NCBI GenBank assembly: GCA_028293625.1
Contig: JAQGOL010000025.1
Location: forward strand, 372,001-436,000
Reading direction: 5' to 3'
Length of the DNA: 64,000 bases
From: Chthoniobacteraceae bacterium
GTDB taxonomy: Bacteria; Verrucomicrobiota; Verrucomicrobiia; Chthoniobacterales; Chthoniobacteraceae
The notes beneath the pieces were generated by a model. It searched no databases, had not been told where the DNA came from, and saw only the letters and a program-made list of their open reading frames with translations. Below are positions 1-64,000 of this stretch, piece by piece; position 1 is the first letter of the stretch, and every line of letters starts with the position of its first letter. Position numbers and translations under genes: made by a program.

Positions 1-52
1 GCAGCTGCGCGATCTCCGCCTGGAAAGCGTGTTTTTCGGCCGTAGTAGACAT
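1..52 (-). CDS. htpG: HtpG (Hsp90 chaperone), N-terminal fragment
   Basis: Reading leftward from an ATG at 52-50 gives MSTTAEKHAFQAEIAQL before the window edge. The segment HAFQAEIAQL matches the conserved start of bacterial Hsp90, where F-Q-A/S-E-x-x-Q-L opens the ATPase domain. Only 17 codons are visible, so the call rests on this short match; the rest lies outside the window. HtpG is a cytosolic ATP-dependent chaperone. The gene is divergent from the small secreted protein at 213. Confidence 0.6.
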   Translation of the reverse strand, partial: MSTTAEKHAFQAEIAQL

Positions 53-212
53 AGGTCTGACGAGTGTATGAATCTCTGCGCGGCGTGCAAGAAATGGCGT
101 GCGATTTACCGTTGCAATCCGACTCTTCCCCTCGCAACCGGCAACCGTTTTTCCGCCGATGCGCGAATTTAATTATGCAAAGGGTTGGTTAACAAGGAGG
201 GGATTTTTTCGG

Positions 213-614
213 ATGAGAATTCAGTTATTTGCAATGGCAGCCATGCTGGCGCTTGGCGCCACGACACTTCACGCACAACGTGTAAACACCGGTATACTCG
301 ACTTCGTGTCGCCCGATGATGGCACGGTCCGGCTTCGGTGCGATCAGCTTGGAATGCGGCCCGTCGTCTTTTTTGGACTCAATGCCGCCAATATTCTCGG
401 TACCAACGGCTCGGTTCTGACGGTGGAAGATCTTTCCCCCGGAATGAGCGCGACGTTTTTCTATACCAGGATCAACAAGAAACGCTGGGTCATTTCCAAG
501 ATCCTCGTCAATGAACAGGAGGCGTATTGCGGGCAGCCGATCGGCTGGTGCCAGGGGGATTATCCGCCCACGCGTGTCGTAGGGAGAAGCGGTCCCTGGC
601 GGCGCATCCCATAA
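213..614 (+). CDS. Small secreted protein of unknown function
   Basis: A 133-aa protein. I chose the ATG at 213 because it opens a clean signal peptide (MRIQLFAMAAMLALG, then TTLHAQ as the likely cleavage site) and has an AAGGAGG sequence at 194-200. An in-frame ATG at 99 would add 38 unlikely residues. The mature part is about 110 residues, contains three cysteines and ends in a basic tail (GRSGPWRRIP). A segment with alternating hydrophobic residues (VRLRCDQLG, VVFFGLNAANILG) suggests a small beta-rich domain. I do not recognise the family. It lies between divergent htpG and yebC, and periplasmic or surface location is inferred from the signal peptide. Confidence 0.7.
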   Translation: MRIQLFAMAAMLALGATTLHAQRVNTGILDFVSPDDGTVRLRCDQLGMRPVVFFGLNAANILGTNGSVLTVEDLSPGMSATFFYTRINKKRWVISKILVNEQEAYCGQPIGWCQGDYPPTRVVGRSGPWRRIP

Positions 615-692
615 AAAGCGTGCACCCCTGGCGATTCTTTCTTTTCAAAGCGGCTTGAGCATCGCGCGGCGGGCTGTTACGTACCCCCTCCT

Positions 693-1430
693 ATGGGTCG
701 TCAATGGCTGCAAGCAAAACGTGATGTCGCTAACCTTCGCAAAGGTCAGGCTGTCGGAAAACTCGTCAAAGAGATGATGGTGGCCGCCAAACTCGGCGGC
801 GCCGACATCGAAGGAAACCCGCGCCTTAGCGCTGCGGTCGACAAGGCACGCCGTGCGTCGGTCACCCGCGACGTGATCGAACGGGCGATTAAAAAAGGGG
901 CGGGCGTCGGGGCTGACAAACTCGTGCTTGAACACGTGGTTTATGAAGGTTACGCCCCGCACAAAGTGCCGCTGATCCTGGAAGTCCTTACCGATAACAA
1001 CAACCGCACCGCCCCGGAAATCCGGGTGATATTTAAAGATGCGGGTCAGCTTGGAGCCCCCGGCAGCAATAAATTCCTTTTTGATCATGTCGGCTTGGTC
1101 GAAGCCCATCACGCCGCCGGCGCCGATATCGACATTGAAGCCGCCGCGATTGAAGCCGGCGCCCAAAATGTCGAACCGCTTTCCCACGAGGAAAACGACG
1201 ACATTCCAGCCGATCGGACCGGCGCCCGGTTTATCACCGAGCGGACCGATCTGCATGCCGCCTCCCAGTGGCTGATCCAGAACGGCTGGACCATTGTCAC
1301 CAGCGAGCTTGGATACGTGGCCAAAAATTTCCCGAAAATCAGCGACGAACATCGCGCTGAGGTAGGTGAATTTCTTCAAACGCTCGAAGACCACGACGAC
1401 GTCCATCGCGTCTGGGCCGCCTTGAAATAA
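693..1430 (+). CDS. YebC/PmpR family DNA-binding regulator (TACO1 family)
   Basis: A 245-aa protein, the normal length for the YebC family (240-250 aa). It opens with MGRQWLQAKRDVANLRKG and continues with KLVKEMMVAAKLGGADIEGNPRL, the first-domain signature of the family (usually MAGHSKWANIKHRK, KEI..AAR.GG.DP..N..L). It is followed by KARRASVTRDVIERAIKKG and by the Y-E-G-Y-A/G-P and L-T-D-N-x-N-R-T motifs of the second domain. Family members act as transcriptional regulators (PmpR) or as factors easing ribosome stalling (YebC, TACO1); the sequence does not decide which. The start MGRQW resembles the YeeN-type subgroup. A hairpin at 1507-1526 could end the transcript. Confidence 0.9.
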   Translation: MGRQWLQAKRDVANLRKGQAVGKLVKEMMVAAKLGGADIEGNPRLSAAVDKARRASVTRDVIERAIKKGAGVGADKLVLEHVVYEGYAPHKVPLILEVLTDNNNRTAPEIRVIFKDAGQLGAPGSNKFLFDHVGLVEAHHAAGADIDIEAAAIEAGAQNVEPLSHEENDDIPADRTGARFITERTDLHAASQWLIQNGWTIVTSELGYVAKNFPKISDEHRAEVGEFLQTLEDHDDVHRVWAALK

Positions 1431-1506
1431 AAGGCGGGCCAAAGGGGGCGGTTTCCGGGAAGCCACTCCATTTTTGGCGGCACAGGAGTAACGGGTTTTG
1501 CACCAA

Positions 1507-1526
1507 CGGCAGTTCGGGAACTGCCG
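1507..1526 (+). terminator. Hairpin downstream of the yebC-family gene
   Basis: CGGCAGTT and AACTGCCG form a perfect 8-bp stem around a CGGG tetraloop, followed by CTTCTTGT. It lies 77 bp after the stop codon of the YebC-family gene and about 105 bp before the next start. The following tract is only moderately T-rich, so it may be a weak intrinsic terminator or an RNA-stability hairpin. Confidence 0.4.
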
Positions 1527-1631
1527 CTTCTTGTCAAAATACGGCGAGTCGGCGCTAAAAAGCGGCTTAACGCGACTAAGGGAGAGCAGGTCCGGCGATT
1601 GATTCAACGCGCACGCAGCGCGCTGCAATTT

Positions 1632-4220
1632 ATGAAACTGGCATTCCCCCGGACGCCTCTCCTTTTCAGGGTACTCTCTTCCCTTCTTTTTCTTGGATGG
1701 CAAGCCAGGGCCGACGATCCAGCGCCCGACGCTCCCAACGATGGTCGCGTGCATGTCGAGCTGTTTGAAACAGCCCCGTCCGGCGATTCAGCCCAGACTG
1801 ACGAAGCCGGTACCGAACAAAACTGGACGAATCTCCCCCGGATCCGAACCGACACGTATACGGAAACCGCTTTCGCATTTGGCGCCATCCCCGCCAAATA
1901 CAATGGGCACGGCATCAAGATCGATCGGTCCCGGCCGTATCTGGTGTGGGCAACCGGCGTTGTAATGCTCCCCGTTGGTGAACAAAAACTTCATTTGCGG
2001 GCGCTGACCGGGGCACGTGTCACAGTCGACGGCACGGAAATCGTCAAAACGGATATTCTAAAATTAAAGGGAGGCGATGCGGAAGCGGTGCCCGATCAGG
2101 CCGCAACACAGCTGGTCAAAGAAATGCGCCTGCTTCCACCCGGTCACCGTGAAGCGCTTGCCTCTGTGCAGGGAGACGGCAAACCGCACGTGATCACGGT
2201 GGAAATTCTTGTGGGTGGAAAAGATCTTCGTCCTGAAATCGGCGAGCTTTCAGTCAGCATCTCCCGGGACGGAAAGCCATTTGAGCTGCTTTCAACCGAG
2301 CCCGAATCGGGTCCGAAACAATGGGAGGAATTCGCCGCGGGCCAGCGCGCACGGGTTGAGCAACTTAACGCGCAACGCCGACACGATCCGGCTGAAGAGT
2401 CCTATTGGCGTATGCGGCATGATCTGGCGCGTCAACATACCAAGGCCGTGCCATCCGAAACTTCCGGCGGCAACAGTGTCGATCGCTTCATCGGATTAAA
2501 ACTCGCGGCTGCCGGAATCGAACCCGCGGCATTGACCAACGATGCCGCATTTTTGCGCCGGGTAACCCTCGATACGATCGGACTCATTCCTACCGCGGAG
2601 GAAGTCGCGGACTTTTTAGCGGATCGCTCCGCGGACAAACGTCGGCACACCATTGAACGGCTGGTTGATGATCCGCGCTGGGCGGATCATTGGGTCGCTT
2701 ACTGGCAGGATGTCCTTGCTGAAAATCCGTCGATGCTCAAAGCGACCCTCAACAATACCGGGCCGTTCCGCGGCTGGATTCACGAGGCGCTCCTCGACAA
2801 CAAACCGATGGATCGCTTCGTCACCGAGCTCATCTCGATGGATGGGAGCACAAACTACGGCGGGCCGGCCGGGTTTGCCCTTGCCACGCAAAACGATCTG
2901 CCCATGGCGGCCAAGGCGCAGATTATTTCCTCCGCCTTCCTCGCGATGGAAATGAAGTGCGCCCGCTGTCATGACGCGCCGTTTCATCGTTTTGAGCAGC
3001 AGGAATTGCTGCACTTTGCGGCGATGCTCGGGCGCGCTCCAATCAAGGTGCCGGGCAGTTCATTGACGCAAGGATTGAGCGCCAACAGCCGCGTCACCGT
3101 GTCGCTTAAGGCGGGCGAAATCATGGATCCAACCTGGCCTTTTCACGACATGAAAGGCGAACCGTTGGCCGGGGTAATCCGTCAGGCTGGCGATACGCGG
3201 GAACTTTTAGCGGCGATCATCACAGACCCGAGGCACGATCGATTTCCGCAGGTCATTGTCAATCGGCTTTGGAAACAGTTCATCGGGTTTGGAATCGTCG
3301 AGCCGGTTGACGATTGGGAGAGCGCTCTTCCCTCCCACAAAGAACTCATCGAATGGCTCGCTCATGAGCTGGTCACTCATGACTACGATTTTAAACACGT
3401 CGCCCGGCTCATCCTGAATTCGCAGACTTATCAGCGTGTCGCGTCCGCCGCCGGATCAACTCCCGCCAAGACCGATGAACGCCTTTTCCAAGCGCCCGCG
3501 CGCCGGCGAATGACGGCCGAACAACTCGTCGATTCGCTTTTCAAAGTGGCTGGCAAAGAATTTGAGGCCGGTATACTCACGATGGATCCCGAGGATCGGC
3601 AACCGGCCCGCGACCAATCCAATTTGGGTGAACCACGGCACGCATGGGAATTCGCCCCGTTAAGCAATGAACGTGACCGCTCCACTCTTTCCAAGCCGCG
3701 CGCCCAGGTCATCGCGGATGTGTTGAGCACGTTTGGCTGGCGGGAATCGCGTCCCGAACCGCGCAGCACGCGCGATCACGACGCCAATGTGCTTCAACCG
3801 GCCATGCTCGCCAACAGCGTCTTCGCCACGCGAATTACCCGTTTAACCGATGACAGCGCTTTTACCCTCCTCGCGCTCCGCGATATCCCACTTCGCGAAT
3901 TGATTACACAGCTTTCCGAACGCCTCCTTTCCCGGCCGCCAAGTGAATCTGAGCTCGGAAAATTCACCGAACTACTCGAACCCGGATACCAAACACGCCG
4001 CACGGGAGCCGCACCGTCCGCCCCTCCAAAACGGAGCACCAAAGCGCTCTCCTGGGCCAACCATCATCATGTTGACGCCCCGAAATTCGCCCTTGAAATT
4101 GAGCAGGAAGTCAAAGTCGGCGACCCGCCCACCCCGCGGATTGAAGCCGACTGGCGTGAACGGATGGAAGACACCATTTGGGCAATGATTTTAACTCCCG
4201 AATTCATTCACCTCCCCTGA
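1632..4220 (+). CDS. Secreted DUF1549/DUF1553 protein
   Basis: An 862-aa protein starting at the ATG at 1632, which opens a signal peptide (hydrophobic LLFRVLSSLLFLGW, then QARADD). DUF1549 covers about residues 280-490: SVDRFIGLKLAAAGI, then RRVTLDTIGLIPTAEE and VDDPRWADHWVAYWQD. DUF1553 follows from about 530 (FPQVIVNRLWKQFIGFGIVEP) to the C-terminus. Between them C443-A-R-C446-H447 forms a CxxCH motif of the kind that can bind c-type haem; the separate N-terminal cytochrome domain (PSCyt1) seen in many homologues is absent. Such proteins are abundant in Planctomycetes and Verrucomicrobia and nearly always sit beside a DUF1501 gene, as here (4380). Their biochemical role is not established. 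Confidence 0.9.
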   Translation: MKLAFPRTPLLFRVLSSLLFLGWQARADDPAPDAPNDGRVHVELFETAPSGDSAQTDEAGTEQNWTNLPRIRTDTYTETAFAFGAIPAKYNGHGIKIDRSRPYLVWATGVVMLPVGEQKLHLRALTGARVTVDGTEIVKTDILKLKGGDAEAVPDQAATQLVKEMRLLPPGHREALASVQGDGKPHVITVEILVGGKDLRPEIGELSVSISRDGKPFELLSTEPESGPKQWEEFAAGQRARVEQLNAQRRHDPAEESYWRMRHDLARQHTKAVPSETSGGNSVDRFIGLKLAAAGIEPAALTNDAAFLRRVTLDTIGLIPTAEEVADFLADRSADKRRHTIERLVDDPRWADHWVAYWQDVLAENPSMLKATLNNTGPFRGWIHEALLDNKPMDRFVTELISMDGSTNYGGPAGFALATQNDLPMAAKAQIISSAFLAMEMKCARCHDAPFHRFEQQELLHFAAMLGRAPIKVPGSSLTQGLSANSRVTVSLKAGEIMDPTWPFHDMKGEPLAGVIRQAGDTRELLAAIITDPRHDRFPQVIVNRLWKQFIGFGIVEPVDDWESALPSHKELIEWLAHELVTHDYDFKHVARLILNSQTYQRVASAAGSTPAKTDERLFQAPARRRMTAEQLVDSLFKVAGKEFEAGILTMDPEDRQPARDQSNLGEPRHAWEFAPLSNERDRSTLSKPRAQVIADVLSTFGWRESRPEPRSTRDHDANVLQPAMLANSVFATRITRLTDDSAFTLLALRDIPLRELITQLSERLLSRPPSESELGKFTELLEPGYQTRRTGAAPSAPPKRSTKALSWANHHHVDAPKFALEIEQEVKVGDPPTPRIEADWRERMEDTIWAMILTPEFIHLP

Positions 4221-4240
4221 GTCAAACCTCCATTCTCTAT

Positions 4241-4362
4241 CTTCGTCGTAATCTTAATCGTAATCGCAATCTTCCGTATTACGATGTGTAAACTAGTCGG
4301 CATCCAAACGTAAAAACAAGATTAAGATTAAGATTAAGATTAAGATTAAGATTACGAGGAAG
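4241..4362. repeat. Inverted repeat built on a GATTAA-type hexamer
   Basis: The right arm contains six tandem copies of AAGATT (4318-4353) followed by ACGAGGAAG. The left arm, 4241-4273, is the reverse complement of 4330-4362 with 29 of 33 positions matching. The arms are 56 bp apart, so the transcript could fold into a long stem-loop. It fills the gap between the DUF1549/DUF1553 gene and the DUF1501 gene and ends 18 bp before the DUF1501 start codon. No coding potential is seen. Confidence 0.85.
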
Positions 4363-4379
4363 AAGAAGAGTTGAACCCC

Positions 4380-5672
4380 ATGAACGCCGAAATAACACGC
4401 AGGCAATTCCTTACCCGGACCGCCCTCGCCACCGGCGCCCTCGCCAGCGGCGGCACCCACGCTTTTGCCGAAGCAAACCGGCCGATGGGAAAGGCCGAGA
4501 GCTGTATCTTCATCTGGCTCGGCGGCGGCATGTCGCAAATCGACACGTTCGATCCGAAACCGATCCGTGGGGATGAAAAAAAAGTGGCAGGCTCCTACTA
4601 CGGTCAGATTGAGACGGCAGTGCCCGGACTGAACCTTTGCGAGCATCTGCCGCGCGTGGCCCGGATTTACGATCGTTTCATTCCCGTGCGCACGGTTAAC
4701 CACAGCGTCATCGACGAGCACGCCGCGGCCACCAATCGGATGCACACGGGCCGGGCGGTGAGCGGCAGCGTTGTTTACCCAAGCCTCGGTTCCATCATTG
4801 CCCACAAGAAAAAGGCGGTCATGGAAGGGGTGCCGCCTTATGTCCTTATCGGTTACCCAAGCGCCACACGCGGCCCGGGCTTTCTTGGACCCAAAGCTGG
4901 CTACGTCTACCTGACCGACACCAACGCGGGACCCGCCGGACTGATGAGAGCCGCTGAGATTACCAGCGACCGGCAGCTCCGCCGCGAAGCTTTGCTTGGC
5001 ACATTACGCGAAGGCTACCTTAACGAGCACCGGGACGAAAAAATGGTCCGCGACTACGACGACGCGATTGGAGAAGGGTTCAAGCTCCAGGGTGGCGATT
5101 TCATGAAAGCGTTCAATCTGCAGGCTGAACGCGGCTCATTGCGCGAGGAATACGGAGAAGAATTTGGTCAGCGCTGTCTTCTGGCCAGAAGACTCGTTCA
5201 GGGCGGTGTCCGCTTTGTGGAAGTCGGCTTTAATCTGAGTTTTGTCAACGGCGCTGGGTGGGACATCCATAATGCGACCTACAAAACACAATATCAGCTC
5301 ATCCAAGCCCTTGATCGCGGTGTCGCCGCCCTTGTCCAGGATCTCGAACGTGAAAAGCTCCTGGAAAAAACATTGATCGTCATCGCTTCTGAATTCGGAC
5401 GGCCTGCCCAGTTTGATGGTTTGGGCGGACGAGGCCATCATGGCAAATGCTTTACCGTGGTCCTGGCCGGCGGCGGTTTAAAAACCGGCCAGCCGTATGG
5501 GGAAACTGATGAGCTGGCGATGAAGATAGTCGCCGACCCGGTTTCCGTGCCCGATCTCTTCGCGACGATCCTCGCCACGGTCGGCATCGATCCTACTAAA
5601 AACCTCATGGACGGCGAACGCCCGGTCCCGATCACCGACAAAGGCCAGCCCCTCACCCGGCTCTTTGTCTGA
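4380..5672 (+). CDS. DUF1501 family Tat-exported protein
   Basis: A 430-aa protein. The ATG at 4380 gives [20 protein letters not shown], a twin-arginine signal (RRQFL plus a hydrophobic stretch with ALASGG). The body carries DUF1501 landmarks: [29 protein letters not shown] and [21 protein letters not shown] near the N-terminus, and [35 protein letters not shown] near residues 340-375. The fold is related to alkaline-phosphatase/sulfatase-like enzymes, but no substrate is known. Tat export implies folding, perhaps with a metal, before secretion. It is the usual partner of the DUF1549/DUF1553 gene just upstream and probably shares its transcript. Confidence 0.9.
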
Positions 5673-5700
5673 AACCCAAAACTCCGCAAGATTCCCTCGG

Positions 5701-6483
5701 TCACCTTGGCGCGTTCTCATCCGCCGCCGTATTCCACCATCCGTTCTCCGCGCTTGGCCCAAACCAGCCGATCTGCCATTTTTTGGAGTCTCCACCGTAC
5801 GGATTCCCGAAATCAATCCTGCTCGGAATCTCCGCGCTGATGTGGCCGTCACACCAAGCCACATTGGCGTGGCCCTGATGCCGGAAATGGACGCTGGCGG
5901 AAAGCGGACCGGCCAATCGTCCGGCGGCATCGACCCATTTGAAAGGCTCGCAATACGGATACTCCTGAATCCCGTTTGCCCGTGCAAACGCCGTGTCGGT
6001 GAACATGATGGTGCGGGAGGGATGCGGGATATTGGCGAGGCGCTCGGCGATAAAACGGTCGCGAGGGGTGCCTCCGACATAAATTGCGTTGTAGCCGTAG
6101 CCGCCCGTGCTGTCTTCAAAACTTGCGTCGCCGAGAAGCACACTGCGCAGCGAGGGACAAAGTTTTACCCGCCGGTCGGTTCCCAGGAATGGCGCAAGCG
6201 GTCCTTGGTCGGCCCGGAAAGGCCCTGAGATTGATTCCCGCACCCCGTGCCAGCGCAGCCGGTTGTTGCGATCCTGGGCATTAACCAGCTGGCCGTTGTT
6301 CTCGCTCGCATACAAAATGTTTGCCGCCGCGAGTTGCCGCAGATTTTCCACACAATGCGCGCTGTGCCCCGCACCTTGAACCGATTCCATCGCTCCGAAC
6401 AAAAGCGCGGCAAGGACCGCGACAATGGCAAGCACGACCAGTATCTCGATCAACGTAAAGCCGCGTGGCCGCGCCGCGTTCAT
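5701..6483 (-). CDS. Type II/IV pseudopilin-like protein (N-methylation motif)
   Basis: A 260-aa protein. The start at 6483 places AGGAG six bases upstream and gives MNAARPRG/FTLIEILVVLAIVAVLAALLF, a class III signal with cleavage after Gly8 and Glu at +5 of the mature protein. The soluble part contains SVHFRHQGHANVAWCDGHIS; this H..H..N-x-x-x-x-D-G-H element is typical of the large DUF1559-like pseudopilin families of Planctomycetes and Verrucomicrobia. The start codon overlaps the stop of the upstream PEP-CTERM gene (ATGA), showing translational coupling. A prepilin peptidase would process it; none is in this window. It probably sits in the inner membrane or a pilus-like fibre; its cargo is unknown. 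Confidence 0.88.
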   Translation of the reverse strand: MNAARPRGFTLIEILVVLAIVAVLAALLFGAMESVQGAGHSAHCVENLRQLAAANILYASENNGQLVNAQDRNNRLRWHGVRESISGPFRADQGPLAPFLGTDRRVKLCPSLRSVLLGDASFEDSTGGYGYNAIYVGGTPRDRFIAERLANIPHPSRTIMFTDTAFARANGIQEYPYCEPFKWVDAAGRLAGPLSASVHFRHQGHANVAWCDGHISAEIPSRIDFGNPYGGDSKKWQIGWFGPSAENGWWNTAADENAPR

Positions 6484-7325
6484 TTTCTGCTCCTGCGCCG
6501 CAACCCGATCCACGCCATCCCATAAGCGAGCAGAATGGCGCTTCCCGGCTCGGGCACCTGATTAAGCACGGCGATGGCGTCGAGATCGAAGCCGCCGGTT
6601 TCATAAGGAGTTGTCCACGGATCGTTGACAAGGTGGCCTTGGGAATCCAATTGCCCATAGGCTGGATCGATTGAGCCGACGACGTCGATCAGACGCACTT
6701 GAAGGATCCGGTTTACATCCAGACCGGGTTTGCCGGCCAATCCCGCAAGATCAAACGGAGTACCAAATCCACGGCGGTATTTGCCCGCGAGATTATTCAA
6801 ATTGGTGGCATCGAGCGCTCCGAATCCGCCAATCTGCGTGGTGGTGGAAGTCAACGATACCGACGGGAACCGGAAAAATAACACGCCATCGGAGCTCACT
6901 TCCACAAAAGCCAGTTCGAGGAACGTGTCGCTGATCCCATTTTCAAAAACCGCGAAATCGGGGCCGGCTCCGTTGGTGATCGGCAGGGAAAAAGAGAGCG
7001 TGATGGAGCCGCCATCCCCAAGGCTGATGACCGGGTATGAATCGTCCTGGGCATCAGCCGGTCCAAGTGCATCGATCCCCGGGAAGCGTCCGTCGCCGGA
7101 ATCATGTCCGTAGCTGACTGGTCCAAGCGCCGGGAATGAACTGTCCTGCAGCCCGGCCTTTACTTCCACCACGCCACTGGCCCAGCCGTGGATGCTGGAA
7201 CTGTCATAGGCGACGGCCGTGCTTCCGGTGATCCCGGCGGCCGGCGCGTAGGGACCGGCCTCGGCGTGAAGGATTAAAAAACCGGCGGCAAACGCGATAA
7301 CCGCTCCTGTGCATCCGTTGTTCAT
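6480..7325 (-). CDS. PEP-CTERM surface protein
   Basis: A 281-aa secreted protein. The start at 7325 opens a signal peptide (GAVIAFAAGFLILHAEA). A beta-sandwich-like region includes SLGDGGSITLSFSLPITNG and DFAVFENGISDTFLELAFVEVSSDG, a segment common in secreted PEP-CTERM proteins. It ends with VPEPGSAILLAYGMAWIGLRRRSRK: the P-E-P motif, a hydrophobic helix and an arginine-rich tail that form the exosortase sorting signal. No exosortase is present here. Its start lies 2 nt after the preceding gene's stop and its stop overlaps the pseudopilin start, so the three genes form one operon. Confidence 0.9.
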   Translation of the reverse strand: MNNGCTGAVIAFAAGFLILHAEAGPYAPAAGITGSTAVAYDSSSIHGWASGVVEVKAGLQDSSFPALGPVSYGHDSGDGRFPGIDALGPADAQDDSYPVISLGDGGSITLSFSLPITNGAGPDFAVFENGISDTFLELAFVEVSSDGVLFFRFPSVSLTSTTTQIGGFGALDATNLNNLAGKYRRGFGTPFDLAGLAGKPGLDVNRILQVRLIDVVGSIDPAYGQLDSQGHLVNDPWTTPYETGGFDLDAIAVLNQVPEPGSAILLAYGMAWIGLRRRSRK

Positions 7326-7327
7326 AA

Positions 7328-8347
7328 TCAAGGACGGCGGCGGCGAACCATCAGGCACGAGACGCCCAGGCCAAGCAACGCCAGGCTGGCCGGTTCGGGC
7401 ACCACGGCATAAACACCCGATTTCTGAGTGGATCCAAATCCGCTTGTCACGGTCACAAAGAGCGTCCCTTCAGAGTAAGCGAGATTGCCCAGAAAATCGC
7501 CCGCTCCGCCCGAGCCGACGGTTGTCGCGGCCTGGGAATTTGTGTCGTAAAGCATCACCGTGCTTGGGGACCCAAATGGCGATGAATCCTGAAAAAGCGA
7601 GGTGCCGCCGCCAAAGGCCAGGTAACCGTTGTAGTCATTGTTGATTGCCAATGTCCCGGCGGCCAGGCTTTGTTCCGGCCCGAGAAGCGAGCTGGCGCTG
7701 AATTTGGTGATATTGGCCGCGCCATGCCCAAACGCAGAGTCAGTCCCCGAGGCGCCGTAGAAAAGATTGCCGGCGCTGTCGAAAGCGAGCGGCCCCGCGA
7801 ATTCACCGGCGGCATTGATTTTCGAAGTGACCGCGCCCGTGGCCAAATCGAACTTATAAACGTGGGTTGCGGCGCTGGCGGGATCCGCGACGAGATACGC
7901 CTCCGAGCCCGAGAACCCGAGATCGTAGTTACCTTTGTAACTGCTTGAATAGGCGATTGCCTCGATCGGCAAACCCCCGTTCAGCGCCGCGTGCCAGATC
8001 TGGCCGGTGCTGTTTTCTCCAAAATAAATCTGGCCCGAATGGACTCGCACAAACGACCCGAACTTCTGGGTGCCGCTCAAATCAAAGAGCTGCACGGGCG
8101 CGCCGTAACTATTGCCGCCCAATGCTGCGCGCATAAAAAGCTTGGTGCTCGCGGCGGTGTTCGGACCCATTTCCAAATAATAAAGGTTGCCGGCGGAATC
8201 AACGTCGATGCCCCCGAGGCTGAATCCGGTGGCGGTCTGAAAGAGCGACGAGGCGGAGTAACCGGGTGCGGTCACGGTCAGGCTTTGGGCATGCAGAGTG
8301 GTGGCAACGGCGCAGCACGCCGTCAAAGTCAGGATCAGTTTTTTCAT
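7328..8347 (-). CDS. PEP-CTERM protein with NHL/SMP-30-like beta-propeller region
   Basis: A 339-aa protein beginning MKKLILTLTACCAVATTLHAQS, a clear signal peptide. The body repeats a propeller-like pattern, D-S-A-G-N-L-Y/F-Y (GIDVDSAGNLYYLEMG near 50, LAFDSAGNLFYGASG near 190), as in NHL or SMP-30-like blades. It ends VPEPASLALLGLGVSCLMVRRRRP, a canonical PEP-CTERM sorting tail. It is the first gene of the PEP-CTERM/PEP-CTERM/pseudopilin operon; its stop is 2 nt from the next start. A strong hairpin sits directly upstream of the start codon (8351-8372). Ligand and partner are unknown. Confidence 0.88.
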   Translation of the reverse strand: MKKLILTLTACCAVATTLHAQSLTVTAPGYSASSLFQTATGFSLGGIDVDSAGNLYYLEMGPNTAASTKLFMRAALGGNSYGAPVQLFDLSGTQKFGSFVRVHSGQIYFGENSTGQIWHAALNGGLPIEAIAYSSSYKGNYDLGFSGSEAYLVADPASAATHVYKFDLATGAVTSKINAAGEFAGPLAFDSAGNLFYGASGTDSAFGHGAANITKFSASSLLGPEQSLAAGTLAINNDYNGYLAFGGGTSLFQDSSPFGSPSTVMLYDTNSQAATTVGSGGAGDFLGNLAYSEGTLFVTVTSGFGSTQKSGVYAVVPEPASLALLGLGVSCLMVRRRRP

Positions 8348-8350
8348 GTC

Positions 8351-8372
8351 GGTCTCTATGGATGGAGAGACC
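8351..8372 (-). promoter_or_regulatory. Stem-loop directly upstream of the PEP-CTERM start codon
   Basis: GGTCTCT (8351-8357) and AGAGACC (8366-8372) form a perfect 7-bp stem with an 8-nt loop. On the coding (minus) strand the hairpin ends three bases before the ATG at 8347, where a ribosome-binding site would lie, and no Shine-Dalgarno sequence is otherwise visible. It could limit translation initiation or be a protein-binding site; function is inferred from position only. Confidence 0.5.
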
Positions 8373-8810
8373 AGCACACGAGGGCGCCTGAGCGAAAATT
8401 CATCGCAGGACAACACCGCCGCACTGATCTCTCATTGCTTCCTTTGTCGAAGAAGTTTTGACACGCCGGTCCGCACACGCGGCGGCGCGAATGAGAGCGG
8501 ATCAAGGAAATGTTCTGACTCCTGGCTTATCGACAACTCTGTCGCCCTTCTCCCCGCCTTCACCTCGTTTCCGAAATTGGCATTTTGGGGAGTCGTATCC
8601 AGTTACAGCAGCGCAACTGCTTCCGATTTTCACGGAATTCCTTCCATTGACCCGCTTACTTGAACTCGCAAAGAACTGGCGCGCATCGTAGAGCCCGCTT
8701 TTTGGACCGCAAGATTGAAGTGAGAAGCCTCCAAAACCCGGTTTTTAACGACCCGAATCGGGACCGGCAACCGGTTAAATACACCGCAACATTCCAACAA
8801 TCGCACTTAC
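8373..8810. other. Intergenic region without a supported gene
   Basis: About 440 bp between the start of the PEP-CTERM operon and the end of the acetyltransferase gene. Short open frames exist on both strands but none has a recognisable domain or start context. The right end (8735-8775) contains several short inverted elements such as CCCGAATCGGG and ACCGGCAACCGGT that may take part in ending the acetyltransferase transcript. The promoter of the minus-strand operon must lie here, but I cannot pick a convincing -35/-10 pair. Confidence 0.5.
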
Positions 8811-9359
8811 TTAAAAGAGGTAATTGCCCGTGGTCATTTGTTTAGCCATCCACACTACCGGCAAGGTTAATCGCCCTGGCATCGGCAGCTCGTAGCGCTT
8901 CAGCACACGGTAGCCGCGGGACAGGTAAAACGCTTCGCCCGCAAGGGTCGCAACCAGTTCAATCCTCGAAAATCCCGCCTCGATTATTGCGGATTCGCAT
9001 GCGGCGAGAATGGTTTTGCCAATACCGCGGCGGGCTTGATCAGGATGAATGAAAAACGCGCGCACGCGCGCCGGATCGGAGGCGGGGTCCAAAAGCGGAT
9101 CCGGTCCGGTCCGCGCGCGATCGCCGCCAAAAAGCGACGCGCGTTGACTCCAGCCCCCGCAGCCGGCCATTTTACCTTCCGTCTCGGCCACGTAATAGGT
9201 GCCATCGGCGATCAGTTGGCGATCCACGCCGAAGATCGGGCCGAGCGCGGCCTCCATTTGCGCCATGGAGTAAAACGGCGCCTGCAACAGCCGCACTGAA
9301 AGACCGATCAATTGCTCAAGGGCGGCGCAATCATCCATTCGGGCAAGGCGAAGGTTCAT
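8811..9359 (-). CDS. GNAT family N-acetyltransferase
   Basis: A 182-aa protein of typical GNAT length. It begins MNLRLARMDDCAALEQLIGLSVR, the usual first strand and helix. The acetyl-CoA site is visible as VRAFFIHPDQARRGIGKTILAACES (about residues 98-122), containing the R/Q-x-x-G-x-G/A pyrophosphate loop as ARRGIGK. Motif B follows as AGEAFYLSRGYRVLKRYEL. Family members transfer acetyl from acetyl-CoA to an amine; the acceptor cannot be predicted. It is divergent from the HExxH gene at 9435 and shares a 75-bp promoter region with it. Confidence 0.88.
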   Translation of the reverse strand: MNLRLARMDDCAALEQLIGLSVRLLQAPFYSMAQMEAALGPIFGVDRQLIADGTYYVAETEGKMAGCGGWSQRASLFGGDRARTGPDPLLDPASDPARVRAFFIHPDQARRGIGKTILAACESAIIEAGFSRIELVATLAGEAFYLSRGYRVLKRYELPMPGRLTLPVVWMAKQMTTGNYLF

Positions 9360-9434
9360 AAACGGCGAGACGAAAAAATCCGGACAGGCAAACCTTCATT
9401 GCACAACAACCGGTTTACGACCAGCGTCACGCAC

Positions 9435-9920
9435 ATGCGAACGATGCTTTTGCCTCTCATTCTGCCGTTTGCCACCGCTTGGGTGAAGCGCCAGGAGCGC
9501 CGCATCCTTTCCGAGGGAGTGCCACTTAACTCTCTCCAACTCGCCGATGCCCGCCACCTCGGCATCATGCATGTTGAACGCATCCGCATACTTCTTGTGC
9601 CGGTGGTTCCGCTGCCTGGCGGCCCACTTTTCAGCCAACTCGGCCGCCTGACAGGCATGCTCTCGGAAACCGCCGGGTTAAGCGCTCGATATGGCATCTA
9701 TATCCGTGCCCCTTTTTACAACAATCGCCGGCTCCTCCTGCATGAACTAACCCATACCTGCCAATACGAGCGCCTCGGCGGGGTGCGGCCTTTTCTTCGC
9801 CGCTACCTGCACGAGTGCCTGACAATCGGTTATGCCTGCGCACCGATGGAATGCGAGGCTCGCGACATGGCGGGACGCTTTGAGGACGAATCCGGGAGTC
9901 GTCTTGAAGACCGGATCTAA
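9435..9920 (+). CDS. Putative zinc-binding protein with HExxH motif (DUF4157-like)
   Basis: A 161-aa protein from the ATG at 9435; another ATG lies at 9444, while an in-frame start at 9312 would overlap the divergent acetyltransferase gene. The key feature is LLLHELTHTCQYERLGG (about residues 103-119): HELTH is an HExxH zinc site, and ECEARDMAGRF about 33 residues later can supply the third Glu ligand. Short proteins with HEL.H..Q..R and a later E-A-R/E-A-D are often grouped with DUF4157-like metallopeptidases. There is no clear signal peptide, though residues 1-15 are hydrophobic. Its stop codon overlaps that of the convergent SPFH gene. Proteolytic activity is inferred, not shown. Confidence 0.65.
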   Translation: MRTMLLPLILPFATAWVKRQERRILSEGVPLNSLQLADARHLGIMHVERIRILLVPVVPLPGGPLFSQLGRLTGMLSETAGLSARYGIYIRAPFYNNRRLLLHELTHTCQYERLGGVRPFLRRYLHECLTIGYACAPMECEARDMAGRFEDESGSRLEDRI

Positions 9921-10831
9921 ACCACAGCCCGCGCTTCATTCACGACCGAGGGCTGCGCTGCGATAAGCTGTGGGAGCAGCCCGTTATTTGGCGGAATCAG
10001 CGTGATGCGAGCCTTCCCCTGCACAATTTTCTGCGCTTCGAGGATATCAAAAAGCGATCGTAGAATCTCCGGATCATTGCCGATTTTCTGCAGCGCCTCG
10101 CCTACGATCCTGGGACGCAATGCCGCCGCCTTGGCAAACTCGATGGCGGCCTCGCGCTCGGCGGTGCTCATGATGATGCTAACCTGATTTGCGCCGTCCT
10201 GCTTAATGGCGCTGGTGACCTGCCTCAGACGGTTCACCACTTTTTCCTCGATCTGGCGGATCATTCCCGCATCGCGAAAATGCACTTTGCGAATATAGAT
10301 ACTTCCAAGTTCATATCCCCATTCGTTCGATTTTGGCGATACTTCGGCTCGGACAGTCTGCGACATCGCGTGCCGGTTTTCCAACATATCGGCAAGGCGC
10401 AGATTACTGAGGCAACGCACCGTCGCGCTGCTGATATTGGCCTGAAGCGAGCCGCGCGGATCCGCATTTTTAAACAGATAGGAGACCGGGTCGTTAATCG
10501 CCATTTCCGACCAAATCCCAATGCCCATCGGCGCGCCTTCCTCGCTGTTAACCGCCTGGCTGCGCAAATAAGATTGATCAAGGCGCAGGTCAAGAATGTG
10601 GCGCGTTCCCAACCAGTTGACGATCGGCGCCGCAAATCCAAGCCGCGCAATCAGGAAATAGAAGCCGGGCTCATCGAGCACCGCGATGACTTTGCCAAAA
10701 AGCACGTAAACATGGCAGGTCCCTTCCTGAACAATCGCGTAAAGGCCAAAGACCCGCAGCAATGCCAGGAAGATAGGGACTCCGAAAAGCATCCCAAAAA
10801 AAGCGACTCCGAAAGCGGTCAGGAAAGTCAT
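9917..10831 (-). CDS. SPFH/band-7 membrane protein, second of a tandem pair
   Basis: A 304-aa protein with one N-terminal membrane helix (FLTAFGVAFFGMLFGVPIFLALL) followed by an SPFH/prohibitin-homology domain: LYAIVQEGTCHVYVLFGKVIAVLDEPGFYF near residues 30-60 and WSEMAINDPVSYLFKNADP near 108-126. A helical coiled segment follows (STAEREAAIEFAKAAALRPRIV). Its ATG overlaps the stop of the upstream SPFH gene by four bases (ATGA), so the proteins are co-translated in equal amounts, as expected for a hetero-oligomeric ring. The arrangement recalls HflK-HflC, regulators of the FtsH protease, but the sequence is too divergent for me to assign that name. Confidence 0.82.
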   Translation of the reverse strand: MTFLTAFGVAFFGMLFGVPIFLALLRVFGLYAIVQEGTCHVYVLFGKVIAVLDEPGFYFLIARLGFAAPIVNWLGTRHILDLRLDQSYLRSQAVNSEEGAPMGIGIWSEMAINDPVSYLFKNADPRGSLQANISSATVRCLSNLRLADMLENRHAMSQTVRAEVSPKSNEWGYELGSIYIRKVHFRDAGMIRQIEEKVVNRLRQVTSAIKQDGANQVSIIMSTAEREAAIEFAKAAALRPRIVGEALQKIGNDPEILRSLFDILEAQKIVQGKARITLIPPNNGLLPQLIAAQPSVVNEARAVV

Positions 10832-11814
10832 GATTGCTCCTCCAGGATAACGTGATCGGCGTCGCTAAAAAGTCTGAGCCGCACGTTGCGCCGGTAAGCA
10901 GCCAGCGCGTCAGGCCCGCTGTTTTTAAGGATGACAAGCTGCTCGGCGAGAGCCGCAAGCGGTTCGACTTCCGCCTGGGCATTCAAGGTCTCGATCTCCA
11001 CCGCGCGCCGCGACTGGACGATCTTCTGGTCGGCGTGCGCGTGGGCGAGGCTGATGTCACTTGAGACGTGATTGTGCGCGGTATTGATGGCGGCGAGCGC
11101 ACTTTCCACCTCAGCGGGCGGATCAATTCCTGTAATCAGCGACGCGTCCAATTGAATGCCGTAACGGGCGGCCGAACTGGCGCACTCCTTTTCCATGTGA
11201 TCGTTGAGAGAGGAGAGGTTCTTGCGAAGGTCGTTGATGGAAACTCCTGCCACGCTTGCCAGCATCGCGCCTTCTATCGGCGCGGGAGCTTCGAAATTGG
11301 CGATCCGCTCCCTCAATACACTAATGAAGTAACCCATCACGTGGACTATCGGCTTTTTCACTCCAAAAAGATAAGCATACAGATTCCGCTCAGACACCCT
11401 GTAGCGGATCTGACCGGTCAGTCCTGTATCAAGCTGATCTTTGGTCACCGCAGTGATACGAGTGCCTCCCATGTTTTCTTTTGGGTCCTCCGGATCAAAT
11501 GCCATGCTGACCGTCTGCACGGCGACGTTGACTTTCCATACCCGTTCCCATGGCCATTTGAAATACGGACCGCCAGGCGGAATCACCCTTACCTGCGGGT
11601 AACAATAACGTTCGCGTTCTTCCTCATCGAGATCCTCCGAAATTGGATCGTCAAGGGTGCTTTGTTCTCCGAGACGTTGCGCCCGCCCAAAGCTGGTTTT
11701 TACCGCGCGTTGGTTCTGGTCGACGGTGTAAAGCCCCGAGGCCAGATACGCCACCAGGAACCATACGATCAAACCGCAGATTACACCTAAAAGAACGCTC
11801 ATAACTTCCGGCAT
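10828..11814 (-). CDS. SPFH/band-7 membrane protein, first of a tandem pair
   Basis: A 328-aa protein with an N-terminal membrane helix (VMSVLLGVICGLIVWFLVAYLASG) and an SPFH domain beginning LYTVDQNQRAVKTSFGRAQR. An acidic insert with LDEEERERY lies at about residues 55-70, and PGGPYFKWPWERVWKVNVAVQ matches the usual band-7 loop. The C-terminal third is predicted to be helical (NTAHNHVSSDISLAHAHADQ, then IVQSRRAVEIETLNAQAEVE). Possible starts are 11814 and, five codons in, 11802. Together with the overlapping second gene it probably forms a membrane microdomain or protease-regulating complex. No NfeD-like partner is adjacent. Confidence 0.85.
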   Translation of the reverse strand: MPEVMSVLLGVICGLIVWFLVAYLASGLYTVDQNQRAVKTSFGRAQRLGEQSTLDDPISEDLDEEERERYCYPQVRVIPPGGPYFKWPWERVWKVNVAVQTVSMAFDPEDPKENMGGTRITAVTKDQLDTGLTGQIRYRVSERNLYAYLFGVKKPIVHVMGYFISVLRERIANFEAPAPIEGAMLASVAGVSINDLRKNLSSLNDHMEKECASSAARYGIQLDASLITGIDPPAEVESALAAINTAHNHVSSDISLAHAHADQKIVQSRRAVEIETLNAQAEVEPLAALAEQLVILKNSGPDALAAYRRNVRLRLFSDADHVILEEQS

Positions 11815-11996
11815 GGGTTAGGCCAGCGCGCGGTTGATGAAAAGAACCAAATGGCAATTTACTGCCGTGGATCAAATGCCGCGTCCATCGTTAGCATCCG
11901 AAAAAAAGCGGCGGACAAAAATCAGGATAAACTGGAAATCTGCAGGGACGGCCAAGTTTTGCTGCATTGTTCATAAGAGGCAGACTCGCCTCAGCA

Positions 11997-13088
11997 TTAC
12001 CTGGCCACCGGCGCGCGAACTTCAAGTCCCCCGAACGTTTGCATCAAGCTTGCCACTTCATCCGAATTGGGCGGCAACGGTGCCGGATGGAATGCGGGAA
12101 GCAGTTTGTCCCATACGACATTGAGCTCGGCCTGCATATCGCGCGTATCAGCCGTAATCGCAATTACCGCGTCCTCTTCCGGCAAGACAATACAGAATTG
12201 GCCATTTGCACCGTCCCCGCGGTATGCGCCGTGCCGGCATCGCCAGAACTGGAAGCCATAACCCTGGTCCCAGTCCTTTGTGGGATCACTCCCATTGGAA
12301 ACCTGCTTTGCGGTAGCCTGTTCCACCCAGGAAACGGGGACAAGTTGCTTTCCGTTCCAGTTCCCCTTTTGGAGATAAAGCTGTCCGAACTTCGCTATAT
12401 CCTCGGTCCGAATCTTCAGGCCCCATCCGCCGAATGTATTTCCTTGCGGACTACTGCCCCATTCCGGCTCTTGAATGCCAAGCGGCTCAAAGAGACGCGG
12501 CTTGAGATATTCCAGCACTGTCTCGCCGGTTACCTTGCGCACAATGGCGGAAAGCATATGGCTGCCCGAAGTATTATACAGGAAATGGGTGCCCGGCTTG
12601 TGCGGCACCGGTTGTGCGAGGAAAGTCTGCACCCACGATTTATCAGAAGTGAACTTCGCCTCCGTTTCATTTCCAGTTGTCATTGTCAGAAGGTCGCGCA
12701 CGCGCATCGCCTTGAGTTTGTCTGAAGGTTCCGCGGGCGCCTCTTCGGGAAAGAAACTAAAAACCAGGTCGTCCAGGCTAAGTTTTCCATCCGCGATCGC
12801 CAATCCGACAGCCGTCGAAGTGAAGCTCTTGCTCAGTGAATGCATTACGTGCGGTTTCTCCGCCGCCTCGGGCTTCCACCAACCTTCCGCGACCACCTGC
12901 CCATGCCGCACGAGCATGAAACTATGCATGGTCGAAATCTGCCGGTTGGCCGCCTCCACAAATGCCCGGATATCCGCGGATGAAACACCCTGCGCCTCCG
13001 GCAAACTTCGTGGCAGGCTAACATTTGCACCCTGCGTTGCCTGGCAAATGGCAAGGAAGATAACCGATACAAGTTTCGAAGGGTTCAT
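11997..13088 (-). CDS. Secreted serine hydrolase, beta-lactamase/class C family
   Basis: A 363-aa protein with a signal peptide (KLVSVIFLAICQATQGA). The serine beta-lactamase fold is supported by S84-L-S-K87 (HSLSKSFTS, the nucleophile/general-base SxxK), the YNTS motif at 171-174 and the GDGANGQF segment near residue 295 in place of a KTG triad. Spacing and motifs match EstB-like esterases and DD-peptidase relatives rather than true beta-lactamases. The family hydrolyses esters, amides or D-amino acid peptides; the substrate is unknown. It is a single minus-strand gene 50 bp downstream of the giant lamin-tail protein start-to-stop order, separated by 182 bp from the SPFH pair. Confidence 0.88.
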   Translation of the reverse strand: MNPSKLVSVIFLAICQATQGANVSLPRSLPEAQGVSSADIRAFVEAANRQISTMHSFMLVRHGQVVAEGWWKPEAAEKPHVMHSLSKSFTSTAVGLAIADGKLSLDDLVFSFFPEEAPAEPSDKLKAMRVRDLLTMTTGNETEAKFTSDKSWVQTFLAQPVPHKPGTHFLYNTSGSHMLSAIVRKVTGETVLEYLKPRLFEPLGIQEPEWGSSPQGNTFGGWGLKIRTEDIAKFGQLYLQKGNWNGKQLVPVSWVEQATAKQVSNGSDPTKDWDQGYGFQFWRCRHGAYRGDGANGQFCIVLPEEDAVIAITADTRDMQAELNVVWDKLLPAFHPAPLPPNSDEVASLMQTFGGLEVRAPVAR

Positions 13089-13138
13089 ACTGTTGGCGAG
13101 TAATGGGGGTTGGTTGTGCCTGTTGAAGGCGTCGGGCG

Positions 13139-16100
13139 CTATTGTGATGGTATCTGCTGGAGACGGAGTCGGAAGAAAGTATGCGGCGGGGCATGTACGC
13201 GGATCGTGCGGGTGCCGTCGGGATTAACATTGGCGCTGGCAAGAGAGATCAGCGAGCCGTCACCCGGATCGGTTTTCCAGACTTTTAAATCGCTCGAGAG
13301 TTCGGGAATGATGGCCGCCTCATCAGCCCCTATCCGTTCGCTCCAGGTGAAAACCGGGTTATCACCGGCAAAAGAACCAGCAGGAAGCGCGGTAAGAGTG
13401 TAATTCAGCAGAGTCGGGTAACCAGCGGCGGCAAGCGCATCGTGGGAACCTGGTGAGCCGCCGGCAGCCACGCTGACCCGCCAATGCCTGGGATCCGCCG
13501 GATCAGGACGAAGCGCGGGATTGATCATGGTAAGCGAATAGCCTGGGCCGTCGGCTTCAATCGGCCACGGAACGGTATCGCCATAGCTAAAATCAAGGAT
13601 CGGTACACCACCCCGGTCGAGCAGCAAAAGATGATCGCCGCCATTATTGAGTGCTCCGCCGTATACACCCAGCACCGGAACGGCATTGTAACGTTTGGAA
13701 AATGCCGCGGCGTTTTTAACCAGAAGGATGCGCGCCCCGGGAGCAAGTATTCCGGGCGAAAAGGTATAGGTGATCCCCTCCGAGAACGTCGCGCCGGTTA
13801 AATCAATCGCACCCGAACTGGCGTTCAGCAGTTCGATAAATTCAAAGTCATCGGCATCGAGAAATCCGGCCGCTTGTTCGGATTCGCTCGGATCGGCCGG
13901 ATGATACATGAGCTCGGAAATCACCAGGCTGGCCTTGCCCGCCGGCGCGACTGAGCCGGTATTGGTAATAAGAATTGAGCTTGTGGCAACCAGCGCGCCT
14001 TGATTATCGAGCGCTTCGAGCACGACCGTGTTGGCCCCGGCGCCCAGCGGGACACTCACCTGCCATTGCTGGCCGTTGTTCCAGACAAGCGCGAGTGGTT
14101 CAGTGGCGCCTGCGCGCCGGATGGAGTGAACGTTGATCCAGGCGCTGCCTTGAAGGGTGGTCGTGGGTGTGTTGATGGAAAAAGCAGCACCGTTGTTGGT
14201 GGTGATTTTAAAAGGCGTCGCGGGCCAATCGGTCGTGAGCTGGTTAAGAACAAACGCGCGCCGGCTGCTGACCCAGCTCTTAAATTTGGTATTATAGCTT
14301 TTGCCGGCAACTGTGTTGAAATGATCAATCCACGGATCGAGATAAGTATTGTTAAAGGCGATGTTGCATAAGTCGTAAAGGTGACCGGCCATGCGCCGTT
14401 TGACGCGAGGGTCGGCAATGAGATCGCGCACTCGATGGGTGTTGGCGCCATAGATGCCGGAGTTGGTGGCGTAATAGAAAGCGTGATCCATATCCCACGG
14501 CAACAGCATGACGCGATTGTCGCCTGGCCGTGTGAGGAATTGAATATTATGAGCGAGCCCCTGGTTGTAAGTATCGGCAAGGCCGGTAAGCGCATTGAGC
14601 GCCATGGTGCGTGTCCAGCTTTCAAGATCTATTGCCGCGTCGCTTGCCGCGTAAAGGCTCGCATTGGGCTGACTGAATGCGGCGCACATCGCTTGTATGC
14701 CCGAAAAGTCATCCCGGGCGCCTTGATTTTGAATGAGATAATTGAAGCGGTAGGCCTCCTTGTTTGCCCCCTGGCTGGCAATGTCGACGGCGAGGAAAGT
14801 CGAGTATGGATTTTTTAAGCTCTCAGGATTGCCGTCGACGGTTGCGACCGGATGATAGAGGATTTCCTGTTTAAAGAGCGTGCCGTTTCCCCCGTTGGGC
14901 GTGAAGTCATCAAGAGCGACATTGTTGTAGCGACGCATCCGAAGCTGGGCGATGCGGTTCTCGTAAAATGGCGTGGCCAAATAAACGACGTCGTCATGTT
15001 CCGCGGCGAGCGCGCCCGCACGCTCGGCAATGCGCTGGAAGAGCATTTCATTGATGCTCGCCCCGAGGGTGTTTTCAATAAAACCGCTTCCATCGCCACT
15101 CGGCATGTTGAATGCCCCGTCGAGGACAATGCCGGTTTCGGTTCCCCGAAAAGGTTGTTCAGGGTCGAGCGTTACGTTCCATCCGGTCCGGCTACCCTGG
15201 CGCCCATATGGCGAACTGCGCAGGCGGACACCCACGCCGTAGTAGACCTCGCGATCGTTGACAATGAGGGTCGCTCCGAATCGGGCATCGCTCACGCTGT
15301 GAATGGGAGCGTGCATGAAGGCGGCGTCGGACGCTGTCATGATAAGCCGCATCTTGTTGGCCACCGGTTGGGCGGTTACTCCGCCATCACCGATCTTGTA
15401 TAGAGCGCGCGAACCCGCACCGGCGGCCGGGAATAAACTCTTCGCGCCGGCCGAATCGATGCCTTGAATATAGAACTGCACGACGGTCCCGCCAAAGGGT
15501 TGCCCAGGGATCGAGCCGATGTAGCGACCGGCCGCGTCGAGTGTCATCGAGGTCGATTGGAACGCGGCTCCGTTCACGGAGTAAAAAAGGGTAACTCCCG
15601 CGATACCATCCGGATCCTGGGCCCGGACAACTACCGTGACCGGCTGTCCCAGCGCCGGGACCAGCGGCGCATGCACAAATTCATCATAGGTCGGGCCCGC
15701 GTTTGTGACGCGCCGTGAGTTAGGCGCTCCAGGAGTTCCCGCAACGGCCGGCTGCGTCAGGATCGTAGTTCGGATCGCGCGCGCCAGATAAAGCCGCGTG
15801 TTAAGTTGAGGCGAACCGGCAAGCCATTTTACCCGGAACCGTATCTCATAGGTTTTGGCAGGATTGATCACTCGATTTCCCACGAGTGTCGTCGAGCAGT
15901 TGTTGTAAGTATGCTCGATGGAACCGGTGGCAATGACCTTGAGCACCTTGCCCGGCCCGGCCGGATCCTGCATCACGACACTCTGCTTGTGAGTTCCAAG
16001 GCAACGCCAATGTGCCGGCGCCTGCCCTATATTGTCTGATTCAAATGTTCCATTTTGGATCAGCTCAAGGTTCGCGCCGGATGGATCTTCCCGGACACTA

Positions 16101-18295
16101 AGATCGTCGATGAGCGCTTCGCCCGCATCGAGAAATCCGAGTAAAAATTCATGCCAGAGACTCGGATTGTTGGATCCGGGCGCTTCCGCTCCCAGCGCGC
16201 GGTAGGAGACAGTTTCCCATGCGGTCTTGGCGCTCTCATCACTGGCGGCCCAAGCCTCGGGCCGTGTATTGTCGGCATGCGCATCGAGCAATTCAAGGGA
16301 CGCGCCGCCGCCATCCGCGTATTCAGCCCAGCGTCCTCCATCCCGATAACGCACCTTGTCAACCAGCACGCCCGCGGGATCGCGCAACTTGATGGAATCG
16401 CCGCTATTGGCGAGTGTGCCGGAAAACTGGGTTTGATTGACAACAACAAATCCGTTCGGGGCAAGTATGGAGTTGGGAGGAAAAGTATAGTGTATTGCGT
16501 CATCAAGCGTCCATCCGCTCAAATCAACGGCAAGGTCGGAATGGTTGTTCAGCTCTATCCATTCCGCGGGGTTTTCACGGAAGCTGATCCCTTTTGTCTG
16601 ATCAGCATAGACCGGGTGCGCGTGGTAAAAAATTTCATTGATTACAACGGGACCCGCGACGTGCGCGGGCACCGCCGGTCCGGATGGTGGGGATGCAAAG
16701 TTAATTGTCCCGGGCGTGCCTCCCAGCTGGGTGCTTGCACTCCAGCTTGCCGAAGTATTACTCGCGAAATAAACGGCGCGTTTGGAGAGGGTCACTCCTG
16801 CGCCATCCGGGGCAGCCGGCCATTCATCGGCGACTCCGTATTTGATTTCATCAATCAGCCAATCCTGCCTGGTTACCAATTTGCAATTGTCGCCGGCATT
16901 GTTTAGCGCGCCACTAAATGGGCCAAGTGCGCCGGCCGGGTTATTGGCAATACTCGACACCACCCGATACGCGCCGGGTTCAATCACCGTTCCCTCGGGG
17001 AAAGTAAACGCGATTCCGCCTTTGATGCGCCAGCCGCTCATGTCGACTCTAACCGAGTTCTGATTGTATAACTCAACCCACTCGGGCGTCCCGGAAGCCG
17101 GCGGATGATAGTGTATCTCGTTGAATGTGACGATGCCGCCCGCCCCACCCGGCACACCTGGCGAGGGGAGTGCGAGAGAAGGAAGAACGGGGGCGCCGAT
17201 CGTGGAAAGGGAGACGGCGTCGACAAGCACGGCGCTGTCGGTTCCAGTCGTCCGGCTTTCAAGGATCAATTCGGCGGTTTCATGGAGCGCAGTAAAATCG
17301 AATGTCAGCGTTTTATAAGGCTGCGTCCCGCCGACGGCGGCAACGCTTCCGTCAAATGCCGTGAGGCCGTCGATTGAAACCCGGAAGGTGGGCGCCGCCG
17401 TGGCGGCTCGCGAGTTATACTTTAAACTAAGCCGGCAACTTTGGCCCGGAACAAGTCCCGCGATCGTTTGGCGGACACCCGACGCTTTTTTAAGCACCAG
17501 CACGTTGCTTCCATCAGGCACTGCTCCATTATCGTGAAATGGACCGGCACTCGTGTTAATCCCGATCTCGTCGGAGCCGAATTTTGTCCAGCCTGCAATG
17601 TTGGGATAATAACCCGGAGCAACAATCCCTTGTCCGCTGGCTTCAAAACTTGGGTTGGCTACCACCACTTCATTTGAAGCGCGCGCGATGACCGCGACGG
17701 CATCAAAAACGGCTGCGGTATCGCCACCGGCCGCCGATCTGCTGGCGATGGAAAGCGAGGCGCTGGGCGCGGTGGCGGTCCAGACAAAATTAGTGAGGTA
17801 ATAAGACGCATTGCTGCCAGCCGGCGGAAGCGTTTGGAATGCGAGAAGCGTCTGAGCGCCAAGCGAGATGCTGATCTGAGGCTGGTCGCTACAGCAGTTG
17901 CGGGCATTTGTCCAGAGTTGAACCCAGTAGGTCTGGCCTACCGTAAATCCGCTCAGTGCCTGACTCAGCGTCCCGGCACCCTGAATAAAGGCGACACGCG
18001 TGCCGTCGGCGATCGCGCCATTGTCGGCAAACGCCACGCCCGCGCCAATATCGGAGCCATTGATCCCGCCCCCGCCGTTCCATCCGCTAATGACGGCAGG
18101 ATTTGCGCCGCCCCGATAGCCTGGGCCGGCAGGGAAATTGTCAGCTTGAAAGCTCGGGTTAAGAACCGGGATCGAATCGGCGGCAAGGAGAGGCGCCGAT
18201 GGGAAAAGGAAACCAACGGCAAGGGCCGAGGCGGCGAGAAGCTTGAATCCCCCTCCCGCCATTTTTTGTTTCGGAGGGAGGGTGGAGGTTTTCAC
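13139..18295 (-). CDS. Giant secreted lamin-tail-domain / CotH-like protein
   Basis: A 1718-aa secreted protein. The GTG at 18295 follows the upstream stop by 20 bp; an alternative ATG is at 18262. A signal peptide (LLAASALAVGFLFPSAPLLAAD) precedes two tandem beta modules (about 40-210 and 211-370) homologous to the whole neighbouring PEP-CTERM protein. Lamin-tail domains begin near 388 (FNEIHYHPPASGTPEWVELYN), 548 (INEIFYHAHPV..EWIELNN) and 1457 (ISELMYHPADP..EFIELLN), each with D-L/M-S/T-G-W/A. A carbohydrate-binding-like module lies near 740-850, an Ig-like one near 880-960, and a CotH-kinase-like region near 1000-1390 with PWDMDHAF at about 1262. There is no PEP-CTERM tail; it ends FFRLRLQQIPSQ. 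Secreted CotH relatives are atypical kinases; activity here is untested. Confidence 0.85.
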   Translation of the reverse strand: MKTSTLPPKQKMAGGGFKLLAASALAVGFLFPSAPLLAADSIPVLNPSFQADNFPAGPGYRGGANPAVISGWNGGGGINGSDIGAGVAFADNGAIADGTRVAFIQGAGTLSQALSGFTVGQTYWVQLWTNARNCCSDQPQISISLGAQTLLAFQTLPPAGSNASYYLTNFVWTATAPSASLSIASRSAAGGDTAAVFDAVAVIARASNEVVVANPSFEASGQGIVAPGYYPNIAGWTKFGSDEIGINTSAGPFHDNGAVPDGSNVLVLKKASGVRQTIAGLVPGQSCRLSLKYNSRAATAAPTFRVSIDGLTAFDGSVAAVGGTQPYKTLTFDFTALHETAELILESRTTGTDSAVLVDAVSLSTIGAPVLPSLALPSPGVPGGAGGIVTFNEIHYHPPASGTPEWVELYNQNSVRVDMSGWRIKGGIAFTFPEGTVIEPGAYRVVSSIANNPAGALGPFSGALNNAGDNCKLVTRQDWLIDEIKYGVADEWPAAPDGAGVTLSKRAVYFASNTSASWSASTQLGGTPGTINFASPPSGPAVPAHVAGPVVINEIFYHAHPVYADQTKGISFRENPAEWIELNNHSDLAVDLSGWTLDDAIHYTFPPNSILAPNGFVVVNQTQFSGTLANSGDSIKLRDPAGVLVDKVRYRDGGRWAEYADGGGASLELLDAHADNTRPEAWAASDESAKTAWETVSYRALGAEAPGSNNPSLWHEFLLGFLDAGEALIDDLSVREDPSGANLELIQNGTFESDNIGQAPAHWRCLGTHKQSVVMQDPAGPGKVLKVIATGSIEHTYNNCSTTLVGNRVINPAKTYEIRFRVKWLAGSPQLNTRLYLARAIRTTILTQPAVAGTPGAPNSRRVTNAGPTYDEFVHAPLVPALGQPVTVVVRAQDPDGIAGVTLFYSVNGAAFQSTSMTLDAAGRYIGSIPGQPFGGTVVQFYIQGIDSAGAKSLFPAAGAGSRALYKIGDGGVTAQPVANKMRLIMTASDAAFMHAPIHSVSDARFGATLIVNDREVYYGVGVRLRSSPYGRQGSRTGWNVTLDPEQPFRGTETGIVLDGAFNMPSGDGSGFIENTLGASINEMLFQRIAERAGALAAEHDDVVYLATPFYENRIAQLRMRRYNNVALDDFTPNGGNGTLFKQEILYHPVATVDGNPESLKNPYSTFLAVDIASQGANKEAYRFNYLIQNQGARDDFSGIQAMCAAFSQPNASLYAASDAAIDLESWTRTMALNALTGLADTYNQGLAHNIQFLTRPGDNRVMLLPWDMDHAFYYATNSGIYGANTHRVRDLIADPRVKRRMAGHLYDLCNIAFNNTYLDPWIDHFNTVAGKSYNTKFKSWVSSRRAFVLNQLTTDWPATPFKITTNNGAAFSINTPTTTLQGSAWINVHSIRRAGATEPLALVWNNGQQWQVSVPLGAGANTVVLEALDNQGALVATSSILITNTGSVAPAGKASLVISELMYHPADPSESEQAAGFLDADDFEFIELLNASSGAIDLTGATFSEGITYTFSPGILAPGARILLVKNAAAFSKRYNAVPVLGVYGGALNNGGDHLLLLDRGGVPILDFSYGDTVPWPIEADGPGYSLTMINPALRPDPADPRHWRVSVAAGGSPGSHDALAAAGYPTLLNYTLTALPAGSFAGDNPVFTWSERIGADEAAIIPELSSDLKVWKTDPGDGSLISLASANVNPDGTRTIRVHAPPHTFFRLRLQQIPSQ

Positions 18296-18315
18296 GTGCT
18301 GAGAAACGATTTTGA

Positions 18316-19500
18316 TTACGAATTCAATTTGCGGCGGCGGACCAGAAGAGTCGCGGCGGCCAAGCCAAGAAGCGAAAGGCTGGCGGGCTCTGGGATTGCG
18401 ACGACCCGGATGTTGTCAAAGAAGGCGGAACTATCAGCGCCGCTGCCCAGGCTTTCGAGAATCAACGTGGTGCTCGAACCAGTTGCGGTGAAGTTATAGG
18501 TGAGTGCGTTATAGGCATTCCCGGCGCCTACGGCCGGAACGAACGCATCGAAGGCAACCTGGTTCTCGATTGAAATGCGGATATGGGGATCCTCGCCATT
18601 GTCACGGCCAGCATAAGAAAGTGTGAGCTGATAACTACTGCCCAGAGTAAGTCCCTGCAACGTCTGGCTTACTCCCGTGGCATTCTGGAGAATGAGCACG
18701 TTGTTACCTTCAGGAACAACGCCGCTATCAAGAAAGGGGCCACCAATGGAATTGACAGCCACATTGCCATTTGTATTGGCAAGCCGCGTCCAACCCGCAA
18801 CTTCACTGCCGGGCCCGTTCGTGGAGAAGTAGCCAACCGCAGGAGGAAGATTGGCGCCACTCGCTTCAAAGCTCGGGTTCATGATGACAATGTCGGATGT
18901 TGTCCGCTTGATAACCGAGAAGCCATCGAGGACGACCGTCGCATCACCACCCAGGCTGGCCCGTGTATTGATTGAAAGGGTGGCGCTCGAAGCCGGTGCG
19001 ATCCATGACTGGTTGACAAAATAATAAGGATTCGAGCCACCCGCCGGAGTAAGGATGGTTTCGGGACGGATCACGATGCCGTCCATGCTCCATGTGACGG
19101 CGGGAATATCGCGGTCAGTTGCGGAGCGCGCATTCTCGAATCCTTGAATCCAATAAAGGGCGCCAGGCTCAAAGCCATCAAGGGTCTGGCTGAGCGAACC
19201 GGTTCCCTGGATAAACGCAATCATGTTACTATCGGGATAGACGCCATTGTCTCCAAATGGCGACCCCGGTCCGCCATTGTTCTGGTTGACTCCGTGCCCC
19301 CCGCTTCCGATCCACCCACTGATCTCACCTGGATTGCCGTTGCCGGTATAACCAGGATACGCGGGAAACTGGTCAGCCTGGAAGCTGGGGTTATTGACGA
19401 AAATGGAGTCGGCTCCCCACGCTGTTTTTGAAAGAAACGCGGCGCATAAAATCACAGCGGCTGAAACGGGCTGTATACAACGATGGAAAACGGTTTTCAT
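18316..19500 (-). CDS. PEP-CTERM protein with two tandem beta-sandwich modules
   Basis: A 394-aa protein from the ATG at 19500. A signal peptide (SAAVILCAAFLSKTAWGAD) is followed by two related modules, each opening with N-P-S-F-x-A and closing with a DGFSVI or DNIRVV strand (about 30-195 and 196-365). The same two modules form the first 370 residues of the neighbouring 1718-aa protein, with shared phrases such as NPSFQAD, PGY and GDNGV/ADNGA. It ends IPEPASLSLLGLAAATLLVRRRKLNS, a PEP-CTERM signal. Only 20 bp separate its stop from the giant gene's start, so the pair is probably one transcript. A carbohydrate-binding-type fold is inferred from the strand pattern. Confidence 0.88.
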   Translation of the reverse strand: MKTVFHRCIQPVSAAVILCAAFLSKTAWGADSIFVNNPSFQADQFPAYPGYTGNGNPGEISGWIGSGGHGVNQNNGGPGSPFGDNGVYPDSNMIAFIQGTGSLSQTLDGFEPGALYWIQGFENARSATDRDIPAVTWSMDGIVIRPETILTPAGGSNPYYFVNQSWIAPASSATLSINTRASLGGDATVVLDGFSVIKRTTSDIVIMNPSFEASGANLPPAVGYFSTNGPGSEVAGWTRLANTNGNVAVNSIGGPFLDSGVVPEGNNVLILQNATGVSQTLQGLTLGSSYQLTLSYAGRDNGEDPHIRISIENQVAFDAFVPAVGAGNAYNALTYNFTATGSSTTLILESLGSGADSSAFFDNIRVVAIPEPASLSLLGLAAATLLVRRRKLNS

Positions 19501-19564
19501 GGGGAACGTGAAACAATAACATTCCCAGTTACACGCCAAGAGTAATCGGGAATTTCGACAGGGC

Positions 19565-19592
19565 GAGACGCGGCAATGCCCCGCCGCGGCTC
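19565..19592 (-). terminator. Hairpin after the hybrid kinase operon
   Basis: GAGACGCGGC (19565-19574) pairs with GCCGCGGCTC (19583-19592) with one mismatch around the loop AATGCCCC. On the minus strand it follows the stop of the hybrid kinase at 19621 by about 28 bases. No T-tract follows, so this is a moderate candidate. Confidence 0.4.
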
Positions 19593-19620
19593 TTGCTTAT
19601 CACGGGGGGCACAGGATCAA

Positions 19621-22224
19621 TTACGAGACCGTCGAAGAACCAAGCGCGCCTCCGATCCGCAGCAGCGTCTTGTGCAAAAGCGCGATGTCGACCGGTTTGG
19701 TCAAATGGTCCGAGAAACCGGCGGCCCGGCTGCGTTCGATGTCTTCGGGCATCCCAAACCCACTCAGGGCAATGCCCGCGATAGCACGGCCGGCAGCCGA
19801 CTCCACAAATTTCGGCATCAGATCGAGCCCGCAGCCATCCGGCAGACCGATGTCGCTGAGCAGGACATCGCAGCCTTCCATGGCCGCCATCGCCTCTGTC
19901 AGACTCCGTGCCAGACGCACATGGTAGCCGCGGCGGATCAATAACTTTTTCAAGGTATCCGCTGTATCCCGATGGTCTTCAACCAGCAGAAGATTAAGCG
20001 GGATCGCATTCGAGTTACCGCTCGGCGAAATATAAGGTAAAGCCGGTTTACTTGGTTCCTCGCTCGTTACAGGCAATATGACCGTGAAGGTGGTCCCGCG
20101 GCCGGATCCCTCGCTGCGGGCTTCAATCGTGCCGGAATGCAAGGTGGCCAATGCGCGGCAGATCGCCAGCCCCAAACCAAGGCCGCTTGAACGCTGCCCG
20201 TGCGCTTGTTCAAACGCATTGAAAATGCCGCCTACCCGCTCAGGCTCAATCCCAATGCCCGAATCGGAAACCTCCACGCAAAGCATGCCGGTGCCGGGAT
20301 GGTTGGAAGTGGCCAGTCTAACCGATCCGCCGGTTTGCGTGTATTTCACGGCGTTTGTAATCAGGTTCCAGAAAATTTGCTGCATTCGCGCCGGATCGAC
20401 AAACAATTGTGGCGAATGGGCGCGCAGCTCCAGGGTGATCCGCAGTCGGCGCGCGCTGATCTCCGATGCGCAGATCTCCAGGGCGCGATGCAAAAGATCG
20501 TGCGCGTCTACACTCTCGCGCTGCAACTGAAGTTTGCCGTTTCTGATCCGGGTCAGATCGAGCAGGTCGTCGATCAACCGGGCTTCCAGCTGCACATTGC
20601 GGCGAATCATGCCAAGCTGTTCACGAACCGATTCGGGGCAATCCTCCTCTTCATCCAACAAGGCGACTGCGTGCAGGACGGGCGAAAGCGGCGTGCGCAG
20701 TTCATGAGAGAGCATCGCCAAAAAGCGATCCTTGGCGCTGTCAGCGGCTTCGGCGGCCTCCCTGGCTTGAGCGGCATCGTGATAAAGGCGGGCGTTGTCG
20801 ACAGCCAGCGCGGCGCGCGCCGCCAGTTCCTCGATCAGGGTCACTTCAGAGCGGCTGAAGGAGTGGCCCGCCGTGCACGAGAGCGAGAGGGTTCCCAGAA
20901 CCCGTCCCCGTGCGCTCAAAGGCGCGATGACAAAACACGAAAGCCCCATGTCGCGCAAGGTGGCCACATCCTCTTCGCTGCAACCGAGCTCGAAAAGCTG
21001 CGCGTCATCGAGGCTGTTCCAGGTTTCGGTTTCACACGTGCGCAATACTTCATGCACAGCCAATTGACGCCCGGGCGCCCCGCAGATTTTCGCGAAAATC
21101 TCCCGCAGCCGCGCATCGCATTTGTCCTGATAAAAAGCAACTTCCTGCAGGTGGGTTGTGCCGTCTTCTTTTGCGATATCGATCAGGCAACAAGCAGCAA
21201 GCCGCGTCACCGCCGCCTTGGATAAACCGGCCAGCGTGACTTCCGCATCAAACGAGCCGGCCAGGATGCGGCTGGCGTCGGCCAGCAATGCTGATCGTTC
21301 CCGCGCCGCTTCGGCTTCGGCCTTGGCTGTCTCGGCCTGGATTCTTTTCACTCGATCATCGGCCTGGCGTTGGAGCTCGATGTTTTTGGCTTCCAATTCC
21401 GCATTGGCCGCGCGCAACGCCGCCTCCGATTTCTTGCGCTCGGTGATGTCGACAAACGAGGCGAGTTCAAAATTGCCATCCCACGATTCGAACCGGCTGA
21501 GCCCGATTTCGATTGGAACCTCAGTGCCATCCTTGCGCTGTCCCACCAATTCCCTTCCGCCTGCCTGCGTCGCCGAGTATGGCGATAAACCGGTTTCAGA
21601 ATCGGGCGCGTGAAAATCTTCCCGGATCAGAAGGCTCACGGAGCGTCCGAGCAATTCACCGCGTGCATAACCAAAGAGCAGTTCCGTGCGCGAATTGATC
21701 AGCGTGATTCGGCCCGACTCCGAAAAGACCACCATCGCATTGGGCGCCGCTTCGACCACGAGCCGGAAACGTTCCTCGGCCTTTTGGCGTTCCACGATTT
21801 CCGCCTCCATCGCTCGATTTATCTGCGCGAGGGCGGCGGTTTTGCGAAACAGATCGATAAAGACACCCACCTTCGAGCGGAGCACCGCCGGGTTAAGCGG
21901 TTTGGTGATGTAATCGACGGCGCCGGCGCCATATCCGAGCATGATGTGTTCATCCTCCTGATAGTAAGCGGTCAGGAAGATGATCGGGATATGCTGGGTC
22001 TTCTTGCGCTGCTTAATGAGCCTGGCCAGCTCGATTCCACTTAAGCCGGGCATCTGCACATCGAGCACAATCGCGGCGTAATCATCCTGCATCAAAGCCA
22101 GGAGCGCCTCGTCGGTGGTGGTTGCCTTGACGAGCTGATACTCGGGCGAATCGAGGATTGCCTCCAGCACCATCAGGTTTTTGACCTGATCGTCAACAAG
22201 CAGGATGGAAATTGGTTTATCCAT
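19621..22224 (-). CDS. Soluble hybrid sensor histidine kinase (REC-PAS-GAF-HisKA-HATPase-REC)
   Basis: An 867-aa cytoplasmic protein with no membrane helix. Domains in order: receiver (about 5-120, ILLVDDQ, VLDVQMPGLSG, KPL), a coiled linker (MEAEIVERQKAEERFRLV), PAS (150-270, ending FVDITERKKSE), a coiled coil, GAF (320-480, with several cysteines including AACCLID), HisKA with phospho-acceptor H507 (MLSHELRTP), HATPase (IFWNLITNAVKYTQ, DSGIGIE, GLGLGLAI) and a C-terminal receiver (LLLVEDH, LLSDIGLPDG, KPVD). The N-terminal receiver suggests it is itself phosphorylated by another kinase, plausibly the poly-HAMP kinase encoded 55 bp upstream on the same strand. Output is not visible: neither protein has a DNA-binding domain. 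Confidence 0.93.
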   Translation of the reverse strand: MDKPISILLVDDQVKNLMVLEAILDSPEYQLVKATTTDEALLALMQDDYAAIVLDVQMPGLSGIELARLIKQRKKTQHIPIIFLTAYYQEDEHIMLGYGAGAVDYITKPLNPAVLRSKVGVFIDLFRKTAALAQINRAMEAEIVERQKAEERFRLVVEAAPNAMVVFSESGRITLINSRTELLFGYARGELLGRSVSLLIREDFHAPDSETGLSPYSATQAGGRELVGQRKDGTEVPIEIGLSRFESWDGNFELASFVDITERKKSEAALRAANAELEAKNIELQRQADDRVKRIQAETAKAEAEAARERSALLADASRILAGSFDAEVTLAGLSKAAVTRLAACCLIDIAKEDGTTHLQEVAFYQDKCDARLREIFAKICGAPGRQLAVHEVLRTCETETWNSLDDAQLFELGCSEEDVATLRDMGLSCFVIAPLSARGRVLGTLSLSCTAGHSFSRSEVTLIEELAARAALAVDNARLYHDAAQAREAAEAADSAKDRFLAMLSHELRTPLSPVLHAVALLDEEEDCPESVREQLGMIRRNVQLEARLIDDLLDLTRIRNGKLQLQRESVDAHDLLHRALEICASEISARRLRITLELRAHSPQLFVDPARMQQIFWNLITNAVKYTQTGGSVRLATSNHPGTGMLCVEVSDSGIGIEPERVGGIFNAFEQAHGQRSSGLGLGLAICRALATLHSGTIEARSEGSGRGTTFTVILPVTSEEPSKPALPYISPSGNSNAIPLNLLLVEDHRDTADTLKKLLIRRGYHVRLARSLTEAMAAMEGCDVLLSDIGLPDGCGLDLMPKFVESAAGRAIAGIALSGFGMPEDIERSRAAGFSDHLTKPVDIALLHKTLLRIGGALGSSTVS

Positions 22225-22279
22225 TCAGGAGGAAAGCAGGGGAACAAACGGAAACCCGGGATCTAACAATGCACACTTT

Positions 22280-25200
22280 TTATCGTTTAAGCCAGACGCG
22301 CAGCAGAGAAAGAAGTTGATCGGTATTGACCGGTTTGGCGATGTAATCGCTTGCGCCGGCTTCAAGGCATTTCTCGCGATCCCCTTTCATCGCTTTTGCG
22401 GTGAGCGCCAAAATCGGCAGGGAACGAAACCGGGAATTATTACGAATTTCGCGCATTGTTTGATATCCGTCCATCTCCGGCATCATGATGTCCATGAGCA
22501 CCATGGAAAGATCGGGCTCGTTCTCGATAATCTCGATGGCCTGGCGGCCGTTGGTGGCGCTGAGGATCTCCATCTCGTGGTTTTCGAGCACAATTGAGAG
22601 GGCGAAAATATTACGGGCATCATCATCGACGATGAGCACTTTCTGCCCCCGCAACGCTTCATTGGAGCCGTGGAGGCGTTCAAGCATTTTTTGTTTGGCC
22701 TCCGGCAGATCGGTGATGACCCGATGCAGGAAAAGCGCCGTCTCATCGAGCAACCTTTCAGGCGATTGCACGTCTTTGAGCACCACGCTCTTGGCGACCG
22801 CCTTGAGATGTTTTTCCTCCTCGGGCGTCAGATCTTTTCCGGTATAAACAACAATCGGCACATCGCGCAGGCTGCGCTCGGCCTGAACGTGCCCCAGCAG
22901 CTCAAAACCGTTCATGTCCGGCAACCGCAGGTCGATCACGGCGCAGTCAAACGGCTTGTCGAGCAACAGGTCAAGCGCCTCGCGCCCGGTCGAGGCGGTC
23001 ACAATTTCCACATCATCATGCCCCAGAAGCGCCATGATGCTTTGCTGTTCGATCTCGTTGTCTTCGACCACCAGCAATCGTTTCACGTGCGGCGTGGTAA
23101 AGCTCTTAATCCGGTCAAACGCGCTGTCGAGATCCTCCGTCGTCGCCGGTTTGACCATGTATGAAAACGCGCCGTGGGAAAGGCCATGCTGGCGTTCTTC
23201 CTCAAGTGAAATGATCTGCACGGGGATATGACGTGTCGCAGGGTCGAGCTTCAGGTTGTTCAACACGGTCCAGCCAAGCATGTCGGGCAGGAAAATATCG
23301 AGTGTGATGGCGCTCGGCACGTATTGGCGTGCCAGCGAAAGCGCCTGCTGGCCTCGCATTGCCACCAGCCCTTTAAAGCCTTTGCCGCGGGCCAGCCCGA
23401 GCAGGACCCGGGCATAATGCGGATCGTCCTCGATAATCAGCAGCGTCATGTCACCCGCCTGAACTTCGTCGCGGTCATCGATGATCTGTTCTTCAACATG
23501 CAACGCCGGCAAGGCGTAGGTCTCGACCGATGAACCTGGCAGACGGCTTGAACCGGCCGCCGTCGTGTGTGCTGCCGCTCCGGTAAAATGAAGCGGCAGA
23601 TAAAGGGTAAAGGTGCTCCCTTCCCTCGGCGTGCTTGTTAAACGGATCTCGCCGCCGAGCAAGGAGGCCAGCTCACGCGAGATCGCCAGGCCGAGCCCGG
23701 TGCCGCCGTATTTGCGCGCGGTGCCGGCATCGGCCTGCTGAAAGGCTTCAAAAATGAGCCGTTGTTTTTCCGGGGCAATGCCGATGCCGGTATCGCTGAT
23801 GGCCAATGCGATGACATTGGAAGTGCGCTTGAGGACCGGATGATCCGAAGTCCAGCCTTCATCCACCTGTTTAACCGTGATGCTGACCTGGCCTTGCGCG
23901 GTGAATTTGAACGCGTTGGAGAGGAGGTTTTTGACGATCTGCTGAAGCCGCTTGAAATCGGACGTGAAATAGCTCGGCAGCGCCGTGTCGAACTCGACGA
24001 CAAACGGCAGGCTTTTGCTCTCGGCAATATGCCGGAAGCTTCGCTCCAGAGAGTCGCGCAATGCCGAAAACGTAATCTCCTCCGGCTCCACATTGACGGT
24101 GCCTGACTCGATTTTTGACAGATCGAGAATGTCGTTGATGAGGTTGAGGAGATCCGAGCCGGAGGAATAGATGTTTTTTGCGAAATCGACCTGGCGGCCG
24201 GTAAGATTGCCCGCGCTGTTCTCAGCCATCTGCTGGCCCAGGATCAGGATCGAGTTGAGCGGCGTGCGCAGCTCATGGGACATGTTGGCCAGGAATTCCG
24301 ATTTGTATTTGGAAGTGAGCGCCAGCTCGGCGGCCTTGTCTTCCAGAGCGCTGCGGGCCTGCTCGATTTCTTTGTTTTTGCGTTCGACCTCCGCGTTTTG
24401 CTCGGCGAGCTGCTGCGCTTTTTGTTGAAGCTCCTCGTTGGTTTGCTGAAGCTCTTTCTGGCCGGCCTGCAGTTCGCCGGTGAGCTGCTGGCTTTGCTGG
24501 AGCAAACCCTCGGTACGCATCGTCGCCTCAATCGTGTTGAGCACGACGCCGATCGATTGGGTGAGCTGTTCGAGAAAATTCAAATGCGCGTCGGTAAAGG
24601 TATGCAGCGAGGCGAGCTCGATCACCGCCTTGGTTTCTCCTTCAAAGAGCACAGGAAGTACCACCACGCTCGTCGGCGGCGCCCCGCCAAGGCTGGAATG
24701 AATCGGTGTGTAGGCAGGCGGAATGTTGGTGAGCAAAATCCGCTGTTTTTCCCATGCGCACTGGCCCACCAGGCCATCGCCAACCGAGAGCCTTTGCAAT
24801 TGGCCGGGCCGGATCGCGTAGCCGGCAAGCAACTGGAGCTCGCTCTCGCCTCCCTCGCCGATCGTCATGGAATACATTGTGCCCTGGTGGGCCGAAACAA
24901 GCGGCGCAAGTTCCGAAAGCAGCATATGGCCAACGGTGAAAAGGTCGCGTTGTCCCTGCAATGTGCGGGTAAACTTCGCGACGTTGGTTTTAAGCCAGTC
25001 CTGCTCCTGATTGCGCTCGGTGGTAACGCGCAGGTTGCCGATCATCGTGTTGATATTGTCTTTTAGCTCGGCCACTTCACCTCGTGTCTCAACCTGGATG
25101 GATCGGGTCAGATCGCCTTTGGTCACGGCGGTGGCAACCTCGGCAATGGCGCGGACCTGCGTCGTAAGATTGGCCGCGAGCAGGTTGACATTTCCGGTGA

Positions 25201-28200
25201 GATCCTTCCAGGTGCCGGCCGCGCCGGGCACGTTGGCCTGGCCACCCAAACGCCCTTCAACGCCGACTTCGCGTGCCACATTGGTCACCTGATCGGCAAA
25301 TGTCGCCAGCGTATCGGTCATGTTGTTGATTGTCTCCGCCAGCGCCGCCACCTCCCCTTTGGCCTGCACGGTGAGCTTCTGGCGCAGGTTGCCGTCGGCG
25401 ACCGCCGTCACCACTTTGACAATGCCACGCACCTGATCAGTCAGATTGGCGGCCATCACGTTGACTGAATCAGTGAGATCCTTCCACGTTCCGGCCACGC
25501 CCGATACCTGCGCCTGGCCGCCGAGTTTGCCTTCGGTTCCCACCTCGCGCGCCACGCGGGTGACTTCCGCCGCGAACGCGTTGAGCTGATCGACCATGGT
25601 GTTGATCGTGTTTTTAAGCTCCAGGATCTCGCCCTGCACATCGACCGTGATCTTGCGGGAAAGATCGCCCCGTGCCACCGCCGTGGTCACTTCAGCAATG
25701 TTGCGAACCTGCGCGGTAAGGTTGGCGCCCATCGCGTTGACTGAATCGGTAAGATCTTTCCATGTGCCGCCAACACCGGGCACAACCGCCTGCACCCCAA
25801 GCCGCCCTTCGGTTCCCACCTCCCTCGCCACCCGGGTGACTTCCGAGGCGAATGAACGGAGCTGTTCAACCATCGTGTTAATGGTTTCCTTCAACTGCAA
25901 AATCTCGCCACGGACATCGACCGTGATCTTGCGGGACAGATCGCCGTTGGCCACTGCGATGGTCACCTCCGCAATGTTGCGCACCTGCGCCGTGAGATTG
26001 GAGGCCATCGAATTGACGTTGTCGGTCAGATCCTTCCACGTTCCGGCCACGCCCGATACCTGCGCCTGGCCGCCGAGTTTGCCTTCAGTCCCCACCTCGC
26101 GCGCCACACGGCTCACTTCCGAAGCGAACCCGTTGAGTTGATCAACCATGGTGTTGATCGTATTCTTGAGCTCCAGGATTTCGCCCCGCACGTCGACGGT
26201 GATCTTTCGCGAAAGATCGCCGCGCGCAACGGCCGTGGTCACTTCCGCAATATTCCGCACCTGCGCGGTGAGATTGGTCGCCATCGCGTTGACCGAATCG
26301 GTGAGATCTTTCCAGGTCCCCGCGACACCGGGAACGAGCGCCTGGCCGCCGAGTTTGCCTTCAGTCCCCACTTCCCTGGCCACGCGCGTGACCTCGGAAG
26401 CAAACGCGCGCAGCTGATCAACCATGGTGTTGATCGTCTCCTTCAATTGAAGGATTTCACCGCGCACATCGACCGTGATTTTTTTGGAAAGATCGCCGTT
26501 AGCCACCGCGATGGTGACATCCGCGATGTTGCGCACCTGGCCGGTCAGATTCGACGCCATCGAATTGACGTTGTCGGTCAGATCTTTCCACGTGCCCGCC
26601 ACGCCGAGCACCTGGGCCTGCCCGCCGAGCTTGCCTTCAGTACCGACCTCGCGCGCCACCCGCGTCACTTCCGAAGCGAACGCGCCAAGCTGGTCGACCA
26701 TGGTGTTGATGGTCTCTTTCAGCCGCAAAATTTCGCCCTTCACGTCGACCGTGATTTTCCGGGAAAGATCGCCGCGCGCGATCGCCGTGGCGACATCGGC
26801 AATGTTGCGGACCTGGCCGGTCAGATTCGACGCCATCGAATTGACGTTGTCGGTCAGATCTTTCCAGGTGCCGGCCACCCCGGGCACCTGCGCCTGGCCG
26901 CCGAGTTTGCCTTCGGTCCCGACTTCCCTCGCCACCCGGGTGACTTCCGCCGCGAATGAACGAAGCTGGTCGACCATCGTATTGATCGTTTCCTTGAGCG
27001 CCAGGATTTCGCCGCGCACATCGACCGTGATTTTTTTCGATAAATCGCCGTTGGCCACCGCGATGGTCACTTCAGCAATGTTCCGCACCTGCGAGGTGAG
27101 GTTCGACGCCATGGAATTAACATTGTCGGTGAGATCCTTCCATGTGCCGGCCACTCCACCCACTTCGGCCTGGCCGCCGAGCTTGCCCTCGGTTCCCACT
27201 TCGCGCGCCACGCGGCTGACTTCCGAAGCGAACGCATTGAGCTGATCGACCATCGTGTTGATGGTGTTTTTTAATTCCAGGATCTCGCCCTTCACGTCGA
27301 CCGTGATCTTCCGGGACAAATCGCCGCGCGCCACCGCCGTGGTGACTCCCGCGATGTTCCGCACCTGCGCGGTAAGATTGTTGGCCATCGAGTTGACGTT
27401 ATCGGTGAGATCTTTCCATGTCCCGGCGACACCTTGCACTTCAGCCTGGCCGCCGAGTTTGCCTTCGGTCCCGACTTCCCGCGCCACCCGGGTCACTTCC
27501 GCCGCGAACGCGTTCAGCTGATCGACCATGGTGTTCATGGTTTCCTTGAGCTGCAGGATCTCGCCTTTCACATCGACGGTGATCTTGCGCGAAAGATCGC
27601 CCTTTGCGATGGCCGTCGCCACGTCGGCGATGTTGCGGACCTGCGCGGTCAGATTCGACGCCATCGAATTGACGTTATCGGTCAGATCTTTCCATGTGCC
27701 TGCCACGCCACGCACCTGCGCCTGGCCGCCGAGCTTCCCTTCGGTTCCCACTTCCCTCGCCACCCGGGTGACTTCCGACGCGAACCCATTGAGCTGATCG
27801 ACCATCGTATTGATCGTATTCTTGAGCTCGAGAATCTCGCCCTTCACGTCGACCGTGATCTTGCGGGAAAGATCGCCACGCGCCACGGCTGTCGCCACGT
27901 CCGCAATATTCCGGACCTGCGCCGTGAGATTGGAGGCCATGGAATTGACGTTGTCGGTGAGATCTTTCCATGTGCCCGCCACCCCGCCGACTTCCGCCTG
28001 GCCACCCAGCTTGCCTTCGGTTCCCACTTCGCGCGCCACGCGGCTGACCTCCGAGGCAAACGCGTTGAGCCGGTCGACCATGGTGTTGATCGTGTTCTTG
28101 AGCTCCAGAATCTCACCCTTCACATCGACCGTGATCTTGCGGGAAAGATCGCCCCTCGCGATCGCCGTGGCCACGTCGGCGATATTGCGGACCTGGGCCG

Positions 28201-29977
28201 TCAGGTTGTTGGCCATGAAGTTCACGTTATCGGTGAGATCCTTCCATGTTCCGGCAACGCCTTGCACTTCCGCCTGGCCGCCCAGTTTGCCTTCCGTGCC
28301 CACTTCCCTCGCCACCCGGGTCACTTCCGCCGCGAACGCGTTCAGCTGATCGACCATCGTGTTGATGGTGTTTTTTAACTCCAGGATTTCCCCTTTTACT
28401 TCCACCGTGATCTTGCTTGAAAGGTCGCCCTTCGCGATGGCCGTCGCCACGTCGGCAATGTTGCGGACCTGGCCGGTCAGATTCGACGCCATTGAATTGA
28501 CGTTGTCGGTCAGATCCTTCCATGTGCCGCCGACCCCGGGCACAATCGCCTGGCCGCCCAGCTTGCCTTCAGTCCCCACTTCCCTTGCCACCCGGGTCAC
28601 TTCCGAGGCAAACGCATTGAGCTGATCAACCATCGTGTTGATGGTATCCTTGAGCTCCAGAATCTCACCCTTCACATCAACGGTGATTTTCCGGGAAAGA
28701 TCGCCGCGTGCGACCGCTGTCGTCACGTCGGCAATGTTGCGCACCTGCCCCGTCAGATTCGATGCCATCGAATTAACTGAGTCGGTCAGATCCTTCCATG
28801 TTCCCGCCACCCCAGCCACCGCAGCCTGGCCGCCCAGTTTGCCTTCCGTGCCGACTTCCCTCGCCACCCGGGTCACTTCCGCCGCAAACGCATTCAGCTG
28901 ATCGACCATCGTGTTGATGGTTTCCTTCAGCTCAAGGATTTCGCCTTTTACATCAACGGTGATTTTCCGGGAAAGATCGCCGCGCGCCACGGCAGTCGTC
29001 ACGGCCGCGATGTTGCGGACCTGGGCGGTCAGATTGGAAGCCATCGCGTTGACCGAATCGGTCAGATCCTTCCAGGTGCCGGCAACGCCCGGGACGACAG
29101 CCTGCCCGCCAAGCCGTCCTTCGGTGCCGACCTCGCGCGCGACGCGGGTGACTTCGGAAGCAAACGAGCGCAGCTGATCGACCATGGTGTTGATCGCTTC
29201 CTTGAGCTGCAGAATTTCGCCGCGCACATCGACCGTGATCTTTTTGGACAGATCGCCGTTGGCGACCGCGATTGTGACGTCGACAATATTGCGCACCTGC
29301 GCGGTCAGATTGCCGGCCATTTGATTGACGCTCTCAGTCAGCTCCTTCCAAACACCAGAGACACCTTTGACTTGCGCCTGGCCACCCAGCTTCCCTTCTG
29401 TGCCCACTTCCCGCGCCACCCGGGTCACTTCGGAGGTGAACACCGAGAGCTGCTCAATCATCAGGTTGACCAGCTTTGCGGAATGTAAAAACTCCCCCTC
29501 CAGCGGGCGGCCATCGACTTCGAGCGCCATCGACTGGCTCAGATCGCCCTTGGCCACGGCGCCGATGGTGCGGGTCACTTCGGTGGTAGGCGAGACAAGA
29601 TCGTCCATGAGCACGTTCATCGCATCGATCTCGTCGGCCCATTCCCCCACCAATCCCGCCACACGCATCCGTTGCTTAAGCTTCCCTTCTTTTCCCACCA
29701 GGCGCGAGACCCGCATTGTCTCCTCCGCCCGGCGTTTGCTCATGCCTAAAACGTCGTTAAAAGCGTCCGCTATTTTTCCATACAAACCGGTCCAGCCAAC
29801 CGGCAGCTGCACGGAAAAATCGCCGCGCCGGTAAGCGAGCATGGCCTCGAGGATAGCCAACGGCACATCTTTCTCAGCCACATCGCTAAACTCCGCAGAG
29901 CCGCCGCGCAATGGCTCGCCAAACCCATTTGGAGCTGCGGTTTCTGACACGGCGGCCGAAGAATCTGGGGTGTTCAT
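22280..29977 (-). CDS. Giant soluble poly-HAMP hybrid histidine kinase with three receivers
   Basis: A 2565-aa protein with no predicted membrane helix. After a divergent N-terminal HAMP region (about 45-227) come fifteen 92-residue units (228-1607), each with [24 protein letters not shown] and [28 protein letters not shown], that is, two HAMP-like halves per unit. A partial unit leads into a GAF domain (about 1650-1800), a Gln/Glu-rich coiled coil, HisKA with H1901 ([10 protein letters not shown]), HATPase ([26 protein letters not shown]), and three receivers starting near 2175, 2296 and 2445. The layout resembles group III fungal kinases (Nik1/Os1), which carry far fewer HAMP repeats, and large bacterial soluble HAMP kinases. 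It is first in an operon with the hybrid kinase at 19621. Confidence 0.95.
25157..29296 (-). repeat. Fifteen in-frame 276-bp tandem repeats encoding HAMP pairs
   Basis: The coding strand contains fifteen consecutive 276-bp units with no insertion or deletion: residues 228-1607 divide exactly into 15 x 92. Protein identity between central units is very high, while many third codon positions differ, as in the alternating GATCC/GATCT and GCC/GCG versions of the TWKDLTD segment. Units fall into subtypes ([28 protein letters not shown]) arranged in partly repeating order. The last unit (1516-1607, [16 protein letters not shown]) is the most divergent. Confidence 0.95.
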
Positions 29978-30270
29978 GCGTCAAGAATTTTTTACAATAA
30001 AAGCCGGTTTTGGCAGCAAAATATCACCGGATTGTATCTGCACACGCAGCAGCATTGGGCACGCCAGGGCGCTCAGCAACCCGTTCTTTAAGCGCGTGCC
30101 TAAAGAAAATGCAGGCCCTGGGAAGCCCCTCAAGTCCCGACGAACAGATCCGCCCCCAAGTCAGGATCGCATCGACTGTAGTGGCCGATCAGCGCTCGGG
30201 ATCGCTTTTTAGCAGCCAAATATCGCCACTATGCAGCAACGCGAAAATTGCTGAAAGACCGGGATGTCCG
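29978..30270. other. Intergenic region between PBP2 and the poly-HAMP kinase
   Basis: A 293-bp gap between two minus-strand genes; it must hold the promoter of the kinase operon and the end of the PBP2 transcript. A 6-bp hairpin CAGCAA/TTGCTG (30234-30239 and 30248-30253, 8-nt loop) lies 18 bp after the PBP2 stop without a T-tract. No gene is supported here. Confidence 0.45.
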
Positions 30271-32184
30271 CTAATTCGGCTGAACGGGCTCGGCACGGCG
30301 CACCGGCACGTCTTCTTCGTCCACCACCGCTTTGCGGCGCTTCCTGGTTTTGCCTTTGGACTCTTTCGGTTCCTCTTTAAAAAGCTCGCGCAGGACCCGG
30401 CCAATCAACGGGGCGGAAACCGTGCCGCCATGCACATCGCTTCCCGCTGAATCGCTCTCGTAAAGCGCGGCGAAAGCGTATTTCGGTTTATCGGCGGGCG
30501 CGAATCCGGCAAACCAGGCCGCGGTGCGTTCATGCGATTTCGGCCCCCACTGGGCGGTGCCGGTTTTGCCGGCCACATGAACGCCGCTCACCTGCGCCTT
30601 GTGCGCGGTCCCGGCGCCGCTTTCCACCACCTGCACCATCGCCTTGTGAAGTTCAGCGAGCACTTCCTTGTCGAGTTCGATCTGGCCGCGCACACGCACG
30701 TCGTAAGCGGTCACGATCTGGCCGTCGATGCTTTGGACCTGCTGAACGAGGCGGGTTTGGTAAAAGGTGCCGCCATTGCCAACCACGCCCATCGCCTGCG
30801 CCATCTGCAACGGGGAAACCAGCGTGTCACCCTGGCCAATGGAAAGATTGGCCACGTCGCCATTAAGCAGGCGGCGCTTGTAGTTTTTCAACATGTATTC
30901 GTCGGTCGGAATCCGGCCTTCGGTTTCCGCGTTGAGCGGAATGCCCGTCTTCATGCCAAGCCCGACTTTTTGCGCGTAATCGATGATCGGGCGGCTGCCG
31001 ATTTTCATGCCGACCTGATAGAACCAGGTGTTGCACGATTGGGTTAAGGCATCGGCAAAATTGAGGCTGCCGGAACCGTCCCTCTTCCAGTTGCGAAACG
31101 ACAGGTTCCCGATTTCAAGCGAGGCGGGGCAATTATATTCGTCGTCGATTTTGACTTTGCCGCTCTGCAGGGCAGCCATTCCCACGAAGACTTTGAAGGT
31201 TGAGCCGGGTGGATACGAAGCGCGGAAAGCGCGAGGGTAAAGCGGGATATCCTTGTCATCGTTTAGCGCCTTGTAGGCTTCATCGCTGATCTTGGGAATA
31301 AACGCGTTTGGATTGATCGTGGGCCACGACGCGAGTCCAAGGATGTCGCCCGTATTGGGATCCAGAATCACGATGGCACCGCGCCGGCAACTTTTGGCAA
31401 GCGACTCCTCGCAGAGCCTTTGCACCCGTGCATCAAGCGTTGTCACCACATTGTAGCCGGGCTGCGGCGGAATGGAAATCTGCTCCGACGCCTTTTTCCC
31501 CGTGGCATCAAATGAAATGTTATACTGGCCGAGCTTGCCCTGAAGCTGATCATTAAAAGTCTGCTCAAGTCCCTCGCGGCCCTCCGCATCGGGCCAGAGA
31601 AGCTCATTGTTTTCAAGGGGGCCATCCTGGCGCCGGCCTGTGCGTCCCGCGTAACCAATCACGTGTCCGGCCATGGAGCCATTTGGATAAAAACGCTGAT
31701 ACACAGGCTGAAGTATCAGGTTCTCGCTCTTTGCCCGTTTGATCAGCTCCAATTCGGCCGGCCGCAAATCCTGGGCGATGACATACGGGATAATGCCGCG
31801 GTTTTTGTAATGCTTTAGCGCGCCCTCAATTGAGTTTGCCCCATTGGCCGAGAGAGGAATCTGGCGGCCGAGAATCACCTGCGCACGCACGATCTGGTCC
31901 TTGGCAAAATTGATCACATCGTGATCGGAAAAATTAAGCGGGGTCGGAAATGCAATCGCGAGATTGTAACTAACCCGGCTCTGCGCCAGCGGACTCCCGT
32001 TGCGATCCACAATCTGCCCACGCGGCGCCGGGATTCCCAAAAGATAAGTGCGCGCCTGTTTCTGCGTTTCCCAGGTGGGAGCCGGGGCGGCGGGGGCGGC
32101 AGGAGCGGCAGGGACCGGGTTTTGTCCAAAAAGCGGAACAGCAGACGCCAGGATCAGGGATGAGAGGACGGCACGGCAAATCAT
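30271..32184 (-). CDS. mrdA: Penicillin-binding protein 2 (peptidoglycan DD-transpeptidase)
   Basis: A 637-aa protein. The ATG at 32184 gives a hydrophobic N-terminus (CRAVLSSLILASAVPLFG) and an Ala/Pro-rich linker. The PBP dimerisation domain begins RTYLLGIPAPRGQIVDRNGSPLAQ. The transpeptidase domain has S328-T-F-K331 (active-site SxxK in YPPGSTFKVF), S383-C-N385 (SxN) and K540-T-G (AGKTGTAQ). Order and length fit class B PBP2, which cross-links peptidoglycan during cell elongation. The tail is lysine/arginine-rich. mreBCD and rodA are not adjacent. The N-terminal helix looks more like a cleavable signal (FGQ) than the usual uncleaved anchor, which is unusual. It is divergent from the beta-strand-repeat gene, with a 243-bp shared promoter region. 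Confidence 0.9.
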   Translation of the reverse strand: MICRAVLSSLILASAVPLFGQNPVPAAPAAPAAPAPTWETQKQARTYLLGIPAPRGQIVDRNGSPLAQSRVSYNLAIAFPTPLNFSDHDVINFAKDQIVRAQVILGRQIPLSANGANSIEGALKHYKNRGIIPYVIAQDLRPAELELIKRAKSENLILQPVYQRFYPNGSMAGHVIGYAGRTGRRQDGPLENNELLWPDAEGREGLEQTFNDQLQGKLGQYNISFDATGKKASEQISIPPQPGYNVVTTLDARVQRLCEESLAKSCRRGAIVILDPNTGDILGLASWPTINPNAFIPKISDEAYKALNDDKDIPLYPRAFRASYPPGSTFKVFVGMAALQSGKVKIDDEYNCPASLEIGNLSFRNWKRDGSGSLNFADALTQSCNTWFYQVGMKIGSRPIIDYAQKVGLGMKTGIPLNAETEGRIPTDEYMLKNYKRRLLNGDVANLSIGQGDTLVSPLQMAQAMGVVGNGGTFYQTRLVQQVQSIDGQIVTAYDVRVRGQIELDKEVLAELHKAMVQVVESGAGTAHKAQVSGVHVAGKTGTAQWGPKSHERTAAWFAGFAPADKPKYAFAALYESDSAGSDVHGGTVSAPLIGRVLRELFKEEPKESKGKTRKRRKAVVDEEDVPVRRAEPVQPN

Positions 32185-32427
32185 GGGGAAGCCGCACCCT
32201 ACCGGCAGGATGAGCACGCGACAAGGGCGAGCAACGCAGACTTTTCCAGGAATTTTGGCAGCAGGCGCGGGGTGGGCCGGGAGCGCAAAGCAAACCCGTG
32301 AAATACCCGGTCAATGTGGAAAATGAATATGAATCGGTGCGGCGTATCTCGCTCTATGGGCTGGCGTTACCGCGGAAGTGCGCTTTTTTTCCTCCGCTCC
32401 GATCTTCACCCCCGCTCCCCTTTATCC

Positions 32428-35400
32428 ATGCCTACCCGCTCCCTGTTTCGCCCCGTTCTTGCCGGATCCATCGCCTCGTTGCTCCTGGCAAGCTACAGTC
32501 ACGCCGCGGATGGCACCTGGCTCGGCGCCCCAACCAATTCGAACTGGAGCAATGCCGCTTTCTGGCAAAACGGGGTCATCGCCGACGGAATCAACGCCAC
32601 TGCGTATCTGGTTTTTGATCCGATCGCCGATGCGGACCTGACCCGGGGTGCCAACGTGACTCTTGATTCGAGCCGCACCCTTGGAAACATTTACTTTGGA
32701 GACGTCGATGGACTTGGATCGTCGAGTCTGGGCCTTTTTCCCGCCAACGGCAGCACGCTTACCCTGCAAACCAGCGGGGCCACGCCGATTATTGAGGCTA
32801 ACCTGCTTTTGAACAACTCAATCAACGGCAAAAAAGCGATCTTCAACGCCAACCTTACGCTGGCTGGCACCCAAGGTTTTAACAAAACCGGGCTCGGTTA
32901 TTTTTCGCTGCGCAATCCGGTAACAATGAGCGGCGCCATCGGCGTGCTGGGTGGGACGCTCGATACAAGGACAGTTTTAAACAACGACATTACTGTCTCA
33001 GGCGGCAGCTTAAGCCTTGATTTCGCCAATTTCACCGGCACCAACGACATCATTAATAGCAGCCGCACCCTGACGCTTGGCGGCGTGAACGGAAGCGGTG
33101 CTGTGACCACGGCTTCAAAGGCGGCGGTGCTCTCGCAAAGCCTGGCTGGGCTCACATTGAATGCCGGCGCAAACAGCATCCAGGCGGCCGCCAACAGCGC
33201 GGCCAATACTTTTACCTGGAACCTCGGCACCATCACCCGCAACAACGGCAGCGCGCTCAATCTTTTCGGGGCAAACAGCTTTAATTTCCAATTCACCTCG
33301 GGCGGATCGGTGCAGGGCAACGATTCCGGCGGAATTGTCGGGGGCTGGCTCACTTTTAACTCAAACGATTGGGGCCGGGTAAACGGCGCGGCTATTACCG
33401 CGGCGGGCGTGCCTTATACCAACAACGCCTGGGGCTTCGGCCTCAACACCACCGTCAACGCAGTCAACTTCCCGAGCGTTGCCGGTGCGACGACTCAGAC
33501 GGATGCCTTCACGCATACTCTGCGTTTTCAGGATGCCAATGCGCGTTTTTTAACACTGACCGGCACCAACACGATTGAAACCGGCGGCCTCCTTTTCGGC
33601 AATGCCGGCAATGCAATGCATCAGCTCAATGGCGGCGCAATCACCTCCGGAAGTGGCGACCTGATTATTCACGGCTACAGCACGGGCGGCGGCTGGGGCG
33701 TCCTCATCAATTCCGACATTGTCGACAACGGTGCTCCCGTGCAGCTGGTCAAAGCGGGCACGGGCAATGTGGTGCTCGATGGCGACAAGACTTTCACCGG
33801 AGGAACAGTTCTCGGCCAGGGAACGCTGGTTTTGGGCAAGGCGCTGGGCGGTTCCGCAACGGGATCGGTAACGGGCAATATTGTGAACAGCGGCGTCCTC
33901 GCCTTCAACCGAAGCGGCAGCTATACGCCGGGCAACACGATCACCGGCAACGGAGTGATTGCGCAATGGTCCGACGGCACGCTCGTCCTTAATAAGAGCG
34001 TTTCGTCCGGCGGCCTCAATTTGCAGAACGGCACGACCATCCTCGACTTTACCGGGGCTGCCGCGCCGCAAAACAACATCGTGCCGGCCGGCGTGCAAAC
34101 GGGCACCGGCCTTTGGACCGACGGCAGCCGGCTGACCTTGCGCGACGCCACCCTTGGCATCGTCGGGAAGCCCGGCGTCAATCATAACCAGACGTTTGCG
34201 CTCACGGACCTGCAAGGCTCCAGCTCGCTCAACTTGCAGCCGGGCAGCGGCGGCACGGTGACAATCAACCTTGGCGCCTACAATCGTCCCAACAATTCCA
34301 ACGATGGCGCCGGCACTTTGAAAATCACGCTCCCGGCCGGCGCGACAGTGGCCGTCATGCCGAGTTTTCCAGGCGCGGCCAGTGGACTTGTCCAGGATAA
34401 CGGGCAGGCTTTTGTCACTGTCAACGGCACCGATTGGGGCGCGAAGAACGCGGCCAATACCCAGATTATCTCAGGCAGCGATCTGGCTGGCGGGACATTT
34501 TACACGCCGCTCAGCGCGCTGACAAACGGCTCCAATGCCAATTACGACGTCGATACGACGGTTAGCGTCAACACGACGCTTGCGAGTCTTCGTTTTCATA
34601 ATGTGCCCACCACGGCCACATTGAATATCAATGCCGGCCAACAGATCTTCGTGGGCGGACTGCTTATCTCCTCCAATGCGCTGGCCGCCACGCAGATCAC
34701 CGGCGAAGGCTCAATCAGTGCCGCCAATACCGGGGGACGTGATCTGCCGGTTTTCCAAAACAGCGCGCAGCCGCTGACCATCAGCGCGGTGGTGGCAGAC
34801 AATGCCGCCGGCCAGATCACCAATCTGATCAAGGAAGGGATTGGCGAGTTGATCCTGAGCGCGACGAATACGTTTACCGGTAAAACCTATGTACAGGGCG
34901 GCACCCTCCGTCTGACCGGTGGCGGCATCGGCGCCGTGACCCCAGCCGGCAACATTTTCATCCGGGAAGGCGAGATGCGCCTTGAGAACAGCGCGGTGGT
35001 CAATACCGGCGGCAATTTTATCTCCATTGGAGAGCGCCTCGGTGAAACCGGCACGCTGACCTTGAGGGATAGTTCAAGCTGGACCACCACGGGCGATTTC
35101 AACGTCTCCGATGTGAACTCCACGGGCATCCTCAATGTGCGGGACAATGCGCTGCTGAATGCCACCAACTTCTTTGTCGGCAAAGTCGGCGCTTCGGTGG
35201 GCATCGTGAATTTTTCCGGCGGCACGATCGCCATCAATGGCGGCGGCGGCGATGTGCGCATCGGTGGAATTAATTCAAGCGACACACTGGCCCAGGGGAC
35301 CATTAACCAAAGCGGTGGCACTTTTCTGGTGAACCGCAACTTCCAGCTCGGCGCAAACGGAGTCGGCACTTACAACCATAGCGAAGGGACTTTTCAATCA

Positions 35401-37617
35401 ACCGCGGGCTTTACCGTTCTTGGACGTTTTGTCAGCGGCCAGGGCACATGGAACCTGAGCGGCGGCACCATTGACACAAGCGCCCCGGCGGCGGGCGCAG
35501 CGGTGATCATCGGCGAGGAAGGTTCCGGCACATTAAATGTGAGCGGCACCGGCAACGTGATCGCGAGGGACCTCAGCGTCGGCCACAACAACGGCGTGGG
35601 TGAGATCAACCAAACCGGCGGCACGGTGAACCTCACCGATATCGGAGTGGCCGCGGGGCTTAACTACGCGCAGGCCGGTGTCGTCCTTGGCGGCGGGGCG
35701 CTCGGCAACATCAACAACTCGGGCGGCACGTACCGGCTTGGCGGCGGCACGCTGAATACCAACGCCATCACCCGCGCGGTGGGCCGCGGTGACTTTGTTT
35801 TTAACGGCGGCACGCTGCGTCCGATCACAACGAACACGGCCTTCATGCAGGGGCTTACTTCCGCCACCGTGCGCGCGGGCGGCGCCATCATCGACACAGG
35901 CGGCAACGACATCAACATCGGCCAGAGCCTCAGTCATGATGAGGCCCTCGGCGCCACACGCGACGGCGGACTCACCAAGATCGGCGCCGGCACTCTTTCA
36001 CTTCACGGCGCAAACAGTTACACGGGCGCCACGACCATCAGCGCCGGCACCCTTAAACTTGCTCCAAGTGAAGCCGCTGCGGTTTGGGATGCCAGCACCC
36101 TGACAGGGGCCGATGGCACTTCAGTCGGCACATGGACCGACAGCGTCGGATTCAAAAACGCCGCGCAGGCCACTGCCGGAAACCAGCCGCAGCTCATCAA
36201 TGGCTCGCTGAACGGTCATAATGTTCTGCATTTTGAAGGGTCCGCCTCACAGAGCCTTGTCGTGGCCAATACGGACAGTGCCATCTCAGCCAACTCGAGC
36301 TTTACGATCGCCGTCGTGGTGCGCACTCCCAATACCGGCGTGGGCGGCGCGGCGCAATGGTGGAGCAATACAGGCATTGTCGATGCCGAGATCGCCAACG
36401 GGAACAACGATTGGGGTCTTGGTTACAATGGAAACGGCAGTGTCTCCGGCGGCCTCGGCAGCTTTGGAAATGATCAGACCCTTTACTCCTCCACCGGGAT
36501 TTCCGACGGGAATGCGCATGTCCTCCTTCTGAGTGTTAATAATGGAACCATCCAGCTCGCGGTCGACGGCGTCACCGAGACGTTGGGAACCTCCAATATC
36601 GGCGCCCGCGCCCTCAACCAATTCCGCATCGGCGGCATTTCCACCGGCTCCAATTTTTTCACGGGCGATATTGCCGAGGTGCAACTCTTCCGCAGTGGAA
36701 TGAGCGGAGCCGCATTGAGCGCGGCCGGTCAGCAACTGGCCACAAAATACGGATTGACCGGCACCTATTCCAAAGTCTCGGATTTCCTGCCGGACGCTTC
36801 CAATGTCAACCTCGCCGCCGCCGGAGCGACCCTTGATCTCAACGGCTTTTCGGAAACAGTCGGCTCGTTGAGCGGCGTCGCGGGAAGCATCGTCGCGCTG
36901 AGCGGCGGCACGCTGACCGTGGGCGCCGACAATAGTTCAACCAGCTTTGGAGGAAGCATCAGCGGGGCCGGCACACTGGCAAAGAGCGGCACTGGCAATT
37001 TCACGCTCGGCGCGGGATCCACGGCGGCGCCGGCGGGCGGCACGCTCATCGACGGCGGCCGATTGCTTGTAAACGGCAGCTTGTCGGGCTCGGTGGCAGT
37101 CCACAGCGGCGGCTCGCTCGGTGGCTCCGGAACGATCACCACTAATGGCGGCTCCGCGATCGTCGCCCTCGGTGGCACGCTCGCTCCTGGTGCCTCGGCG
37201 GCCGGCAATCTTACCGTGATCTTGGGAGGCGGAGAGCTCGACCTTGGCGCGGCCCTCGCCCCGCTTGCTTCGGGCGCGTTGCTCTTTGAACTCGGCAGCC
37301 TCGCCGTAAGCGACAAAGTCACCTTGAGCGGCGGCTCACTTAACATCGGCAGCGGTCTCCTCGAGTTTGATGACTTCGCCTTCACCCAGCTCGCCGGCTT
37401 CGCTCCCGGCACCTACACGCTCTTTGACGGCAACAGCTCAATCGTCGGCACGCTCGGCGCCAGCCAATCCGGGGTGATCGGCAATTTCCTGGGAGATCTC
37501 AGTTTCGCCGATGGCGGCCGCGACCTCATCCTGACGGTCGCGGTGCCTGAGCCCGGCACCCTCGTTTCACTGCTGGGCGGCCTCGGGATTCTCGCCCTGC
37601 GGCGCCGGCGGCGGTAA
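32428..37617 (+). CDS. Giant PEP-CTERM protein with autotransporter-type beta-strand repeats and a LamG-like domain
   Basis: A 1729-aa protein. The ATG at 32428 opens a signal peptide (FRPVLAGSIASLLLASYSHAAD); in-frame codons back to 32314 look non-coding. Most of the protein is a right-handed beta-solenoid of autotransporter-associated strand repeats: LVKAGTGNVVLDGDKTFTGGT (about 455), LIKEGIGELILSATNTFTGKT (about 805) and LTKIGAGTLSLHGANSYTGAT (about 1185). A laminin-G/concanavalin-like domain is inserted near 1215-1455, starting VWDASTLTGADGTSVGTW. The end is VPEPGTLVSLLGGLGILALRRRRR, a PEP-CTERM signal instead of an autotransporter barrel. It is probably a long surface fibre or adhesin that may bind glycans. 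A strong terminator hairpin follows. Confidence 0.92.
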   Translation: MPTRSLFRPVLAGSIASLLLASYSHAADGTWLGAPTNSNWSNAAFWQNGVIADGINATAYLVFDPIADADLTRGANVTLDSSRTLGNIYFGDVDGLGSSSLGLFPANGSTLTLQTSGATPIIEANLLLNNSINGKKAIFNANLTLAGTQGFNKTGLGYFSLRNPVTMSGAIGVLGGTLDTRTVLNNDITVSGGSLSLDFANFTGTNDIINSSRTLTLGGVNGSGAVTTASKAAVLSQSLAGLTLNAGANSIQAAANSAANTFTWNLGTITRNNGSALNLFGANSFNFQFTSGGSVQGNDSGGIVGGWLTFNSNDWGRVNGAAITAAGVPYTNNAWGFGLNTTVNAVNFPSVAGATTQTDAFTHTLRFQDANARFLTLTGTNTIETGGLLFGNAGNAMHQLNGGAITSGSGDLIIHGYSTGGGWGVLINSDIVDNGAPVQLVKAGTGNVVLDGDKTFTGGTVLGQGTLVLGKALGGSATGSVTGNIVNSGVLAFNRSGSYTPGNTITGNGVIAQWSDGTLVLNKSVSSGGLNLQNGTTILDFTGAAAPQNNIVPAGVQTGTGLWTDGSRLTLRDATLGIVGKPGVNHNQTFALTDLQGSSSLNLQPGSGGTVTINLGAYNRPNNSNDGAGTLKITLPAGATVAVMPSFPGAASGLVQDNGQAFVTVNGTDWGAKNAANTQIISGSDLAGGTFYTPLSALTNGSNANYDVDTTVSVNTTLASLRFHNVPTTATLNINAGQQIFVGGLLISSNALAATQITGEGSISAANTGGRDLPVFQNSAQPLTISAVVADNAAGQITNLIKEGIGELILSATNTFTGKTYVQGGTLRLTGGGIGAVTPAGNIFIREGEMRLENSAVVNTGGNFISIGERLGETGTLTLRDSSSWTTTGDFNVSDVNSTGILNVRDNALLNATNFFVGKVGASVGIVNFSGGTIAINGGGGDVRIGGINSSDTLAQGTINQSGGTFLVNRNFQLGANGVGTYNHSEGTFQSTAGFTVLGRFVSGQGTWNLSGGTIDTSAPAAGAAVIIGEEGSGTLNVSGTGNVIARDLSVGHNNGVGEINQTGGTVNLTDIGVAAGLNYAQAGVVLGGGALGNINNSGGTYRLGGGTLNTNAITRAVGRGDFVFNGGTLRPITTNTAFMQGLTSATVRAGGAIIDTGGNDINIGQSLSHDEALGATRDGGLTKIGAGTLSLHGANSYTGATTISAGTLKLAPSEAAAVWDASTLTGADGTSVGTWTDSVGFKNAAQATAGNQPQLINGSLNGHNVLHFEGSASQSLVVANTDSAISANSSFTIAVVVRTPNTGVGGAAQWWSNTGIVDAEIANGNNDWGLGYNGNGSVSGGLGSFGNDQTLYSSTGISDGNAHVLLLSVNNGTIQLAVDGVTETLGTSNIGARALNQFRIGGISTGSNFFTGDIAEVQLFRSGMSGAALSAAGQQLATKYGLTGTYSKVSDFLPDASNVNLAAAGATLDLNGFSETVGSLSGVAGSIVALSGGTLTVGADNSSTSFGGSISGAGTLAKSGTGNFTLGAGSTAAPAGGTLIDGGRLLVNGSLSGSVAVHSGGSLGGSGTITTNGGSAIVALGGTLAPGASAAGNLTVILGGGELDLGAALAPLASGALLFELGSLAVSDKVTLSGGSLNIGSGLLEFDDFAFTQLAGFAPGTYTLFDGNSSIVGTLGASQSGVIGNFLGDLSFADGGRDLILTVAVPEPGTLVSLLGGLGILALRRRRR

Positions 37618-37631
37618 GCAGGGAAAAGCAT

Positions 37632-37667
37632 GGCACGGATGAAAAGAGCGGGATTTTCATCCGTGCC
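37632..37667 (+). terminator. Strong hairpin terminator after the beta-strand-repeat gene
   Basis: GGCACGGATGAAAA (37632-37645) and TTTTCATCCGTGCC (37654-37667) form a perfect 14-bp stem with the 8-nt loop GAGCGGGA, 15 bp after the stop codon. The A/T part of the stem supplies T residues on either strand. It separates this gene from the secreted protein starting at 37696. Confidence 0.75.
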
Positions 37668-37695
37668 GGTCTCTGTTATCTGCCGATGAATCCCC

Positions 37696-38694
37696 ATGAG
37701 CCGCACCCGTCTATTTCTCGGTCTCTTCGCATTGATCGCACTCCATCTCAAAGCGGCTGATTCGCCGGCATATGAGGTAAGCGAGGATTCGGACATGCTT
37801 CATTTGAGCACGCCGACGCTCGACGCGTCGGTGCGCAAAAAAGGATATGTGACCGGCATCGCGTCGTTGCTCGATAAGAAGAGCGGCTTTCGCGATGCGG
37901 GTTACGGGCTCGACATCGTCGACTGGATCATGGAGCCGGGCAGCGATGAAGCGTATCGCGACAAGCTCCCCGGGGATCTGCCTTACAAGTTCGGGAATCT
38001 TTTCCATGGCAACACTGCCAAGCGCAGCGTGGAAGGGCCTCAGATTTGCACCCAGGCAAAAGAACTTGCGCCCCGCGTCATTCGGGGAAGCGGCTTTGCA
38101 GCCGTGCAAACAAGCTGGCGTTATACATTGGCAGCCCCGGGCAAACAGGCCGGCTCGACCTGGACCCAAACCATCGTGTTCCCGGCCGGGCAACGTTATT
38201 TTATCTCAAGCGACAGGATGCTGAGCGTCAACGCCGGGAATGAATTGTTCTTTCGCCTCGATATGCCGGGACACATCCGGGGCGATACCTTCAGCGAGGT
38301 TTATCTGAGCTACTTCGGCACCATCCCGGCCGCCGAGTTCAACGTGAACTTCGCGCCCGATGCCAAGTTTAATTACCGGCGCGATCGCGATAAAATCCCG
38401 GCACGAATGATCCGCGCTTATCATTTACGTGATCCAAAAACCGGCGCGCCCGCGCCATGGCTGGCCGGCATGACGCTCAAAGCCACCGATGTCTATGAGG
38501 CGTGGTGTCATCAGCGCGATTACGTCTGTTTGATTGAGGAAATCGGCGGACGCCCCGTGAAGGCCGGCGACTTGTTCGGTGCCGCATTTATCGTTGGATA
38601 CTTCGATTCCATCCAGGAAATGGAACGCGTTTACGATCAATACGCGGGTCACTCCTCACTCGCCGTGACGGAAGCAGGCTGGAAGCTCGAATAA
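37696..38694 (+). CDS. Secreted protein of unknown function
   Basis: A 332-aa protein with a signal peptide (LFLGLFALIALHLKAAD). Frequent aromatic and alternating hydrophobic residues (GYGLDIVDWIMEPG, WTQTIVFPAGQRYFISSDRML, DTFSEVYLSYFGTIP) suggest a large beta-sandwich of the kind seen in mutarotase-like or polysaccharide-lyase-associated domains, but I recognise no named family and no catalytic motif. It precedes the FGE and sulfatase genes on the same strand; weak hairpins at 38717-38732 and 38767-38795 lie between. By context it may act in handling a sulfated or acidic glycan. That is inference only. Confidence 0.75.
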   Translation: MSRTRLFLGLFALIALHLKAADSPAYEVSEDSDMLHLSTPTLDASVRKKGYVTGIASLLDKKSGFRDAGYGLDIVDWIMEPGSDEAYRDKLPGDLPYKFGNLFHGNTAKRSVEGPQICTQAKELAPRVIRGSGFAAVQTSWRYTLAAPGKQAGSTWTQTIVFPAGQRYFISSDRMLSVNAGNELFFRLDMPGHIRGDTFSEVYLSYFGTIPAAEFNVNFAPDAKFNYRRDRDKIPARMIRAYHLRDPKTGAPAPWLAGMTLKATDVYEAWCHQRDYVCLIEEIGGRPVKAGDLFGAAFIVGYFDSIQEMERVYDQYAGHSSLAVTEAGWKLE

Positions 38695-38766
38695 TTCTTT
38701 TTAAGAAATCCCAGGCGCTCCAACTATGGAGCTCTAATTAAGGAGCGGCCATTTCCGCCTGCTTTT

Positions 38767-38795
38767 CCGCTCGCGGTTATAGCGGCGTTTTTTTT
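38767..38795 (+). terminator. Small hairpin with T8 tract upstream of the FGE gene
   Basis: CCGCT (38767-38771) pairs with AGCGG (38781-38785) around a 9-nt loop, followed by CG and eight T residues (38788-38795). It sits 45 bp before the FGE start codon. It may end the transcript of the secreted protein upstream, or act as a leader terminator for the FGE-sulfatase operon. The short stem keeps confidence moderate. Confidence 0.4.
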
Positions 38796-38840
38796 CGCGG
38801 CCACCCGGCCGTGATTGCGCGATCAGCGTGGCATCCCTCC

Positions 38841-39875
38841 ATGAAGACCGTGCCCCGTTTTCTCGTATTTACCTGCGGTGTGACCAGCCTGGCGTATGCC
38901 GACCCGGCAAAGCCGCCGGGCATGGTCTGGATTCCCGGCGGGCAGTTTTCAATGGGCACCGATGAAAAGGATGCTTATCCGGTCGAACGGCCAGCGCATC
39001 AGGTGAAGGTGGATGGTTTTTGGATGGATGAAACCGAGGTCACCAATGCGCAGTTCGCCAAATTTATCGAGGCAACGAAATACGTGACGGTTGCCGAGCG
39101 CGTGCCCGATTGGGAGGAGCTAAAGAAACAACTCCCGCCCGGCACGGAAAAGCCTTCTCCGCAAAAGCTCGTGGCCGGATCGCTCGTTTTCACGCCGTTA
39201 AAAGTGCGCCCACCCCGCGATGATGTGGCGCTTTGGTGGAAGTGGATGCCCGACACGAATTGGCGGTCTCCCGAAGGGCCGGCAAGCAATATCGCCGGAC
39301 GCGAGCAATATCCGGTGGTGCAGGTTTCGTATGAGGATGCGGTGGCTTACGCGAAATGGGCCGGGAAACGATTGCCCAGCGAGGCGGAGTGGGAGTTCGC
39401 AGCCCGCGGCGGATTGGAGGCAAAGCGCTACGCGTGGGGGGATGAATTTCGTCCGGGCGGGAAAATCATGGCGAATGTCTGGCAGGGGCAGTTCCCAAAC
39501 GAGAACACAAAGGAAGATGGCTTCGAGGGCGCCGCGCCGGTGAAAACTTTTCCGCCAAATGGGTATGGCCTCTATGACATGATAGGCAACGTCTGGGAAT
39601 GGTGCGCGGATTGGTTCGACGCCACCGAGCACAGCAAGCTCGCCTCAGGGGGGCTTTGCCACAATCCCGCCGGCCCGGCTCGCAGCTTCAATCCGCACGA
39701 GCCGTATACCGAGCAACGTGTGACCAAGGGCGGCTCATTTCTTTGCGCGGAACATTACTGCGTGAACTACCGCCCCAGCTCCCGGCGTGGGACCGATTAC
39801 GACACCGGCATGTCGCACCTTGGGTTTCGCTGTGTGTTTTCTTCAGAGCAAAAAAGCAAAACCAACCCGCATTAA
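38841..39875 (+). CDS. Formylglycine-generating enzyme (SUMF1/FGE-type sulfatase activator)
   Basis: A 344-aa protein from the ATG at 38841, which gives a short signal peptide (FLVFTCGVTSLAYAD). The FGE-sulfatase fold is clear from MVWIPGGQFSMGTDE, WMDETEVTNAQFAKFIEAT, RLPSEAEWEFAARGG, GLYDMIGNVWEWCADWF and the C-terminal KGGSFLC302AEHYC307VNYRPSSR. The two cysteines, five residues apart in GGSxxCxxxxCxxYR, are the copper-binding active-site pair of true oxygen-dependent FGE; many paralogues lack them. It oxidises the Cys of the sulfatase C-x-P/A-x-R motif to formylglycine. The next gene is a sulfatase with exactly that motif, and its start overlaps this stop (TAATG). Both partners appear exported. 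Confidence 0.93.
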   Translation: MKTVPRFLVFTCGVTSLAYADPAKPPGMVWIPGGQFSMGTDEKDAYPVERPAHQVKVDGFWMDETEVTNAQFAKFIEATKYVTVAERVPDWEELKKQLPPGTEKPSPQKLVAGSLVFTPLKVRPPRDDVALWWKWMPDTNWRSPEGPASNIAGREQYPVVQVSYEDAVAYAKWAGKRLPSEAEWEFAARGGLEAKRYAWGDEFRPGGKIMANVWQGQFPNENTKEDGFEGAAPVKTFPPNGYGLYDMIGNVWEWCADWFDATEHSKLASGGLCHNPAGPARSFNPHEPYTEQRVTKGGSFLCAEHYCVNYRPSSRRGTDYDTGMSHLGFRCVFSSEQKSKTNPH

Positions 39876-41467
39876 TGAATGTAAAGATACTCATCTCGCT
39901 GCTGGCGTTCGCGTCAGCCGCCTGCGCGCAGACTACCAAACCTAACATCGTCGTCATCATGGGTGACGACATTGGCATCTGGAACATCGGCGCCTACCAT
40001 CGCGGTCTGATGGCCGGCAAAACCCCGCACCTTGATCAGCTTGCCAAGGAAGGGATGCTATTCACCGACTACTACGCTGAGGCGAGCTGCACGGCGGGCC
40101 GCGCGGCGTTCATCACCGGGGAGCTGCCTATTCGCACGGGGATGACCACGGTCGGCCAGGCCGGCGCCAAAACCGGACTACCCGCCGAGGCTTGTACGAT
40201 AGCAACCGCGCTCAAGGAGCTTGGTTACGCCACGGGACAGTTCGGTAAGAACCACCTTGGAGATCTCAACGAGTTCCTGCCCACCGTTCATGGTTTCGAC
40301 GAGTTCTTTGGCTACCTCTATCACCTGGACGCGATGGAAGACCCGGCGCACCCCAACTATCCCCAGGAACTGCTGCAGGTAGTCGGCCCGCGCAACATGG
40401 TCCACTCGTGGGCCGCCCCCACAGACGACGCCACGGTCATGCCGCGCTGGGGCAAAGTAGGCAAGCAAAAGATCGAAGATGCCGGCACGCTCTATCCCAA
40501 GCGGATGGAGACCGTTGACGACGAAATCCGCGACCTTGCCTTGAAATTCATCGAGAAAGCAAAAGCGGACAACAAACCATTCTTTTGCTGGCTAAACCCG
40601 ACCCGAATGCACGTCGTCACCCATCTTTCTGAGAAGTATGAAAAACTGCGCAACTCACAGAACGGCTGGTCTCTTCAGGAAGCTGGCATGGCGCAGCTCG
40701 ACGACGATATCGGGCTGGTGATGCAAAAGCTCAAGGAGCTTGGCTTGGACGACAACACCATCGTTCTCTTTACCACCGACAACGGCACGGAAACCTTTAC
40801 CTGGCCGGATGGTGGAAACACACCGTTTCGCGGTCAAAAAGGGACCATCTACGAAGGCGGATTTCGCGCACCGGCAATGATTCGCTGGCCTGGAAAAGTG
40901 CCCGCGGGAACGGTCGAAAACGGCATCATCTCCGGCCTCGACTGGTTTCCCACGTTACTCGCCGCCGCCGGCAACCCGAACATCAAGGATGAGTTGCTAA
41001 AAGGCAAAAAAATAGGCGACCAGACCTACAAGAACCATCTAGATAGCTATAACCAGATGGAGATGATCACCGGCAAGGGGCCGTCAGCCCGCCACGAGAT
41101 CTTCTACTTCGGCGAAAGCACCCTTGGCGCGGTGCGCATCGATGACTATAAATATCGCTTCATCGAACAGCCGAATGGTTGGCTTGGGGGCAAAGTCCAT
41201 GTGGATGCCCCGTCGATTACAAACCTGCGCCTCGATCCATTCGAGCGCCTGGGCACTCCCTCCAACGGGACTTTGGATGGCGCGCAGGGTTACTTTAATG
41301 AATGGTTCCTATATCAATTTTGGCGTTTTGTATTCGTCCAACAGGAAGTAGGCAAGCTGGCCATGACCGCCCTTGAATATCCACCCATGCAGAAAGGCGC
41401 CAGCTTCAACCTGGACGCGGTAAAGGCCGAGATTGAGGAGGCTATTAAAAATCACGCAGGAAGGTAA
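39875..41467 (+). CDS. Secreted Cys-type sulfatase (arylsulfatase family)
   Basis: A 530-aa protein starting at the ATG at 39875, which shares one base with the FGE stop. A signal peptide (KILISLLAFASAACAQ) precedes the sulfatase core: NIVVIMGDDIGIWNIGAY (metal-binding DD), then C72-T-A-G-R76 in EASCTAGRAAFITGELPIRTG, where C72 is the predicted formylglycine residue. Metal and sulfate-site landmarks follow: TGQFGKNHLGD (the usual GKWHLG appears as GKNHLG), VLFTTDNGTE and WPGKVPAGTVENG. It hydrolyses sulfate esters; the natural substrate, perhaps a sulfated polysaccharide, cannot be read from the sequence. Tight coupling to FGE strongly suggests dedicated activation. A bidirectional terminator follows. 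Confidence 0.93.
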   Translation: MNVKILISLLAFASAACAQTTKPNIVVIMGDDIGIWNIGAYHRGLMAGKTPHLDQLAKEGMLFTDYYAEASCTAGRAAFITGELPIRTGMTTVGQAGAKTGLPAEACTIATALKELGYATGQFGKNHLGDLNEFLPTVHGFDEFFGYLYHLDAMEDPAHPNYPQELLQVVGPRNMVHSWAAPTDDATVMPRWGKVGKQKIEDAGTLYPKRMETVDDEIRDLALKFIEKAKADNKPFFCWLNPTRMHVVTHLSEKYEKLRNSQNGWSLQEAGMAQLDDDIGLVMQKLKELGLDDNTIVLFTTDNGTETFTWPDGGNTPFRGQKGTIYEGGFRAPAMIRWPGKVPAGTVENGIISGLDWFPTLLAAAGNPNIKDELLKGKKIGDQTYKNHLDSYNQMEMITGKGPSARHEIFYFGESTLGAVRIDDYKYRFIEQPNGWLGGKVHVDAPSITNLRLDPFERLGTPSNGTLDGAQGYFNEWFLYQFWRFVFVQQEVGKLAMTALEYPPMQKGASFNLDAVKAEIEEAIKNHAGR

Positions 41468-41491
41468 GCGGGACATTTCGATCGTGAAACG

Positions 41492-41521
41492 CGCGGGCCG
41501 CCTCTCATCAGGCGGCCCGCG
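41492..41521. terminator. Bidirectional hairpin terminator between sulfatase and GH18 genes
   Basis: CGCGGGCCGCC (41492-41502) and GGCGGCCCGCG (41511-41521) form a perfect 11-bp GC-rich stem with an 8-nt loop. It lies 25 bp after the sulfatase stop and 24 bp after the convergent GH18 stop. There is no long T-tract, but position and stability support a shared terminator. Confidence 0.7.
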
Positions 41522-41545
41522 ACTTCACAAGCGAATGGACTAATC

Positions 41546-42529
41546 TCACGGTTTGCCAGCCGCCTTGAATATCTCGTCGATGGCTGTGAGGAGTGAACGC
41601 GCTCCTTTCACATCGTAATCCAGCGACCAGATCATGATTCCTCCCAATCCCTGTTCGATCACATAACTTGCTTTCGAGCGGATCGTAGGAAGTCCGTTAT
41701 ACCAGATCGTACTTCCTACCTGATCCGAATTTTCGGCACCCGGATAGGACGAGACAAGCGCCGAGTAAGGATAATCGCGTTTGCGGAATGCCTCGCCAAA
41801 CCCGTAACCGTAAAAAGGGACACCGAGCACGGCCTTTGACTTTGGCAGCCCGCGCTGCAGCCAATACGCCACGTTGCTCTTCGCAAAATCGAGGGAGGAA
41901 TGCTGTCCTGGCGAGTTGGGTTCCCAGTAACCGGCGCCGTCGTAAGCCATGATGTTTACAAAATCGAATGCCTCAAAAACCAAGTCCGGCACTTTGTTTC
42001 CGCCGTAACCTTTTGAGAGCGCCGCGGTGAGCAGTTTGCCTTTTGGTTTCAAGGCATTTGAAAGATCGTGGATGAACGCGCCGTAATCCTGGTTAATTGA
42101 CGGCCCTTCAATATCGACGTCAACTCCATCGAACTGATGCGCTGTAACGTAATCGGAAAGGCTGGCAACAAACCCGGCGCGTTTGGCGTTTGTCAGCAAA
42201 TCAAAGTAGCGATTCAATAACTTCTTGTCGCCCGAAGCGGCGCCGCCCCCGATAGAAACCAGCACTTGCACATGATGCTCATGCGCCTTGGCAATAAGAA
42301 CCTCGTTTCTGCTGCTAAAAGAAAGCGTCCCGGTTTCATCCGTGGGATTTTCAAAAGCGATGTTGATGTGTGTGAGTTTCGAATACTCAATTGTCTCGGA
42401 GAATACTTTGAGATCAATCCAGTTGGGAACATAAGCCACCACCCTGTTTTCCGCGTTTGCGGCGCCGGAAACCAGAAACATCACAAGCGCGCCGGCGATG
42501 ATTAAAACCGAACGGGGGAAAGTTTTCAT
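41546..42529 (-). CDS. Secreted glycoside hydrolase family 18 (chitinase-like)
   Basis: A 327-aa protein with a signal peptide (SVLIIAGALVMFLVSGAANA). The GH18 barrel is shown by RVVAYVPNW (strand 1), LTHINIAF (strand 2), VQVLVSIGGG (strand 3), FDGVDVDIEG (D134-x-x-D137-x-D139-x-E141, with E141 the acid/base) and FVNIMAYDG (strand 6, M-x-Y-D). The C-terminal GGIMIWSLDYD supplies the conserved Trp. GH18 enzymes cleave beta-1,4-GlcNAc polymers such as chitin or peptidoglycan-derived chains by substrate-assisted catalysis. It has no chitin-binding module. It is convergent with the sulfatase and divergent from the large kinase at 43014. Confidence 0.92.
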   Translation of the reverse strand: MKTFPRSVLIIAGALVMFLVSGAANAENRVVAYVPNWIDLKVFSETIEYSKLTHINIAFENPTDETGTLSFSSRNEVLIAKAHEHHVQVLVSIGGGAASGDKKLLNRYFDLLTNAKRAGFVASLSDYVTAHQFDGVDVDIEGPSINQDYGAFIHDLSNALKPKGKLLTAALSKGYGGNKVPDLVFEAFDFVNIMAYDGAGYWEPNSPGQHSSLDFAKSNVAYWLQRGLPKSKAVLGVPFYGYGFGEAFRKRDYPYSALVSSYPGAENSDQVGSTIWYNGLPTIRSKASYVIEQGLGGIMIWSLDYDVKGARSLLTAIDEIFKAAGKP

Positions 42530-43013
42530 GAAGCCCGAATGTGCGGAGTTTATACCCGCTTTTTAAAGACTAATCTGCTTAACAGACCGGGGGAAACACG
42601 AACGCATTTCGTTGCATTCAAAGCTTTGATTCGATTGGAACCAAGGACGCGGGTTACATAAAAGCCGTCAATGTCACGAGCCGTTTCCTAACTATTTAAA
42701 GTGTTCCTGCGGGATTTTCCCTGCATTGAAATACTTAGTCTCTGCATTCGTTTTGGCAGGCGGCGTGCTATTGTCGGCCATGAAGGATGCAGAACCCGCC
42801 ACCTATTAAACCCTTATCAGGCTTTTCCTCCGGCGGGTTGGTGTGGCAATGCACATCGGCTTTCTCCTGGTCTTTCCGAACGCAGCCGGAACGGACGCCG
42901 CACTTGCTCCATGCATGGAACATTTGTGAAGGCAAAATCTCGTCTCCATCTTCGATGCGGCTTTCCGCCTCTCCATGCCAGCCCGGGAACCAACGCTGAA
43001 GCCGCTTTAATTC
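42530..43013. other. Divergent regulatory region between GH18 and the ETR1-like kinase
   Basis: A 484-bp gap that must hold promoters for both flanking genes. The coding strand of GH18 has TATAAA-like sequence (GGTATAAACT, 42546-42555) about 20 bp upstream of its start. A perfect 12-bp palindrome, TCCATGCATGGA, lies at 42908-42919, 95 bp before the kinase start. Open frames in the gap have no recognisable domains and I do not call genes. Confidence 0.5.
42908..42919. promoter_or_regulatory. 12-bp perfect palindrome upstream of the ETR1-like kinase
   Basis: TCCATGCATGGA is its own reverse complement and sits 95 bp upstream of the kinase start. Palindromes of this size can be operator half-site pairs, but a chance occurrence is possible in a 484-bp gap, and no second copy is seen nearby. 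Confidence 0.3.
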
Positions 43014-46000
43014 ATGAATTTTATCAGCCGCTTTTTTTCGAACGATGGGTCCATGCCGCACGGGCATTACTATTTTTGGAGCCCATTGCTCCTGTGGCGG
43101 CATGTCGTTTCCGACGCTCTGATCGCGCTTGCCTGCCTCATTATCGCAATCACGCTCATCCGGCTCTTACGCCGCCGGAAGGATCTGCCATTTGATTGGA
43201 TTTATGCCTGCTTTGGCATCTTTATCCTCGCGTGCGGCGCGACACATACCATGGAAGTATGGGCGCCGTGGCATCCGGCTTACTGGTTCTCGAGTCTCTT
43301 GAAAGCAATTGCCGCGGCGGCTTCAGGGGCGACCGCCGTGCTCCTTGTAAAGCTGGTTCCAAAACTGATCTCCATCCCCAGCCCTGCCGCCTTGCAACAG
43401 GCCAACGAGGCTTTGGAAAATGAAATCGCCGAACGCAAACGCACCGAGGCGCGGCTGGCGCAGAACGCGACACTGCTCCGCATCGCCGGCAATTCCGCGC
43501 GCCTGGGAGGATGGAGCATTCAGATGCCTGACCAGACGCTCACCTGGTCCGACGAAATCTGTGCCATTCATGAGGTGCCGCCTGGTTACACGCCCACCTT
43601 GGAAGATGCGATCCGATTTTATCCTCCTGAATATCGAGCGGAAATCACCAGCCATGTCGGGGCATGTATTCAGGATGGCACTCCCTTTGATTTTCAACTC
43701 GAGATCATTACCGCCAGGCAACGGCGGATTTGGGTCCGGGGCATTGGCGAGGCGGTGCGGAATCCTGAAGGCCAAATCATTCGCATCCAGGGAGCTTTCC
43801 AGGACATTTCCGATCGCAAACTCGCTGAGGCGGCCAATCGGGAAAAGGAGACGCTCGCACGCATCGCAGGCCGGATGACGCGCACAGGCGCCTGGACCGC
43901 GGAAGTGCCGGGCCTGCGCGTTTTCTGGTCCGACGAGCTTTGCGAAATCCTGGAATACCCGTGTGGCGATGCACTGATGCTTTCCGAGGCGTTGGCGCGG
44001 CATCCCGATCCCTCCAGGGAAAAGGTCACCGCGGCCATGAACGCCTGCGTGCGGGACGGCATTCGTTTTGATCTCGAAGTGGAAACCGTCACAGCAACGG
44101 GCCGGAAAATCTGGGGACGCGTGTGTGGCGAGGCGGAACGCCATGCCGACGGTTCCATCCGGCGCGTGCAGGGAGCGTTTCAGGATATTTCCGAGCTCAA
44201 ACACGGGGCCGAGGCATTGCGCACGGGCGAGCAGCGCTACCGCTCGCTGGTTGAAGCGACCACGGCGATTGTCTGGGATACCCCTGCCTCAGGCAAATTT
44301 GAGGTGGAACAACCGGGCTGGGCGGCATTTACCGGACAAAGCTTCGAGGAACTCCAGGGCTGGGGCTGGCTGAACGCCGTGCACCCCGATGATCAGGCCG
44401 AAACGCTGCGAGTCTGGTCCGCCGCAGTCGCAAGCCGGGGCATCTACGAGATCGAGCACCGGCTGCGGGCATGCGATCAAACCTATCGCGACATGCTGGT
44501 GCGCGCCATTCCCATCATGGCCGAAGACGGGACAATCCGGCAATGGGTCGGCGTGCATACCGACATCACCGAGCCCAAGCGGGCGGCGGAACGGCTCACG
44601 GCCAATGAAGTGTTGCTGCGCCAATTCATCCAGCACACCCCGGCGGCCATCGCCATGCTCGACACCCGGATGCGCTACGTTCAAACCAGTGAACGCTGGA
44701 TTCAGGATTACCATCTCACCGGCGAGATCATCATCGGCAAGTCGCACTATGAAATTTTCCCGGATGCACCGGAGCGCTGGAAGGAGATCCATCAGCGCGT
44801 TCTGGCCGGCGCGGTCGAGCGATGTGACGAAGACCCCTTTCCGCGCGCCGACGGATCAACCGATTGGCTGCAATGGGAGGCGCGTCCGTGGCACAATGCG
44901 GGCGGCGAGATCGGTGGCCTGATCTTCTTTACCCAGGTCATCACCGAACGGAAGCGCGCCGAGGAAGAGTTGCGTTGGAAAACGGCGCTGCTTGAGGCTC
45001 AGATCGACTCGTATTCCGTGGGGATTTTGGTAGTCGACAACAGTGGCGTGAAGATCCTGCAAAACCGGCGCACGATTGACCTCTTCAAGATCCCGCCAGC
45101 GATCGCTGAAGAAGCCAATGACCATGTGCAGCTTCAATTTGTTCGCAACCGCACCAAATACCCCGATCAGTTTTCGGAAAAAGTGGCTCATCTTTTTGCG
45201 CATCCGAGCGAGTCCTCAGTCGACGAGATTGAACTGATTGACGGCATGGTTATCGAGCGTTACTCGGCGCCTGTGACCGGAAAAGATGGCCGGCACTATG
45301 GCCGGATCTGGACGTTTACCGACATCACCGGGCGCAAACGCGCGGAAGCCGAGCGAGCCGTGTTAAACAAACAACTCGTGGATGCCTCCCGTCAGGCGGG
45401 CATGGCGGAGGTGGCAACCAGCGTTCTGCACAACGTTGGCAACGTCTTAAACAGCGTGAACGTCTCCGCGACGCTGGTGGCCGCGGCACTCAAGAAATCA
45501 AAGGTCGGCGCCCTGGCCCGGGTCGTCACTTTGTTGAATCAACACAGCGAGGATCTGAGTGCATTTATCGACGGCGATCCGCGGGGAAAGAAGTTGCCGG
45601 AGTTTTTGCGCCAGCTCAGCGAGCAGCTCAACCGCGAACAGCAACGCGCCATCACCGAACTTGAGTCGCTGCGCGAAAATATTGAGCACATCAAGGAGAT
45701 CGTCGCGATGCAACAGAACTACGCAAAGGTCTCCGGGGTCACTGAACGATTAAAGATCACCGACCTTGTCGAGGACAGCTTACGCATGAATGCGGACTCG
45801 CTCCTGCGACATGGGATAAACGTCATCCGTGAATACCAGGAAGTGCCCGCGATCAGCGTGGAGAAGCACAAGATCATGCAAATCCTGGTAAACCTGATTC
45901 GGAATGCGAAGCATGCCTGCGATGAGGCGTGCATACAGGACAAACGAATAACGTTACGCGTGACCAATGGCGAAGAGACGGTCACAATCTCGGTCATTGA

Positions 46001-46241
46001 CAATGGCGTCGGCGTTCCAGCGGAGAACCTCACACGCATTTTTAATCACGGTTTTACCACTCGGGAAAACGGCCACGGCTTCGGCCTGCACAGCAGCGCC
46101 AACGCCGCCCGCGAACTCGGTGGCTCGCTGCGCGCATACAGCGGCGGCCCTGGCACTGGCGCCAGCTTCACCCTCGAACTCCCCCTCGTATCCAATGACA
46201 GCAATTTCCAAAGCGGCTCGGATGAAGCAACTCGGCACTGA
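43014..46241 (+). CDS. Membrane sensor histidine kinase with ETR1-like (ethylene-receptor-like) domain and five PAS domains
   Basis: A 1075-aa protein. Residues 15-115 form three membrane helices resembling the plant ETR1 ethylene-binding domain: [25 protein letters not shown] and [14 protein letters not shown]. By alignment with ETR1, D34 matches Asp25, and C74 and H78 match the copper ligands Cys65 and His69; ETR1 Tyr32 and Pro36 are replaced by C41 and A45. A coiled linker leads to five PAS domains (about 150-775; [40 protein letters not shown]). The kinase core has H806 in SVLHNVGN, then HATPase ([26 protein letters not shown]). No receiver is attached, so a separate response regulator is needed; none is adjacent. 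Confidence 0.9.
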
Positions 46242-46331
46242 CGCGCTTGCTTTAGGCCCCGGCGATCCGGCGGCCAGATAAAGAGTCGAGGAGCAAGGTT
46301 ATGGCCGTGGCCTTCACGTGACCTCCTGCTG

Positions 46332-49079
46332 CTACGAATTGCGCATGATCAGGCGGACGGCGTCGAGCCGAAGGCGCGATCCGGCAAGCGCGGCCTGAAG
46401 CTCGGCTTTCTGCAGCCTGGCGGCTTCAATTTCGGCGGGCCGGACGTGATCATTAATTTCGCGGAGCACTTCCAATCGCTCGATCTCGCCCTGCAATTGC
46501 GTCTCCAACACAACGGAGGCGGCGGCGACAATCTCCACCATTTTCTCACCGGCAATCGCCTGCGCTTTTTCAAGCATCGTCGGCAGGAACTTCTTCTTTA
46601 CCACCGCGCGATCGAGCAGCTTGAAGATGTCGCCTTTTTCCAATTGAGCCACTTTGAAAGCCGCGTCGTCGGAGAGATCCTGGAGCTCGTGGTTGACGAC
46701 AACCCGCACCGGCGTGGCGGGCAGGAACCGGTCAGCGTGCAACGCGGCGGGAGCGACACATTCCACCACGCAATAAGCCTCCAGCATCATCGCTTCTTTG
46801 CCGGAGCCTTTCCATACGCCAAAACAGGCGTTGCCGGCTTCGGCGCCGAGCAGCAGATCGAGCGCGCCGCTGAGGAGCGGATGATCAGCGCTCATAAACC
46901 CAAGATCTTCCCGGCTCAAAGCGCGCGTACGATCGAAGGTGACTGACATTCCCTCCTCGGGCAGTGAAGGAAATGCGTCCGTGAGAAGATGGCCGGGCTG
47001 CAGCAGATAAGTGCGGTTGCCTCCGCCGAGATCCTCCACGTTCACGCCAAAATGATCCATGAGCCCAACAAAGAACTCTTCAAATGAATCATCGGCGTCC
47101 CGGGCGCGAATCTCGTTGACCATGAGCGCGGCCTGCTCGGGCCGGCAGGAGTTGAGTTCAAGCAGCCGATCGTGGCCGCGTTCGAGTTTCCTGGCGACCT
47201 GGCCGTGGTGCTCCTTGGAACGCTTGAGAAACGCGGTCAGCTTTCTTGCGTTAAAACTCTCGAGCAAGGGGTGCAGCTCTTTTTCGAGTGCTTTTGCAAT
47301 CTCATCGGCGCCGTGCAGGTTTTTCTCAAACGCGTTGAGGCCTTCGTGATACCAGCGGGCAAGCACCTCGGATTCGCTCCCCTGGATATAAGGAACATGG
47401 ATCTGGATTGTCGCCCGCTGTCCGATTCGATCGAGACGGCCGATGCGTTGTTCCAGGAGCTCGGGGTTGGCTGGCAGATCAAAAAGAACAAGGTGATGCG
47501 CAAACTGGAAGTTGCGTCCTTCACTTCCAATTTCCGAACAGATCAGGATGCGGGCGCCTTCTTCTTCGGCAAAGAACGCGGCGTTGCGGTCGCGCTGCAT
47601 CAGGGTAAGCCCTTCATGAAAGAGGGCGCAGCTCACGCTCATTTCGCGCTGCAAACGTTCGGAGAGTTGTTCGACCATTTCGCGCGTCTTGCAGATCAAA
47701 AGGATTTTGGCGTCTTCATGCTCTTTTAACAAAGCAGCGAGCCATTTTACCTTGAGCACCATCGGATCGGCTTCTTTCGCCAATTTTAATGGCGAAAGAT
47801 TGGCGCGGCGTTCAGGGAATCCCGATAAGGCGGCACGCGTATTGCGAAACATGACGCGGCCCGTGCCAAACGCATCGAGCAACTCCTTCACCAGATGTTT
47901 GCGCGCTTTTTCATCCCCGGCCATCAACTCTTCGCAATGCCGCCGGATACGCTCCGATTTTGCTCCAAAAAGAGCCTGATCAGCAGCGGTCACAGGCTTG
48001 CCGTCGATCACCCGGTCAATCGCTTTTGCGACCTGTTCATAATGATCGGCTTCCTCTAAAAACTGAGCCAGATCCGAGTACCGATCCGGATCAAGGAGAC
48101 GCAACCGTGCAAAATGGCTTTCGGGTCCAAGTTGCTGCGGCGTGGCGGTAAGCAGGAGCAGACCGGGCGTCCTGACAGCGAGTGCATCGACGAGCGCATA
48201 CTGCGGGCTGACATTTTCCGCGCTCCATTCAAGGTGATGCGCTTCATCGACAACCAGCAGATCCCAGCCGGCTGCGAGGAGCTGGGCGGCCCGGTCCGGA
48301 TTCCGGGAAAGGAACTCGATGCTGCCAATCACAAGCTGGCTGTCGAGGAACGGATTCGCCTCGGGATCATTGAGCTGAATCGACTCGCAGCGTTCCAGAT
48401 CGAATATGCTGAAGAGCAGATTAAAGCGGCGCCAGAGTTCGATAAACCATTGATGGATCAACGGTTCAGGCACGAGGATCAGGATCCGCTCGGCGCGACC
48501 GGTCAAATGAAGCCGGTGCAAAATGAGGCCGGCCTCGATCGTTTTGCCCAAGCCGACTTCGTCCGCCAAAAGGACACGCGGCACCAGTCGGGAGGCCACT
48601 TCGCCGGCGATAAACATCTGATGCGCCAGCAGATCGACCCGGCCGCCAAGAAAACCGCGCACCGGGCTTTGGCGCATTTTGCTGCGGCGCGAAAGCGCGT
48701 CAACGCGGAGGTTAAACGTCTCAATCTCATCGATCTGCCCGCCGAATAACCGGTCCTCGGGCTTGCTGAAGCTGATCAAATCGGAGAGCTCCGCCTCGGC
48801 CACTTCGCGTCCCGGCGTGAGATAGACAAGCAGCCCGGCGCGTTCCTCCACCGATTCGACCACCATTTGCGCGCCATCGTGGGACTTGATGCGGTCGCCT
48901 TCCTTGAAAACAACGCGGCGCAGCGGAGCTGATTCCAAGGCGTACTTGCGATGTTCGGTCGCTGCGGGGAAGAAGACTTCCACCCTGCCGAACTCCGTTT
49001 TGAGAAGGATGCCGAGGCCGAGTTCGGGCTCGGTATCGCTCACCCATCGTTGACCTGGCACTGGCTTACCGGTTTGCAT
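46332..49079 (-). CDS. rapA: RapA-like SNF2-family ATPase (RNA polymerase recycling)
   Basis: A 915-aa protein starting at ATG 49079, where MQTGKPVPGQRWVSDTEPELGLG matches the RapA N-terminus (PGQRWISD.E.ELGLG). Two Tudor-like beta regions (to about 110) are followed by the SNF2 helicase core: ADEVGLGK179TIEAG (Walker A), VVDEAHHLEW (motif II, DEAH, near 275), LLTATPQQLGPESHF (motif III), ICSEIGSEGRNFQFAHHLVLFDLPANPELLEQRIGRLDRIGQ (motifs V-VI). The C-terminal region matches RapA length and ends in a coiled helix. RapA uses ATP to release RNA polymerase from stalled complexes, best known in gammaproteobacteria. It is convergent with the ETR1-like kinase. Confidence 0.92.
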   Translation of the reverse strand: MQTGKPVPGQRWVSDTEPELGLGILLKTEFGRVEVFFPAATEHRKYALESAPLRRVVFKEGDRIKSHDGAQMVVESVEERAGLLVYLTPGREVAEAELSDLISFSKPEDRLFGGQIDEIETFNLRVDALSRRSKMRQSPVRGFLGGRVDLLAHQMFIAGEVASRLVPRVLLADEVGLGKTIEAGLILHRLHLTGRAERILILVPEPLIHQWFIELWRRFNLLFSIFDLERCESIQLNDPEANPFLDSQLVIGSIEFLSRNPDRAAQLLAAGWDLLVVDEAHHLEWSAENVSPQYALVDALAVRTPGLLLLTATPQQLGPESHFARLRLLDPDRYSDLAQFLEEADHYEQVAKAIDRVIDGKPVTAADQALFGAKSERIRRHCEELMAGDEKARKHLVKELLDAFGTGRVMFRNTRAALSGFPERRANLSPLKLAKEADPMVLKVKWLAALLKEHEDAKILLICKTREMVEQLSERLQREMSVSCALFHEGLTLMQRDRNAAFFAEEEGARILICSEIGSEGRNFQFAHHLVLFDLPANPELLEQRIGRLDRIGQRATIQIHVPYIQGSESEVLARWYHEGLNAFEKNLHGADEIAKALEKELHPLLESFNARKLTAFLKRSKEHHGQVARKLERGHDRLLELNSCRPEQAALMVNEIRARDADDSFEEFFVGLMDHFGVNVEDLGGGNRTYLLQPGHLLTDAFPSLPEEGMSVTFDRTRALSREDLGFMSADHPLLSGALDLLLGAEAGNACFGVWKGSGKEAMMLEAYCVVECVAPAALHADRFLPATPVRVVVNHELQDLSDDAAFKVAQLEKGDIFKLLDRAVVKKKFLPTMLEKAQAIAGEKMVEIVAAASVVLETQLQGEIERLEVLREINDHVRPAEIEAARLQKAELQAALAGSRLRLDAVRLIMRNS

Positions 49080-49283
49080 AAAAGGGCGACTAGCCTCTAC
49101 CAATGGGCCGGGTTCGTGCAAAGGCTTTCGGTGCCTCAATGCAGAGGTTTTTTTAAATGTCAAAACGGCAGTGACCGTATTGAACACCACATTACATTCA
49201 TCGTGCCTTTAATCGACGGGACCAATGGATCATCCGGCGGGAAGGCGTCTACAAAACAAAAGCAACGTTCCGCGCTTCAAAGC

Positions 49284-50096
49284 TTAGCGGCGGCCGGAGA
49301 GCGCCGCGGCATACGTGCGCTCGATCGCGGCAATGGAACCGCCCGCATCGCCATACAACGAGTCGTCCAACAGATGGCTTGCAAGCGCGATATCGGCGGA
49401 AATCGTCCCGGCACTTCCGCGGCTTCCTGCGTTTTCGATCGCCAGATCGATCTGCGCCTCAATCCGCGCGAGATCACTTTCCATTTCCTCGAGCGACTCG
49501 GCGCGCCGCTCCAGGTTGGCCAGGCGTTCCTCCAAAATACGCAGGGTCGCCTGCTTCGATTCCCGTAAAGAGGACGATATCTTTTCAGATCCAAGCGATT
49601 TGATCGCCGCGTCGATTTTCCCCACCAACTCCGCCTCGTTTGCGCGGGAGTCGATGGCGGCGAGGTTTTGCTGCGCAATCAGAAGTTTTAGATAAAGCCA
49701 ACAAAGCTTCCCCAACGCCTCCCGGTTACTTTCAATCACGAACTCTTCAGACTGCAGTTCATGATGAATCTGGAGTATCTGCGCGCAACGCCCTTCAAGC
49801 AATTGGAGCCGGTCGCGCCGCTCGATGGAAAGCTTGTCGATCAAAGCGCTTCTTTGTTCCATCAGCGTGCCTGATTGAATTGTTACTTCCCCGGCATCGA
49901 CCAATTGCTGGAAGCGACGGCTGGAGATTACTGCATACAGATAGGCGCCTTCCATCGCCAGCCCAAGCAGCCAGAAACCCGGATGCCCGAACCCGAGGAT
50001 TGCCAGGCCGGCGCACGCCAGCGCGTTGAAGGGGACCCGTCCGAGACCGGGGACAATCGGGGCAATCCAGAAGGCGGTTTTTAAGTAGCGAACCAC
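49284..50096 (-). CDS. Membrane protein with long coiled-coil domain, third gene of the SBP/vWA operon
   Basis: A 270-aa protein if translation starts at the GTG at 50096, seven bases after the preceding stop; longer frames extend to 50216 but overlap that gene. Two hydrophobic segments lie near the N-terminus (FNALACAGLAILGFG, then PGFWLLGLAMEGAYLYAVI), followed by a long charged, heptad-rich region (ALIDKLSIERRDRLQLLEGR, RILEERLANLERRAESLEEME). I do not recognise the family; membrane plus coiled-coil architecture loosely recalls XpaC/TelA or PspA-type envelope proteins. Its place in an operon with two substrate-binding-domain proteins suggests a role in transmitting or anchoring their signal. 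The start codon is uncertain. Confidence 0.65.
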   Translation of the reverse strand: MVRYLKTAFWIAPIVPGLGRVPFNALACAGLAILGFGHPGFWLLGLAMEGAYLYAVISSRRFQQLVDAGEVTIQSGTLMEQRSALIDKLSIERRDRLQLLEGRCAQILQIHHELQSEEFVIESNREALGKLCWLYLKLLIAQQNLAAIDSRANEAELVGKIDAAIKSLGSEKISSSLRESKQATLRILEERLANLERRAESLEEMESDLARIEAQIDLAIENAGSRGSAGTISADIALASHLLDDSLYGDAGGSIAAIERTYAAALSGRR

Positions 50097-50103
50097 GGCT
50101 GTT

Positions 50104-51291
50104 TCATCGGGCGCTGCGCTGCCAGATGACGAGAAGATTGTTAATGACGTCGGCGCTGGGCGATTCGCTTGTGCTGGCGATATCCACTTGGAGGCCGAAC
50201 TTTCCGTATAAAACAAATGGACTCTCAGAGAACTTGATCGGGATGGCCGGGTTGGCGGGACGAAAGCCGTGCTTGAGCGATTCTTTCTGGATCGGTTCGC
50301 TCAACAGGAAGTTAAGGAACTCATCGGCTGCCGCGCGTTGTTGCGGTCCGCTCCAGGGCGTGTCGAGAATATAGTAAGGATTGTCATTCCATATATTCTG
50401 GGTGGGATAGATGATTTTAAGTTCACCCCAGCGGCCCTCCGCGTTTTTGAGGTAATCAATCGCGACGTTTTCATAGACAAAAAGCGCGTCGTAGGAGGAA
50501 GGCCCCCGCAGCACCATGTCGCGCATCATATTTCCAGTGCTGTTGGAAAGGCCGGTCACCGCTTTTTCAATGGAGAGCATCCAGGTTTGGAAAGCAGGAT
50601 CGAGGATATCCTTTAAAGCCAGGCCGCGGTTTTTTTTGTGGTAGTCATCCGCCATCAGCAACAGCGTCATCAAGCCGCTGTTGGATTGATTGGGATGGGT
50701 ATGGCCGAACTTGAACACGCCCCACTCCGGCCTTTTTGCGATGGCATTCCAACCGCCCGGCTCCCCGAGCGCCTCGCCGATCGTCTTGAATGAAACCTCG
50801 CTGTATTTCTTCAGGAACGCCTCATACCGTTCCGCCCACATGACAAACACCATAGGGGTGAGCGCCAGCGATTCTTCCCGGAGAACGGGCTGCTTGTTAT
50901 GGTTAAGGTTCCACTCGCGCACAAATACGTCCTTGTAAGCGCCGCTTGCCGGACTCCAGACATTGATCCGTGAATCGCCGCCGAGCACGGCCTGCGCTGC
51001 TTCCACCGAGCCAAGGGGAATCAGGTTTACTTTAATCCCGCGTCCTTCCTTGCTTGATGCAAACTGTTCAGTGGCCCATGTCAGCCATCGCTGCTTTTCG
51101 GTGCCATAAGCGATGCCGATTTCAATGCCCTTTCCATTCTCCAAACGCGCGCCGGAACCCGTGACCAGGCCGGCATTGGAACTTCCAAGCGGTTTTCCAG
51201 CGAACATTGCATAAGCGCAGTATGCGCACGCCCCGATGAAGAGGAAGACAACGAGCTTTCCGATAAAGGTAAGCCTGGGATTTTCTGACAT
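50104..51291 (-). CDS. Membrane-anchored substrate-binding-domain protein
   Basis: A 395-aa protein with an N-terminal membrane anchor (FIGKLVVFLFIGACAYCAYAMFA). The rest is a periplasmic binding protein type II fold of the SBP_bac_11 kind: GIEIGIAYGTEKQRWLTWATEQF, INVWSPASGAY, ALTPMVFVMWAERYEAF, WGVFKFGHTHPNQSNSGLMTL, YENVAIDYL and FLLSEPIQKESLKHGFRPA. The same motifs occur in the first 370 residues of the upstream gene's product. Its start lies two bases after that stop. No ABC permease or ATPase gene is nearby, so it is unlikely to feed a local transporter; a sensing or assembly role is inferred. Confidence 0.8.
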   Translation of the reverse strand: MSENPRLTFIGKLVVFLFIGACAYCAYAMFAGKPLGSSNAGLVTGSGARLENGKGIEIGIAYGTEKQRWLTWATEQFASSKEGRGIKVNLIPLGSVEAAQAVLGGDSRINVWSPASGAYKDVFVREWNLNHNKQPVLREESLALTPMVFVMWAERYEAFLKKYSEVSFKTIGEALGEPGGWNAIAKRPEWGVFKFGHTHPNQSNSGLMTLLLMADDYHKKNRGLALKDILDPAFQTWMLSIEKAVTGLSNSTGNMMRDMVLRGPSSYDALFVYENVAIDYLKNAEGRWGELKIIYPTQNIWNDNPYYILDTPWSGPQQRAAADEFLNFLLSEPIQKESLKHGFRPANPAIPIKFSESPFVLYGKFGLQVDIASTSESPSADVINNLLVIWQRSAR

Positions 51292-51293
51292 AA

Positions 51294-52961
51294 TTAGAAG
51301 AAAGTGGCGATCTCTTTGAATACCTCGCGGATGTTCTGCGGGTTGCCTTCGTAGAAGCGTGCCTGGGTCGCGTCGGCTATCTTCTTAAGCACTTCTTTCT
51401 GAGCTTCGGCATCGTATCCGATCGTAAAGACACGGATTGAACTATTCTCGTTATCCGAACGAATCTGTTTAAGAAGCGCGTCGAGCTTGATCGAGCTATT
51501 GGTATCCGCGCCGTCGGTAAGCACCACGATGGCTGAGATTTTGCCCGAACCTTTTGATACTTGAATCTGTTTGGCGAAGGTCCTTGAAATCGCATCGTAA
51601 AGGGCGGTGCCGCCGGCGGGAAATAGCGATTCAATCTGGCGTTGAGACTGGTCGCGGATCTGTTTAAGCGGCGCGGAGTTGCCGACAGAAAGAACAGTCT
51701 GGCTAAATGGCACGAGCAGGAATGAATCCTCGTCATCAAGGAGCCTGAGCAATTCCAAGGCGCCAACGCGCGCGCTCGAGATGCGATTATTTTCCTTCAT
51801 GCTTCCCGAGGTGTCGAACACGAGCGCGATATCGGAATGCTTCTTATTGGCACGCCAAAGCCCAACAATGGCGTCCATGATCTCCGGCGTGGGAACTTCC
51901 AAAGTTGTCTTCGGTTCGCGAGGATCAATCCCGTGCGCGACGTCCAAAGGCGCACGAAGCGGCACGTCGACGGCCGCGGGACGGAACCCGAACTCCATCG
52001 CTTTTTCCTGCTGCGGTCTGGCAAGCAGATAGGCGATATAAATTTTTGCGGCTTCCTTCTGTTCGGCGGTTACCCAGTCGCCTTGCACAATACCGACCGG
52101 GTGATCCGTCCAGAAAGCGCCTTCCTTGGGATAAAGCGCCACGATTGGAAATGGCATCTGATATTTGGGCAAATACGACTCGATGACCATGTTCTCGTAG
52201 AGCACCGAAGCACTGAGATACTCCGGTCCGTTGGCAAACATCTTCTTGCCGAAGAAGCCGGTGGAGCTGCCGTAATGAACCACCGATTTTTCGATGGAAG
52301 ATAGAAAGGCCGCGGTCTTTTCAATATCGTGCTGGTTCAAGCCGGAGGTTTTGCCGCTGGCGGCGTAGACTTCGGCAAAGAGCGAAATAAGTCCGCTGTT
52401 GCTAAACTGCGGATGCGTATGGCCGAACTTGAATTGGCCCCATTGGGGATAACCATGCGCCGCCCATCCCTGCTCGTTGGTTGCAAGCGCCAGGATGTCG
52501 CTCCAGCCAACCGGCTTCTTCCCCCAACCTATCGCCTCGGCCATCGGTTTCCACATCGCGATGACCACCGGGGAAAGCAGAAGGTTCTCGGTCGGGCCTA
52601 TCAAATCCCTGCCATTGCGAGCACGCGCCCGGGCGTTGCCGGACTGGATAAATGCGGCCGAAGCCGGACTTGCCAGGTGCGCCTGGGAAACGCCGCTTAA
52701 AAGATCATCAATCAATTCACCTGATCCTTTGGCAACGGCTTCCACGTAGACTGATTTGCCCGATGCTGTCCTGGAGCCGAGCCGGTTGAACTCAACAGTT
52801 ACCGCCTTGACCCAATCCTCTTTTTCCGAGCCGTAAGTAAAAAGGAGCTTCAGCGCGCCGGCGGGAACTTCGTCTTTTGAAACATCGGGCGCTTTGCCAC
52901 AGGAAACCAAACCAAGGAGGAGCAGGAGCCACCAAAGGGAACCGCGAAAGGGCGCTTTCAC
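51294..52961 (-). CDS. Lipoprotein fusing a substrate-binding domain to a von Willebrand A domain
   Basis: A 555-aa protein from a GTG at 52961. The N-terminus WWLLLLLGLVSC21GK is a lipoprotein signal with the lipid-bearing Cys at 21. Residues 35-365 form a binding-protein fold (LLFTYGSEKEDWVKAVTVEFN, LASPASAAFIQ, WGQFKFGHTHPQFSNSGLISL, YENMVIESYL, KAMEFGFRPA). Residues 385-555 form a vWA domain with a complete MIDAS metal site: DTSGS in ALVFDTSGSM, the Thr of PAGGTALYDA and the Asp of VVLTDGADTNSS. The vWA domain probably binds a partner protein through Mg2+. It is the first gene of a three-gene operon, translationally coupled to its paralogue. The combination is unusual for a transporter component. 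Confidence 0.85.
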   Translation of the reverse strand: MKAPFRGSLWWLLLLLGLVSCGKAPDVSKDEVPAGALKLLFTYGSEKEDWVKAVTVEFNRLGSRTASGKSVYVEAVAKGSGELIDDLLSGVSQAHLASPASAAFIQSGNARARARNGRDLIGPTENLLLSPVVIAMWKPMAEAIGWGKKPVGWSDILALATNEQGWAAHGYPQWGQFKFGHTHPQFSNSGLISLFAEVYAASGKTSGLNQHDIEKTAAFLSSIEKSVVHYGSSTGFFGKKMFANGPEYLSASVLYENMVIESYLPKYQMPFPIVALYPKEGAFWTDHPVGIVQGDWVTAEQKEAAKIYIAYLLARPQQEKAMEFGFRPAAVDVPLRAPLDVAHGIDPREPKTTLEVPTPEIMDAIVGLWRANKKHSDIALVFDTSGSMKENNRISSARVGALELLRLLDDEDSFLLVPFSQTVLSVGNSAPLKQIRDQSQRQIESLFPAGGTALYDAISRTFAKQIQVSKGSGKISAIVVLTDGADTNSSIKLDALLKQIRSDNENSSIRVFTIGYDAEAQKEVLKKIADATQARFYEGNPQNIREVFKEIATFF

Positions 52962-53043
52962 GGCGCCACCGTAACCGAATTCGGGTTAAGACAAAGCACT
53001 TCGCGCTCCGTCACGCGATTGTCACATTTCGCCTGGCTATAAA

Positions 53044-53066
53044 AATCAAGCCGGTCGAGGACCGGT
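53044..53066 (-). terminator. Hairpin with T-rich tail after maf
   Basis: On the minus strand, CCGGTC-CTC-GACCGG (plus-strand 53051-53065) is followed by CTTGATTTTTA, resembling a small intrinsic terminator. It starts about 12 bases after the maf stop at 53078. The stem is only six base pairs with a three-base loop. Confidence 0.45.
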
Positions 53067-53077
53067 GATCTGAGCTG

Positions 53078-53656
53078 TTATTCGTTGTAGAACTCACGGA
53101 TCACGCGGCCGAACGTTTCCATTGGTAATCCAACTACATTGCTAAAGGAACCCTCCACACTCTCAATTATCTCACCATTATCGTCCTGCGCGGCGTATGC
53201 ACCTGCCTTGTCCAGGGGACCAATGCGTTGCAGATAAGCGCGGCGGCCTTCCGCGGAGAGCACTCGAAACCGGACTTGAGTTACTTCTATAAATGCGCGC
53301 TCCTGCCCGCTGGAACGGCGGATTAATGAGACGCCTGAAAAGACCGCATGCGCACGGCCATTGAGCTCGGAGAGCATCCGCTCGGCTTCAGGCATATCGG
53401 CGGGTTTACCAAAGATGCGTCCTTCAAAAGCGACCAATGTATCCACCCCTACAACAAGGTTGCCGGGATACTTGGAAGCAAGCGCACTGGCTTTAAGCCG
53501 CGCATTATACAGCACCGTCTCGCCCGGCGAAAAATGGGGCGGCGCCACCTCGATGACATCAGCCGGCTCGACCCGAAACTCGTAATCATGCTCTGCAAGC
53601 AGATCACGGCGTCTCGGCGAGGCGGAAGCGAGGATAAAGGGAGGACGCTTTAACAA
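53078..53656 (-). CDS. maf: Maf family nucleotide pyrophosphatase
   Basis: A 192-aa protein with a TTG start proposed at 53656, giving the usual Maf opening FILASASPRRRDLL directly. Another TTG is at 53674, and no ATG lies between the upstream stop and this motif; a much longer frame overlaps the upstream gene by about 90 bases and is less likely. Family motifs are clear: S-x-S-P-R-R (SASPRRR), VGVDTLVAFEGRIFGKPAD, and GPLDKAGAYAAQDDNGEIIESVEGSFSNVVGLPME. Maf proteins hydrolyse dTTP/UTP or modified nucleotides to monophosphates and affect septum formation. It is the last gene of a minus-strand run with the DUF4412-like and aldo/keto reductase genes. Confidence 0.9.
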   Translation of the reverse strand: MLKRPPFILASASPRRRDLLAEHDYEFRVEPADVIEVAPPHFSPGETVLYNARLKASALASKYPGNLVVGVDTLVAFEGRIFGKPADMPEAERMLSELNGRAHAVFSGVSLIRRSSGQERAFIEVTQVRFRVLSAEGRRAYLQRIGPLDKAGAYAAQDDNGEIIESVEGSFSNVVGLPMETFGRVIREFYNE

Positions 53657-53684
53657 GGCAAGTGAAGCTGACAAGGGTGGATCG

Positions 53685-54359
53685 CTATTTTCCGATTGGG
53701 AAGTTGAATGACGGACTAGGCAATTCTTTATAGTCCACGGGAACTGTGAAAAGAGCGGCGTCGAGATTTTGGTCACTTACCGAAACCAGCGTGGTAGTCA
53801 CTTTTTGTCCGTTAATCAGCATCTCGGTCTTCATCACCATACCGGGAAAATCGTTCGGCCGTGGTGTCATTTGAAGAGAAAGCGCGGCGAGTCCCGAGTT
53901 AAGACACTTTTCCATCGCCGCCGAGATCGCCGCGTAGTTGGGGTAATCGCGCGCGACCCAGTAAGTGGCACTCACCCCGGTCCCATTCCAGGTAAATACC
54001 TCGCACTCGCGATTCTCGATTTTTTCCTTTTTCCCGTTTGAAACGAGCTTTGGAAGATCGGCTCCCTTCGGTCCGGTTTTCTGGCGTTTTTGCATTTCCG
54101 CCGTCAACGCCTGGGTGCTTTCGGCAGGAATCCGCATGAACCCTTTTTTGACATGCATCAGAGTAATAACCTCCCCGGTGGCGCCATCGGTAATCGTGCT
54201 CATCTCAGGAGCCACATCGGCGCGTGCCTTGGACTCCTTGAATTTCAAGGTCATCGTCCCCGACTGCATCGACCCCTCCACTTTCTGGACGATCACAAAA
54301 TCGGCATGGGCAAGCAAACCACCTGCAAGCAAAAAGAGAGGGAAAAGAACGGATTTCAT
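53685..54359 (-). CDS. Secreted DUF4412-like protein
   Basis: A 224-aa protein. The start at 54359 has AGGA eight bases upstream; an ATG three codons earlier (54368) is also possible. It carries a signal peptide (SVLFPLFLLAGGLLAHAD). The body alternates strands (FVIVQKVEGSMQSGTMTLKF, YWVARDYPNYAAISAAME, MVMKTEMLINGQKVTTTLVSV) and resembles the DUF4412 group of outer-membrane-lipoprotein-like (LolA-fold) beta proteins, with an N-terminal strand, KKGFMRIPAES and ending VPVDYKELPSPSF. The function is unknown. It lies between an aldo/keto reductase (17 bp gap) and maf (29 bp gap). Confidence 0.7.
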   Translation of the reverse strand: MKSVLFPLFLLAGGLLAHADFVIVQKVEGSMQSGTMTLKFKESKARADVAPEMSTITDGATGEVITLMHVKKGFMRIPAESTQALTAEMQKRQKTGPKGADLPKLVSNGKKEKIENRECEVFTWNGTGVSATYWVARDYPNYAAISAAMEKCLNSGLAALSLQMTPRPNDFPGMVMKTEMLINGQKVTTTLVSVSDQNLDAALFTVPVDYKELPSPSFNFPIGK

Positions 54360-54376
54360 GCGCGGCATCCTGCTTT

Positions 54377-55522
54377 TCAGGCGGCTTTGGAATGGGTGCA
54401 GACAAGATCGCGCGCGGGCTCAATGTGCCAGCGCTCGGCGACCAGGGTAAGATCGTTGTTCAGGGGCCAGCGATCGGCCACCGGCTCGCCTGTGTAGTCG
54501 GGGTTGCCGCCTTTCAGCTCCATGCAATTGGTGTTGTCGCCAATGCGGCGCATCTCCTCGATTTCATCCTCGCTGAACTTGATTTGCGGCAACGCGGCCA
54601 GGTCATCGATTTTTGATTCGATCGCTTTGGCGTTGGCTCCCGACTCCTGGATCATGGTCGGAATAACACTCTCCACCGGCGCTTGGGAGAGATTCCAGAT
54701 GCAGGAAAGCTGAAGCGGGGAAAGGTCGTGGCGTTCGGCGATAAAGCGCATTTTTTCCAGCTTGGCGTAGCCGACATCGACCCAGCCCGCAGGCCGGTAC
54801 GTGCGATGATCGTATTTATGGAACTCATGGCCGGGTTTGACGTCGCCATGAAAAAGACCGCCGTAATCGGCGACACGCGTGATCAGTTTGATCCCGTATT
54901 TTTGCGCAGGAGCGAGGCTGAGCAAACCAGGCCATGGCTCAAGCGGGTTGAGGATGATCATCGACCAGTCAAGCAGGGCGCCAAAGCGTTCAAAATTGAG
55001 GATTAGGTCGAGGGAAAAACCGTTGGCAGGTCCCGGCGCAACACCGAGCCGATGAGCGAGTTTTTGTTCCCGCATTTTCTCCATCCCGTTCCAGATCGAG
55101 TCGCTTGTATAACCAATCGAATCCGGATTATGAAGCATCAGGCAATCGAAATAATCGACCTTGCAGCGCTCAAGCATTTTCTCGGTGGCCATCGTGATGT
55201 AATCCGAATAGTCGCGCGCGGTCCGGAGACGCGGATCGGTAAAACGTGGGAATCCTTTGGAGCCTTCGCGTTGGCCGGTGTAAAAATCGTGGCCGATCAT
55301 GGCAACGAGCGAATAGCTTTCGCGAGGCAAACCTGAAAGCGCCCGGGCAAGCATCGCATCCGCTTCGCCGGTGCCATAGACATCCGCAGTCATGAATGTG
55401 CGGATTCCTTGGTCGTAGGCGTGGCGGATGGCGCCAATAAAACGATCGTCTTCGAGCGGCTCTCCAAAATGCATGAAGCGGCCACCGCTCCAGGTTCCGT
55501 AGGCAGTGCGGGTAATGTCCAT
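54377..55522 (-). CDS. Aldo/keto reductase family protein, atypical active site
   Basis: A 381-aa protein with a TIM-barrel AKR layout: GTWSGGRF (strand 1), AIRHAYDQGIRTFMTADVYGTGEADAMLARAL, VDYFDCLMLHNPD and, near the C-terminus, SLSPLQLS-type nucleotide-site residues (HDLSPLQLSCIWNLSQAPVESVIP). The family tetrad is normally Asp-Tyr-Lys-His. Here Y49 (DVYG) and H130 (MLHNPD) remain, but the Asp of F-D-T-A is M44 (FMTA) and the Lys expected in V-x-A-T-K is I76 (SLVAMIGHD). The change suggests a different reaction or a regulatory role. It is about 60 residues longer than the typical 320. It is divergent from the SYLF gene and first in a run with the DUF4412-like gene and maf. Confidence 0.85.
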   Translation of the reverse strand: MDITRTAYGTWSGGRFMHFGEPLEDDRFIGAIRHAYDQGIRTFMTADVYGTGEADAMLARALSGLPRESYSLVAMIGHDFYTGQREGSKGFPRFTDPRLRTARDYSDYITMATEKMLERCKVDYFDCLMLHNPDSIGYTSDSIWNGMEKMREQKLAHRLGVAPGPANGFSLDLILNFERFGALLDWSMIILNPLEPWPGLLSLAPAQKYGIKLITRVADYGGLFHGDVKPGHEFHKYDHRTYRPAGWVDVGYAKLEKMRFIAERHDLSPLQLSCIWNLSQAPVESVIPTMIQESGANAKAIESKIDDLAALPQIKFSEDEIEEMRRIGDNTNCMELKGGNPDYTGEPVADRWPLNNDLTLVAERWHIEPARDLVCTHSKAA

Positions 55523-55640
55523 AAGCTTCCCCGTTCATTAACCGGTGATTGCAGCGGAGGAAACACGGATTTTGCAGAAGGCGCGATCGGCAACCGCAAT
55601 GAGGAGTCGACCCGTTTTTTAGAGAGAGGACGGAACAAAA

Positions 55641-56333
55641 ATGATTATGAAAACATTGACATCCATCATGGCCGCCGTGTGCCTGATCACGCCTGTGCTG
55701 GCGCAGTCGGCGGACGAAGCAAGAGAGGTAAGACGGGCAGCTAATACGATTTCGCGGCTCAATCGAATTCCGGAAGCCGGGATTCCTCCCGCGATCCTTA
55801 GGAACGCGCGGGGGCTTGCCATTGTGCGCGTCTATAAAGCCGGGTTTGGAATTAGCGGGCGCGTCGGGAAAGGAGTGGTACTGGCACGCACGGCGCGAGG
55901 CTGGTCCGGGCCGGCATTTATCTCCACGGCAGGCGCCGGGATTGGACCACAGGTCGGGATTCAGGCGACTGACTTTGTGCTCGTCTTGAACACCCAAGGC
56001 GCTGTCGACGCTTTTGCGCGAGGTGCCAATGTCACCCTGGGCGGTGATGTCAGCGTGGCAGTCGGACCGGTTGGACGCGCCGTGGAAATCGGGGTTACTC
56101 CAATTGCGGCAGTGTATAGTTATAGTCAAAGCCGGGGACTCTTTGTAGGCGCCTCCCTTGAAGGCTCTGTGATTACCGGCCGGCCCCGTGCAAATGCAGA
56201 CTTTTACGGACGCAACGTCGCCGCCACCCAGATTCTTCGCGGCAATGCCCCACTCCCAAGAGCTGCCGCCCCGCTGCTGACCGCGCTTCAAGGACCCCGC
56301 CGCATGGCCGGGGAACGCGTCGCGCAACGCTAA
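55641..56333 (+). CDS. Secreted SYLF/Ysc84-family lipid-binding protein
   Basis: A 230-aa protein with a signal peptide (KTLTSIMAAVCLITPVLAQS). The SYLF fold is shown by RLNRIPEAGIPPAILRNARGLAIVRVYKAGFGISGRVGKGVVLART, then WSGPAFISTAGAGIGPQVGIQATDFVLVLNTQGAVDAF and the terminal GRPRANADFYGR. The domain binds phosphoinositides or other membrane lipids in eukaryotic Ysc84/SH3YL1; in bacteria it is secreted and its role is unclear. Starts at 55641 or 55647 are both possible; GAGAGGA lies upstream. The convergent gnd gene is separated by a strong bidirectional terminator. Confidence 0.88.
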   Translation: MIMKTLTSIMAAVCLITPVLAQSADEAREVRRAANTISRLNRIPEAGIPPAILRNARGLAIVRVYKAGFGISGRVGKGVVLARTARGWSGPAFISTAGAGIGPQVGIQATDFVLVLNTQGAVDAFARGANVTLGGDVSVAVGPVGRAVEIGVTPIAAVYSYSQSRGLFVGASLEGSVITGRPRANADFYGRNVAATQILRGNAPLPRAAAPLLTALQGPRRMAGERVAQR

Positions 56334-56401
56334 TAAATCATTGCCGAGCGCGGGATTAAAAAAAGAGCAGCGATTCCCGCGGTTGAGCAGGCAAGAAAAA
56401 A

Positions 56402-56430
56402 GGCGCGCCCGGAGTTTATCCGGACGCGCC
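56402..56430. terminator. Bidirectional intrinsic terminator between SYLF and gnd genes
   Basis: GGCGCGCCCGG (56402-56412) pairs with CCGGACGCGCC (56420-56430) with one mismatch around the loop AGTTTAT. It is flanked by AAGAAAAAA on the left and ATTTCTTT on the right, giving a T-rich tail on both strands. It lies between convergent genes. Confidence 0.85.
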
Positions 56431-56464
56431 ATTTCTTTAACGGGCTGCTATTCCAAGAGGCGGC

Positions 56465-57886
56465 TTATTGCAACCACTCGTAGTGCGAGAATTCGCCGGC
56501 GGGCTTGTCGATCCGCTCAAAGGTATGGGCGCCGAAGTAATCGCGCTGGGCCTGAAGCAGGTTGGCCGGGAGCCGTTCCTGGCGGTAGCTATCAAAATAA
56601 GCGAGCGCCGCACTGAAGGCGGGAACCGCCACGCCGTATCCGACAGCGGTCTGGATGGCGCTGCGCCAATTGGCTTGTGTGCGAAGAATGATGTCGCGGA
56701 AGAACGGATCAAGAATGAGGTTCTTGAGTTCCGGATTGCGGCGGTAGGCCTCGGTGATGAAGTTGAGGAACGCCGCACGGATAATGCAGCCACCGCGCCA
56801 GATGCTGGAGATGTCGCCGAAGTTCAGATTCCAGTTATAGAGCTGGCTAGCGGCGCCAAGCTGCACAAAACCTTGTGCGTAGCTGATCAGTTTGCTGGCA
56901 TACAACGCATCGCGCACCGCCTCGATCATCTTGGCGCGATCCCCTGTGTAAGGCACGGGGGTTGGGCCAGGGAGTTCTTTGCTGGCGGCCACGCGCTCGC
57001 TCTTTAAGGAGGAAAGAATGCGTGCTTCAACAGCGCTTCCGATCACGCTCAATGGGACGCCCATTTCAATGGCATGACCGACCGTCCATTTGCCAGTCCC
57101 TTTCTGGCCCGCCTTGTCGAGAATAAGATCGACCATCGGCTTGCCGGTTTCGGGATCTTTGCGCGTGAAAATGTTGGCCGTGATCTCAATGAGGAATGAG
57201 TTGAGCTCCCCTTTGTTCCAATCGGAGAAAATCTGCGCGAACTCTTCGGCGCTTGGATTGATGGTTGATTTCAGAATGGCGTAGGCCTCGCAGATGAGCT
57301 GCATGTCGCCGTATTCAATCCCGTTGTGGACCATCTTTACATAATGGCCCGCGCCATCGGGGCCCATATGACGGCAGCACGGCTCGCCTTCTGCCACCGC
57401 GGCGATACGCGTGTAAATAGGCGCAATGGATTCCCACCCCTCTTTTGAACCGCCGGGCATGATGGAAGGCCCCTTGAGCGCGCCTTCTTCGCCACCGGAC
57501 ACACCCACTCCAAAAAAATGAATCCCTTTTGTCTTAAGATACTTCTCGCGCCGCTGGGTATCGGTCCAAAGCGAATTGCCGCCATCGATAATGATATCGC
57601 CGGCTTCAAGCAGCGGAATGAGCTGCTCAATGACTGCGTCCACAGGAGCGCCAGCCTTGACCATGATTTGCGCTTTACGCGGCCGTTTAAGCGCCCCGAC
57701 AAATTCCTCGAGGGTTTTGGCGGCCACAAAATTTTTCCCTTTGCCCCGGCCCTCTGCAAATTTCTCGGTCACCGATGTGGTGCGGTTATAGACAGCAACG
57801 GAGAAACCCTTGCTCTCCATGTTGAGAACGAGGTTTTCGCCCATTACAGCGAGGCCGATAAGGCCGATATCACAGGTGGCAGTCAT
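56465..57886 (-). CDS. gnd: 6-phosphogluconate dehydrogenase, decarboxylating
   Basis: A 473-aa protein of full family length (468-482). It begins CDIGLIGLAVMGENLVLNMESKGF, the GxGxMG-type NADP-binding Rossmann motif, followed by VYNRTTSVTEKF. The substrate site contains DGGNSLWTDTQRRE, GVGVSGGEEGALKGPSIMPGG and GAGHYVKMVHNGIEYGDMQL, with the catalytic Lys in the last segment (YVKMVHN). The C-terminal helix domain includes GKWTVGHAIEMGVPLSVI and the tail ends FSHYEWLQ. It oxidises 6-phosphogluconate to ribulose 5-phosphate with CO2 release and NADPH formation in the pentose phosphate pathway. It is a single minus-strand gene. Confidence 0.97.
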   Translation of the reverse strand: MTATCDIGLIGLAVMGENLVLNMESKGFSVAVYNRTTSVTEKFAEGRGKGKNFVAAKTLEEFVGALKRPRKAQIMVKAGAPVDAVIEQLIPLLEAGDIIIDGGNSLWTDTQRREKYLKTKGIHFFGVGVSGGEEGALKGPSIMPGGSKEGWESIAPIYTRIAAVAEGEPCCRHMGPDGAGHYVKMVHNGIEYGDMQLICEAYAILKSTINPSAEEFAQIFSDWNKGELNSFLIEITANIFTRKDPETGKPMVDLILDKAGQKGTGKWTVGHAIEMGVPLSVIGSAVEARILSSLKSERVAASKELPGPTPVPYTGDRAKMIEAVRDALYASKLISYAQGFVQLGAASQLYNWNLNFGDISSIWRGGCIIRAAFLNFITEAYRRNPELKNLILDPFFRDIILRTQANWRSAIQTAVGYGVAVPAFSAALAYFDSYRQERLPANLLQAQRDYFGAHTFERIDKPAGEFSHYEWLQ

Positions 57887-58030
57887 GAGATTTTACGATT
57901 TAAGATTTAGGGTTTGAGAGGGGGGGGAGGGTATCGGCAAACTGAGCCCAATGGCAAACGTGATTTCATCCACCCTGAAAAGTGTCTGGTGCAACTCCGT
58001 TTGCATCGTCTCACTGGCCGCGCGCCTTTT

Positions 58031-58618
58031 ATGAACTTGCCCAATCAGCTTACCGTCGGACGTTTTTTCCTGACCCTGGTTTTTGTCGTGCTGCTCTCCA
58101 CCGAGTGGCGCTTTGCAAACACCGCAGGACTGCTCCTTTTTGCCATCGCCAGTGTCACCGATTATCTCGATGGCGAGATCGCGCGGCGGCGCAACCTGGT
58201 CACTGATTTCGGCAAGCTCATGGATCCGCTTGCCGACAAGATCATGATGGCCGCGGCTTTCATTCTCCTGGTGCCTCACCATGCGTTTCCGGCATGGGTC
58301 GCCATTGCCATCATCAGCCGCGAGTTCCTGATCACCGGACTGCGCCTTCTCGCAGCCAGCAAAGGAGTGGTTTTGCCCGCCGAAAAACTCGGTAAACACA
58401 AGACGATCTGGCAAATCGTCATGGTGCTTTATTTCTTCCTGCTACTTTCGCTGGATGAAATGCAAACCGCCGGCTGGTTTTTCATCGGCACGCCCTGGGC
58501 GTACGCCTGGAAAATAGGCGGTCCGCTGCTCATCGGCGTCGTCCTGATCCTGACCATCTTCTCGGGAGGCGGTTACGTGAAAAAGAACTGGAAGCTGATC
58601 ACCAGCGGCGCGATGTGA
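58031..58618 (+). CDS. pgsA: CDP-diacylglycerol-glycerol-3-phosphate 3-phosphatidyltransferase
   Basis: A 195-aa membrane protein from the ATG at 58031 (MNLPNQLTVGRFFLTL, the usual PgsA opening N-x-P-N-x-L-T-x-x-R). The CDP-alcohol phosphatidyltransferase motif is complete: D44-Y-L-D47-G48-x-x-A51-R52-x8-G61-x3-D65-x3-D69. About five hydrophobic helices follow (AFILLVPHHAFPAWVAIAII, WQIVMVLYFFLLLSL, GGPLLIGVVLILTIFSGG). It makes phosphatidylglycerol phosphate from CDP-diacylglycerol and glycerol-3-phosphate in the inner membrane. Codons upstream in frame from 57914 are judged non-coding; that gap also holds an eight-G run at 57920-57927. Confidence 0.93.
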   Translation: MNLPNQLTVGRFFLTLVFVVLLSTEWRFANTAGLLLFAIASVTDYLDGEIARRRNLVTDFGKLMDPLADKIMMAAAFILLVPHHAFPAWVAIAIISREFLITGLRLLAASKGVVLPAEKLGKHKTIWQIVMVLYFFLLLSLDEMQTAGWFFIGTPWAYAWKIGGPLLIGVVLILTIFSGGGYVKKNWKLITSGAM

Positions 58619-58734
58619 GGGCTGGTTAAAGGAATCAGCGTGCAGGTTGCACAGAGATGGCAGGCCCCTTTGTTGCCAAGACGCCCGCAACGGGCACAAG
58701 GCCAACACGTTCTTTTATAAAGGCCGCAACAAGC

Positions 58735-59346
58735 TTACTGGTGCTCGACTTGATCGCCAGGCATCAGGTGCGGATCCTGGGCGGGATCTTTCGCAATCAC
58801 TTTTTTATCGAACATGAGCACCTTGCCGTTGCGGATCAGCCGGATTTTATTTCCCGCAAAATCACCGGCACCTTGAGCGGCGCTGATGGCGGAATTAAGG
58901 GTAAGATCCGCATACCACGGCAGGCGCTGAGGATTTCGCACCTGGCCGCCGATCGTCACAAAACGCGCCGTGGGCGCAACGTTGATGGTCGCAGTGGGAC
59001 GGGTAAAAATCTTTTTGTCGATAAGGCACCGTTCAATAGCGCGTTCAAGCTGGCTTTGAGTGAGGCCCGCCGCGCGCACCTGGCCGCCAAGCGGGATATT
59101 CACAAACCCATCGCCGCCGATCGTAAATTGCTGCGCGAATGGAAGCGCGTCCTCGGGAGGCATCCCGGACATGCGCAACTCGAAGCTGTCGCTTGCACGG
59201 AAGACAGCCCCTTCCATCATGGAGTCGGCCGCCGCCGCCGGGCGCGTCGGCGCCGGGGCGGAGGGAGCGGCACGACGAACGGCCTGCGCGTGGATGCTTG
59301 AAAATGCGAGCACGAACGAGAGGGAATGAAAAACGAACTTTCGCAT
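58735..59346 (-). CDS. Polysaccharide export protein (Wza/SLBB-like)
   Basis: A 203-aa protein from the ATG at 59346, with signal peptide FVFHSLSFVLAFSSIHAQA. A Pro/Ala-rich stretch is followed by a polysaccharide-export domain (DSFELRMSGMPPEDALPFAQQFTIGGDGFVNIPLGGQVRAAGLTQSQLERAIERCL) and an SLBB-like domain (FVTIGGQVRNPQRLPWYADLTLNSAISAAQGAGDFA, then LIRNGKVLMFDKK). It lacks the lipoprotein Cys and C-terminal amphipathic helix of Wza and is shorter than Wza (about 380 aa). It probably forms or lines the periplasmic part of an exopolysaccharide channel. It is last in the operon, 10 bp after the tyrosine kinase gene. Confidence 0.85.
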   Translation of the reverse strand: MRKFVFHSLSFVLAFSSIHAQAVRRAAPSAPAPTRPAAAADSMMEGAVFRASDSFELRMSGMPPEDALPFAQQFTIGGDGFVNIPLGGQVRAAGLTQSQLERAIERCLIDKKIFTRPTATINVAPTARFVTIGGQVRNPQRLPWYADLTLNSAISAAQGAGDFAGNKIRLIRNGKVLMFDKKVIAKDPAQDPHLMPGDQVEHQ

Positions 59347-59356
59347 GGTAGGAACC

Positions 59357-61525
59357 TTAATAATCTTCGCGGTTGCCGGTGGAACGGGGGCGTTTGGGCG
59401 AGCTGGCGGCGGAGGTGGTGGCAAGATCGTCGGAGCCACGGCGGGAAGCCTCTTCCTTGGTCGGGCGTGGCGAATAATAATCGTTATAACTATTGTAGTA
59501 GGAATAACCGTTATCGTGACGAGGATCGACGTTGTTAAGGACCACTCCAATGAGCGTGCCGCCGCAGTGCAGCACCGCTTTTTTCACATGCTCAAGCATG
59601 GCGCGCGGGAACCGGCGATGCTGCACAACCATAATCGTGATGTCGCATTCGCTGGCGAGCACCGAGCCGTCGCTCACGCCAAGAATCGGAGGGGCGTCGA
59701 AGAAGACGAGATCGTACTGGCTTTTGACCTGCGCGATAAGCTCAACCATGCGCTGCGAATTGAGGATCCCGACCGCTTCCTCAGGCAGCTGGCCGCTTGG
59801 AATGAACGAAAGGTTATCAATTTTGCTCGGCTTGGTGATCTCATCAATGGTCGCCTTGCCGGTAAGGTAATCGGTCAACCCAAACTGATTGGGAATGTCA
59901 AAGAAGGTGTGCTGCGTCGGCCGCCGCAAATCCGCATCCACAACAAGAACATTGTATCCACCTTGGGCACACGTATAGGCCATGTTGTTTAGCGTGGTGG
60001 ATTTGCCTTCGCCGGGACCGCCGCTGACCAGGGTAATGGTGTTTGAATTACGGTCCGGTTTATTGAACTCCATGTTGGCGCGCAATATCCGGTAAGCCTC
60101 CGCGTCGGGCGTGTCGCCGCGCCTGGTAATCAGACGTGCCGCATCTTTCAACACCACGGCAAGCACAGGCACCCCAAGGAATTTTTCCACGTCGTCGAGC
60201 GTTTTCACACTCGTATCAAGATACTCGATAAAGAACGCGAGGCCGACCCCCACACCCAAACCAAGAATTACCGCCACCGCCATATAAGCCGGCACCTTCG
60301 GCTTGCTCGGGTAGAGCGATGGCTCGGCTTTTTCACGAATGTGTGCCGGCTCGAAGTAAAGTTTGCTGTCGAAAGACTCGGTTTGAAACTTGATTTTGGC
60401 AGCTTCGAAAATCCGCTTTTCCTGAAGCGCTTCGCCCTTCGCCTTTGCATAGGCGCTCGCTTTTTCCTTATCCTTGATCTGCGCCTCGCGGGCGGTGTTG
60501 AATTTTTCCTGAAGCACCTGCAGCGTGCTCTCTTCGACGGCGAGCTTGCTGGCCAGATTCAGCCGCACTGCGGAGAGCGATTTTGAGAGCTGGTTGGCAT
60601 AGCTCTCCTGCAAAGCGCGCAACGAAACGATGCGAGGATGATTTTCCCCCAAACCGCTATTGGAATACTTGGTTTCATCCGTTTGAGCCTCGAGCAAAGA
60701 ATTGACCATCTTGATGACTCCTTGGTCATCCATATTAAACGTGCGCAATGCCTCCTTCAATTCCTCCGGCTTCAACTTGGTGATCTGCTCAAGCTGCCCA
60801 CGGGTGCGAGTCACGACAAGGCCCTGCTCATTGACCTGCTGCTCAAGCGCCACCAGGTTGCGATCGGTGGTTCCAAATTGGGTATTGGGGTTGTCCGGGT
60901 CAGGATCGGTAATGGCGTCCCGTGCGCGGATTGCATTCATTTCGCCAGCGGATTCAACAACGCGCTTGCTCTGGCTTTCAATACCTTCCTTAACCAGAGC
61001 CAAACCACGCTCAGCACTTACTTGGACCTCCTTTAACCGCGAATCCCGATAGATCACCGCGATCATATTGGCGATGTCCGCCGCCTCCTCTTTATCCGTG
61101 CTGTAAATCCCAATTTCGATAAGGGCCGTGTTGCGCACTTCCTTCAACGACATCATGCGAAGGAGCTTTACGCAGACAATTTGCGGAGTGAGCGGACGTC
61201 CATCCACCGCCCATTTTTCAGTCAATTTAAGTGCGTTGATGACCGGATATAAAATCTCGGTCTTTTGCAGATTATTAAACTGAGTGGAAACAAAAGTCGG
61301 ATCCGTGGCGGCCCGGCTTGAATTGCTGAAAACGTCGATGGCGCCGGAGCGATCCGGCTTCACCTCGACGGTGACCTTTGAGTAGTACTCGCGAGGCATA
61401 AACCAGACCACGACCCCGGCCGTCATTATCACGAGGACAAATGCCAGTGCGATCAGTCCGGCCCGCACCTTGATGATGCGCCAATAATCAAGAAAATGGA
61501 GCTTTACGTCACTTGCATCGTTCAT
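59357..61525 (-). CDS. Exopolysaccharide chain-length regulator and tyrosine autokinase (Wzc-like)
   Basis: A 722-aa inner-membrane protein. The N-terminal Wzz domain has a first membrane helix (LIALAFVLVIMTAGVVVWFM) and a long periplasmic coiled coil (about 170-400), then a second helix (AYMAVAVILGLGVGVGLAFFI). The cytosolic BY-kinase domain carries Walker A GGPGEGK508ST, Walker A' VLVVDADLRRP and Walker B DLVFFDAPPIL. The C-terminus has a tyrosine cluster (GYSYYNSYNDYYSPRP) for autophosphorylation. Such proteins control polymer length and export of capsule or exopolysaccharide. It sits between the outer-membrane barrel gene and the Wza-like gene. Confidence 0.93.
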   Translation of the reverse strand: MNDASDVKLHFLDYWRIIKVRAGLIALAFVLVIMTAGVVVWFMPREYYSKVTVEVKPDRSGAIDVFSNSSRAATDPTFVSTQFNNLQKTEILYPVINALKLTEKWAVDGRPLTPQIVCVKLLRMMSLKEVRNTALIEIGIYSTDKEEAADIANMIAVIYRDSRLKEVQVSAERGLALVKEGIESQSKRVVESAGEMNAIRARDAITDPDPDNPNTQFGTTDRNLVALEQQVNEQGLVVTRTRGQLEQITKLKPEELKEALRTFNMDDQGVIKMVNSLLEAQTDETKYSNSGLGENHPRIVSLRALQESYANQLSKSLSAVRLNLASKLAVEESTLQVLQEKFNTAREAQIKDKEKASAYAKAKGEALQEKRIFEAAKIKFQTESFDSKLYFEPAHIREKAEPSLYPSKPKVPAYMAVAVILGLGVGVGLAFFIEYLDTSVKTLDDVEKFLGVPVLAVVLKDAARLITRRGDTPDAEAYRILRANMEFNKPDRNSNTITLVSGGPGEGKSTTLNNMAYTCAQGGYNVLVVDADLRRPTQHTFFDIPNQFGLTDYLTGKATIDEITKPSKIDNLSFIPSGQLPEEAVGILNSQRMVELIAQVKSQYDLVFFDAPPILGVSDGSVLASECDITIMVVQHRRFPRAMLEHVKKAVLHCGGTLIGVVLNNVDPRHDNGYSYYNSYNDYYSPRPTKEEASRRGSDDLATTSAASSPKRPRSTGNREDY

Positions 61526-61631
61526 AAACAGGAGGTGTCAGAGGGGCAAAAAAGGGGCGCAAATTACGCATTCCCCCAGCGAATCGCAATGGTTGAACAC
61601 GGAAATTTCCGAAGGGGAATACGCAAAAGGA

Positions 61632-63455
61632 TTAGAAGGTGTATTCAAGTCCGAAAAAGCACCGAATCCGGTAATAATCGGTGACGGAGCTTCCTGAATT
61701 GGCTTTGAGATAACTCACATTGGTATTGAGAGAAACCGATTTTGTGAGCCGATATTCAAGCCGCGCATTGGCGTCGTAGCTGCTCGAGGAAGACTTTGTC
61801 GCCGCCGCGCTGGTCGACTCGAAAACAAAATTACTGCTCGCGAGACCACTGAGCCGCGGGGAGAACGTCTTGGAATAACTCAACCCGCTGCGAAAGACCT
61901 GCCGCTCCTGGCCCGCTGCGAATGGCTCCTCAAAACCGAAGCGGGTGGTCAGATTCCAAATCGTGGTGGGACCGCTTCGATAAGCAATCGATCCTTCCAA
62001 ATAAGGAGTCGAGGAAAGATCGCCTTCAAGCGTGAAGGTGCGCATTGAAGCTCCCAAACGCACGGTTCCGCTGAAACGGTTGGTAAGCCGCGCCTCCGCG
62101 CCGATCAAGGCGTAAATGGTATCCGCGTCGCGTGTCTCGCTACCCTGGTAGCTGATCTTGCTGAAACGAACCTCGCTTAAGTAAGTAACCCGCGCGCTCC
62201 AAAGATACCGGAGCTCGGTGCCAAAGACGGTCTCATTATAGTTACCAGCCTCCTGGGCCTTGTCCGCGTAGATAAGCGCATTATCGCTGATACTAAAGAC
62301 CGAAGTCACCCGGCGATTCCAGCGGTAAGTCAAATCGGACTTGGCGTTGGTGGTGAGATAATTGCTGCCGCTTTGATCCTGCGGGGTGTTGATCCTTGAA
62401 AGATCGGGTTGTGAAAGATACGCGCCGTTAAACTGCGAGGTAAATTGAAGCCGCGGTGTCAGCCGGTATAAAAAGCTGAATACCGCTGCACCGTTATAAT
62501 CCGTCTTCCCTCCGGGCCGGCTCCAGTACTCACTGGCACTCCCATTCACATCAAATGTGAAAAGGGAACGCGCTGTAAATATCTGCATGTCAGCCGAGGC
62601 ACTCGCTTGGGTCACAGCGCTGCCGGCCCGTTTAGCAGCAGGTTGCGCCGGTACGACAACCACATTTTCAATCTTGGCGGGCGTGGCCGGCACCACGACA
62701 TTTTGGAACCCATTGGGAACCGTTTTCCCGGGCACATAGAGGCCGCCGTCCCCAATGCTGGGAGGAATAAACCTAAAGGCAGGCCTCTGCTCAAGATGGG
62801 CAGGGATCGCGGGCTCTACTTCCACCGGAACGGTGACGGCCTCGGTACCCTTTGACTTGGTTGGTGTTTGAAAAATGTTGTCGTCATACCCCATAGAGAG
62901 AGATGTCGTATAACGGAAACGCGGCCTGGCCAAACGCCCCTGCCCCGCAGTGAAACTCGTTGCGCTCGATCCGTAAAAGCCGGGAAGAGTAAAGGATGGG
63001 ACCTCCGAAGTAGGCGCTTTTGGCGTGCCAAAGCCGACCCCCTGCGTTGAAGCCTGCGATCCTGTCACCGATGAGCCCCCGCCAGTGGCGCCCAATCCCG
63101 CGTCGCTGGATGGGCCAAAAGAGGAGGCCGCGCCAGTCTTGGGTGGAGTCGTCCCGTCAGAAGTGGTCCCCGTGGCCGGAGTCCCACCAGGCGTATTTGC
63201 TGGTGATCCGGAAGCGTTTCCACCGGTCCCGCCGGCCGCTCCTGAACTGCCCGGATACGCCGGCCCACCCGCCGCACCGGTCCCTGTTCCCCCTGTTCCC
63301 CCTGTTCCCCCCGTTCCGCCTGAATCGGTACCTCCCAAGCCGGTTGCCGGTGGCGCGCTGCCAAAGTCCGATAGCGAGTCCTGCGCCTGAGCATTTTCCA
63401 AGGCGCACAACAAACCGGCAAAAAGCAGGGCAAACCAGGGCCGGTTAAAAATCAT
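61632..63455 (-). CDS. Outer-membrane beta-barrel protein of the exopolysaccharide operon
   Basis: A 607-aa protein with signal peptide (WFALLFAGLLCALENAQAQ). Residues 35-130 are a Gly/Thr/Ser-rich low-complexity segment (TGGTGGTGGTGTGAAGG and similar). From about 175 the sequence alternates beta strands (RFRYTTSLSMGYDDNIFQTP, TEALRYLW-like, YRLTKSVSLNTNVSYLK) and ends RCFFGLEYTF, with the C-terminal Phe used for outer-membrane assembly. It resembles the OMP_b-brl families found beside exopolysaccharide export genes, likely the secretion pore or an anchoring protein. It is the first gene of the operon with the tyrosine kinase and Wza-like genes. Confidence 0.82.
   Translation of the reverse strand: MIFNRPWFALLFAGLLCALENAQAQDSLSDFGSAPPATGLGGTDSGGTGGTGGTGGTGTGAAGGPAYPGSSGAAGGTGGNASGSPANTPGGTPATGTTSDGTTPPKTGAASSFGPSSDAGLGATGGGSSVTGSQASTQGVGFGTPKAPTSEVPSFTLPGFYGSSATSFTAGQGRLARPRFRYTTSLSMGYDDNIFQTPTKSKGTEAVTVPVEVEPAIPAHLEQRPAFRFIPPSIGDGGLYVPGKTVPNGFQNVVVPATPAKIENVVVVPAQPAAKRAGSAVTQASASADMQIFTARSLFTFDVNGSASEYWSRPGGKTDYNGAAVFSFLYRLTPRLQFTSQFNGAYLSQPDLSRINTPQDQSGSNYLTTNAKSDLTYRWNRRVTSVFSISDNALIYADKAQEAGNYNETVFGTELRYLWSARVTYLSEVRFSKISYQGSETRDADTIYALIGAEARLTNRFSGTVRLGASMRTFTLEGDLSSTPYLEGSIAYRSGPTTIWNLTTRFGFEEPFAAGQERQVFRSGLSYSKTFSPRLSGLASSNFVFESTSAAATKSSSSSYDANARLEYRLTKSVSLNTNVSYLKANSGSSVTDYYRIRCFFGLEYTF
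63282..63317 (-). repeat. 9-bp tandem repeat encoding the Gly-Gly-Thr tract
   Basis: Three exact copies of CCCTGTTCC (63282-63308) and one variant CCCCGTTCC (63309-63317). On the coding strand they encode the GGTGGTGGTG segment near the mature N-terminus of the outer-membrane protein. Changes in copy number would keep the reading frame. Confidence 0.75.
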
Positions 63456-63581
63456 GAACGAAGGGGAGCTGCAAGGGGTGTCACCAGTGAAAACCGGAAA
63501 GGGTCCACGGGATTATCGGATGCTCTTGAGCAGCGCAACTGATAATTGCTGCTTCCAAAGAGAAGATCCGGCATGCACGAG

Positions 63582-63652
63582 AGCGGGTAGCGGGAATCGA
63601 ACCCGCATGACCAGCTTGGAAGGCTGGAGCTTTACCACTAAGCTATACCCGC
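63582..63652 (-). tRNA. tRNA-Gly (anticodon TCC)
   Basis: The reverse strand folds into a full cloverleaf: acceptor stem GCGGGTA/TACCCGC, D arm GCTTAGTGGTAAAGC, anticodon arm CCAGC-CTTCCAA-GCTGG with anticodon TCC (reads GGA), and T arm GCGGGTTCGATTCCCGC. The discriminator is U73, as in glycine tRNAs, and the CCA end is not encoded (CTC follows). It lies between the exopolysaccharide operon and the partial gene at the right edge, all on the minus strand. Confidence 0.95.
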
Positions 63653-63725
63653 GAAAGGCCGTAAATTCTGCGTTTCCATCGTACATTGACAAGCGGAATT
63701 CAGAAAAAGATCACGTGGCAGCTTT

Positions 63726-64000
63726 TTACTGGGAAATCACCTGGACGGCGTTCCAATTTGAGCCATCCACAATGGGCACGAAGGCGAGCTGCGGTCCTGG
63801 CTGGGGAATCACCTGAGTGTTGTTTTCAACCGTGACCGAGTCAATTCGTTGGGCAACAATCCCATAAGCGCTCTGAGTGGGCGTTACCGATCCTTTAACA
63901 ATCACGCTCGCAATCCTCGAGAGAAGCGGGCTCGAGGCGTTCTTGGGTCCATCATCGAGCGTCCCAAAACGGCCGTCTGCCCCCGGGACGGCACCCGCGA
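63726..64000 (-). CDS. C-terminal part of an unidentified protein, cut by the window edge
   Basis: An open frame runs leftward from 64000 to a TAA at 63728-63726, giving the last 91 residues. They start AGAVPGADGRFGTLDDGPK and continue SRIASVIVKGSVTPTQ and AQRIDSVTVENNTQ, ending NWNAVQVISQ. The P-G-A-D-G-x-F/Y-G-T-x-D-D element resembles short acidic, calcium-binding-like linkers in secreted proteins of this phylum, and the strand-rich end fits a surface protein. The start and the rest lie beyond the window. I do not name a family. Confidence 0.6.
   Translation of the reverse strand, partial: AGAVPGADGRFGTLDDGPKNASSPLLSRIASVIVKGSVTPTQSAYGIVAQRIDSVTVENNTQVIPQPGPQLAFVPIVDGSNWNAVQVISQ

Follow-up and report, generated by a model that had tools for sequence, protein, structure and literature searches.

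A candidate envelope system combining an SBP-vWA lipoprotein-like protein, an anchored substrate-binding paralogue and a membrane coiled-coil protein in a Chthoniobacteraceae bacterium

Genes at the locus

The window, a 64,000-nucleotide stretch of a Chthoniobacteraceae genome, contains three genes (A, B and C) that lie adjacent to one another on the minus strand, separated by only 2 and 7 bases (Table 1). This is the tight packing described in the initial annotation, and its statement that the genes lack a neighbouring transporter also holds, as neither a permease nor an ABC ATPase was found when the open reading frames beside the trio were read.

Table 1. Positions in the window of the three genes and their predicted features
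Feature	Positions	Strand	Description and basis
Gene A	51294..52961	-	555 aa, GTG start; lipoprotein-like, substrate-binding domain fused to vWA
A signal peptide ending at lipobox-type Cys21	52899..52961	-	sequence and hydropathy
A substrate-binding domain, residues 34-376	51834..52862	-	fold matches
A vWA domain, residues 377-546	51324..51833	-	family match, MIDAS residues, fold match 4fx5
Gene B	50104..51291	-	395 aa, substrate-binding paralogue with N-terminal membrane anchor
B hydrophobic anchor, residues 13-31	51199..51255	-	hydropathy, KD 2.2
Gene C	49284..50096	-	270 aa, GTG start; hydrophobic N-terminus and long helical rod
C hydrophobic region, about residues 18-58, probable hairpin	49923..50045	-	hydropathy and model
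C helical rod, residues 60-225	49422..49919	-	model; conserved R..SLEEI.SDL.RIEAQ.DLA stretch

The product of gene A starts with a sequence of lipobox type, LVSC, which we take to be a lipobox with Cys21 as its cysteine. It matches the Pfam family VWA (E 2.5e-11) as well as SBP_bac_8 and SBP_bac_11. In the AlphaFold2 model (mean pLDDT 89.2, pTM 0.84) the substrate-binding (SBP) domain resembles the solved folds 5um2 (Z 28.4, 298 residues aligned, rmsd 3.2), 2qry (Z 28.0), 1sbp (Z 27.8) and 8x1a (Z 26.0), and its nearest solved folds include sulfate-, thiamin- and hexose-phosphate-binding proteins. A further match is PDB 6lkg, presumably HptA. The vWA domain matches 4fx5 with a Z of 24.5 and contains the complete MIDAS set (DxSxS, T and D) in residues D383, S385, S387, T452 and D483, confirming the earlier prediction of a binding domain fused to a vWA domain with an intact MIDAS site. 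In an alignment of 81 proteins (the window protein and those of 80 loci, two of which are not scorable), the MIDAS residues are kept in 77 of 79. Two of these residues are altered in the lineage of L041 and L057, which retains PspA and AAA genes. B matches SBP_bac_11 (E 1.6e-13) and shows a single N-terminal hydrophobic segment. Neither A nor B has a Pfam match to an OmpA domain.

C begins at the same or nearly the same position in most of its homologues, and has no convincing match to a Pfam, NCBIfam or PADLOC family. Its PADLOC matches to LmuB (E 0.005) and Csm5 (E 0.007) were read as coiled-coil noise and rejected. Only one segment exceeds the hydropathy threshold used for B (residues 18-36, KD 1.49). 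A membrane hairpin is nevertheless likely, because two hydrophobic segments appear in 6 of 12 C-family proteins and the AlphaFold2 model (mean pLDDT 75.8) places helices at residues 23-35 and 39-58. The hydrophobic region is flanked by basic residues on both sides, and we infer the orientation of the protein from a positive-inside reading.

The hhalign probability of C against PspA is 0.6 percent, and the 12 C-family proteins have no match to Snf7 or PspA at E<=1. Foldseek with the C model, whose pLDDT is only 75.8, gave no match under E 0.001. VIA-align returned BAR-domain, type IV secretion stalk and designed helical proteins, all with Z below 9 and thus within the common helical range; PspA, Vipp1 and ESCRT-III are absent among the fold matches listed, which excludes none of them. 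A coil protein of Chloroflexota relatives, c1, matches C by hhalign (probability 95, E 3.3e-8). The single-sequence link is weak: L043, L040 and L045 reach 3.2e-4, 2.8e-3 and 0.012, the other listed cross matches lie between 0.07 and 0.9, and shuffled sequences reach 0.039 and 0.25. Kinship of C and c1 is therefore likely rather than certain. The TM-coil proteins of L037, L160, L161 and L204 match neither the C nor the c1 profile at E<=1.

Recurrence of the trio

The order A-B-C, for which the initial annotation proposed a search in other genomes, is present in 12 distinct genomes. Pairwise distances of the three proteins are correlated (Mantel r 0.79 for A-B, 0.87 for A-C and 0.66 for B-C, with 0 of 5000 permutations each), although shared species history contributes to these values. 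The recurrence of the order, together with these correlations, indicates that the arrangement is more than chance. Co-inheritance, on which the initial annotation had made its proposal depend, is good inside one lineage group but does not hold throughout: the order is B-A-coil or A-coil in Chloroflexota relatives, and some relatives carry A-B only.

In two of the 12 trio genomes (L039 and L043) the genes form part of a five-gene operon, A-B-PspA-C-AAA, and a shorter operon, A-PspA-AAA, occurs at L041 and L057. The window's A clusters with the versions from these four loci in the tree (support 84-93, none starred). A crude partner rule, which requires an N-terminal hydrophobic segment followed by a charged helix, is satisfied in the operon chain at 28 of the 71 loci that have 900 bases or more downstream, against a background of 14 of 442 genes. 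The other 43 loci are negative, among them L050 and L054, whose true C homologues the rule missed. Scans for promoters and terminators gave sites not above those in shuffled sequence (2 versus 2.2 and 6 versus 5.6).

Paralogous operon and associated genes

The window's genome also contains a paralogous seven-gene operon (C22:7263-15164) with the order vWA (256 aa), PspA-like, PBP/OmpA, permease, ABC ATPase, C homologue and AAA. The C homologue is found by phmmer at E 2.1e-6 and by the profile at E 4.3e-65, the profile including that row. The PspA-like protein scores below the Pfam PspA cut-off, and the operon carries an OmpA peptidoglycan-binding domain. Further C homologues occur at six AAA-bearing places (L175-L180).

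The substrate-binding fold, as in ABC transporters with a substrate-binding protein, is present in the trio by both Pfam and fold matches, and the nearest solved folds of the A domain are true transport proteins. A and B could then be solute-capture heads for a permease and an ABC ATPase from another locus, for example the C22 operon, with C as a docking protein. Consistent with this, the same genome has the C homologue within an ABC operon that also encodes PBP-OmpA, and a pst-like operon precedes L069 and phosphonate-type genes precede L051 (labels by sequence reading). We consider it unlikely. An ABC ATPase-like gene lies within 6 kb of A on the same strand at only 3 of 80 loci (L051, L069 and L055, the last weak at E 3e-5) and on the opposite strand at four more (L071, L080, L104 and L111), in a scan with a profile of four ABC proteins in which several of the loci are incomplete. 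Two substrate-binding proteins, one of them fused to vWA, would also be an unusual layout for a transporter. The initial annotation favoured sensing or assembly over transport, and named regular placement of orthologues beside ABC transporter genes as contrary evidence. For A this placement is rare, but C homologues outside the trio adjoin an ABC ATPase at 5 of 11 places. At five of the nine C places with PBP-OmpA neither an ABC ATPase nor a permease was called, so the transporter is dispensable to these operons.

PspA-like and AAA genes are not beside the window trio, but are encoded elsewhere in the same genome. A homologue of the C22 AAA protein is encoded in all 12 trio genomes (4/4 and 8/8), the match in L050 being only partial, at a contig end. 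Among 387 genomes of the host phylum the AAA protein occurs in 11 of 11 genomes with C and 6 of 376 without (Fisher 2e-17), or 9 of 9 against 5 of 189 when counted by genus; this association is partly built in, because the AAA profile has eight rows, three taken from trio genomes and five from C-bearing genomes of the phylum sample (one counted in both). Four genomes of the phylum carry AAA away from C and supplied no profile row, and these represent only two genera (g70 and g76). The PspA-like protein is found in 10 of 11 C-bearing and 6 of 376 C-less genomes of the same phylum sample. Members of the family without the trio have AAA in 2 of 14 and the PspA-like protein in 3 of 14 cases tested. 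Three genomes that carry A (G229, G020 and G049) gave no AAA match at 1e-30, nor did any of 15 A-bearing genomes of Chloroflexota (14) and Myxococcales (1). A therefore does not need AAA everywhere, and the 15 genomes suggest that in some lineages the SBP-vWA head may drive other effectors.

The initial annotation noted that C loosely recalls XpaC/TelA-type proteins. TelA (PF05816) has no match in the window's genome and is found in 3 of 14 control genomes, and XpaC has no match at E<=1 in the 12 C-family proteins. C as an XpaC protein and a TelA encoded elsewhere in this genome were accordingly rejected, and by these searches the trio here is not an XpaC/TelA system. The resemblance survives in two distant SBP-vWA operons that do contain TelA, L037 and one in Variovorax. 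In the latter, TelA adjoins an annotated 'substrate-binding and VWA domain-containing protein', which shares 24 percent identity with A, and a 208-aa protein that matches the C profile (E 5.8e-6 at Z 1000, the best of 900 shuffled sequences reaching 0.039). In G020 a 388-aa anchored protein, TelA, SBP-vWA and a TM-coil protein follow one another in a row. Such rows would fit a TelA/XpaC-like system for resistance to toxic anions or envelope stress from which TelA has been lost, with C as adaptor and a toxic oxyanion as ligand. This is quite unlikely for the trio, given the absence of TelA and XpaC matches, the lack of any C-profile hit at E<=1 for the G020 TM-coil protein, and the association of close relatives with PspA/AAA instead. 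In the literature, no relevant paper was found that links TelA/XpaC with von Willebrand domains, combines PspA, TelA, AAA-ATPase and vWA, or treats toxic anion resistance with vWA and substrate-binding.

Proposed mechanism and related systems

At about even confidence, we regard the trio as belonging to an envelope-remodelling system of PspA/AAA type without a transporter, in which it would supply the sensor on the periplasmic side and the membrane adaptor. The parts of this mechanism that were seen directly are the gene order, domains, recurrence, five-gene operons, C22 paralogue and co-occurrence of C with AAA. A and B, as a lipoprotein and an anchored protein, would bind a small ligand outside the inner membrane, probably an oxyanion or phospho-compound, while the MIDAS of A may make a metal-dependent contact with a partner. 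Through its hairpin and cytosolic rod, C would pass on ligand binding or stress to a PspA-like polymer that binds membranes and also to the AAA ATPase, which would remodel that polymer. Both would be supplied from elsewhere, most likely the C22 operon, and signalling would run from outside to PspA/AAA. The HptA-HptS system provides a precedent for a sensor partner resembling a substrate-binding protein (PMC8774646). A broader reading, held more tentatively and somewhat short of even, is that binding proteins of transporter type, fused to vWA, serve bacteria as an exchangeable sensor head on the outside (A-B), with the dedicated membrane rod C controlling an ESCRT-III/Vps4-like PspA-AAA machine, and that this head and rod act on TelA or other effectors in further phyla.

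Domains of the vWA type frequently bind ligands in adhesion, and the C22 operon includes a peptidoglycan-binding domain. Both would suit a module for surface adhesion or for attachment to the cell wall, with vWA contacting a partner outside the cell and the substrate-binding domains playing a structural role. That is most unlikely: the motifs of these domains are strongly conserved (the search pattern itself having selected part of one motif), and the PspA/AAA link would be left unexplained. A metal-dependent assembly factor, with vWA and the AAA ATPase maturing a membrane complex, would agree with the widely retained MIDAS, with the shared operons of AAA and vWA genes at L039 and L043, and with MoxR-type AAA+/vWA pairs described elsewhere (PMC9976466). 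We consider this very unlikely. A looks exported as a lipoprotein and AAA shows no signal peptide when its sequence is read, so the two should be on opposite sides of the membrane; moreover, the L041/L057 lineage keeps PspA and AAA despite its altered MIDAS.

Classical PspA-PspB-PspC and LiaI-LiaF systems counter envelope stress by protecting the membrane through PspA, together with a membrane adaptor. Unlike these, the trio has no Pfam match to PspB, PspC or Toastrack, and its sensor would be the SBP/vWA pair. TelA operons, on the Variovorax annotation, share the SBP-vWA protein and the small TM-coil protein but have TelA as the cytosolic partner, and the sequence identity to A is low.

The operons of Ravi et al. 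2024 consist of PspA/Snf7, a double AAA, ABC ATPase, permease and PBPB-OmpA (PMC11237479). They resemble our system in the PspA-like protein, AAA and periplasmic solute-binding component, and their layout is resembled by the C22 operon, which contains a C homologue. In contrast, the window operon lacks PspA, AAA, ABC ATPase and permease, its vWA is fused to SBP, the place expected for PBP-OmpA is taken by a second, anchored SBP, and A and B are without the OmpA peptidoglycan-binding domain. The 'Snf7 homologs with a TM segment' of that survey may be the C family; the terms 'vWA' and 'SBP' have no occurrences in its main text. In the portion of the survey available, PSP components outside Proteobacteria are called not well characterized, and how some PspA homologues regulate assembly is left open. 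The chain proposed for this locus would lead from a ligand pocket on the outside (A, B) through a single membrane protein, C, to PspA and AAA, with the ligand class, the MIDAS site and the five-gene operon as handles. If true, it would add a new version to a family of bacterial envelope systems about which little is understood, beside the Ravi 2024 operons; if confirmed, it would clearly exemplify a transporter component that has become a sensor, with the binding protein kept and the permease and ABC ATPase missing.

In HptA-HptS, which senses glucose-6-phosphate, a secreted binding protein likewise detects a phospho-ligand outside and signals via a membrane protein, but the output is a histidine kinase and the part of the source available describes no vWA, PspA or AAA (PMC8774646). 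The predicted FtsZl1-vWA-OmpA systems of Makarova and Koonin 2010 (PMC2875224) differ in their tubulin-like polymer, with SBP, PspA and a C-type protein not mentioned in the available text. They share with the operons described here the combination of vWA, an OmpA-type protein and a cytosolic polymer, for which membrane remodelling has been proposed.

The three-gene set and its layouts

The set consists of genes A, B and C, whose existence and positions, as proposed in the initial annotation, are confirmed by the ORFs of the window. A encodes a predicted lipoprotein in which a substrate-binding (SBP) domain is joined to a vWA domain, B an SBP protein with a hydrophobic anchor, and C a protein whose hydrophobic N-terminus, probably a hairpin, is followed by a helical rod. 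A reading of these ORFs bears out the claim that neither a permease nor an ABC ATPase adjoins the trio. The SNF2-type ORF downstream has partial PADLOC matches to BrxHI/II (E 2.4e-55), DpdE (E 7.2e-55) and also DrmD; it may be a helicase active in defence or have a housekeeping role like that of RapA.

Coordinates of the trio, its neighbours and related loci
Feature	Position	Strand	Remark
A	51294-52961	minus	SBP-vWA
B	50104-51291	minus	anchored SBP
C	49284-50096	minus	helical rod
Maf-type protein (ORF reading)	53078-53776	minus	next gene upstream of trio
SNF2-type helicase ORF, 952 aa	46332-49190	minus	downstream of trio
Very long ORF, 1718 aa	13139-18295		elsewhere in window
Very long ORF, 2565 aa	22280-29977		elsewhere in window
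Very long ORF, 1767 aa	32314-37617		elsewhere in window
Seven-gene operon (L154 with L185)	C22:7263-15164	all one strand	window's own genome; vWA, PspA-like, PBP-like with OmpA domain, permease (BPD_transp_1), ABC ATPase, C homologue, AAA
gapdh-, pgk-, tpiA-like genes	L054 7579-14544		flank trio
PhnL-, PhnM-, PhnP-like genes	L051 6527-12761		directly upstream of A-B
SBP-like, two permease-like, ABC, GPP34-like genes	L069 4341-12355		directly upstream of B-A-coil
TelA, SBP-vWA, C-like genes	L206 2136-10962		Variovorax plasmid

Matches to B (P0002) occur in 19 of the 147 genomes searched, the window's own among them, and within these 19 the trio is present in the window's genome, G013 and G086. 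Searched against genome contigs, a profile built from six A proteins led to 145 confirmed places, and the 80 best were retained. With entries shared by both collections counted once per genome (L040 is G013, L048 and L087 are G086, L041 is G059, L057 is G107 and L115 is G097), the order A-B-C appears in 12 distinct genomes (window, G446, L039, L040, L043, L045, L048, L050, L053, L054, L056 and L060). Across the 12 trio loci, A, B and C show correlated pairwise distances. In L054 the flanking genes, labelled by reading, give the trio the appearance of an insertion into a glycolytic operon.

Two loci, L039 and L043, carry the five-gene operon A-B-PspA-C-AAA, and L041 and L057 the operon A-PspA-AAA, without B or C. 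The order B-A-coil occurs in nine Chloroflexota loci (L062, L063, L065-L069, L071 and L111) and A-coil in L082, L109 and the Verrucomicrobiota locus L087; locus titles are the submitters' MAG labels, and taxon names may be wrong. In another group a short TM-coil protein (c2) comes after A. The remaining loci either hold A-B, B-A or a lone A, each without a recognised coil partner, or are cut too early. Labelled by reading, the transporter-like genes of the Chloroflexota locus L069 are arranged much as in pst, and in L068 another GPP34-like protein comes after the coil.

A quick tree built from 39 A proteins clusters the window's A with those of L040 and G446, and next with the A-PspA-AAA and five-gene loci (supports 92, 93 and 84, none starred), while trio-bearing A proteins overall are scattered. 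This clustering places the window's trio near operons holding PspA and AAA, genes that it may have lost or that those operons may have gained.

Co-occurrence with AAA and PspA-like proteins

In the phylum sample of 387 genomes, the C profile matches 13 places in 11 genomes. The AAA profile A7 (E<=1e-60) matches 17 of the 387, comprising 11/11 with C versus 6/376 without (two of these six matches are partial), and the PspA profile A5 (E<=1e-20) matches 16, comprising 10/11 versus 6/376. Counted by genus, AAA is found in 9/9 with C versus 5/189 without; the Fisher values for co-occurrence with C ignore kinship. The comparison is limited in that the rows of A7 were drawn from G000, G059, L039, L043, G307, G231, G189 and G515. 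AAA lies away from C in four genomes that gave A7 no row (G319, G375, G392 and G446), belonging to two genera only.

At E<=1e-30 the AAA protein is matched in every one of the 12 trio genomes (G000, G013, G086, G446 and the genomes of L039, L043, L045, L050, L053, L054, L056 and L060), nine of them having contributed no A7 row; the match in the L050 genome is partial (profile residues 9-163, near a contig end, E 4.8e-36). A PspA-like protein is present in all four trio genomes searched (of twelve), and its gene lies inside the trio operon in L039 and L043. Among 14 trio-less family members picked from relatives, two have AAA and three a PspA-like protein. No AAA was found in G229, G020 or G049, where the SBP-vWA protein is present and the trio absent, nor in any of 15 A-bearing genomes with Chloroflexota or Myxococcales layouts. 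Three genomes have A-B without C; AAA is found in that of L051 and not in those of L042 and L046.

The paralogous operon and known systems

The window's genome (6.83 Mb, 43 contigs) also contains the paralogous C22 operon. Its vWA protein (256 aa) looks secreted and carries DTSGS; the C homologue and AAA protein have 313 and 583 aa. The PspA-like protein matches PspA_IM30 at 16.6 bits, under Pfam's cut-off of 33.9, and matches the PspA of L034, itself above the cut-off, at E 1.4e-5. The PBP part of the PBP-OmpA protein is based on a weak NMT1 match (16.6 vs 20.5 bits). At the 11 non-trio C places, with ORFs from a crude caller, PBP-OmpA is found at nine, AAA at seven, a PspA-like protein at six, an ABC ATPase at five and a called permease at three. 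A vWA-type gene with the DTSGS motif precedes PspA in 5/6 of the PspA-like-bearing places. At L177, L179, L181, L182 and L183, which represent few genera, PBP-OmpA and C are present and neither an ABC ATPase nor a permease was called. The sequence of L180 starts at a contig end.

The C22 layout matches that described by Ravi et al. 2024 (PMC11237479), where PspA and TM-bearing Snf7 homologues accompany a double AAA protein, an ABC ATPase, a permease and a PBPB-OmpA protein; 'vWA' and 'SBP' are absent from its main text. The product name 'substrate-binding and VWA domain-containing protein' is already in public records, and in Variovorax such a protein adjoins TelA, with a 208-aa protein matching the C profile. 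The individual parts are thus already known or annotated. The arrangement of SBP-vWA, SBP and C on a PspA/AAA system was not found in the literature searched, for some searches among the matches listed. In L206 a Wadjet JetA family gene starts ~2.4 kb past the C-like gene.

Structural models and a putative mechanism

A was modelled with high confidence (pLDDT 89.2, pTM 0.84). Its SBP domain most resembles proteins that bind sulfate, thiamin and hexose phosphate (the first nine rows have Z 25 to 28 over 268 to 298 residues at 13 to 18 percent identity); polyamine- and ferric-binding proteins come next. The entry 6lkg, titled a two-component signalling protein and presumably HptA, also matches (Z 25.5). 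The closest folds of the modelled domain suggest an oxyanion or phospho-ligand, and the phosphonate metabolism genes of L051, labelled by reading, are a hint that gives a second pointer to phosphate-type ligands. The model of C is moderate (pLDDT 75.8), and its fold search gave no clear match.

From topology and neighbourhood we infer a sequence of events in which A and B would act outside as sensors, C would relay the sensed state across the membrane, and the PspA-like and AAA proteins would act inside as effectors. The vWA domain of A may bind a partner via a metal ion, a predicted contact involving its MIDAS site (D383, S385, S387, T452 and D483). In the A proteins of L041 and L057, the lineage with neither B nor C in its operon, two residues of this site are altered (S387 to N; T452 to A or C), which would fit a role for MIDAS in contact with B or C.
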